From Alphaproteobacteria bacterium (GTDB lineage: Bacteria > Pseudomonadota > Alphaproteobacteria > UBA8366 > Aestuariispiraceae), in the NCBI GenBank assembly GCA_029212835.1, contig JARGPE010000009.1, positions 1 through 33,820 of the forward strand: a stretch of 33,820 nt of DNA. The letters are read 5' to 3'. Shown here piece by piece: positions 1 through 33,820 of this stretch (position 1 is its first letter; each line of letters begins with the position of its first letter). The translations under genes were made by a program, and so were the position numbers. The notes under the pieces were generated by a model. It ran no database searches and was not told the DNA's origin. It saw nothing but the letters and a program-made list of their open reading frames with translations.

Positions 1-440
1 AGGATTGCAGTGGCTGTGCTGCCATCCTGATCATAATCCACGACCTCGCTGCTGGTGCGCAATTCGACCAGCGGGTGGTCCTGACAGGCCTTCAGAAAAA
101 CTCCATGCAGATCACCGCGATGGACAACCGCATAAGGATTCTTGAATCGTTTGCGAAAGCCGTCATCTAAGGGGATCTGGCAAATCTGGTCGCCTGTCAT
201 GGCATCCATCAGGCGCAGATTGTCTACATAGACGGCCATGCTGCGGGCGGTATCGCCAACACCCAGATAATCGAAGGCATGAAATGCATTGGGACCCAAC
301 TGAATGCCGGCCCCAATCTCCCCCAATTTAGCGGAGCGTTCCAGCACGAGAGAGGCAATCCCCTTTTGGGCCAGACCACTGGCCAAAGCCAGCCCACCAA
401 TGCCACCCCCAGCGATTAGAATACGGGTTGTTTCGGTCAT
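1..440 (-). CDS. FAD-dependent aromatic monooxygenase, partial (3-hydroxybenzoate 6-hydroxylase-like)
   Basis: The N-terminal 146 codons of a flavoprotein aromatic hydroxylase; the rest lies beyond the left edge. It begins MTETTRILIAGGGIGG, a Rossmann GxGxxG dinucleotide-binding motif at about residues 11-16, followed by an acidic strand end (LVLERS) and the segment GAGIQLGPNA typical of salicylate/3-hydroxybenzoate hydroxylases. The ATG is preceded by a good GGGAGGA Shine-Dalgarno sequence. It lies 36 bases downstream of the isomerase gene on the same strand, so it is probably the third gene of the operon. Family knowledge: such enzymes hydroxylate 3-hydroxybenzoate to gentisate using NAD(P)H and O2. 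The substrate is inferred from the maleylpyruvate isomerase and fumarylpyruvate hydrolase neighbours; salicylate or another hydroxybenzoate is possible. Confidence 0.85.
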   Translation of the reverse strand, partial: MTETTRILIAGGGIGGLALASGLAQKGIASLVLERSAKLGEIGAGIQLGPNAFHAFDYLGVGDTARSMAVYVDNLRLMDAMTGDQICQIPLDDGFRKRFKNPYAVVHRGDLHGVFLKACQDHPLVELRTSSEVVDYDQDGSTATAI

Positions 441-476
441 GCGGCGATCCTCCCAGAACGGGGTTTTGACAAAGAC

Positions 477-1118
477 TTATTCGGCGTCTGGCTGTGCACC
501 CGGTTGGGCGGCAGTAAAGGCTGGATGGTTGTCCATCTCTGTTTGAACGGCACGCAGGCGGGGCATATTGGTCAGATCGACCTTGAAACGCGCAGCAGAG
601 AACAATTGAGGGGCCAGACAGATATCCGCCAGGCTGGGTGCGTCCCCGAAACAGAACCGAGTCTTTGGTTGATCCGCTAAGAGTTGTTCGCAGGCGGTTA
701 GGCCATCCGTCAGCCAGCGGTTGATCCAGGCCAGCACAGCCGCTTCATCCAATTTCAAATCTTGTCGCAGATAGCTCAATACGCGCAGATTTTGCAGGGG
801 ATGAATGTCACAGGCGATAACCTGTGCAAAGGCGCGAACCTTGGCGCGCTGGATCGGGTCGCTAGGCAGGATTGCGGGCTGGGGATGGGTTTCCTCCAGC
901 CATTCCAGGATTGCCATGGATTGAGTCAGGATGGTGCCATCCGTCTCAAGCGCGGGAACCATAGCCTGCGGATTGATTTTGCGGAATTCGTCCGTTTTCT
1001 GTTCGCCGCCATTGCGTGTCAAATGGATCGGGATCATCTCGGGGGACAGGCTTTTTAGATTGAAGGCGATCCTGAGGCGGAAGGCGGCGGAGCTTCGAAA
1101 ATAGCCGTAATATTTCAT
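477..1118 (-). CDS. maiA: Maleylpyruvate/maleylacetoacetate isomerase (zeta-class GST)
   Basis: A 213-residue protein of the usual length for zeta-class glutathione transferases. The N-terminal thioredoxin-like domain (about 1-80) carries the glutathione-site segment FRSSAAFRLRIAFN, where the family normally has SS[CS]xxRxRIAL, and the QSMAILEWLE motif. The helical C-terminal domain has IACDIHPLQNLRVL and the typical APSLADICLAPQL. The family catalyses glutathione-dependent cis-trans isomerisation of maleylpyruvate or maleylacetoacetate to the fumaryl form. Its ATG overlaps the stop of the upstream hydrolase gene by 4 bases (ATGA), which implies translational coupling. The short fumarylpyruvate-hydrolase-type partner and the hydroxybenzoate hydroxylase favour the gentisate (maleylpyruvate, NagL-like) role over homogentisate. 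The motif's usual second cysteine/serine is Ala here; the first two serines remain. Confidence 0.88.
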   Translation of the reverse strand: MKYYGYFRSSAAFRLRIAFNLKSLSPEMIPIHLTRNGGEQKTDEFRKINPQAMVPALETDGTILTQSMAILEWLEETHPQPAILPSDPIQRAKVRAFAQVIACDIHPLQNLRVLSYLRQDLKLDEAAVLAWINRWLTDGLTACEQLLADQPKTRFCFGDAPSLADICLAPQLFSAARFKVDLTNMPRLRAVQTEMDNHPAFTAAQPGAQPDAE

Positions 1119-1813
1119 TCGGGCTCTCCAATGGTCAGATCGACGGGCTGTAGGCCTTCCACCACACCATGAATCTTGTCGCCGGGCACAACGGGTCCAA
1201 CGCCCGCAGGGGTGCCAGTATATATCAGATCCCCAGGCACCAGATGATAGTATTTCGACAAATCCGCGATCAGTTCGGGAACCGAATGGATCAGGTCACC
1301 CAAGGTCGCTTCTTGCTTGGTGTCCCCATTCACGGACAGCATGATGCCCTGTGGTGCCAGATCAGCGACGTAATCTGCGGCCTTTGTCATTGGCGCGATA
1401 ATGGCTGATTGCTCAAAGGCTTTCCCTAGATCCCAAGGGCGCTGTTTTGCCCGTGCAGCCAGTTGCAGGTCGCGGCGGGTCATATCCAGTCCGGCGGCAT
1501 AGCCATAGATTGCCTTGGACGCATCTGCGACGCTGACCCGAAAGGCTGGTGCACCAATCGCGACAACCAATTCCATCTCATAGTGATAATTCTCCGTCCC
1601 TGGCGGGTAGGGAATGGTCGCACCAGACAGGACGATGGCAGAGGAGGGTTTGACGAAATAGAACGGGGCCTCTCGGTCTACTTCAACACCCATTTCTGCG
1701 GCATGGGCGGCATAATTACGCCCAACGCAAAAGATGCGCCCAACAGGATATTCTGCGGTTTCATTTTCAACGGGGACTGTAAATTCGTTCTGGATGGTAA
1801 ACAAAAGGCTCAC
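1115..1813 (-). CDS. Fumarylpyruvate hydrolase (FAH family)
   Basis: A 232-residue fumarylacetoacetate-hydrolase-family protein, the short single-domain form typical of fumarylpyruvate hydrolases (NagK type). Visible motifs: GRIFCVGRNYAAHAAEMG at the N terminus, the metal-binding HYEMELVVAIG (about residues 76-86), GYAAGLDMTRRDLQ, and YTGTPAGVGPVVPGD near the C terminus. It is predicted to hydrolyse fumarylpyruvate to fumarate and pyruvate, the last step of the gentisate pathway, in the cytoplasm with Mg2+ or Mn2+. The start is a GTG with an AGGAG Shine-Dalgarno eight bases upstream. It is the first gene of the minus-strand operon, divergent from the MarR gene. The exact substrate within the FAH family is inferred from context. 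Confidence 0.88.
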   Translation of the reverse strand: MSLLFTIQNEFTVPVENETAEYPVGRIFCVGRNYAAHAAEMGVEVDREAPFYFVKPSSAIVLSGATIPYPPGTENYHYEMELVVAIGAPAFRVSVADASKAIYGYAAGLDMTRRDLQLAARAKQRPWDLGKAFEQSAIIAPMTKAADYVADLAPQGIMLSVNGDTKQEATLGDLIHSVPELIADLSKYYHLVPGDLIYTGTPAGVGPVVPGDKIHGVVEGLQPVDLTIGEPE

Positions 1814-1861
1814 AATACGGGCTCCTAGTTGGGTCGGTGCATCTCGACGATCTGAAAATTG

Positions 1862-1892
1862 TAAGTGTACTCTCTAATTTAATAAGTATACT
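1862..1892. promoter_or_regulatory. Tandem operator candidate for the MarR regulator
   Basis: Two near-identical 10-base elements, TAAGTGTACT (1862-1871) and TAAGTATACT (1883-1892), lie exactly 21 bases apart, about two helical turns, in the divergent region between the catabolic operon and marR. Each core is palindromic or nearly so (AGTATACT is a perfect palindrome). The second overlaps a plausible -10 (TATACT, 1887-1892) for marR. MarR regulators of aromatic operons usually bind such palindromes in the divergent promoter and release when the aromatic ligand binds. The assignment to this MarR protein is inferred from position. Confidence 0.55.
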
Positions 1893-1942
1893 GTCAATTG
1901 AGAACTTGCGATGAGTTTGTCTGTTATGGGCCAGGAGTGAGC

Positions 1943-2401
1943 ATGGCTGACATTACCAATATGCCCGGACATCTGATCCGCAGGCTTCACCAGATTTCTC
2001 AATCGGTCTTTGCAGAAATGATCCAATCGGCGGGCATTGACCTGACACCGGTGCAATATGCTGCGTTGAAGACGATTATTAGCAATCCTGGTATTGATCA
2101 GGCGACCTTGGCTGGCGCGATTGCCTATGATCGCGCGACGATTGGGGGTGTCATTGATCGTCTGGAGCGCAAAGGACTTGTCCAACGAACGATGAATGAA
2201 CGGGATAGACGGGCGCGGGAGCTAACGGCCCTGGATGCGGGACGTGATCTTTTAGGCAAGGCGGAACCGGTGGTCGCGGAAATCCAACTGGCGATGCTGG
2301 ATGGCCTGAATGACGTGGATCGCGCCCAATTGGTAACCCTGTTGGTGAAGGCAACACAGGCAGGCAACCAGCGCAGTCGTGCGCCTTTCATAGACGTCTA
2401 G
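1943..2401 (+). CDS. MarR-family transcriptional regulator
   Basis: A 152-residue winged-helix regulator. The MarR fold is evident: N-terminal dimerisation helix (HLIRRLHQISQSVFAEMIQ), then LTPVQYAALKTIISNPGIDQATLAGAI, the recognition-helix segment YDRATIGGVIDRLERKGLVQR and the wing NERDRRARELTLTxxG-like segment (NERDRRARELTALDAG). The ATG at 1943 is chosen because AGGAG lies just upstream (1933-1937) and the protein then begins MADITNMPGHL, as relatives do; a TTG at 1898 in the same frame would add 15 unrelated residues. It is divergent from the gentisate-type operon and probably represses it and itself through the tandem elements at 1862-1892. The inducer is likely an aromatic acid or its CoA thioester (inference). 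Confidence 0.88.
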   Translation: MADITNMPGHLIRRLHQISQSVFAEMIQSAGIDLTPVQYAALKTIISNPGIDQATLAGAIAYDRATIGGVIDRLERKGLVQRTMNERDRRARELTALDAGRDLLGKAEPVVAEIQLAMLDGLNDVDRAQLVTLLVKATQAGNQRSRAPFIDV

Positions 2402-2414
2402 TCAAAGACGTTCT

Positions 2415-2430
2415 GGGCAAATTTGTGCCC
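2415..2430 (+). terminator. Short hairpin after marR
   Basis: GGGCA and TGCCC arms (2415-2419, 2426-2430) form a 5-bp stem with a 6-base loop, 14 bases after the marR stop. No U-tract follows on the plus strand (an A-run does), so it is at best a weak terminator or an mRNA 3' stabilising hairpin. Confidence 0.25.
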
Positions 2431-2501
2431 TCAAAAAACCAATCAATGTCAGCTCACATTCTGATTTCATTATAAATAAGTGGTAGCACTGTACCTTTTG
2501 G

Positions 2502-2518
2502 ATGTTTAAACTAAACAT
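2502..2518. promoter_or_regulatory. Inverted repeat upstream of the hybrid kinase
   Basis: ATGTTTA-AAC-TAAACAT is a perfect 7-base inverted repeat with a 3-base centre. It ends 33 bases before the likely ATG of the histidine kinase and lies about 25 bases downstream of an AT-rich TATAAA (2471-2476) that could be a -10. It may be an operator or a leader hairpin. No regulator is identifiable. Confidence 0.35.
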
Positions 2519-2551
2519 TTCTTGGGGCACATTTTATCAGAAAAAATTACT

Positions 2552-5500
2552 ATGAAACTCAATAGAAGTTTGAGCAGTCGCCCAATCCTACTGTCACTTG
2601 GCGCATTGATTTTAATCGCGGGCGGGCTGATATCTTACTTTGCTTATCAGTATGAAAAAGAAAGCCTTTTTAAACAGGCCTCGAAAGAGCTCCATGTTTC
2701 TTCCAATGCTTTTGTCCGGGCATTGAATGCTGTTTTCGAACCTGCTCTGGTTCTGTCGCGAACGATCATTGATTCCGGAATTTGGCGAGAGGACCCGGCG
2801 GATAATGCTGAGACCTTCTTTGGCATTGCGACCGGTCCCGTGCGTCAGTTTGAGCATCTGAATGGGGCATTTATCGGATTTCCGGATGGGCGGTTCTTTC
2901 ATATCCAGAATTTGACCCTAACGGGTTCCCGAAACATGCAAAGAATAACAATTCATCGACGGGTGATCGACGAACCAGATACCCTCCCTCAAGGGCATTG
3001 GGAAAAATACAATTCTCTGAGCCGTCAGTGGTCTATCGATAGCACGAAAAGCGAACCATACGACCCTCGTACCCGCCCCTGGTACACTGCTGCCCTGCAG
3101 CAGAAGGGGCCCGTCTGGACACAAGCCTATATGTTCGCTTCCAGTGGTCAGATCGGCGTTACTTATGCGCAGCCGATATATGATGATGCTAGAGCGCTAT
3201 GGGCAGTATTGGGGATTGATCTGTCGTTGAATACATTGTCTCGGACAATGTTGCAGACGGCGGATGATTTGGCCGGGATTGGCAATCTTGTCTTTGCGAC
3301 TGACCTTGGCAACAAAATGCTTGGGCACCCTGATTTCGTCAAACAAGCGGAAGAAATGAAGCGGGACACAGATGCCTTTTTTGCCCGATATAGTGTGCCC
3401 AGCAGCTTTGAGAGCACCGTGCAACGCGCGGTTCAGGATCCAGGTGAAATCGTCCCGCTGACGATGGACAAGCGATCTTTTATCGCGATCAAGGCTGTTC
3501 TGGATCCTGCTAAGGCAATGCCCTTGAATATTTTCATCGCGCGGGATCTCGATGTGATCTTAGCAGAGGCGGAAGCCGGAATGCAGCGCAACGTTATCCT
3601 GTTGTTCAGTGCCATTCTAATCTTTGGCATTGTCGGTCTGTATGCCGTGAAGTTGCGGGTTGAGGTTATCGCCCGTGAAAGAGCGGAGGCAGAATTGATC
3701 GATGCGAAGGAAATGGCGGAGGCCGCGACTAAGGCGAAATCCACGTTCCTGGCGACCATGAGCCATGAAATTCGAACGCCCATGAACGGTGTCGTCGCTA
3801 TGGCAGAGCTGTTGACATTGACCCGCCTGGATACTGATCAGCGGCGTATGGCGGGTATTATCAACAACTCTGCAATGGCCTTGTTAACAATCATCAATGA
3901 CATTCTGGATTTTTCCAAGATTGAGGCTGGAAAGATTGAGATTGAAGAAATCTCCTTCTCGTTAGCGGAGGTGGTTGATGGATGCGCGGAATTACTGGCA
4001 CCGAGGGCGGATGAAAGAGGGCTCACTTTTGCAGTGGAAATTGACCCCAGTCTTGTGGACCGGCGTTTCGGAGACCCAACGCGCATTCGCCAGGTTTTAC
4101 TGAATTTAGGTGGAAATGCGGTCAAATTTACTGAAGCAGGATCAGTAGAGATCGTGGTGACCGCACTGGCAGATCGGCCGGACGGTTCCATGGGCGATTG
4201 GTTGCGGTTTGCGGTGCATGACACCGGGATAGGCTTAACGCCCGAACAGCAGGGCAGGTTATTCCAGCCTTTTGTGCAGGCCGATACGTCGACATCCCGC
4301 AAATTTGGCGGAACGGGACTGGGTCTATCTATTTGTCAGCGCCTTTGCACCCTTATGGGAGGCGACATCTTTGTTACCAGCACGGTTGGAAAGGGATCGA
4401 TTTTTACGTTCGACCTGCCTCTCGCCGCTCAGGGTGACTTTGCGCTCAGATACCCTGACTCTTTATCTGATGCGCGGGTGCGTTTGTACGGGCTGGAAGA
4501 TCGTATCGTTGGCATTATTCGGCGCTATCTCAAAGCCACCGATGTCACAGATGTTGAGGTTGTCACGGGTGAGATTGGTCCCGGTGAGACAGCAGACCTT
4601 TTGATCATGAACGCGGTCCTCCCGATCCCTGCCTTCAAGGGGGCTATTTCGGTAGTTGGCACCCGCAGTGAAATAGCAAATGTGTCCGCCGCTGATCGCA
4701 CGAAGCTGTCCAGCATTTTGACCTATCCGGTTTCTCGTGAACCGCTGTGGCATGCCGTTGCTGTGGCCATGGGGTTAGAAGCAGCGGAGGTTCTTGTCGA
4801 ACGCGAGGACCTAGCCTTTACGCCACCTGATATAGATCGCGCGCGTGAACAGATGGCCTTGATCCTTGTGGCTGAGGATAATCAAACCAACCAAATCGTA
4901 ATCCGTCAGATGTTGAACAAGATGGGGTTTGCCTGTGAATTGGCAGAGAATGGTAAGGTCGCGCTGGATATGCTGCAGCGCCCTGGGTCCGGGTATGGCC
5001 TGTTATTGTCCGATTTCAACATGCCCGTCATGGATGGCTTTGAACTTAGTCGCGCTGTGCGGGATCAGGAGATGGGCACTGAAAGCCGACTGCCCATTTT
5101 AGCCCTGACTGCCGATGTTTTGGCTGGATCGGAGCAAGCCTGTCGTGATGCTGGCATGGATGGGTTTTTCACGAAGCCTATAGATAGTCGTAAATTGGGT
5201 GCCGCTTTGGTGAAGTTTCTACCACAGGCGCTGCCGTTGCGGACCATTGCGGCAAAAGCAGAACCTGTTGCCGAGGACATTTCAGAAACGACAGGTCAAG
5301 ACTGGGATTTGGACATTTTTGATGTGAAGCAGATGGTCGAGGCCTTTGGCGGTCTTGATGCAGATGCAAAAACGTTAATCAGGGATGCAGCCCAGGGCTG
5401 GTATGTCCGAGTGACTGAAGTTGAGACCGCTATTGCGGATGGTGACCAATCGGCCGCGCGTCACGCAGCCCATGCGTTAAAGGGAGCAGCGCTGTCAGTT

Positions 5501-5647
5501 GGTGCAAAGCGTCTGGGACGAATGGCCAGCGACATTCAGGATGCGCTGGACGACGGTGATATGGAAATGGCCAGTATTTTGGTAGAAGTTCTTCCTGATT
5601 GTCTGGAAGAGTTTAATGCGATCCTACCGAAGGTCCTTGCTGTGTAA
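2552..5647 (+). CDS. Membrane hybrid histidine kinase (Cache-HisKA-HATPase-REC-HPt)
   Basis: About 1031 residues from the ATG at 2552 (an in-frame TTG at 2522 would add ten residues; neither has a strong Shine-Dalgarno). Domains: TM1 at about 12-34; a periplasmic Cache-like sensor at about 35-345 with the diagnostic DPRTRPWYTAA segment; TM2 at about 348-367; a short coiled linker; HisKA with phosphoacceptor His405 (FLATMSHEIRTPMNG); HATPase with N box (RIRQVLLNLGGNAVKFT), DTGIG at about 557-561 and GGTGLGLS at about 586-593; a degenerate receiver-like spacer at about 640-740; REC with Asp821 (LLLSDFNMPVMDG) and Lys875 (FFTKP); C-terminal HPt with His974 (HAAHALKGAAL). This allows an internal His-Asp-His relay. 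The Cache ligand is unknown, usually a small metabolite. A REC-only gene follows 16 bases downstream, probably co-transcribed. Confidence 0.93.
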   Translation: MKLNRSLSSRPILLSLGALILIAGGLISYFAYQYEKESLFKQASKELHVSSNAFVRALNAVFEPALVLSRTIIDSGIWREDPADNAETFFGIATGPVRQFEHLNGAFIGFPDGRFFHIQNLTLTGSRNMQRITIHRRVIDEPDTLPQGHWEKYNSLSRQWSIDSTKSEPYDPRTRPWYTAALQQKGPVWTQAYMFASSGQIGVTYAQPIYDDARALWAVLGIDLSLNTLSRTMLQTADDLAGIGNLVFATDLGNKMLGHPDFVKQAEEMKRDTDAFFARYSVPSSFESTVQRAVQDPGEIVPLTMDKRSFIAIKAVLDPAKAMPLNIFIARDLDVILAEAEAGMQRNVILLFSAILIFGIVGLYAVKLRVEVIARERAEAELIDAKEMAEAATKAKSTFLATMSHEIRTPMNGVVAMAELLTLTRLDTDQRRMAGIINNSAMALLTIINDILDFSKIEAGKIEIEEISFSLAEVVDGCAELLAPRADERGLTFAVEIDPSLVDRRFGDPTRIRQVLLNLGGNAVKFTEAGSVEIVVTALADRPDGSMGDWLRFAVHDTGIGLTPEQQGRLFQPFVQADTSTSRKFGGTGLGLSICQRLCTLMGGDIFVTSTVGKGSIFTFDLPLAAQGDFALRYPDSLSDARVRLYGLEDRIVGIIRRYLKATDVTDVEVVTGEIGPGETADLLIMNAVLPIPAFKGAISVVGTRSEIANVSAADRTKLSSILTYPVSREPLWHAVAVAMGLEAAEVLVEREDLAFTPPDIDRAREQMALILVAEDNQTNQIVIRQMLNKMGFACELAENGKVALDMLQRPGSGYGLLLSDFNMPVMDGFELSRAVRDQEMGTESRLPILALTADVLAGSEQACRDAGMDGFFTKPIDSRKLGAALVKFLPQALPLRTIAAKAEPVAEDISETTGQDWDLDIFDVKQMVEAFGGLDADAKTLIRDAAQGWYVRVTEVETAIADGDQSAARHAAHALKGAALSVGAKRLGRMASDIQDALDDGDMEMASILVEVLPDCLEEFNAILPKVLAV

Positions 5648-5663
5648 GAGGGGGAGATGAAAC

Positions 5664-6065
5664 ATGGCAGATACAGTGATCAATTATGAATCTAAACGGA
5701 TATTGGTGATTGAGGATGAAGTCCATATTCGACAGATCATCTGCCGCTTGTTGCGTCAGATCGGTTATCGCTTGATCGATGAGGCGTCGGATGGGTCTGA
5801 AGGCTTTAAGACGCTTCTACGGGTGCAGCCAGATGTCATCTTGTGTGATGTGCATATGGAACCGGTCAATGGCATTGCGTTTCTGCGTAAGTTGCGGGGC
5901 CTTAGCCAACCGAAATATGCGTCCCAACCTGTGATTTTTCTGACCGGTGATCAGGAAAGCACAACAGTTATCGCAGCCAAGGATTTGCGGGTCGATGGGT
6001 ATTTGGTGAAACCTGTTTCACTGAATGCCTTAAAGGATCGGATTGATGCGGTGTTGGTGCGATAG
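5664..6065 (+). CDS. Single-domain response regulator (REC only)
   Basis: A 133-residue stand-alone receiver domain. The acidic pocket is IEDE (Glu17, Asp18), the phosphoacceptor is Asp62 (VILCDVHMEP), the switch Thr is Thr94 (FLTGD) and the conserved Lys is Lys116 (YLVKPVS). There is no output domain, so it probably shuttles phosphoryl groups or acts by protein contact, as CheY or DivK does. The start has a strong GGGGGAG Shine-Dalgarno and sits 16 bases after the hybrid kinase stop, which makes the HPt of that kinase the obvious phosphodonor (inference). Confidence 0.93.
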   Translation: MADTVINYESKRILVIEDEVHIRQIICRLLRQIGYRLIDEASDGSEGFKTLLRVQPDVILCDVHMEPVNGIAFLRKLRGLSQPKYASQPVIFLTGDQESTTVIAAKDLRVDGYLVKPVSLNALKDRIDAVLVR

Positions 6066-6136
6066 ATTTCGGGGTAGCCTTCCGTGTATGAGATTGTAAC
6101 AGCTACACTAAATCATTTTCACGCCTAGTATTAGCG

Positions 6137-6149
6137 CGTATGATATACG
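6137..6149. repeat. Small inverted repeat before the second response regulator
   Basis: CGTAT-GAT-ATACG is a perfect 5-base inverted repeat. The half-site GCGTATG recurs 19 bases downstream (6155-6161). It lies in the 151-base gap between the two REC genes and could be part of a promoter or operator for the second transcript. Function unknown. Confidence 0.25.
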
Positions 6150-6216
6150 AAATAGCGTATGTTTCTGGATAAAGACTAATCAGCACAACAAGAGGTGCAA
6201 AGATTAGCTGGGTCAA

Positions 6217-6747
6217 ATGGGGGTAATCACATTGGCTACAAACTATGATTTCCGGAATCTTCGGGTTCTGGTGGTTGATGACAGCCATTTTATGACACGG
6301 GTCGTTTCAAACATCCTCGAAGCATTAGGGGTTGGATCCGTCTATAGTGCCCATTCTGGGCATGACGGCTTTGACGCCGCCTGCCGATATCGCCCGGATG
6401 TGGTGATTTCTGATTGGGATATGGATGGTGGTGAGGGGCCGGAACTGGTCAATTTGCTGCGCCATCATCCAACCAGTCCGGACCCGTTCGTCAGTGTGAT
6501 CATGTTGACTGGTTTTGCTGAAATGCGCCGAGTCCTTGCCGCACGGGATTTTGGTATTACAGAGTTTTTGTCCAAGCCGGTCTCTGCCAAGGCATTGCAT
6601 GCGCGTCTGGTCTCTTTGGTAGAACGTCCCCGTCCTTTTGTGCGGGTTGCTCGGGACTATTTTGGCCCGGATAGACGGCGCGCCGCGAATGAGGATTATT
6701 ATGGTGCAGACCGGCGGGGGACTGAAGACTTTGCGGATATTGGGTAA
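6217..6747 (+). CDS. Response regulator with REC domain and G-x-DRR tail
   Basis: A 176-residue protein: a REC domain at about 14-135 with acidic pair Asp21-Asp22 (VLVVDDSHFM), phosphoacceptor Asp66 (VVISDWDMDG), Thr98 (MLTG) and Lys120 (FLSKPVS), then a basic tail with two copies of an aromatic-G-x-DRR motif, YFGPDRRR (148-155) and YYGADRRG (161-168). Similar G-P-DRR tails occur on REC-only proteins of alphaproteobacteria; their role is not settled. The given ATG lacks a clear Shine-Dalgarno. A TTG at 6232 has GGGGG eight bases upstream and would start MATNYDF, which may be the true start. There is no DNA-binding domain. It probably takes part in the same relay as the flanking kinase and HPt genes. 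Confidence 0.9.
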   Translation: MGVITLATNYDFRNLRVLVVDDSHFMTRVVSNILEALGVGSVYSAHSGHDGFDAACRYRPDVVISDWDMDGGEGPELVNLLRHHPTSPDPFVSVIMLTGFAEMRRVLAARDFGITEFLSKPVSAKALHARLVSLVERPRPFVRVARDYFGPDRRRAANEDYYGADRRGTEDFADIG

Positions 6748-6779
6748 AAGTGGATGTTATGACCAATAATAAGGATAAC

Positions 6780-7265
6780 ATGAAATCAACCCCGGCCGGT
6801 CGAAAGGCGGAATTTTACACACCCCCTTCATTGGCCAAGAAAGTGCCGACTAAGGGGGGGCCGTCCTTAGAGGATGCATTGCGTCGTGCAGATAAGGCCG
6901 TCGCCGCCGTGGTTCAAGAGTTCGAAGGTATTCTCGGTGAGGAATTGGATGAATTGGACGTCCTTTTATCCAGCTTCAGGGCCTCACAGGATGAAGAAAC
7001 CCTGAACAAATTGTTTCGCCGGGTTCATAACTTGCGGGGACAAGGAACAACACTTGGATTCCCTCTGATTACCCGGATTGGCACCTCATTTTGTGCCTAT
7101 CTGATTGAACGCAATCCAAATCGCCCGGTAAACCCTTCGGTGATTGAACAGCATATTCAGGCCTTGCGTATTGTGTTGAAGGAACGCAAGGCACAGGAAG
7201 GCGACGCAATTTCCGTGTCAGTCGCTGCGGCTTTGGAAGATGTTGTGCGGCGCGAATTGTCCTGA
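6780..7265 (+). CDS. Stand-alone HPt phosphotransfer protein
   Basis: About 161 residues, mostly helical. The segment LFRRVHNLRGQGTTLGFPLI matches the HPt signature (xxHxLKGxxxxxG), giving His83 as the probable phosphorylated histidine from this start. The N-terminal 30 residues are basic and Pro-rich, likely disordered. The ATG at 6780 has AAGGA six bases upstream; earlier in-frame starts exist (ATG 6759, GTG 6750) but lack good sites. It follows the REC protein gene by about 30 bases. A free HPt beside a hybrid kinase that already has an HPt suggests a branched relay. Assignment rests on the motif and context; a search against the HPt profile would confirm it. Confidence 0.75.
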   Translation: MKSTPAGRKAEFYTPPSLAKKVPTKGGPSLEDALRRADKAVAAVVQEFEGILGEELDELDVLLSSFRASQDEETLNKLFRRVHNLRGQGTTLGFPLITRIGTSFCAYLIERNPNRPVNPSVIEQHIQALRIVLKERKAQEGDAISVSVAAALEDVVRRELS

Positions 7266-7309
7266 CACGTCATTAATCAATTTTTCAGAATGATATGAAA
7301 AACTGCATG

Positions 7310-7329
7310 AACGGTAACATTTCACCGTT
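7310..7329. repeat. Hairpin after the HPt gene
   Basis: AACGGT (7310-7315) and ACCGTT (7324-7329) form a 6-bp stem with an 8-base loop, 45 bases after the HPt stop, in the 236-base gap before the glutamate dehydrogenase. No U-tract follows, so it may be a weak terminator or an operator. The rest of this gap shows no ORF with coding character; it should contain the dehydrogenase promoter, which I could not place with confidence. Confidence 0.3.
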
Positions 7330-7501
7330 ATGACCCTGTTTGGGTATCTGCAGCCTGGATTGTGTGATTCGAGACGGGATTTGCGTCTTAGCGCTTTCGG
7401 TCTAAGCTATTGAGAATGAAAACACGTCACTCGCAGGGGTATTGTTAAACTGCCCCGACGACGGCGGACAGTGCGAAACAAAACGATGCGGGGGATATGT
7501 T

Positions 7502-10500
7502 ATGGCTGATCGAGTTGATATTCGTAAGCAGGATTTGTTGGAGAAAGTTCACGCTCTGATTGATGATCGCATCAAGAAGGACCAACGAGAGCCGGCTCAT
7601 ATCTTTACCACGCATTACTACCGAAATGTCCCCCCCGAAGATATCTGCAACCGAGAGCCTGAAGATCTGTATGGCGCGGCAATTTCGATGTGGACATTTG
7701 GTCAGGATCGCCCGTCCGGAAAACCCAGTATTCGCGCCTATAATCCCCGGTTTGAGAAACACGGCTGGCATGCGACCCATACGGTGATTGAAATCGTCAA
7801 CGACGATATGCCGTTTCTGGTCGACAGTGTGACAATGGAACTGACACGCCAGATGTATACGGTTCACTTGGTGGTTCATCCGGTCTTTGGGGTGGATCGG
7901 GATGCCAAGGGCAAGGCTCAGAACTTTCCATCTAAATCCGCCAAGACGGATGATTTCCCCCGCGAAAGTTTCATGCATATCGAAGTGGACGAACAATCGA
8001 GCCCCGATGTGCTGAAGGCGATTGAGGATGGTATCCGGTCGGTGCTGAGTGATGTCCGAGCGACAGTTGTCGATTGGCGCGACATGCGGGCCCAGGCGTT
8101 GAAGATAGAGAAGGAGTTGAGCAAGACGCCGCCCAAAGGCATGGACAAGGCGCTGGTGTCCGAGACCTCATCCTTTTTGAAATGGCTGTATGACGATCAT
8201 TTCACGTTCATGGGTTATCGCGAGATTGACTATCATGGCACCGGAAAAAAGGCGCGGCTGGAAATTGTTCCAGACAGCGGCATGGGAATTCTCAGTGACC
8301 CGGAACGGCAAGTATTCGATGGGCTGCGTAATCTTGGTGCCTTGCCGGTGGAGATTCAGGCGCAAATGCGCGCACCGGACTTGGTCCGCATTACCAAAGC
8401 CAACAATCGATCAACTGTGCACCGCCGTGTTCATATGGATACAATTGCGGTTAAGAAGTTTGATGCGGAGGGGACTGTTGTGGGCGAACATCTGTTCGTC
8501 GGATTGTTGACCTCTGTTGCCTATAATCAATCACCTCGCGAAATTCCGCTGCTCCGTCAGAAGGTCAGCGCGGTCATTGAGGCGTCGGGCTTTGAACCGG
8601 GTGGGCATTCCTCCAAGGCACTCACTCATGTCTTGGAAAGCTATCCCCGCGATGAGTTGTTCCAGATTTCGGTCGATTTGTTAAGTGAGATTGCCCGGGG
8701 CATTCTGTTCTTGCAAGAACGTCAGCGGATTGCTGTGTTCCTGCGCCCTGATCCCTTTCAACGCTATATTTCTGCCCTGATCTATGTGCCCCGAGATCGG
8801 TTTTCCTCTTCTTTGCGCAAGCTGATCGGGCGTCAATTGGCGAAGGAATTTAAAGGCCATATTGCTGCCCATTACACCTTTATGACTGATGAGCCGCTGA
8901 CTCGCGTGCAGTTTATCGTCAAGACTCAGCCAGGCAATGTGCCGGAGATCGACCGCAAAGAGCTGGAAGAACATCTGGCCGATGTGACCCGAACCTGGGA
9001 AGACCGGCTGCAACAGGCCTTGATTGAAAATCTAGGCGAAGAGCGTGGCATGGGTCTGTTCCATCGCTACCGCGAGGCGTTTCCGCATGCTTATGCGAAT
9101 GTCTTTAATGTTCAGACCGCTTGTTATGATATTGAACAGGTGGAACAGGCGCTCTTCAGCAATGGTCCTCGGGTAAACCTGTATCATCCGATAGAAGCTG
9201 GTGCGAACCAGCTTCGATTTAAGATATACAGTCCCCATAAGTCGCTGGTTCTATCGGCTGTCATGCCCATGCTGGAAAATATGGGCGTCATGGTTATGGA
9301 GGAATTGCTGTATGAAATTCATCCAGCAGGATCCAAGAACGTTCCAGGCCGACTGACCGGTGGGCAAAGCATTGATGCAGAAGACAGCGAGGCTAAAGAA
9401 AGCCTGTATCTGCATGACTTTGCGCTGGAAAGTAAGGATGGGCGAGACATTGATTTCGCTAGCGTCCGCGAAGTTTTTCACGACAGCTTCCTGCAGGTTT
9501 TGTCTGGTGATGTTGAAAATGACGGGTTCAATCGCCTGGTTCTGTCGGCCGGACTGGCATGGCGCGACGTGGTCATCAGCCGTGCCTATTCAAAATATCT
9601 GCGTCAGGCCGGAATCCCGTTCTCACAGGATTATATGGCCGAAACCTTGGCAAAGAACCCAGGCATCGTTCGCAATCTGGCTAAGTTGTTTACGACCCGC
9701 TTTGACCCAAATTTCTCGGGCGATCGCATAGCGACCTGCCAGGCATATGTCGCGGAGATTGAAACGGCGCTGGAGGATGTCAGCAATCTGGATGAGGATC
9801 GGATTATTCGCCGGTTCCTGAATATGGTCCAGGTGACGCTGCGTACCAATTTCTATCAGTCCAGCGAGGATGGACGTGCCAAATCCTATGTGTCCCTGAA
9901 ATTCGCCAGTCGCGATATTCTGGAAATCCCCCAGCCAGCGCCACTGCGAGAAATCTTTGTTTACAGTCCGCGGTTTGAGGCGGTGCATCTGCGCTTTGGT
10001 TTGGTTGCGCGCGGTGGTCTGCGCTGGTCTGATCGACGGGAAGATTTCCGGACTGAGGTTCTGGGCCTGGTAAAGGCACAGCAGGTGAAGAATGCTGTGA
10101 TCGTGCCCGTAGGGTCCAAGGGTGGCTTCGTTCTGAAAAAGGCGCCGCCCCCTTCAGATCGGCAAGCTTTTCTTCAGGAAGGTATCGCCTGCTATCAGAC
10201 CTTTATTTCGGGTATGCTCGATATTACTGACAATCTGGTGACTGGTGAAATCGTGCCCCCGGAGCAAGTCGTTCGACATGACCAGGATGATCCCTATCTT
10301 GTCGTTGCGGCCGATAAGGGAACGGCCACCTTCTCTGATTTCGCCAATGCAATTTCCAACAAGTATAATTTCTGGTTGGGCGATGCCTTCGCCTCTGGTG
10401 GATCCGCAGGCTATGACCATAAAAAGATGGGCATCACGGCCAAGGGGGGCTGGGAAGCGGTCAAACGCCATTTCCGCGAATTTGGTCACGATACCCAAAC

Positions 10501-12394
10501 CGAAGACTTCACCGTCGTTGGGATTGGCGATATGGGGGGCGATGTCTTTGGGAACGGGATGATTCTCAGTGAGCATATCTGCCTGAAAGTTGCTTTCAAT
10601 CATCTGCACATCTTCATTGATCCCAATCCTGATCCGAAGAAAACCTTTGTTGAGAGAAAACGTTTGTTCGACGCGGTGAAGGGGTGGGCGGACTATGACA
10701 CCTCACTGATTTCCAAAGGCGGTGGCGTCTTCGACCGATCCGCGAAATCGATCAAGCTGACGCCGGAAATGAAGGCCATGCTGGAGGTCACGGAAGACAG
10801 TTTGCCGCCAGCGCAATTGATTAAGGCAGCTCTGCGCATGCCGGTCGATCTGCTGTGGTTCGGCGGTATCGGCACCTATGTGAAGCATAGCGATGAAGGC
10901 AATGCGGATGTGGGTGACCGTGCCAATGACTCTTTGCGTATTGATGCCGATGAAGTGCGGGCGAAAGTCATTGGGGAAGGCGCAAATCTTGGCGTTACCC
11001 ATCGATCCCGCATTCAGTTCGCGCAATTGGGCGGGCGGATCAATACCGATGCTATTGATAACTCTGCCGGTGTCGATTGTTCGGACCACGAGGTGAATAT
11101 TAAAATTCTGCTGGGCGATGTCGTGCAACGTGGAGATATGACGGAAAAGCAGCGCAACAGCCTGTTGGAAACGATGACTGATGAAGTTTCCGCCCTTGTG
11201 TTGCGGGACAATTATCAACAGACACAATCTCTATCGGTGGAATTGTCTCAGGCAGAGACCTTGTTGGATCGGCATCAACGCTTGATTCGGGCAATGGAGC
11301 GCGCAGGCGATTTGAACCGACGCTTGGAATTCCTGCCGGATGATGAGGAGATCGCTGAGCGGATGCAGAAGAAGGAAGGTCTGTGTCGTCCGGAACTGGC
11401 CGTGATCCTTGCCTATGCAAAGAACATCACTTATCGCGAGTTGCTGGATTCTGATCTGCCCGACGACCCGATGTTGGAGGCAGATCTGTTCCGGTATTTT
11501 CCGACAGCACTGCAACAGAAGTATCCAGATGCGATCCAGAACCATCGATTGCGGCGAGAGATCATTGCGACCGCTGTTACCAACTCGATGATCAACCGCA
11601 CCGGGCCAGCCTTTGTCAGCGAAATGCATCAGCGGACCGGTCGCTTCGAATCTGAAATTGCCAGGGCCTATACGGTTGTTCGGGAAGTTTTCAGTCTGCG
11701 GGGGATCTGGGCGGCGATTGAGGCCCTGGACAACAAGACCGATGCCAAGATTCAAATTCGGATGCTTCGGGAAACGGAACGCACGATTGAACGGATGACC
11801 GAATGGTTCCTGCGTAACAGTGATCACCCGATCGATATGAAATCGAGTATTGAAACCTATCGACCGGGCGTTACCACCTTGAAGGAAAACCTGGATACGA
11901 TCCTGTCCAAATTCGCCAAGGACGATGTGGCTGCGCGGTTGGCGCGGTTCCAGAAAACCGGAGTTCCGGATGATCTGGCCCTGTCTGTGGCACAGTTGAA
12001 GGTGCTTTCTTCCTCCTGCGATGTGGTCCGCCTTGCCGGTCAGGCAGATGTGCCGGTCGTGGATGTCGGGCGGGTTTATTCGACTGTCGGGTCGCGATTT
12101 GGGTTGGATTGGTTGCGATCCTCTGCGAACCGAATTCCGTCAGATAACCAATGGCACCGGCTGGCGCTGGGGGCGATCATTGATGATCTGTGGGGCCTTC
12201 AGTCGGAAATCACGTCGCGTGTTCTCGTCCGCGAAGGGGCTGGCGTCGATGCGGTCGATAAATGGTGTGGCTTGCGATCCGACACCGTTGAGCGGCTGGA
12301 TGCACTGCTGGCGGAGTTGCGCAGCTTGCCGCAGCTTGATCTGGCAATGCTGGCTGTGCTGAACAGAGAACTAAGAAACCTAACAGCGTCCTGA
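7502..12394 (+). CDS. gdhZ: NAD-specific glutamate dehydrogenase, 180-kDa class
   Basis: A 1630-residue protein of the large NAD-GDH family (usual length about 1600), which oxidatively deaminates glutamate to 2-oxoglutarate and ammonia in the cytoplasm. The long N-terminal half holds the ACT-like regulatory segments. The catalytic core near residues 838-880 includes GGLRWSDRREDFRTEVLGL and the KAQQVKNAVIVPVGSKGGF stretch with the substrate-binding lysines. The nucleotide-binding motif VVGIGDMGGDVFGNGM lies near residue 1005, with a C-terminal helical region after it. ATG 7502 is chosen for its GGGGGAT Shine-Dalgarno and the MADRVDIRKQ start; an in-frame TTG 60 bases upstream adds an atypical extension. 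In Caulobacter the orthologue (GdhZ) links glutamate catabolism to cell division. It is monocistronic, ended by the hairpin at 12413-12446. Confidence 0.97.
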   Translation: MADRVDIRKQDLLEKVHALIDDRIKKDQREPAHIFTTHYYRNVPPEDICNREPEDLYGAAISMWTFGQDRPSGKPSIRAYNPRFEKHGWHATHTVIEIVNDDMPFLVDSVTMELTRQMYTVHLVVHPVFGVDRDAKGKAQNFPSKSAKTDDFPRESFMHIEVDEQSSPDVLKAIEDGIRSVLSDVRATVVDWRDMRAQALKIEKELSKTPPKGMDKALVSETSSFLKWLYDDHFTFMGYREIDYHGTGKKARLEIVPDSGMGILSDPERQVFDGLRNLGALPVEIQAQMRAPDLVRITKANNRSTVHRRVHMDTIAVKKFDAEGTVVGEHLFVGLLTSVAYNQSPREIPLLRQKVSAVIEASGFEPGGHSSKALTHVLESYPRDELFQISVDLLSEIARGILFLQERQRIAVFLRPDPFQRYISALIYVPRDRFSSSLRKLIGRQLAKEFKGHIAAHYTFMTDEPLTRVQFIVKTQPGNVPEIDRKELEEHLADVTRTWEDRLQQALIENLGEERGMGLFHRYREAFPHAYANVFNVQTACYDIEQVEQALFSNGPRVNLYHPIEAGANQLRFKIYSPHKSLVLSAVMPMLENMGVMVMEELLYEIHPAGSKNVPGRLTGGQSIDAEDSEAKESLYLHDFALESKDGRDIDFASVREVFHDSFLQVLSGDVENDGFNRLVLSAGLAWRDVVISRAYSKYLRQAGIPFSQDYMAETLAKNPGIVRNLAKLFTTRFDPNFSGDRIATCQAYVAEIETALEDVSNLDEDRIIRRFLNMVQVTLRTNFYQSSEDGRAKSYVSLKFASRDILEIPQPAPLREIFVYSPRFEAVHLRFGLVARGGLRWSDRREDFRTEVLGLVKAQQVKNAVIVPVGSKGGFVLKKAPPPSDRQAFLQEGIACYQTFISGMLDITDNLVTGEIVPPEQVVRHDQDDPYLVVAADKGTATFSDFANAISNKYNFWLGDAFASGGSAGYDHKKMGITAKGGWEAVKRHFREFGHDTQTEDFTVVGIGDMGGDVFGNGMILSEHICLKVAFNHLHIFIDPNPDPKKTFVERKRLFDAVKGWADYDTSLISKGGGVFDRSAKSIKLTPEMKAMLEVTEDSLPPAQLIKAALRMPVDLLWFGGIGTYVKHSDEGNADVGDRANDSLRIDADEVRAKVIGEGANLGVTHRSRIQFAQLGGRINTDAIDNSAGVDCSDHEVNIKILLGDVVQRGDMTEKQRNSLLETMTDEVSALVLRDNYQQTQSLSVELSQAETLLDRHQRLIRAMERAGDLNRRLEFLPDDEEIAERMQKKEGLCRPELAVILAYAKNITYRELLDSDLPDDPMLEADLFRYFPTALQQKYPDAIQNHRLRREIIATAVTNSMINRTGPAFVSEMHQRTGRFESEIARAYTVVREVFSLRGIWAAIEALDNKTDAKIQIRMLRETERTIERMTEWFLRNSDHPIDMKSSIETYRPGVTTLKENLDTILSKFAKDDVAARLARFQKTGVPDDLALSVAQLKVLSSSCDVVRLAGQADVPVVDVGRVYSTVGSRFGLDWLRSSANRIPSDNQWHRLALGAIIDDLWGLQSEITSRVLVREGAGVDAVDKWCGLRSDTVERLDALLAELRSLPQLDLAMLAVLNRELRNLTAS

Positions 12395-12412
12395 TATCAG
12401 GATTCTATTGAA

Positions 12413-12446
12413 ATGGGGCAGGTCGGGGGGACTCGGCCTGCCCCAT
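12413..12446 (+). terminator. Terminator-like hairpin after glutamate dehydrogenase
   Basis: ATGGGGCAGG (12413-12422) pairs perfectly with CCTGCCCCAT (12437-12446), extendable by a G-U and a C-G pair around a roughly 10-base loop. It begins 19 bases after the gdh stop. The downstream run is only moderately U-rich (ATTCTGTTGTT), so termination may be partial. Confidence 0.65.
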
Positions 12447-12488
12447 AGTGATTCTGTTGTTCAGCGCGAAATTTGAACCGCAAACAAT

Positions 12489-12522
12489 AAGGCCACGCGA
12501 ACTGTAAAGTGCGCGCGGCCTT
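12489..12522 (-). terminator. Terminator for the minus-strand secreted-protein gene
   Basis: AAGGCCACGCG and CGCGCGGCCTT form an 11-bp stem with one mismatch and a 12-base loop. On the minus strand it is followed by TTATTGTTT, and it lies 29 bases beyond the stop of the gene at 12552-13127. Together with the preceding hairpin it insulates the convergent transcripts. Confidence 0.65.
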
Positions 12523-12551
12523 AACCGTTACGTCAAAGACTGTTTGAAGTC

Positions 12552-13127
12552 TTATTTAAGAATGGTGATGCCATCTGCGGCAATCATATCGCCGCGGGCG
12601 ATCACATCACAGCCACCGCTTGCTGCCGCCAGGACAATTTCCTGCTTCAGAGAGGGGGAGACACGCATCGAATAGGCCAATGCAATTTTGTATAGGTCAG
12701 CGGATGGATTTTCCAGCAGGGCCGCAAAGGCGCTGGCGGCACCGCCGCAGAAGGAGTTGCGGTTTTCCGCCTGACGAACAGCTGCAAAATTCGCCAAATC
12801 AGTCACATAGGAATTGATTTCGCGCGTTGCATTTTGGCCGTGCAGACTTTGGAAGTAGCTTTTGAGGGCGCCACCTTGTTTTTGAATTTCAGGGCGAAAT
12901 TTGATCGCGAAAGCATTGTAATGTTCGCGCTCATTGCAGGACAGGGCTGCGACCATCATATCGGACTGTAATGTGCGTACAGACAGGGCCAGAGTATGTT
13001 TTGGAGCAACCGTGCTCAAGCAAGCCTGTGCGATGCCGGAGAGTGAGAAGGATGCTGCAAAGACTGCTGCAACCATACCCGTTTTAATAACTTTTTTCAC
13101 ATCGAATACCTGCTTGAAACCATGCAT
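12552..13127 (-). CDS. Small secreted protein of unknown function
   Basis: A 191-residue protein with a Sec signal peptide: a basic stretch (VKKVIKTG), a hydrophobic core (MVAAVFAASFSLSGI) and a probable signal peptidase I site AQA|C. The mature part, about 150 residues, has four cysteines (the first at the predicted mature N terminus, then in SCNERE, SFCGG and GGCD), suggesting two disulfides in the periplasm. The start is uncertain: ATG 13127 has GGGAG upstream, but a GTG at 13100 would give a classical signal peptide VKKVIKTG... and 182 residues. AQAC is not a good lipobox. I recognise no family. It has its own terminator and probably its own promoter. Confidence 0.75.
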   Translation of the reverse strand: MHGFKQVFDVKKVIKTGMVAAVFAASFSLSGIAQACLSTVAPKHTLALSVRTLQSDMMVAALSCNEREHYNAFAIKFRPEIQKQGGALKSYFQSLHGQNATREINSYVTDLANFAAVRQAENRNSFCGGAASAFAALLENPSADLYKIALAYSMRVSPSLKQEIVLAAASGGCDVIARGDMIAADGITILK

Positions 13128-13324
13128 CTGATGTCTTCTCCCTGTCTCAGGTCGCACTTGGCATCACAAAAAAATTCGGACGCCGCCTTAATGTGGCCAC
13201 AGTATCCTCGGCTTTGCGCAGAAATCAAGGTGAGTTTTAAAGCCTTTTGCCGCAAGGGGTTGGTGGGGCTAGTGTGAATGCCACTACCGCTATAATCGAC
13301 CAAACGGGAATCGAAGGCCAATTT

Positions 13325-15088
13325 TCAGCCCTGCGCAATACCGTTTAAATCCTCCAATAACATGCGAATGCGGCCGCTGTCGTGACTGTCCATAATCATG
13401 CGGGCCCGGGCCGCTGCTGCTGTGAATTCGATTTGTCGAACCCGGTTTTTGACTTGTAGCAAGCTGGTCGTGGCCATCGATAAATCCCGCACCCCCATTC
13501 CGATCAACAGTGCGGTAAATTTCGGGTCGCCGGCGATTTCACCACACACCGAGACTGGGATGCGCGCGCGTAAGGCTGCCTGAATGGTGAAATCCATCAA
13601 TCGCAAGACGCCGGGATGCAGCGGGTTATATAGATGCGCGACCTGGTCATCCGTGCGGTCGAACGCCAGCGTGTATTGTGTCAGGTCATTTGTCCCAATA
13701 GCAAAGAAGTCAGCTGATTGGGCCAGAGAATCTGCCGCCAAGGCCGCACCCGGCACTTCGATCATGACCCCAAGCGGCGGTGTTGGGTCCGCGATGGCAA
13801 CGCCCCGGCGCTTCAATCTTTTTACCATGCGTTGCAAGATTTCCCGGACGGCGCGGATCTCTCCCGACGTTGTGATCATCGGCAACAGGATGCGAACCGG
13901 ACCCAGGGCACCCGCCCGAAGAATTGCACATAGCTGGGTTTCTAGAAGTTTTGGGCGTTTCAAGGACAAGCGGATGGCCCGCAACCCCAGCGCCGGGTTA
14001 GGAGAGGGCGAAAGATCATCCCCCAAAGAGTAGGTTAATTTTTCACCCCCCACATCCATGGTACGGATCGTGACTGGCCGACCTGCCATGGCGCGAATGA
14101 CTGTGGCCAGGCTTTCAAACTGCTCATCTTCACTGGGGGGGACGGCGCGGTTCATAAACATGAACTCCGTGCGAAACAGCCCTACTCCATCGGCCCCCAG
14201 GCGATGAGCGATGTCGCCTTCTCTGGGCAGTTCCAGATTGGCCTCCAGAGTAATGGTGACGGAATCCCTGGTTGTAGCGCTTTCCCCGATCAAGGTTTCC
14301 AGACGCTGTTGTTCGCGCAATTGTTTTGCGCGCTTTTCGCGGTAGCGTGTCTCTGTATCGGGTGAAGGGTTGGTAATCAGGATGCCTTCGCCGCCATCCA
14401 GGATAACGGGTGTTCCGGTCGGCACACAGGCGGCATCACTGAGGCCAAGAACCGCGGGAATGCCTAAAGAACGCGCCATAATGGCGGTATGGCCCTGCGC
14501 GCCACCTTGTTCTGCAGCAAAACCGCTGATCCGGTTTGGATCCATCAACGCTGTATCTGCAGGACTGATAACCTCTGCCAGCATAATCGCGCCCTTGGCC
14601 GCAGCGGCATAGGCATTCTTTGGGACATCCATCAGGTTGCGCAGAACCCGGTGAGAAACTTCCCGAACATCTTCGGCGCGTGCGGCGATATAGGGGTTAT
14701 CCATCGCTTGGAAACCAGCAATCACCGCATCACTCTCAGCCTTCATGGCCGCAGCAGCATTCACGCAGTCTGCCTCGATCCGCTGTCTTGCACCGCGCAC
14801 AAGGCGGGAATTCTGGAGCATCTGGACATGCGCCTCCAGAATCTCATTCAACCCCTCCGCTGTGTTATCTGTGACCCGGCCCCGTATCCTCTTCAGTGCC
14901 AGAATTTGGCGACGGCTCTTACGAACCGCCTTTTCCAACCGTTCAACCTCATCCGGTATGTCTGTCGACGTAATTTTATGATCGGAAACAGCCATTCCGG
15001 TCGCGTCGATCTGTGCAGCAAAACCAAAAGCCACACCGGGGGAGACGCCGACACCGATCAGGATATGCTGTGGCAGTTTCGCGGACAT
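13325..15088 (-). CDS. ptsI: PTS enzyme I (phosphoenolpyruvate-protein phosphotransferase)
   Basis: A 587-residue enzyme I. The N-terminal HPr-binding domain is followed by the phosphohistidine loop GGAQGHTAIMAR (His200). The TIM-barrel half carries the PEP-binding GVGLFRTEFMFMNR (about 305-315) and the C-terminal signature with the catalytic Cys near residue 510 (SVCGEIAGDP). It transfers phosphate from PEP to HPr in the cytoplasm. It lacks the N-terminal GAF domain found in the nitrogen-type EI (PtsP) of rhizobia and enterics, so I use ptsI, although its partners are regulatory rather than sugar-transporting. It is the last gene of the operon, 6 bases after HPr. Confidence 0.95.
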   Translation of the reverse strand: MSAKLPQHILIGVGVSPGVAFGFAAQIDATGMAVSDHKITSTDIPDEVERLEKAVRKSRRQILALKRIRGRVTDNTAEGLNEILEAHVQMLQNSRLVRGARQRIEADCVNAAAAMKAESDAVIAGFQAMDNPYIAARAEDVREVSHRVLRNLMDVPKNAYAAAAKGAIMLAEVISPADTALMDPNRISGFAAEQGGAQGHTAIMARSLGIPAVLGLSDAACVPTGTPVILDGGEGILITNPSPDTETRYREKRAKQLREQQRLETLIGESATTRDSVTITLEANLELPREGDIAHRLGADGVGLFRTEFMFMNRAVPPSEDEQFESLATVIRAMAGRPVTIRTMDVGGEKLTYSLGDDLSPSPNPALGLRAIRLSLKRPKLLETQLCAILRAGALGPVRILLPMITTSGEIRAVREILQRMVKRLKRRGVAIADPTPPLGVMIEVPGAALAADSLAQSADFFAIGTNDLTQYTLAFDRTDDQVAHLYNPLHPGVLRLMDFTIQAALRARIPVSVCGEIAGDPKFTALLIGMGVRDLSMATTSLLQVKNRVRQIEFTAAAARARMIMDSHDSGRIRMLLEDLNGIAQG

Positions 15089-15094
15089 TGCGGG

Positions 15095-15364
15095 TTAGGT
15101 CTCCTCATGAAAACCGGCATTGATCAGGGCCGTGATCTCCTCCATCGCAGCCAAGGCTTCTGGGCCTGAGACGGAGATGTCTATTGTTGTCCCCTTCGAG
15201 GCCGCCAACATCATGAGACCCATGATAGAGGTGCCCGTCACGGTCTGACCGTCCTTGGTAACCTCAATATGGGCGTCGAAACGTTCTGCGGTTTGGACAA
15301 ATTTTGCAGCGGCGCGCGCGTGCAGACCCCGCTTGTTGCAAATCGTCAGTGTGGCGTCGATCAT
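15095..15364 (-). CDS. ptsH: HPr phosphocarrier protein
   Basis: An 89-residue HPr. His15 lies in NKRGLHARAAAKF, the site phosphorylated by EI. Ser46 lies in TGTSIMGLMMLAA, the site for HPr kinase/phosphorylase. Both positions match the canonical numbering exactly. The intact Ser46 together with a kinase gene in the same operon indicates dual control. Its ATG overlaps the stop of the EIIA gene by 4 bases. It passes phosphate to EIIA(Man); no sugar-specific permease is encoded here. Confidence 0.96.
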   Translation of the reverse strand: MIDATLTICNKRGLHARAAAKFVQTAERFDAHIEVTKDGQTVTGTSIMGLMMLAASKGTTIDISVSGPEALAAMEEITALINAGFHEET

Positions 15365-15756
15365 CCCAGCAGCTTGCTGGCGACGTTAATGTATTTCGTG
15401 CCCGCATCCTGTGCCTGTTCGACGGCAACGTCCAAGGTCTCCGTCTGGCGGACCTTGGCCAATTTGATCAACATCGGCAGGTTCAAACCAGCAATGACCT
15501 CAACCTTGGCCTGATCCATGATTGAAATTGCCAGATTGGACGGCGTGCCGCCAAACATATCGGTCAGGACGACAACCCCTTCGCCCGTGTCGACCGCCTT
15601 AACAGCCTCCAGAATATCAATTCGGCGGCGTTCCATGTCATCATCGGGGCCGATACAAATCGCCGTGACATTCTGTTGTGGCCCGACAACATGTTCCATA
15701 GCAGACACGAATTCCCGTGCGAGTCCCCCATGGGTGACCAAGACCAATCCAATCAT
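15361..15756 (-). CDS. PTS EIIA component, mannose family (regulatory)
   Basis: A 131-residue stand-alone EIIA of the mannose type. The active His9 is in VLVTHGGLAREF. VVVLTDMFGGTPSNLAI is the conserved strand-loop containing the Asp that supports the histidine, and GLNLPMLIKL follows. No IIB, IIC or IID domains occur in the window. In alphaproteobacteria this protein is the end acceptor of a regulatory PTS that reports the PEP/pyruvate and nitrogen state. It is translationally coupled to HPr and lies 13 bases after rapZ. Confidence 0.94.
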   Translation of the reverse strand: MIGLVLVTHGGLAREFVSAMEHVVGPQQNVTAICIGPDDDMERRRIDILEAVKAVDTGEGVVVLTDMFGGTPSNLAISIMDQAKVEVIAGLNLPMLIKLAKVRQTETLDVAVEQAQDAGTKYINVASKLLG

Positions 15757-15769
15757 GCTTTATCCCTTT

Positions 15770-16720
15770 TTAGCCCCGATTTTGATCCGTTTTATCTACT
15801 GCAGTCCCCGGTGGTTCTGAACCTTCGGGGTCTGTTGGCATGTCCCTGTGAAAGCGGTAGGCCGGTCGTCCTTGCTTTGTCAGCCAGTCTGCAAGCTGTT
15901 CTGCCATATAGACAGACCGATGTTTGCCCCCCGTGCAGCCAAATGCAATCGTTAGATAACTTTTTCCTTCGGCTTCTTGGCGTGGCAGCACCCGGGTCAG
16001 CAAGGTTTGCAGGTCTTTTTGAAAGCCTGCGCTATCTGGGTCTGCTTCAATTGCGGCCCCAACTCTGGGGTCCAGGCCAGTCAGGTCCCGCAAGGTAGGG
16101 TCATAATGCGGGTTTTTCAGAAACCGCACATCCAGGACCATATCGGCCTCTCTGGGGACGCCTCGGCGGAACGAAAAGGACATGACTGTGATTGCTGCCC
16201 CGACAGGAGTTCCATTGGCAAAAAGTGACGTCATCCGTTGTTTGAAGTCCCAAACCGTCAGCCCGGTGGAGTCAATCATCATATCAGCATGAGACGCCAA
16301 AGGCAGGATCGCCTCACGCTCCATACGAATACCATCGGCGACGGGACGGTCGGCAGCCAGGGGGTGGCGACGACGAGTTTCAGTAAACCGGCGCAGCAAT
16401 TCATCGTCACTGCAATCCAGGAAAAGGGTCGTTACCTTCAGCCCCTCGGCCAGTTTTAACGTATCAATTTCTGCCAGCAGACTGGCAATGCCGAAATCCC
16501 GGTTGCGGATATCAACGCCAATCGCGACCGGCGACGCGCTGGGGTTTTCGCGGATCGACTGCGCCAGACGTGGCAAGAGGCTGAGTGGGAGATTATCAAC
16601 CGCATCAAATCCCAAATCCTCCAGCACCGCCAAGGCGGTTGACCGGCCCGCTCCGGACATACCAGTCACCAGAACTAGGTCTGCCGGTGCGGTGGACTTT
16701 GGAGGGGGGGTGTCGGTCAT
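15770..16720 (-). CDS. rapZ: RapZ/YvcJ-family nucleotide-binding RNase adapter
   Basis: A 316-residue protein, slightly longer than the usual 280-290 because of a Pro/Ser-rich N terminus and C-terminal tail. The Walker A motif GMSGAGRST spans residues 20-28, followed by LEDLGFDAVDNLPLSLLP; DIRNRDF is conserved; and the C-terminal domain has TIAFGCTGGKHRSVYMAEQL at about 262-281. In E. coli RapZ binds sRNAs and RNase E and senses glucosamine-6-phosphate; in Bacillus YvcJ binds nucleotides. Alphaproteobacterial targets are largely unknown. Its ATG overlaps the hprK stop by 4 bases. Co-occurrence with PTS genes is conserved across proteobacteria. Confidence 0.95.
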   Translation of the reverse strand: MTDTPPPKSTAPADLVLVTGMSGAGRSTALAVLEDLGFDAVDNLPLSLLPRLAQSIRENPSASPVAIGVDIRNRDFGIASLLAEIDTLKLAEGLKVTTLFLDCSDDELLRRFTETRRRHPLAADRPVADGIRMEREAILPLASHADMMIDSTGLTVWDFKQRMTSLFANGTPVGAAITVMSFSFRRGVPREADMVLDVRFLKNPHYDPTLRDLTGLDPRVGAAIEADPDSAGFQKDLQTLLTRVLPRQEAEGKSYLTIAFGCTGGKHRSVYMAEQLADWLTKQGRPAYRFHRDMPTDPEGSEPPGTAVDKTDQNRG

Positions 16721-17193
16721 GCCGGCTCTCCAAATCCCTGCAACAGGGCAAGTTTAAGCTTGATCGGTGCAGAGGATTCAAAAGGGGCAATTGTCAGGCA
16801 AGGGAGTGTGATCCCTTCCAGTGTTTCCTGCGAACAATCCGGAAGCCGATCTATCGGCCCCTGTGTCAGATCTGCCAGCAGTTCCACCGCGACCTTGGTG
16901 CGGTAGGGCAGGGTCATTATGCCAACCCCCCGAACCTCAATGCGTCCCTGTAATTGTTCCGGCGCCTGGGCGTACAGGGTTCCGGCATCAACGGTCAGGG
17001 TGGTTTGGTCATCGGCAACCAGCTCCGCCCCTGCATCAATCATGCGCAGGGCCAAATCCGACTTGCCCGCGCCGGATACGCCGCGCAGCAGAATGCCCCG
17101 TCCATCGATGGCGATTGTTGTACCGTGCACCAGTGCCATTGCCCCTATCACTCCCATACCAAATAGCGTGCGGTGCAGCGTAACGCCTGTCAA
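16717..17193 (-). CDS. hprK: HPr kinase/phosphorylase, short alphaproteobacterial form
   Basis: A 158-residue protein that contains only the catalytic C-terminal domain of HPrK (the Firmicute enzyme is about 310 residues). The Walker A GVSGAGKSD lies at 38-46, ELVADDQT follows, and the family signature RIEVRGVGIM is at about 84-93. It phosphorylates and dephosphorylates HPr on Ser46. The N-terminal residues MTGVTLHRTLFGMGVIGAM before VHGT may be a start-site artefact: relatives begin near VHG, and an internal ATG (MGVIG or MALVHG) could be used. It overlaps rapZ by 4 bases and follows the cupin gene by 37. Confidence 0.93.
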   Translation of the reverse strand: MTGVTLHRTLFGMGVIGAMALVHGTTIAIDGRGILLRGVSGAGKSDLALRMIDAGAELVADDQTTLTVDAGTLYAQAPEQLQGRIEVRGVGIMTLPYRTKVAVELLADLTQGPIDRLPDCSQETLEGITLPCLTIAPFESSAPIKLKLALLQGFGEPA

Positions 17194-17230
17194 TCAAGAT
17201 GGCGTGGCAGTGTGCTGAATTGTTTTAAGG

Positions 17231-17545
17231 TTAAATTGATCCGGAGCGTTCTGCCACCAGAATTCGACAGGTAGTTAAGGGTTCGGCCTTGTGGGAATCC
17301 CCTGCTTCACAATGCACGATGTCGCCCGGTGTCATTAATAGGCTGTCTTCTCGACCGTCTGGATGGCGGAAATGCATGCGCAGTGATCCGTCCAATAGCA
17401 CGAAAACCTCCGGTCCGTCATTAATGTGCCAAATATAGGACTTGTCGGTCCAATGCAGGCGGATGGTTGCTGTATCAATTGTTTCAATGTCCAGCGCATC
17501 CCATGCACGCGTGCCGGTAAAGTCTTTTGGCTTAATATGTCGCAT
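17231..17545 (-). CDS. Small single-domain cupin protein
   Basis: A 104-residue cupin. Motif 1 is WHINDGPEVFVLLDGSLRM, with the His and Glu ligands and the closing Gly. Motif 2 is MTPGDIVHCEAGDSHKAEP, with PGD and the terminal His. A single metal-binding beta barrel is expected; substrate and function are unknown, and such proteins range from enzymes to ligand sensors. It precedes hprK by 37 bases on the same strand, where many alphaproteobacteria carry the chvG/chvI two-component genes. Immediately upstream is the structured, terminator-bearing region at 17608-17720, which may control it. Confidence 0.85.
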   Translation of the reverse strand: MRHIKPKDFTGTRAWDALDIETIDTATIRLHWTDKSYIWHINDGPEVFVLLDGSLRMHFRHPDGREDSLLMTPGDIVHCEAGDSHKAEPLTTCRILVAERSGSI

Positions 17546-17607
17546 GAGGGTTCCCGAATTCGTTCAAGAAGATCGAATGGATAACGGATACCCATAAAGG
17601 ATGCCAT

Positions 17608-17720
17608 AAAAAACGACGGCCGCCGATGGGGGGGTATCGACGGCCGTCTATCGCGGTTGCAACGATCTGTTGGAGATCGTCCCGGGGCAGTTTGGGGGCG
17701 CCCCGGTGAGAGGGGAGGTC
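17608..17720 (-). ncRNA. Candidate small RNA or attenuator leader with three hairpins
   Basis: The minus strand, read from about 17720, starts with a C/U-rich single-stranded segment (ACCTCCCCTCTC) complementary to Shine-Dalgarno sequences. It then forms three consecutive hairpins: 17706-17682 (7-bp CCGGGGC/GCCCCGG stem, loop GCCCCCAAACT), 17680-17662 (7-bp ACGATCT/AGATCGT stem, 5-base loop) and 17648-17615 (8+2-bp GC-rich stem with a C7-containing loop), ending in T6 at 17613-17608. A possible promoter lies just upstream. The length would be about 112 nt. It matches no family I can name. Two readings: a trans-acting, Hfq-type sRNA with C-rich loops, or a leader whose terminator governs the cupin-hprK operon 63 bases downstream. 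Confidence 0.6.
17615..17648 (-). terminator. Rho-independent terminator with T6 tract
   Basis: GACGGCCG (17615-17622) pairs with CGGCCGTC (17641-17648), and two further pairs form past one mismatch. On the minus strand the stem is followed directly by GTTTTTT. It ends either the LysE transcript (stop 145 bases upstream) or the candidate small RNA, and it stands in front of the cupin gene. Confidence 0.85.
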
Positions 17721-17725
17721 TCAGC

Positions 17726-17754
17726 AGTATAGATATTGGGTGTGTACCAGGGAA
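17726..17754 (-). promoter_or_regulatory. Possible promoter of the small RNA/leader
   Basis: On the minus strand TATACT (17731-17726) is a good -10, with TTCCCT (17754-17749) at a 17-base spacing as a poor -35. This predicts initiation near 17719-17720, at the start of the C/U-rich segment. The weak -35 leaves this tentative; an alternative sigma factor or an activator could be involved. Confidence 0.35.
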
Positions 17755-17792
17755 TTGAAGAGGTTCAAATAAGGCATTTTCGGGGCAATTGC

Positions 17793-18437
17793 TCACCGTT
17801 GCGTGATCGCCAGATTGATGCCCAATCCTATCAGAATGGACCCGCCAGCCCAGCGGGTGATGCGCATTGTATGGCGGCCCTTGCGCAACCCTGCCATCAC
17901 CGCATTTGTCAGAAAAACAGCTGCCACATCGGCAAAGGTCACAGCCAGGTTCACAATGACACCCAGCACCAGCATCTGCATCCAGATCGGGAAGCTGGCT
18001 GTCGGGTCGGCGAACTGCGGAAGAAAGGCAACGAAGAACATTGCCGTCTTTGGATTGAGCATTTCTACTGTCATGCTTTGGATAAAGGCGGAACGGCCTT
18101 GCTTGCGCGGTTTAATGCTCGCGGCTGCCTGTGTGGTATCTTCTGTGATCAGGCGTGTTCTGATGATCGATATGCCCATATAAACCAGATACAAAGCCCC
18201 AATAATTTTCAGAACCATGTAGAGCGTGGGCACCAGGGCAAGCAGGGCGGAAAGTCCTAAGGCGGCGGCTGCGACATGAACAAGCCCGCCAACCTGTAGG
18301 CCAAGGGCAGCCATAAAGCCGCCCCGTCGCCCATGCGCCAGAGTCTGCGCCGCCGTGTAAAGCAGCGCCGGGCCTGGGATAAGAGCAAAAATCACGGTTG
18401 CAGCCAAAAATGGCAGAAGCAAATCCCAATTTGGCAT
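17793..18437 (-). CDS. LysE/RhtB-family amino-acid exporter
   Basis: A 214-residue inner-membrane protein of typical LysE/RhtB length with about six hydrophobic segments. The N terminus LLLPFLAATVIFALIPGPALLYTAAQTLAHGRRGGFMAALG contains the family hallmark PGP followed by G-RxG. IIGALYLVYMGISIIRTR and NPKTAMFFVAFLPQF are also characteristic. It exports amino acids or their derivatives by proton-coupled efflux; the substrate cannot be told. It is divergent from the PadR gene; the T6 terminator 145 bases after its stop may end its transcript. Confidence 0.92.
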   Translation of the reverse strand: MPNWDLLLPFLAATVIFALIPGPALLYTAAQTLAHGRRGGFMAALGLQVGGLVHVAAAALGLSALLALVPTLYMVLKIIGALYLVYMGISIIRTRLITEDTTQAAASIKPRKQGRSAFIQSMTVEMLNPKTAMFFVAFLPQFADPTASFPIWMQMLVLGVIVNLAVTFADVAAVFLTNAVMAGLRKGRHTMRITRWAGGSILIGLGINLAITQR

Positions 18438-18578
18438 AGCTCGATCCTATCAATGTTTAGGGCCTATCCTCGGATGTGGTTGATGTCCGGGCAAGAGCAA
18501 TTTTCACCATAAATAGGAGGCCATTCATCAATGGCGCTGAAAAATTTTTACTAATTTGATTGTATTTTAAAAGACTCA

Positions 18579-18598
18579 AGATATATCTTAGTATATCA
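18579..18598. promoter_or_regulatory. PadR operator candidate
   Basis: AAGATATATCTT (18579-18590) is a perfect 12-base palindrome. It overlaps a second arrangement, GATATA-TCTTAG-TATATC (18581-18598). It lies 20-40 bases upstream of the padR ATG within the likely -10 area, with TTGATT (18557-18562) as a possible -35. PadR proteins typically repress themselves through AT-rich dyads of this kind. Confidence 0.55.
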
Positions 18599-18618
18599 AA
18601 ATAATATGGAGATATAAA

Positions 18619-19236
18619 ATGAAAGAGAGTACAGGACAACGATTGGGCCATCATGGCGGTCGATCAGGGCACAGAGGGGGCCGCGGGGGTTCCCATGATG
18701 GATCCCATGAGCACACATTCGGAGACGAGCCTCATGACCCTTCTCACAGCGGTGGGCGACACGGTCGACATGGGCGCCATCGGGTCATCGATTCTTCTGA
18801 ATTGCGGCTTTTGCTGATGAAGCTGTTGGCGGAAACGCCGCGACATGGCTATGACCTGATCCGAGAGATTGAGGCCATAACCGGCGGTGCCTATGCGCCA
18901 AGCCCGGGAATGGTTTATCCAACCCTGACGCTGTTGCAGGAAATGGATCTGATCGCAGAATTAGACTCCGATGGTCCTCGCAAGGCATTCGTGCTTACCG
19001 CACAGGGCGAAACAGAAGTGTCTGCGAAAGCAAAAGACATCGATCAGATTATGATGCGGCTGTCTTCATTAAAGGAAAACCATGAACGGGTAGATGCCGG
19101 TCCGGTCCGTCGCGCGGTTGATAATTTACGCCGGGTGATCCGGTCCCGTTTGGGGGGCGAGGATGTTGATAAGGAAATGCTGCATACCGTGGCAGGAATT
19201 CTGGATGAAACCGCCCAGCGGATTGAGCGGCTGTGA
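18619..19236 (+). CDS. PadR-family regulator with His/Gly-rich N terminus
   Basis: A 205-residue protein in two parts. Residues 1-55 are a low-complexity His/Gly/Arg stretch with 11 histidines, ending RHGRHGRHR. Then comes a PadR winged helix: ELRLLLMKLLAETPRHGYDLIREIEAITGGAYAPSPGMVYPTLTLLQEMDLI, a wing (DSDGPRKAFVLTAQG) and a C-terminal dimerisation helix. This architecture matches the metal-responsive YqjI group, where the His-rich tail binds Ni/Fe; metal sensing here is an inference. A GGAG site lies seven bases before the ATG, and the AAGATATATCTT dyad is just upstream. It is followed directly by a DUF2218 gene, a known partner of PadR/YqjI regulators in iron-related loci. Confidence 0.9.
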   Translation: MKESTGQRLGHHGGRSGHRGGRGGSHDGSHEHTFGDEPHDPSHSGGRHGRHGRHRVIDSSELRLLLMKLLAETPRHGYDLIREIEAITGGAYAPSPGMVYPTLTLLQEMDLIAELDSDGPRKAFVLTAQGETEVSAKAKDIDQIMMRLSSLKENHERVDAGPVRRAVDNLRRVIRSRLGGEDVDKEMLHTVAGILDETAQRIERL

Positions 19237-19325
19237 TGAAAACAACCTTACAAGACACAATGCGGCGTCGGGCCGGATTGGACCCGATCCCGGACAGTAG
19301 CAAGAAAACAAAGGAGAATGAGACG

Positions 19326-19646
19326 ATGGCTTCCATCAGTACTGCTGAAGTGCCAACAGAAAATGGCAATCGGTATCTGCAACAATTGTGCAAGCACTGG
19401 GCGCATAAATTGGCTGTGGATATGACCGAAGGGCAGGGACGGATTATCTTCCCGAAGGACGGGCGCAGTGGCACTTGGGCAGAGGATGCAACGGTCACAC
19501 TGACCGCGCATTCAAACCATCTGGAATGTCGGATTGAAGCCAGTGCCGACGCTCAGCGGGACGCCCTTCAGGATGTCATATCCTCGCATTTGGATCGGTT
19601 CGCCTTTCGGGAGGCACCGCTATCCTTTGATTGGCAAACAGTCTGA
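19326..19646 (+). CDS. DUF2218 domain protein
   Basis: A 106-residue protein recognised as DUF2218 by NGNRYLQQLCKHWAHKL, TEGQGRIIFP and the C-terminal LDRFAFREAPLSFDW. The function of the family is unknown; its genes often accompany siderophore-interacting reductases and PadR regulators in iron-response loci. ATG 19326 is preferred because of the AAGGAG nine bases upstream and the family-like start MASISTAEVPTENGNRY. The frame stays open upstream to an ATG overlapping the padR stop (19233/19236), which would add about 30 residues (MKTTLQDTMRRRAGLDPIP...); ribosomes might enter there by coupling. No ferric reductase gene is nearby. Confidence 0.85.
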   Translation: MASISTAEVPTENGNRYLQQLCKHWAHKLAVDMTEGQGRIIFPKDGRSGTWAEDATVTLTAHSNHLECRIEASADAQRDALQDVISSHLDRFAFREAPLSFDWQTV

Positions 19647-19686
19647 AGCGAGCCTGCCCCTTGGGATTCCTGTGAGATCACTCTTG

Positions 19687-20841
19687 TTACAGGGGCAGAC
19701 GCCGCCGGGCGATGGCGGTATGAAACGCCACCCCGGCCGTCAAGCTGGCATCGTTGAAATCATACTTTGGATTATGCAGCGGCAGGGAGTCTTCGCCATT
19801 GCCCAAAAAGGCGAAACAGCCGGGGACATGGCGCAGGAATTGGGCGAAATCTTCCGATGCCGTGATCGGTGCGTCGGTAATGACGGCATTCTGCGCGCCC
19901 AATACATCCCTTGCCGCGCTCAGTGCTTCTTCGGTTAGAACGTCATCGTTCAGCAGGGAGATAAATTCACGGGTATAGGTGACATCAACACTGACATTAT
20001 AAGACAGGGCGATGCCCTCTGAGATCAGGCGCATCTGCTTTTCGATTTGTGCACTGACGGCGGGGTCGAAGCTTCGCGCATCCCCTAGAATGCGTGCCAA
20101 TCCTGGCAGCACATTGCGCGTGCCATCGGTGGTCAATTCAGTGACCGATACCACCGCCACCGTGGTTGGATCCACCCGCCGCGACACGATGGTTTGCAAC
20201 TGGGTGACCAGGGCACAGGCGGCAACCAGTGTTTCGCTGCCGGCATGGGGTTTAGATGCATGCCCTCCAACGCCGCGCAGGGTGATTTCAAACACATCTT
20301 CGGCGGACATGATTGCACCCGGTTTGCTGACAATCTGTCCTACCGGATAGCCCGGCATATTGTGCAGACCGTAAATCTCCTCAAAAGGGAAACGATCCAG
20401 CAGGCCATCGTCAATCATGGCAATCGCTCCCTGGCCCCATTCTTCCGCCGGCTGGAAGATAAAGCGAAGGGTACCGTCAAAGCCTGATTCCTGTGCCAGA
20501 GTCTTGGCGGCGCCCAGCAGCATGATGGTATGTCCGTCATGGCCACAGGCATGCATGTAGCCGTCATGTCTGGACTTATAGGGTAAGGAGCCTTGCTCGG
20601 TGATATGCAGGGCATCCATATCCGCCCGCAGCGCGATGGCGCGATTCCCGGTGCCGCGTTTCAGGGTGCCCACAACGCCAGTCCCACCAACGCCTTCGCT
20701 TACATCATCCAGCCCGAATTCTTTCAACTTCTCGGCCACAAAGGCCGCCGTCCGCTTTTCACTGAATCCAAATTCAGGATGGGCATGAAGGTCATGCCGC
20801 CATTGTATCATTTCCTGGTGAAGGTCTGCTGGATCGGACAT
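19687..20841 (-). CDS. M20-family amidohydrolase (hippurate hydrolase-like)
   Basis: About 384 residues from ATG 20841 (MSDPADLHQEM); the frame extends 20 residues further upstream without family likeness. Motifs in order: RHDLHAHPEFGFSEKRTAAF, ALRADMDALHITE, the metal-site HACGHDGHTIMLLGAA (about 95-110), IFQPAEEWGQGA with the catalytic Glu pair, the dimerisation-domain HASKPH, and ITASEDFAQF near the C terminus. All M20D metal ligands appear present. It hydrolyses N-acyl amino acids or related amides in the cytoplasm; the natural substrate is unknown. It converges with the DUF2218 gene. The only dyad upstream is the hairpin at 20906-20929. Confidence 0.93.
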   Translation of the reverse strand: MSDPADLHQEMIQWRHDLHAHPEFGFSEKRTAAFVAEKLKEFGLDDVSEGVGGTGVVGTLKRGTGNRAIALRADMDALHITEQGSLPYKSRHDGYMHACGHDGHTIMLLGAAKTLAQESGFDGTLRFIFQPAEEWGQGAIAMIDDGLLDRFPFEEIYGLHNMPGYPVGQIVSKPGAIMSAEDVFEITLRGVGGHASKPHAGSETLVAACALVTQLQTIVSRRVDPTTVAVVSVTELTTDGTRNVLPGLARILGDARSFDPAVSAQIEKQMRLISEGIALSYNVSVDVTYTREFISLLNDDVLTEEALSAARDVLGAQNAVITDAPITASEDFAQFLRHVPGCFAFLGNGEDSLPLHNPKYDFNDASLTAGVAFHTAIARRRLPL

Positions 20842-20905
20842 TGTCGGCTCGCTGTGTTGTGAAAGCAGCACCACTGTAGCCCCGGTTCCCATTGGGCACA
20901 AAGTT

Positions 20906-20929
20906 CCTCTTACTCCATTGAGTGAGAGG
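20906..20929. repeat. 10-base inverted repeat in the divergent M20/CHASE2 gap
   Basis: CCTCTTACTC and GAGTGAGAGG pair over ten positions with one G-U, around a CATT loop. It lies 65 bases upstream of the amidohydrolase start and 154 bases before the CHASE2 gene. It may be an operator for either gene or an mRNA leader hairpin. The rest of this 241-base gap shows nothing further I can name. Confidence 0.4.
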
Positions 20930-21082
20930 CTGTGTGGTGATTGAGGGGAAAGTAAAACTAGTTGTAAATCAAGTTATCTGGTTTAATCCCGATTGTGGCG
21001 GGCAGCCTATTGCTATCTGGATTATTGTTAGGCTGGCCAGTGGAAGATGCGGGGAAATTGGCCACGGTTCAGTGGGGGCTGA

Positions 21083-23065
21083 ATGAAAAAATTAGGGCAG
21101 TGGTATTCAATCAAAACATTGATCAATCGAGAAGTGTTTACCCTCAGATTGATTTTGATTTGGGGTGTTGGAATACTTTTACTTCACTTTTCGCCATTTA
21201 ATTTGTCAGCACGACTGTATGAAGAAACTCAAAATCTTGTTCTCGCGATTTTCTCTCCAAGCTTTCCACCAGATGGCCGATCGGCGCTCGCTGAGCCCGC
21301 TGTTGTTGTTGAGATAACCAATGATAGTTTGCGCGCCTTCCGAATAGAACAGTGCAAAGAAATCGATAGAAGGCTGAAAGACCTCAATAGAGCATCGTCC
21401 TTTGATTTAAAGGCATGTGAAATTGAGTGCATTGTAAAAAAGGATGGTGGGAATACGACGGGCTGCGACGTTGCTGATTATCTCACCGAAGAAGAGCGAC
21501 GTGTTTGGCAGAACGGAAGCATCCTGCTGTATCCTGTTGAGGATCCAACTGATGTTTGGCCAATATCCTATGGCATCCATGATTATCTGATCTCAAGGCT
21601 GATCGAATTGGAGCCTGCGGCAATTATGGTCGACATCACCTTTGGCCCGCCCCGCCGGTGGGACAATGAGTTGAAGACCTTTGGAAAACGGATTGAAGCG
21701 GCACAAAAGCAACTGGTGGAATTTGGTGAAAAACCGGTTCCAGTTTACTTCGCCATTGATGAAAATTCCCTTTATCAGGGAATGACATCTCTGGATACAT
21801 TGAAACGAAACGCACAGAATTCTGAAGATTACGTGTTCGATGTACCAACGACCTGGAAAGAGGATGACAATTGGTATCCGATCAAAATTACAGAGTTTCC
21901 CACTGTTTATTCGCCCGCTGCTAAAATTTTCTTAGATCTTTGTTTGGAACAGAGGGGGAATGATGGAAATCTTCCCCGCGCATGCGGATCTATGCGGAAA
22001 CTTGAGGTTTGTGAAACAAATACGCCAGAAGGATTGGGCAATGATGGGATATCCGGTGACCCCAGCTTGGATTGCCTGCCCCTAGGGAAGACAGAAATCG
22101 ACACTTCGGAGGATTTTATTTTTACCATATCTTCCCCGAAAATGGATTTGGAAAAGTTCCATGACCGTATGCTGGTTCGCTGGCCCTACAATATTTCTGA
22201 ATTGCAGCCAAATTTTAAGAACCAGGATTTATGCGCGCAAAAAGTACCGCCCTCTTCGCTTCGTTTTTTTGGAATTGACTGGGGTCCGGTGATCCCTGAT
22301 CTGGGTGTTATCTGGCAATTGGTCAGCCAATCAACGGGCATAATGTGGCAAGGCGGGCCAATTCAACCGTGTCGTCCGATGCCAACGGTTGGGGCGGCGC
22401 GACTGTTGCCGGAATATGATAAAGGCCTGGGTGAATTATACAGTTTGGTCAATAATCGTGTTGTTTTCCTGGGAGCGTACATTCGAGAGTATCCAGATAC
22501 GATCGATACAACGCTTTATGATAAGGTGCCCGGAGTTGCGTTTCACGCGACTGCCTATAGAAATCTGACCGCTTATGGCACGGATTATTTCCGCAGTAAC
22601 CCGTTTTTAAAGAGCGTGATTGAGGCCGTGTTGTGGTTCTTTATAGCGGTACACTCGGCGGTTAAGATTGGACTTCACGAGGCCCATTTAAATGGTGCCA
22701 TGAGCGTGCGCTCTTACGAGCGGTCTCGGATATGGCTTAATCGTGCCATTATGGGGATCAATTTTCTGGGCTTTTGCATTGCCTGTCTTTTGTGGTTGAT
22801 GCACACCGCACCGGTCGATTTTCTCTCACTTGCCGCTTTAAGCGGAGGTCTCGCCTTGGTCGAGACGATTGTTTTAGCCAAGCCCATGCTGTCGATCGGT
22901 GGAATTATGATCAGCTTGGTCTCCTACACAATGATGGCAACGCGGTGTTGCGCGGTTTTGGTGAAGCAGGTCGATAGGCGCGTTATCTCTATTCTTGCAT
23001 GGGGATGGCGCTATCTTGTCGCGAATGTTCATCGCGCAATCAGTCATTTTTTTAAAAAGAAATAA
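21083..23065 (+). CDS. CHASE2-domain membrane protein without output domain
   Basis: A 660-residue protein. One N-terminal TM helix (about 21-37) leads into a large periplasmic CHASE2 sensor domain: AVVVEITNDSLRAF at the start, ELEPAAIMVDITF in the middle and DKVPGVAFHATAYRNLTAYGTDYF at the end. Then come about four C-terminal membrane helices (roughly 516-640), ending in a short basic tail. CHASE2 normally feeds a cytoplasmic cyclase, kinase or GGDEF domain; here there is none, so signalling would need a partner. The periplasmic domain has about nine cysteines spread over inserts, suggesting disulfides. GTGGGGGCTGA precedes the ATG. It is followed by a secreted protein and an M48 lipoprotein on the same strand. 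The ligand is unknown. Confidence 0.85.
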   Translation: MKKLGQWYSIKTLINREVFTLRLILIWGVGILLLHFSPFNLSARLYEETQNLVLAIFSPSFPPDGRSALAEPAVVVEITNDSLRAFRIEQCKEIDRRLKDLNRASSFDLKACEIECIVKKDGGNTTGCDVADYLTEEERRVWQNGSILLYPVEDPTDVWPISYGIHDYLISRLIELEPAAIMVDITFGPPRRWDNELKTFGKRIEAAQKQLVEFGEKPVPVYFAIDENSLYQGMTSLDTLKRNAQNSEDYVFDVPTTWKEDDNWYPIKITEFPTVYSPAAKIFLDLCLEQRGNDGNLPRACGSMRKLEVCETNTPEGLGNDGISGDPSLDCLPLGKTEIDTSEDFIFTISSPKMDLEKFHDRMLVRWPYNISELQPNFKNQDLCAQKVPPSSLRFFGIDWGPVIPDLGVIWQLVSQSTGIMWQGGPIQPCRPMPTVGAARLLPEYDKGLGELYSLVNNRVVFLGAYIREYPDTIDTTLYDKVPGVAFHATAYRNLTAYGTDYFRSNPFLKSVIEAVLWFFIAVHSAVKIGLHEAHLNGAMSVRSYERSRIWLNRAIMGINFLGFCIACLLWLMHTAPVDFLSLAALSGGLALVETIVLAKPMLSIGGIMISLVSYTMMATRCCAVLVKQVDRRVISILAWGWRYLVANVHRAISHFFKKK

Positions 23066-23250
23066 TATTAGACCCAATTCCTGCCTATCGTTCTCAAAGG
23101 GATAGGAGCAAAAGCCGTCTCTGCTGAGTGTCAGTCTTACAGGCCATAAGCAGTTGGATCTCACAAAATTCGTAATATTAAAATGGTTGTATCCAAAAAC
23201 TATACACCCTAGGGTTTCTATTGTGATTGATCGGATCTGGGAGAAGGGCA

Positions 23251-23697
23251 ATGAAGGGGACTCTGACTTTCTCAACCATTTTGCGAAAGAATTCTGCGGT
23301 TAAGCGGCGATTTTTTGCGGGGATTGGCTGTGGGGTTTTGTTGGCTTTTGGGGGCGTTCCTTTCCATGAGGCTTTGGTTCTTCCCAGTGTTGCTTATGCT
23401 CAGCAACAAGTGAATGTAATTGAGATAAAAGGTTTTCGGCGGGATTCCTTCCGTGTTGCTGACAAGGATGCTCAACGTCCCAGCATTTCAAAGACGAAGG
23501 CAGACTTTGTTCTGCCACAGAGCTTCGCGGAAGAAGATGAAAAGAATGGCCTTTATCCATTGGTGGACCCGCAGGGAGAGCTTTTCTATCTGCATCCCAA
23601 ATATGCCATTCTGAATCGAAAGACCTGCGATCTAGGGCCAGCTGAAGTGGCTCAACTCCGCAATTATGCAACATCTGGCGCGCGCCCACCCTGTTGA
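23251..23697 (+). CDS. Small secreted protein of unknown function
   Basis: A 148-residue protein with a signal peptide: basic N-region (LRKNSAVKRR), hydrophobic core (FFAGIGCGVLLAFGGV) and a likely cleavage site AYA|QQQ around residue 52; the pre-sequence is rather long. The mature part is about 97 residues, hydrophilic, with the segments GLYPLVDPQGELFYLHPKYAIL and a C-terminal Cys (ARPPC) plus one other (KTCDLG). ATG 23251 is chosen for its GGGAGAAGG Shine-Dalgarno. No family recognised. Its position between the CHASE2 and M48 genes suggests a shared envelope function. Gaps are 185 bases upstream and 97 downstream, so separate promoters are possible. Confidence 0.75.
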   Translation: MKGTLTFSTILRKNSAVKRRFFAGIGCGVLLAFGGVPFHEALVLPSVAYAQQQVNVIEIKGFRRDSFRVADKDAQRPSISKTKADFVLPQSFAEEDEKNGLYPLVDPQGELFYLHPKYAILNRKTCDLGPAEVAQLRNYATSGARPPC

Positions 23698-23794
23698 AAG
23701 AGTGAATTCTAAGGGGATAGCTGCCGTGACGTGAATCCATTGGTCGGTGTGGAATATATACCGTCATTGGACAATAAAATGAGGGGATGGTGTG

Positions 23795-25480
23795 ATGGGC
23801 AATTTACGATCGGTTTTGATAGCCTTAGGGCTGGTGGCGATACTGACGTCCTGTGTGACGGATGATGGCTCAGAAGGTGGCGGTTTGGACTCTGCCATGC
23901 GCAGTGTTTCTGACGGTGTCGCTGGGCTGTTTGGCGATACGGCAGATCCAAGCATTAATGCCTTGGTTTTAGCCCAGTCCTATATTCAGGATGTCGACGT
24001 TGACGAGGTGGAGAATGTTGAGGCCTTAACAGATCCAAACCATGTGTGCGACCCGACAAAGAAGCGCCCAGAGGCTGATTTTAAGTTGGGTATCGAAGAT
24101 ATTCGTGAAACGGGCTATGGGACTTGGCCGATTAAGAACGCAGAGAAATATTTAAATCAAATATTGGATCGTATTATTGCCTGCGCGCCTTTCGATCCTG
24201 TCCCCGCAACCATTGTGATAGCCCCTCAGCCGCAACAAAATGCCCATGTGCATCGGGATGGTTTGATCGAAGTTTCGGTTGAGAGCTTTACCCAGAACCC
24301 ACAAAACGAAAATGCTTTGGCCTTTATGATTGCGCATGAATATTCCCACATTCTTCTGCGCCATTATGAACGGGGATTGGCGACCGAACGGCGGAACAAA
24401 ATTTTCCGTACCAGTATGGAGGTCGCCTTCTTGGCAGATGACATTCTGGTCAGCAATGGGGCGGAAAAGAAGGCCGCTGATAAAATGAAATCACCCATGT
24501 TGGTGAACCGTACTATGGACGTGTTGTTTGAACATGCCTGGGGGCGGCAGGACGAACATGAGGCGGATATGCTGGGGTTGCATTTAGCTGCTCTTGCTGG
24601 CTTTAACGCTTCAATTGGGGCTGGGCAATTCTTCAAGGACATGGAACGCCAACCAACAATGGAAGATCGTGTGTTGGCGTTGGCGGAGGACAAGGAACGT
24701 ATTTTCGGTGATGCTGCCAAGGGCGGACTAACTGGCGGCAAAAAGGGCATTCTCGACGTTTTTAAACAGGCCGGGCAAGATGCGGCACAGAGTTTGGCCG
24801 TCAGCCTACAAGACAGCCATCCTTCTGTCGAAGCACGGCAAGAAATTCTCTTCAAATACGATCTCGCCCACGGCATTGAGGATCTTGAATATGATCGAAT
24901 TGATATGGGCGTTGGTAAGCAATTCCCTTTGGCAGACTATAAGAAAGTCTATTCTGACGCCGAACTGCAACTTTCTTTGAAGGCATTTGCCGCCGCGAAG
25001 GAAGTGCATGATGCGCTAGGTTCTGTCGCGTCCCTGGATGAGTTACCTGATGACATCTCGGTCAGCGCCTTGGAATCAAAAGCAAGGCTGGGTGTGTCGG
25101 GGCGGCCTTGGTTGGAAAACAATGCCTTTGGCCGTGTCGCGTTTTCATCTTTGCGGGAAATGCAGGGGAAAAACGATCTGGCAATTGTTGGATTTGAAAA
25201 ATACGCGATGAAAGACCCAGAGGTTCCTCTGCGGGTTTATGAAAATCTGTTTGATCGTCAGCTTCAGGCGAAGAAGGTCAAAGAGGCAATAAAAACCTTT
25301 TCAAAAGCGGAAGCGACTTTTGGTTCAGACAATGACATATTGTACCCAATGCGCATAAAACTGGCCCATGCAAAAGGCGAAGATCCCACTTCGCTGTTGG
25401 CTGGATGTCGTCTCAGTGCAGACCCTCGCATCGCCCGGATTTGCCGCTTCTGGCAGCAAGGTGGTGTGCCGCAATCTTAA
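23795..25480 (+). CDS. M48-family metalloprotease lipoprotein
   Basis: A 561-residue protein. The signal peptide ends in a lipobox (AILTSC, lipidated Cys20) followed by Val, which by the Lol rule favours the outer membrane. The protease domain has the zinc motif HEYSH (181-185) within MIAHEYSHILLRHYERG and the third-ligand motif EHEAD (about 254-258). The C-terminal 200 residues (from about 360) look like helical TPR-type repeats (SALESKARL, FSSLREMQGKNDLAIVGFEKYA, AIKTFSKAEATF), as in BepA-like M48 proteases that handle outer-membrane proteins. ATG 23795 follows GAGGGG. It converges with glcF, stops six bases apart. Likely role: periplasmic proteolysis or envelope quality control, perhaps acting with the two upstream genes. 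Confidence 0.88.
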   Translation: MGNLRSVLIALGLVAILTSCVTDDGSEGGGLDSAMRSVSDGVAGLFGDTADPSINALVLAQSYIQDVDVDEVENVEALTDPNHVCDPTKKRPEADFKLGIEDIRETGYGTWPIKNAEKYLNQILDRIIACAPFDPVPATIVIAPQPQQNAHVHRDGLIEVSVESFTQNPQNENALAFMIAHEYSHILLRHYERGLATERRNKIFRTSMEVAFLADDILVSNGAEKKAADKMKSPMLVNRTMDVLFEHAWGRQDEHEADMLGLHLAALAGFNASIGAGQFFKDMERQPTMEDRVLALAEDKERIFGDAAKGGLTGGKKGILDVFKQAGQDAAQSLAVSLQDSHPSVEARQEILFKYDLAHGIEDLEYDRIDMGVGKQFPLADYKKVYSDAELQLSLKAFAAAKEVHDALGSVASLDELPDDISVSALESKARLGVSGRPWLENNAFGRVAFSSLREMQGKNDLAIVGFEKYAMKDPEVPLRVYENLFDRQLQAKKVKEAIKTFSKAEATFGSDNDILYPMRIKLAHAKGEDPTSLLAGCRLSADPRIARICRFWQQGGVPQS

Positions 25481-25486
25481 GGGTGG

Positions 25487-26797
25487 TCATGCATTATCTA
25501 TGGTCGCTCTGTCTTGCAGGGCTAGTGGGGCTGGGCCGCCGGTGATCCAGTCCAGCAATTCAACCGTGTGCGTGACGGGCAGGGCGGTGCCACTGGCGAT
25601 TTGTTGGATACAGCCGATATTGCCGGCGGCGACAAGGTCCGGCTTGGTCTTTTCGATGTTGCGAACCTTGCGGGCCTTCAGCGTGTTGGCCATTTCTGGC
25701 TGCAGCAGGTTATAGGTCCCGGCAGAACCGCAACAAAGATGACCTTCTGCCGGGCTGACGACCTTAAAGCCCGCCTGTGTCAGCAGGTCCTTGGGCAGGG
25801 CGGTGATCTTCTGGCCATGCTGCATGGAACAGGCGGAGTGATAGGCGACCGTCAAATCGGCCTGTCGTGTGGCAGGCATCAATTTGATCGTGGTCAGATA
25901 CTCCGTCACATCCTTTGTCAGGGCGGAAACCCGGGCTGCATCAGCCTGCATTGCGGGGTCACTGCGGAACATGAAGCCGTAATCTTTCACCGTCGTGCCA
26001 CAGCCTGATGCATTGATGACGATGGCATCCAGACCCTCGCCATCCATTTCTCGCGCCCAGGCCTTTATATTCGCGGCGGCTTGCTGGTGGCTGGTTTCGG
26101 TATCGCCCATATGATGCACCAATGCGCCACAGCAGCCAGCGCCTTGGGCAACCACGACCTCGATCCCGTGTCGGGTCAGCAGACGGATCGTGGCCTCATT
26201 GATCTGGGGCTGCAAAACCTGCTGCGCACAGCCAGTCAGCATCGCCACACGGCCCTTGCGCGGCCCTTCTGCTGGGATCACTTGCGGCACATCCCAAGGT
26301 GAGGCCTTGGGGATAGAGGCCGGTGCCATGCGGAACATCGCACCGATCGGTCCCGGCAATCCTTTCAACAGAGGCTTGCCCAGCCAGGCCCCGATCAGGG
26401 CCAGCCGAAACACCCGGGGGCGCGGCAGCACGAAACTCAGGATTCGCCGCAGTCCTTTATCCAAGAATGGTCGATTGTAGGTTACATGAATCTTCGCCCG
26501 GGCGATATCGACCAGATGCATATAATGCACCCCGGACGGGCAGGTCGTCATGCAACTTAGACAGCTCAGGCAGCGATCGATATGTTTCACCAGAGTGGAG
26601 GAGGCGGGCTTGTCCCCCTCCAGCATATCCTTGATCTGATAAATCCGCCCACGCGGGCTGTCCAATTCATCGCCCAGCGTAATATAGGTCGGACAGGTCG
26701 CCGTGCAGAACCCGCAATGCACACATTTCCGCAGGATATCATTCGCCGCCGCAACATCGGGATCTTCAAGCTGAGCAATGGAAAAGTTAGTTTGCAT
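25487..26797 (-). CDS. glcF: Glycolate oxidase iron-sulfur subunit GlcF
   Basis: A 436-residue protein with two ferredoxin-like 4Fe-4S clusters: CVHCGFCTATCP (Cys25, 28, 31, 35) and CLSCLSCMTTCP near residue 75. These are followed by CCG-type domains with GAGCCGALVHHMG, HSACSMQHGQ and LCCGSAGTYNLLQPEMA. It passes electrons from the flavin subunits toward the quinone pool. It lies 9 bases after glcE. Length and motif order match GlcF; lactate-utilisation LutA-type proteins are shorter and lack the N-terminal ferredoxin part. Confidence 0.96.
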   Translation of the reverse strand: MQTNFSIAQLEDPDVAAANDILRKCVHCGFCTATCPTYITLGDELDSPRGRIYQIKDMLEGDKPASSTLVKHIDRCLSCLSCMTTCPSGVHYMHLVDIARAKIHVTYNRPFLDKGLRRILSFVLPRPRVFRLALIGAWLGKPLLKGLPGPIGAMFRMAPASIPKASPWDVPQVIPAEGPRKGRVAMLTGCAQQVLQPQINEATIRLLTRHGIEVVVAQGAGCCGALVHHMGDTETSHQQAAANIKAWAREMDGEGLDAIVINASGCGTTVKDYGFMFRSDPAMQADAARVSALTKDVTEYLTTIKLMPATRQADLTVAYHSACSMQHGQKITALPKDLLTQAGFKVVSPAEGHLCCGSAGTYNLLQPEMANTLKARKVRNIEKTKPDLVAAGNIGCIQQIASGTALPVTHTVELLDWITGGPAPLALQDRATIDNA

Positions 26798-26806
26798 AGT
26801 GAGACC

Positions 26807-28030
26807 TTACAGCCCTTCTGTCATGCGACCGGGGTTTAGGACGCGGTTGGGGTCGAAGCTGTCTTTCAGGCGTTGGGACAGGGCGGCCAGCGGGCCGGGT
26901 TGGGGCTGGAAGACCGGGATGGCGTTGCGCAGGGAGGCGGGGCCGCGGATCAGGGTGGCGTGGCCGCCTCCGGCCTGAGCAATGGCATCGCGGATCGGCT
27001 CATGGGCGCCGTGTTTGGGGGATTGGGTGGCCAGCCAGATCAAACCACCGGCGGCGTCCAGATAGGCTACCCCCTCTTTCAAATGGGACAGGGCCGACAG
27101 GATGCCGGGCGCGGCGGTTGGGGCAACCGACAGTTTCCAGACCACCCGGTCATCATCATCGCAGAAGGGGGTGACATCGCGCACGGCCTTCCAGAATGTC
27201 TTGGAATTGTGGCTATGCAGTTCCTCTGTCTCCCCAAACGGGGCCAACAGGGCACGCAGCTTTTGACAGCGATAGTCGACCGAGGGGCCAAAACCTTCGA
27301 CCCTGAGGGCCGCGACATCACTTTGCACCTGCTGAACATAGTCGATCTGTGAGCGCGCGGCGATGCTGGCGGGCAGCCAGGCGGCACCAGATACTTCGAA
27401 GGGCCCATTAAGGCCTGCGGCCAGGGCTTTTACCCCTTGGGCGGCATCAACGTTGCGGACCAGGATGGTGCGGGCCTTTTGTCCAACCGGCAGCACCTTG
27501 ACCGTCAGGCGGGTCATCGCGGCCAGCGTGCCATAGGAGCCACACAGCATTTTGCTCAAGTCATAACCGGTGACATTCTTCATCACGCGCCCGCCCGATT
27601 TGACCGCCATGCCTCGGCCAGAAACGGCATCAAAGCCCAGAAAATGATCCCGTGCCGCGCCATCTTTAATGCGACGCGGGCCCGCGAGATTACAGGCAAT
27701 GACACCTCCCAGAGTGCCCGACGACTCCACTTTCAACAGGGCAGACAGGTCGGGCGGCTCAAAGGCCAGTTGTTGGTGGTTTTCGGCCAATAGAGTTTCG
27801 ATCTCCGCCAGGGGGGTGGCAGGCCCTGCGCCCAGCACCAGTTCCTCAGGCTCGTAGAGATTTACACCGGAAAAGGCAGAAAGATCCAACGTATGGGCCG
27901 TCTGGACGGGGCGACCCAATCCGCGCTTGGTGCCGCCGCCAATGACTTCCAGTGGCAACAATTCTGAATTCGCCCAGGAAATCGCGTCGATTAACTGCGC
28001 TTCCGTTTCGGGGCGGAAGGTTTCGGTCAT
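26807..28030 (-). CDS. glcE: Glycolate oxidase FAD-binding subunit GlcE
   Basis: A 407-residue FAD-linked oxidase subunit. The PCMH-type FAD domain has VIGGGTKRGLGRPV (about 30-43), SGTLGGVIACNLAGPRRIKDGAARDHFLGF and VMKNVTGYDLSKMLCGSYGTLAAMTRLTVKVLP. The C terminus ends FDPNRVLNPGRM, as in the family. GlcE resembles GlcD but lacks its substrate domain, and it is required for the GlcDEF complex. It sits between glcD (80 bases upstream) and glcF on the minus strand. Confidence 0.95.
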   Translation of the reverse strand: MTETFRPETEAQLIDAISWANSELLPLEVIGGGTKRGLGRPVQTAHTLDLSAFSGVNLYEPEELVLGAGPATPLAEIETLLAENHQQLAFEPPDLSALLKVESSGTLGGVIACNLAGPRRIKDGAARDHFLGFDAVSGRGMAVKSGGRVMKNVTGYDLSKMLCGSYGTLAAMTRLTVKVLPVGQKARTILVRNVDAAQGVKALAAGLNGPFEVSGAAWLPASIAARSQIDYVQQVQSDVAALRVEGFGPSVDYRCQKLRALLAPFGETEELHSHNSKTFWKAVRDVTPFCDDDDRVVWKLSVAPTAAPGILSALSHLKEGVAYLDAAGGLIWLATQSPKHGAHEPIRDAIAQAGGGHATLIRGPASLRNAIPVFQPQPGPLAALSQRLKDSFDPNRVLNPGRMTEGL

Positions 28031-28110
28031 GGGCGGCGTCCTGAGGCTGCGGTGGGGAATGTGATGGAGGTGACACGACCGTCACTGGTGTTGAAAGAAT
28101 ATCCCATAGA

Positions 28111-29598
28111 TCAGAACCGAGGGATATCGGGGAAGGGTAACTGACCCTTATGGATATGCATCCGGCCCAGTTCCGCACAGCGATGGAGCTGTGGGAAGAC
28201 CTTGCCGGGATTCAGCAAGCCGTCTGGATCAAAGGCGCATTTGACTCGCATTTGTTGCTTCAGGTCATCTTCGGTAAACATGGTCGGCATCAGGTCGCGC
28301 TTTTCAACGCCAACGCCATGCTCGCCCGTCAGCACGCCTCCCACTTCGACACATAGCTTCAGGATGTCGGAGCCAAAGTCCTCTGCCTTCTCTAATTCGC
28401 CGGGATTATTGGCGTCATACATGATCAGGGGGTGCAGATTGCCATCGCCCGCATGAAAGACATTGGCAACGCCCAAGCCATAATGCTTGGACATTTTGGT
28501 CATCTCGCTCAACACATGGGGCAATTGGTTGCGGGGGATCGTGCCATCCATGCAGTAATAGTCTGGGGACAGTCGGCCTACTGCGGGAAAGGCCGCCTTG
28601 CGTCCAGCCCAGAACATGGCGCGTTCTTCCTCACTTTGAGAAATGCGCAGGCTGGTCGCGCCTAATCCTTCGGCGATGATGCGGACTTCTTCGATCAGAT
28701 GGTCTACTTCCGCTTCCGGCCCATCCAATTCTACGATCAGCAGCGCCTCGCAATCCGCTGGATAGCCAGCATGGATAAAGTCTTCTGCCGCGGTGATGGC
28801 GGGCCGGTCCATCATTTCCATGCCGCCGGGGATGATGCCGCTGGCGATCACCTGAGCCACACAATTGCCGCCCGCCTCGCTGGATGGGAAACCGATCAGC
28901 AGTGCCCGCTGGGTCTCTGGCTTAGGCAACAGACGCACGGTGACTTCTGTGACCACCCCCAGCAACCCTTCAGACCCGATCATCAGACCCAGCAGGTCAT
29001 AGCCTTCCGCATCCAGATGCTTGCCACCTATGCGCAGGATTTCACCATCAATGGTGACCATTTCCAGGCCCAGGACATTGTTCGTGGTCAGGCCATATTT
29101 CAGTGAATGCACGCCACCGGAATTTTCCGCGACATTGCCACCAATTGTGCAGGCAATCTGGCTGGATGGGTCAGGGGCATAATAGAAGCCATCTTCTTCG
29201 ACAGCCTTGGTAATCGCCAGATTGGTGACGCCGGGCTGAACCCGGGCGCAGCGATTGTCATAGTCGACCTCCAATACCTTGTTGAACTTTCCCATACCCA
29301 ACAATATGCCATCTTCCAGAGGCAGCGCCCCGCCAGACAGGCTGGTCCCCGCACCGCGCGGCACCACCTTAATACCTTGTTCCTTGCAATATTTCAGGAC
29401 ATTTGCCACCTGATCCACGGTCTGTGGCAGCACAACGATTAACGGCGGGGTGCGATAGGCCGTTAGCCCGTCACTTTCATAGGCGCGCCGTTCATCTTCA
29501 TCCACGATGACGCCTTCACCAGGCACCAGGGCACGCAGGTCATCGGCAATGGTTAGCCGACGCGCAATAACCGCCTTGTCCGGATCTGGCATTTTCAT
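28111..29598 (-). CDS. glcD: Glycolate oxidase catalytic subunit GlcD
   Basis: A 495-residue FAD-linked 2-hydroxyacid dehydrogenase. Motifs: VVPRGAGTSLSGGALPLEDG and IGGNVAENSGGVHSLKYG in the FAD domain, and FHAGDGNLHP and LTGEHGVGVEKRDLM in the C-terminal substrate domain with the catalytic His residues. It oxidises glycolate to glyoxylate (possibly D-lactate as well) at the inner membrane. ATG 29598 is chosen: GGGAGG lies upstream and MKMPDPDKAV begins family-like sequence; the frame is open for 49 more codons but those run through the promoter/operator. It is the first gene of glcDEF, with the operator palindrome directly upstream. Confidence 0.96.
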   Translation of the reverse strand: MKMPDPDKAVIARRLTIADDLRALVPGEGVIVDEDERRAYESDGLTAYRTPPLIVVLPQTVDQVANVLKYCKEQGIKVVPRGAGTSLSGGALPLEDGILLGMGKFNKVLEVDYDNRCARVQPGVTNLAITKAVEEDGFYYAPDPSSQIACTIGGNVAENSGGVHSLKYGLTTNNVLGLEMVTIDGEILRIGGKHLDAEGYDLLGLMIGSEGLLGVVTEVTVRLLPKPETQRALLIGFPSSEAGGNCVAQVIASGIIPGGMEMMDRPAITAAEDFIHAGYPADCEALLIVELDGPEAEVDHLIEEVRIIAEGLGATSLRISQSEEERAMFWAGRKAAFPAVGRLSPDYYCMDGTIPRNQLPHVLSEMTKMSKHYGLGVANVFHAGDGNLHPLIMYDANNPGELEKAEDFGSDILKLCVEVGGVLTGEHGVGVEKRDLMPTMFTEDDLKQQMRVKCAFDPDGLLNPGKVFPQLHRCAELGRMHIHKGQLPFPDIPRF

Positions 29599-29625
29599 CG
29601 ATTTGGCCTCCCTTGTTCTTCTATC

Positions 29626-29654
29626 TTTATAATTGGTATTACCAATTTGGTAAA
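29626..29654 (-). promoter_or_regulatory. glcDEF promoter overlapped by a FadR/GlcC-type operator
   Basis: On the minus strand TTTACC (29654-29649) and TATAAA (29631-29626) form a -35/-10 pair with a 17-base spacer. The spacer is almost filled by AATTGGTATTACCAATT (29631-29647), a perfect 17-base palindrome with the TTGGT-n-ACCAA core bound by GntR regulators of the FadR/PdhR/LldR/GlcC group. A second palindrome, ACCAATTTGGT (29641-29651), overlaps it. The placement would block RNA polymerase, so repression is the simplest reading. No GntR gene is in the window. Confidence 0.75.
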
Positions 29655-29684
29655 CCTGCCTTGAAGAGTGGCTTTCACGGGTGG

Positions 29685-30620
29685 CTAACCATCTCTCAAC
29701 AAACCGCGATAGGCATTTTGCAAGGTCAGGCGCACACCCTGCCAAGCATTATTGCGCCAAACAGTATCGGAGGGATAGGACGGCGGTGCCTCATTCGGGC
29801 TGCGCGTCGACCCACCCAACCGGCGCGACAGCGAGTATGTGCCAATTTCCAGAACCACATTTGTCACTTGTGCCTTGGGCAGCAGCCCGCCCAATCCACC
29901 GCCACAAGGCGCGGCACCAGCACCTATGGCATCACTGGCGGCGGTAACGTTAATCGTAAACCAGCTTTCCGCCCGTGTCCGACCAGCAGAATTGGGAGGA
30001 TTACAGGGCACTATTTCCGGCATGCCAAAGGGCCCTGGTCCGGTGCGGGAATCAATGACACAGACTTGCTGTGCGCCCTCGAACCGCTCTGCTGCAATCG
30101 CACGCAAAACAGCACCATCCCAAGCGGGGGGAGTCATGGACGCCAGCGTTTGCCCGGCCATCCGGGTCCAATCCACACCTTGCTCCGCCTGAAAGGCAGA
30201 AAACCGCTCCTCTGCGGCGGCCAGAACGCTGTCAGACCAATCCGGGGCGGGCTTATTGGCGGAAATGACATCATCCGGTGCAAAATAAGGCCAGATCGGG
30301 CCAGCTGGATTGGCGGCATGGATCAGCACCAGGGCTACTTCTTTAGGCAGATCCTGTAATCCTCCTTCGGTCAGGACTCCTAAAATCGCACCGCAGCCCA
30401 GCAATCCCGCTGAACCTGCCGCTGCGCTGCATAGAACTGCGACACGGGTGGCATCAGGAGAGCCCATGCGGGCAACGTCGCAGGATAGGCCTGTTGACCC
30501 TGCATTATCTCCGCGTGCAGCATGAGATGTTATGCGCAGCCCGATCCGATCGCAGGCGGTTAGGAATCTGTCTCTCGCGCGGTTAACATCATCACTGAAA
30601 CAGGCGACCGTGTCTGTCAT
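29685..30620 (-). CDS. DUF2817 (M14-like) protein, predicted zinc-less pseudoenzyme
   Basis: A 311-residue protein with the layout of DUF2817, an M14-type carboxypeptidase relative. VLIHAANPAGPIW (98-110) matches the family's VHALNPYGFxW, and LEIGTY (257-262) matches the EFGT segment with the general-base Glu. However, the family's HGxEG zinc motif reads AAGSAG (about 67-72), the NVDLNRNF arginine segment is replaced by FAPDDVISANKP, and the third zinc ligand in DLHTGLG reads DSRTGPG (about 190-196). All three zinc ligands therefore appear lost while the frame is intact. It ends 87 bases upstream of glcD on the same strand but probably has a separate promoter. A non-catalytic binding role is possible; family alignment is from memory. 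Confidence 0.7.
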   Translation of the reverse strand: MTDTVACFSDDVNRARDRFLTACDRIGLRITSHAARGDNAGSTGLSCDVARMGSPDATRVAVLCSAAAGSAGLLGCGAILGVLTEGGLQDLPKEVALVLIHAANPAGPIWPYFAPDDVISANKPAPDWSDSVLAAAEERFSAFQAEQGVDWTRMAGQTLASMTPPAWDGAVLRAIAAERFEGAQQVCVIDSRTGPGPFGMPEIVPCNPPNSAGRTRAESWFTINVTAASDAIGAGAAPCGGGLGGLLPKAQVTNVVLEIGTYSLSRRLGGSTRSPNEAPPSYPSDTVWRNNAWQGVRLTLQNAYRGLLRDG

Positions 30621-30779
30621 CGACCTCTCGGCATTTCATTTGTTTGCAATATTATGTCCAAACTGAACGCTGTTGTCGTCCAGTGCAAGAAGGCGACACA
30701 GTTGCCTCCATTGTATATTCGCCCCATAGTTAATTGCCGACGCAGTCCTTTTGACGATATTTCGATGGAGAGAATGGCG

Positions 30780-31352
30780 ATGGGCGAGTCTGTTAAGCAG
30801 ATTTTTATGGCGGTTATTACCGTTATTGGCATGGTTGTGCTGGCAATGCCAAGCCTGGCTGATCAGGAAGACAAGCGTCTCGATTCCCTGTTTGATATTC
30901 TTCACACAGCGCCGCTGCACAGTCAGGAAGCCTATATCGCGCAACAGGGTATTTGGGCCTTGTGGGTGCAGGCTCCGACGGCCAGTGGACGTGTTTTGAT
31001 GCGTCAGGGAATCCAGCAGATGTCCCAGGGGGATCTAGATCAAGCAGTAGAGACATTCTCTGCCCTGATTGCGCTGGAGCCGGATTTTGCGGAGGCCTGG
31101 AACAAGCGTGCGACGATTTATTTCATGCAAGGAAACTATGCTGATGCCTTGGCAGATATTGATGAAACGCTGACGCTGGAACCTCGGCATTTTGGCGCGA
31201 AATCCGGGCTAGGGTTAATTTTCGATGCAATGGAAGAACCGGAAGCTGCAATTGATGCCTTTCGGGAGGCATTGAAGATTAATCCGCATATGGAGCAGAT
31301 CCGCGCCCGCATTGAACAATTGAAGAAACAGCTTGAGGGACGGCAGCTTTAA
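30780..31352 (+). CDS. Secreted TPR-repeat protein
   Basis: About 190 residues from ATG 30780, chosen because GGAGAG lies seven bases upstream and the protein then starts with a clean signal peptide (MGESVKQIFMAVITVIGMVVLAMPSLA|DQ). ATGs at 30765 and 30774 and a longer open frame are less likely. The mature part has about three TPR units: MRQGIQQMSQGDLDQAVETFSALIALEP, AWNKRATIYFMQGNYADALADIDETLTLEP, and the GLIFDAMEEPEAAIDAFREALKINP unit. It is a periplasmic scaffold; no enzymatic domain. The gene is divergent from the DUF2817 gene and converges with sixA, the stops four bases apart. Confidence 0.88.
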   Translation: MGESVKQIFMAVITVIGMVVLAMPSLADQEDKRLDSLFDILHTAPLHSQEAYIAQQGIWALWVQAPTASGRVLMRQGIQQMSQGDLDQAVETFSALIALEPDFAEAWNKRATIYFMQGNYADALADIDETLTLEPRHFGAKSGLGLIFDAMEEPEAAIDAFREALKINPHMEQIRARIEQLKKQLEGRQL

Positions 31353-31356
31353 CCTC

Positions 31357-31881
31357 TCAGGTGCTCACTTCTTTCGGAGTTTGGAAGGCCGTCAGGGTTG
31401 CACTGTGCGGCGATAGGGCAGGCCAGGGCACATCCCCTAAATTCAATGTCGCTAATCCTGCGGTCGGAAATTTTTCGGTCAGGGCGTCAAGGTCTTCTGG
31501 ATGATCCGCCTGTTTGCAAAGGGTCAGGCTGATATCGTGCATGATCGGGTTATGGCCGATCACCATGACGCGGTTGACCCCGGCGGGCAGTCGACGCAAT
31601 CGGTCGATCAACTCAGATGTCTCCTGCATTTTATAAACCGCATCTTCCATCAGGATACGGCAATCGCCTTGCAGATAGGGCAAGATCAGGCCCAGAGTTT
31701 CCCGCGTGCGTCGGCTGGTCGAACACAAGATAAAGTCAGGGGCGACACCGGTTTCTTGCATCAATGCGCCCATTTTTGGCGCTGCTTTTATACCGCGATT
31801 GGCCAGAGGCCGCTCAAAGTCACTCAAATTGGCATCACTCCAACTGGATTTCGCGTGGCGAAAAATATACAAGACCGGCAT
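31357..31881 (-). CDS. sixA: SixA-type phosphohistidine phosphatase (histidine phosphatase family)
   Basis: A 174-residue protein of the histidine phosphatase superfamily. The catalytic RHAKSSW (Arg8, His9) is followed by DFERPLANRGIKAAPKMG, CSTSRRTRETL with the second Arg, and VMVIGHNPIMHD with the second catalytic His. It is the SixA subgroup, which lacks the usual RHG. E. coli SixA removes phosphate from histidine in phosphocarriers such as ArcB HPt or NPr of the nitrogen PTS; here both a PTS and HPt relays are encoded nearby, so they are attractive but unproven substrates. It is divergent from ppk. Confidence 0.9.
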   Translation of the reverse strand: MPVLYIFRHAKSSWSDANLSDFERPLANRGIKAAPKMGALMQETGVAPDFILCSTSRRTRETLGLILPYLQGDCRILMEDAVYKMQETSELIDRLRRLPAGVNRVMVIGHNPIMHDISLTLCKQADHPEDLDALTEKFPTAGLATLNLGDVPWPALSPHSATLTAFQTPKEVST

Positions 31882-31972
31882 TTAACAGGCTTCCTTTCCC
31901 GATCATAAAAGTGCGCGACAGGTAGCATGCTTCCCGACGCGGGCTCAAGCAAAACGCACGGATTCCATGGGT

Positions 31973-32029
31973 TTGTAACGGGTTTGAAACAAAAATCACC
32001 GTGACATGGTCATATGTATTGGGTATCGA
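31973..32029 (+). promoter_or_regulatory. ppk promoter with a PHO-box-like direct repeat
   Basis: TTGTAAC (31973-31979) and TTGAAAC (31984-31990) repeat with an 11-base period, the geometry of PhoB boxes (TTGTCAT-n4 repeats), though the sequence match is only partial. Downstream, GTGACA (32001-32006) and TATCGA (32024-32029) form a possible -35/-10 pair with a 17-base spacer, predicting a start near 32036, about 40 bases before the ppk start codon. The PhoB assignment is an inference from ppk biology. Confidence 0.4.
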
Positions 32030-32079
32030 CAAGAGCCTGATGCAAACAGGCGACATATTGGATGGAGATCGCGGTGAGC

Positions 32080-33820
32080 ATGACAGAAGAAAATGGTCCG
32101 CTAGATGAAAGCCCCTCAACCACGGGGATGCTTGTGGTTCCAGACGCTTCAGAGGCTCCTCATTCTCCCGAAGACTGGGGGCCGGAACGTTTCATCAATC
32201 GCGAACTCTCCTGGTTGGCCTTCAACACCCGCGTATTGGAAGAAGCCAGCAATACCCATCATCCGCTGTTGGAACGTCTGCGCTTCCTCTCCATTTCTGC
32301 CAGTAACCTGGATGAATTTTACATGGTGCGTGTCGCGGGCCTGAAGGGTCAGGTCGGGGCAGGCATTAGCACCCCCAGTCAGGAAGGCAATACGCCCGCT
32401 CAGCAATTGCGTTTGATCTCAGAAGAGGCTGGGTCGCTGATGCGCCTTCAGCAGAAAATCTGGGAAGAACTACAGGTCGAGCTGCGCAAGGCCAATGTCA
32501 CACTGCTAACCCGGGATGAATTGACCACGCGGGAGAAGAGTTGGTTAGATGGGTGGTTCCTGGAACAGATTTTCCCGGCACTGACGCCGCTGGCTGTGGA
32601 TCCAGCGCATCCATTTCCCTTCATTCAGAACAAGGGCTTGGTACTGGCGCTGGAACTGATGCGCCCTGAAGACGATAAAACCATGAACGGCCTGCTGCCC
32701 GTTCCTAGCAACTTGGACCGCTTCATCCGTCTGCCCGGACAAAAGGCGCGATTCCTGCTGTTGGAAGATGTCTTCCGAATTTACATGGATCGGCTGTTCC
32801 CAGGCTTTACCGTTATTGGCCAGGGTATGTTCCGGGTTCTGCGCGACAGTGATGTTGAAGTCGATGAAGAAGCTGAAGATTTGGTGCGCACGTTTGAAAG
32901 CATGCTGCGCCGTCGTCGTCGCGGCAGCGTGATCCGCCTGACGATCAATGCTGGTATGCCTGAAGATCTGCGGGACTTTGTGGTCGGTAAATTGGGGGCT
33001 GATAGCGAAGATGTGTTCCCGCTGGATGGCATTTTGGGCATGCCCGATGTCAGCCAGATGATCGTTTCAGATCGCCAGGACCTGCTATTTGAAGCCTTTA
33101 ACATTCGCTTCCCTGAGCGTATTCGTGATTTTGGGGGCGACTGCTTCGCTGCGATCCGGGCCAAGGACATTATCGTCCACCATCCCTATGAGAGTTTTGA
33201 CGTCGTGGTACAGTTTCTGCGCCAGGCGGCCCAAGACCCTGCCGTGGTTGCGATCAAGCAGACCTTGTATCGTACCTCTAAGGACTCCCCTATCATCGCA
33301 GCTTTGGGTGAGGCTGCGGAGGCGGGTAAATCCGTGACCGCACTGGTGGAGTTGAAAGCTCGCTTTGATGAGGCAGCGAATATTCGGTGGGCACGGGACT
33401 TGGAACGTTCCGGTGTGCAGGTCGTTTATGGTTTCGTTGACCTGAAGACCCATGCCAAGGTTTCCATGGCGGTCCGTCGCGAAGGCAGTGGCCTGCGTTC
33501 CTATGTCCATTTCGGAACCGGGAACTATCACCCTATTACGGCGAAGATTTATACCGATCTCAGTTACTTTACCTGCGACCCGGCGTTGGCGCGGGATGCG
33601 GCACGGGTGTTTAACTTCATGACAGGGTACGCCACGCCAGAGGCACTGGAGCGCCTGGCCATAGCGCCGATCACCCTGCGTCATCGCGTGTTAAGCTCAA
33701 TCCGCGATGAAATCGACCATGTGAAGGCAGGACGGACAGGTCAGATCTGGCTGAAGGTCAATAACCTCGTGGATGGCGAAATCATCGATGCCTTGTACGA
33801 AGCGTCAACGGCGGGGGTTG
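32080..33820 (+). CDS. ppk1: Polyphosphate kinase PPK1 (3'-truncated by window)
   Basis: The first 580 codons of PPK1 (normally about 700-740); the C terminus lies beyond the right edge. Visible: the N-terminal domain [21 protein letters not shown] and [31 protein letters not shown], and the catalytic phospholipase-D-like core with [13 protein letters not shown] (autophosphorylated His458) and [17 protein letters not shown] (His484 region). It reversibly polymerises the ATP gamma-phosphate into polyphosphate. The start could also be GTG 32074 or ATG 32062, since GGAGA at 32064 fits the GTG better; the first 30 residues are variable and acidic. An Arg-rich run, [13 protein letters not shown], is family-typical. 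It is divergent from sixA. Confidence 0.97.

Follow-up and report, generated by a model that had tools for sequence, protein, structure and literature searches.

Structured RNA gene downstream of lysE

The window, that is, the whole stretch of 33,820 nucleotides analyzed here, contains a gene for a small structured RNA that shares a strand with lysE, lies about 68 nt beyond it, and is followed by the cupin-hprK genes. The elements of the RNA locus are listed below.

17762-17786, minus strand: putative ChvI box GCC-CCGAAAAT-GCC-TTATTTGA-ACC, three half-sites with 11-bp spacing (weight matrix)
17730-17735, minus strand: -10-like hexamer TATCTA, read from the sequence
17608-17725, minus strand: sRNA gene of ~118 nt, predicted 5' end accurate to a few bases (covariance model match, fold, covariation)
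17707-17723, minus strand: hairpin 1, predicted anti-Shine-Dalgarno element; stem UGAGA (U17723-A17719), loop CCUCCCC (17718-17712), UCUCA (U17711-A17707); the stem covaries
17682-17706, minus strand: hairpin 2, 8-bp stem, loop CCCCCAAAC; compensatory changes at six of six modelled pairs in the 54-sequence alignment
17661-17681, minus strand: hairpin 3, 8-bp stem, loop CCAAC; compensatory changes at six of six modelled pairs
between hairpins 3 and 4, minus strand: 12-nt linker (predicted fold)
17608-17648, minus strand: hairpin 4, the intrinsic terminator; 13-bp stem 17648-17615, loop ACCCCCCC, U6 tail 17613-17608 (terminator scan); compensatory changes at 12 of 12 modelled pairs

The minus-strand RNA from 17725 to 17608 is predicted to fold into four separate hairpins with an energy of -54.1 kcal/mol, compared with a mean of -34.0 for shuffled sequences (z = -6.07; none of 200 shuffles was as good). 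The original prediction described three hairpins within 17608-17720. This interval cuts off the 5' end of the RNA, which starts near 17725, and since it began inside hairpin 1, that hairpin was missed. The anti-Shine-Dalgarno-like C/U segment reported on the minus strand is indeed there, as the 7-nt loop of the extra 5' hairpin, and the terminator with its run of six T was recovered. Two hairpins were rightly placed side by side (17706-17682 and 17681-17661), their predicted stems being of 8 rather than 7 bp. The C-rich loops (CCCCCAAAC and ACCCCCCC) are also present, but the most conserved element is the loop of hairpin 1 and not the C-runs noted earlier. Finally, the promoter box at 17786-17762, overlooked earlier, belongs to the feature.

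An open reading frame overlying the RNA (17335-17796, minus strand) is considered spurious, because covariation of the RNA argues against coding. The product of the window hprK gene (16717-17193, minus strand) is a short form of 158 amino acids, to which the full-length HPr(Ser) kinase model matches only in part.

Conservation and covariation of the RNA family

A DNA search of 99 genomes, including the window's own genome and its relatives, gave matches in 22. Scanning one genome per species for an exact 18-mer that contains the loop of hairpin 1 produced 37 stretches, mostly from Rhodospirillales-type alphaproteobacteria, with Pacificispira spongiicola, Marivibrio halodurans, Hwanghaeella grinnelliae, Aestuariispira insulae, and many MAGs among the carriers. 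Judged by its match to a P. spongiicola contig, the window belongs to the genus Pacificispira. Loci L026, L031, L032, and L055, with no similar fold after the 18-mer, and the duplicate L057 were left out before the family set was assembled, and 36 sequences selected by the exact 18-mer formed the first covariance model. The match in the window covers 17607-17726 with an E-value of 4e-17, the window sequence itself being one of the 36 model sequences. Among 44 genomes that represent the order, 42 have a covariance model match, including all 22 high-quality ones; all 18 genera are covered, and the match is nearly always single in a genome. In a class-wide sample of 385 genomes, the first model matches 28 genomes at E ≤ 0.001. 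A broader model, built from 53 rows of which three are weak opposite-strand matches, matches 62 at E ≤ 0.01, some share of the weakest being due to chance.

The absence of compensatory base changes in relatives had been named as grounds for rejecting the RNA; double changes were found at 27 of 30 base pairs in an alignment of 54 distinct sequences. In this alignment 96.5% of cells form standard pairs, as against 82.2% after shuffling, and pairing falls to 31-50% if the structure is slid by one to three columns. A narrower set of 46 sequences gives 97.0% paired cells and double changes at 24 of 30 pairs. Both alignments were fitted to the structure and are hence biased in its favor; in a structure-free MAFFT alignment double changes occur at 14 of 23 predicted pairs. 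These comparisons indicate that the hairpin structure is under selection. All 36 sequences in the first alignment have the same CCUCCCC loop in hairpin 1, but this is so by construction, because the 18-mer used to select them contains the loop. Among members found later by the model, the stem of hairpin 1 varies (from UGAGA to CGGAGA or CUAGA forms), and the loop is mostly CCUCCCC, with forms such as CUUCCCC, CAUCCCC, UAUCCCC, and UCUCCCC in some members (for instance, L112, L148, and L149).

The RNA thus described is a real, conserved, structured family, previously uncatalogued and absent from Rfam 15. As originally proposed, no known family fits: a scan with all 4227 Rfam 15 families gave nothing in the window at the gathering score, and the only gathering-score hit in 35 related loci is a separate TPP riboswitch, not the RNA itself. 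The best permissive hit, 6C RNA (RF01066), an actinobacterial family, resembles the window RNA in its hairpins, whose loops hold about six C. We rejected it, as it scores 28.1 bits against a gathering score of 47 (E = 0.098) and its first stem is matched poorly. Alphaproteobacterial CcsR, or 'cuckoo', RNAs are stress-induced and carry a conserved CCUCCUCCC motif (the Rfam name); their motif and fold differ from those of the window RNA, and CcsR1 (RF02791), whose gathering score is 65.3, reaches only 11.8 bits. The rhizobial sRNAs of the alpha-r14/NfeR1 type are structured and trans-acting. They resemble the window RNA in their exposed anti-Shine-Dalgarno motifs but gave no gathering-threshold match in the window or in the 35 loci.

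Several unusual loci were observed in the course of these searches. Two tandem copies of the RNA (556-715 and 797-957) lie on the minus strand of locus L147 (G010:C176:6700-8200), where a TPP riboswitch (82.5 bits, 414-522) occupies the same strand as both copies. A distant member of the class has two copies about 280 bp apart upstream of ccmA (L136, G224:C1:318120-318523). The CP051228.1 entry (L053), titled 'Mesoflavibacter sp. isolate ih5', contains an alphaproteobacterial RNA locus with LysE, cupin, HprK, and RapZ genes, and its label looks wrong.

Genomic context and the promoter box

The neighbors of the RNA change between genera. The cupin-hprK genes follow it only in Pacificispira, and even there, in P. 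spongiicola (L025), hprK lies 1.9 kb downstream with other genes between; lysE likewise adjoins it in this genus only. In most other genera the RNA is located just upstream of ccmA-ccmB on the same strand. The latter are heme-exporter genes of cytochrome c maturation, as example proteins exceed the NCBIfam cut-offs. Nearly all distant class members tested with E-values below about 1e-6 have ccmA-ccmB directly downstream. Among weak class matches, L123-L139, L141, and L143 are followed by ccmA, and L140, L142, L144, and L145 are not, so that synteny separates the likely true matches from the likely false ones. A literature search found no published sRNAs adjoining ccmA.

A 25-bp box, GCC-N8-GCC-N8-RSC, precedes the RNA. 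In the window it starts 6 nt past the LysE stop codon and occupies positions from about -61 to -37 relative to the inferred RNA start. Its score is 31.2 and that of the next best site in the whole window is 10.5. Of the 54 listed members, all but one have a second GCC that starts 47-51 nt away from the 5' end of the RNA. Further, a degenerate box pattern with one mismatch allowed matches 13 of 14 genomes in one to three places each, the reversed pattern giving a single match overall. More distant members often have TCA or ATC in place of the first GCC. A scan for sigma-70 consensus promoters found none, and no -35 element is recognizable at the RNA, as would be expected of an activator-dependent promoter. 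An RpoH-type promoter (CCCAATAT near -10) was seen by eye in some members only and is therefore not general, and the R. sphaeroides CenR motif TGA-N8-TGA does not fit the box.

The RNA could be a 5' leader or attenuator, its transcript starting at the box and its regulated terminator making the downstream genes, ccmAB in most relatives or cupin-hprK, respond to a signal. Its position shortly upstream of ccmA-ccmB on the same strand in most relatives and its intrinsic terminator agree with this explanation, but the genes downstream vary between genera, and the predicted fold of four separate hairpins offers no obvious alternative antiterminator. Further, in at least three genera the RNA and its box are retained apart from ccmA, which itself lacks a box: in Pacificispira, Aestuariispira (G009, L058), and Marivibrio-type genomes (G007/L043, L030). 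The distance from the RNA to ccmA is 835 kb in G002, 860 kb in G004, about 126 kb in G007, and 4.5 kb in G009. As the box stays with the RNA when ccmA is elsewhere, it belongs to the RNA, and retention of the RNA itself in these genomes favors a function in trans. We thus regard a leader as quite unlikely. The more specific suggestion that it regulates cupin-hprK fails, since this neighborhood is confined to the window's genus and is replaced elsewhere by ccmA-ccmB or by neither; the place of the RNA beside cupin-hprK appears to be incidental.

The short distance from lysE on the same strand would also agree with a terminator region of the lysE mRNA that happens to have C-rich loops, or with an RNA derived from the lysE 3' UTR and lacking its own promoter. 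However, lysE is a neighbor in one genus only, and the RNA with its box is conserved far beyond it, which makes this origin highly improbable. The conserved box and terminator amid changing neighbors instead point, at the level of sequence, to an independent transcription unit, which makes a free sRNA far more probable than a leader. The original proposal of a free sRNA acting in trans to mask ribosome binding sites is supported by the strong covariation, order-wide conservation, own promoter element, terminator, and lack of an Rfam match.

Putative ChvI control and mode of action

ChvG/ChvI is a widespread alphaproteobacterial system of envelope stress and host interaction, and the ChvG sensor domain PF13756 was found in all 40 genomes searched. 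Half-sites spaced by 11 bp are typical of OmpR-family regulators. The phased GCC repeats of the box agree with the Sinorhizobium meliloti ChvI consensus, N-GCC-N8-GCC (PMC9731502). We located the chvI-chvG loci via PF13756 and scanned them with a weight matrix trained only on the RNA promoters, a regular-expression scan of the chvG loci for the box having given nothing useful. In 21 of 27 loci, the best site on either strand preceded chvI on the sense strand, at a distance of 20-200 bp from its start; the other six failed. The 27 loci come from related genomes and are not independent samples, the chvI starts follow simple open-frame rules without curation, and the range was chosen after a first view of the hit positions. 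With the same range imposed, 300 column-permuted matrices yielded 1.3 loci on average and five at most, and the reversed matrix yielded five. For the genome from which the window comes, the highest-scoring site of a 5.5-kb stretch (L172:1486) is 144 bp upstream of the response regulator gene that precedes chvG. A box before chvI in most loci is what autoregulation by ChvI would predict. There is thus good evidence, from the sequence comparison, that the box is a putative ChvI site, and ChvI control of the RNA appears well supported in silico.

A similarly built sRNA might instead be driven by a different regulator, either of the OmpR type or unrelated, with a binding site before chvI as well. 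The replacement of the first half-site by TCA or ATC in distant members leaves room for such a factor, which would then control chvI as well, and the motif proposed for ChvI of Caulobacter crescentus is a different one, TTGC-N3-GCAA, for which validation was called for (PMC9731502). The fit of the phased repeats to the S. meliloti consensus and the presence of the box upstream of chvI itself speak against it, and we consider another regulator unlikely.

We suggest that the RNA is probably a free-standing, trans-acting sRNA, activated by ChvI, that masks Shine-Dalgarno sequences by means of its CCUCCCC loop. Upon envelope stress, activated ChvG would give phosphorylated ChvI, which would bind the GCC repeats, phased at 11 bp, immediately before the -35 region and recruit polymerase to the promoter with the -10-like TATCTA. 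The resulting RNA of ~118 nt would end at its own terminator, and its exposed CCUCCCC loop would pair with target mRNAs at Shine-Dalgarno sequences of the GGGGAGG type and block their translation in trans; hairpins 2 and 4 might also pair through their C-rich loops. Masking of Shine-Dalgarno sequences would be a plausible mode of action. A search of nine genomes with the pattern AGGGGAGG-N4-10-ATG produced far more hits than the reversed pattern used as control, which is normal for a Shine-Dalgarno sequence, and these hits are mostly not shared between genomes. Eighty such regions from seven genomes contain 55 open frames of at least 80 amino acids, among which recurrent groups, recognized by eye and BLAST, are a branched-chain amino-acid permease (G000, G002), ABC permeases (G002, G006, G009), and a leuD-like gene (G006, G009). 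The Shine-Dalgarno-complement search found no conserved target set, and mRNAs with AGGGGAGG before AUG are diverse. Hfq was found in all 13 relatives searched but not in the window's own, incomplete genome.

ChvR of C. crescentus (CCNA_R0100), an 84-nt RNA with several stem-loops and its own promoter under ChvI-ChvG control, pairs partly just upstream of the chvT start codon and is independent of Hfq (PMC6237742). Compared by its description, it is a probable functional analogue of the window RNA, both being small stem-loop RNAs with their own promoters, of which that of the window RNA is putatively under ChvI. ChvR, located upstream of recF/gyrB and with one target, was reported to be specific to C. 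crescentus (PMC6237742), whereas the window RNA is order-wide and has other neighbors. Thus if the box is a ChvI site, the family would give ChvG/ChvI, whose described sRNA arm is reported as species-specific, a general post-transcriptional arm. The family lends itself to testing, as its predicted seed is short and defined (CCUCCCC), its box gives a DNA motif to work with, and hosts from Pacificispira, Hwanghaeella, Aestuariispira, and Marivibrio are in culture.

MicA and RybB are sigma-E sRNAs that serve the envelope stress response of γ-proteobacteria. It is possible, though doubtful, that the RNA represents an envelope-stress sRNA that is ancient and spread across the class Alphaproteobacteria, is associated with ccmAB and wired to ChvI, and plays a MicA/RybB-like role, with CCNA_R0088 perhaps as an orthologue. 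ChIP-seq of ChvI in C. crescentus has CCNA_R0088 among its highlighted sites (PMC9731502, legend to Figure 3); it is apparently a non-coding RNA locus and a candidate lead for homology with the family.

Further box matches point to possible additional genes with a ChvI box. One is a short distance before a gene for a 101-aa protein with a membrane-like segment (L166, G006:C1:1904128-1904152), and the other shortly precedes a gene for a 294-aa protein with a signal-like N-terminus (L170, G006:C1:3858154-3858178).
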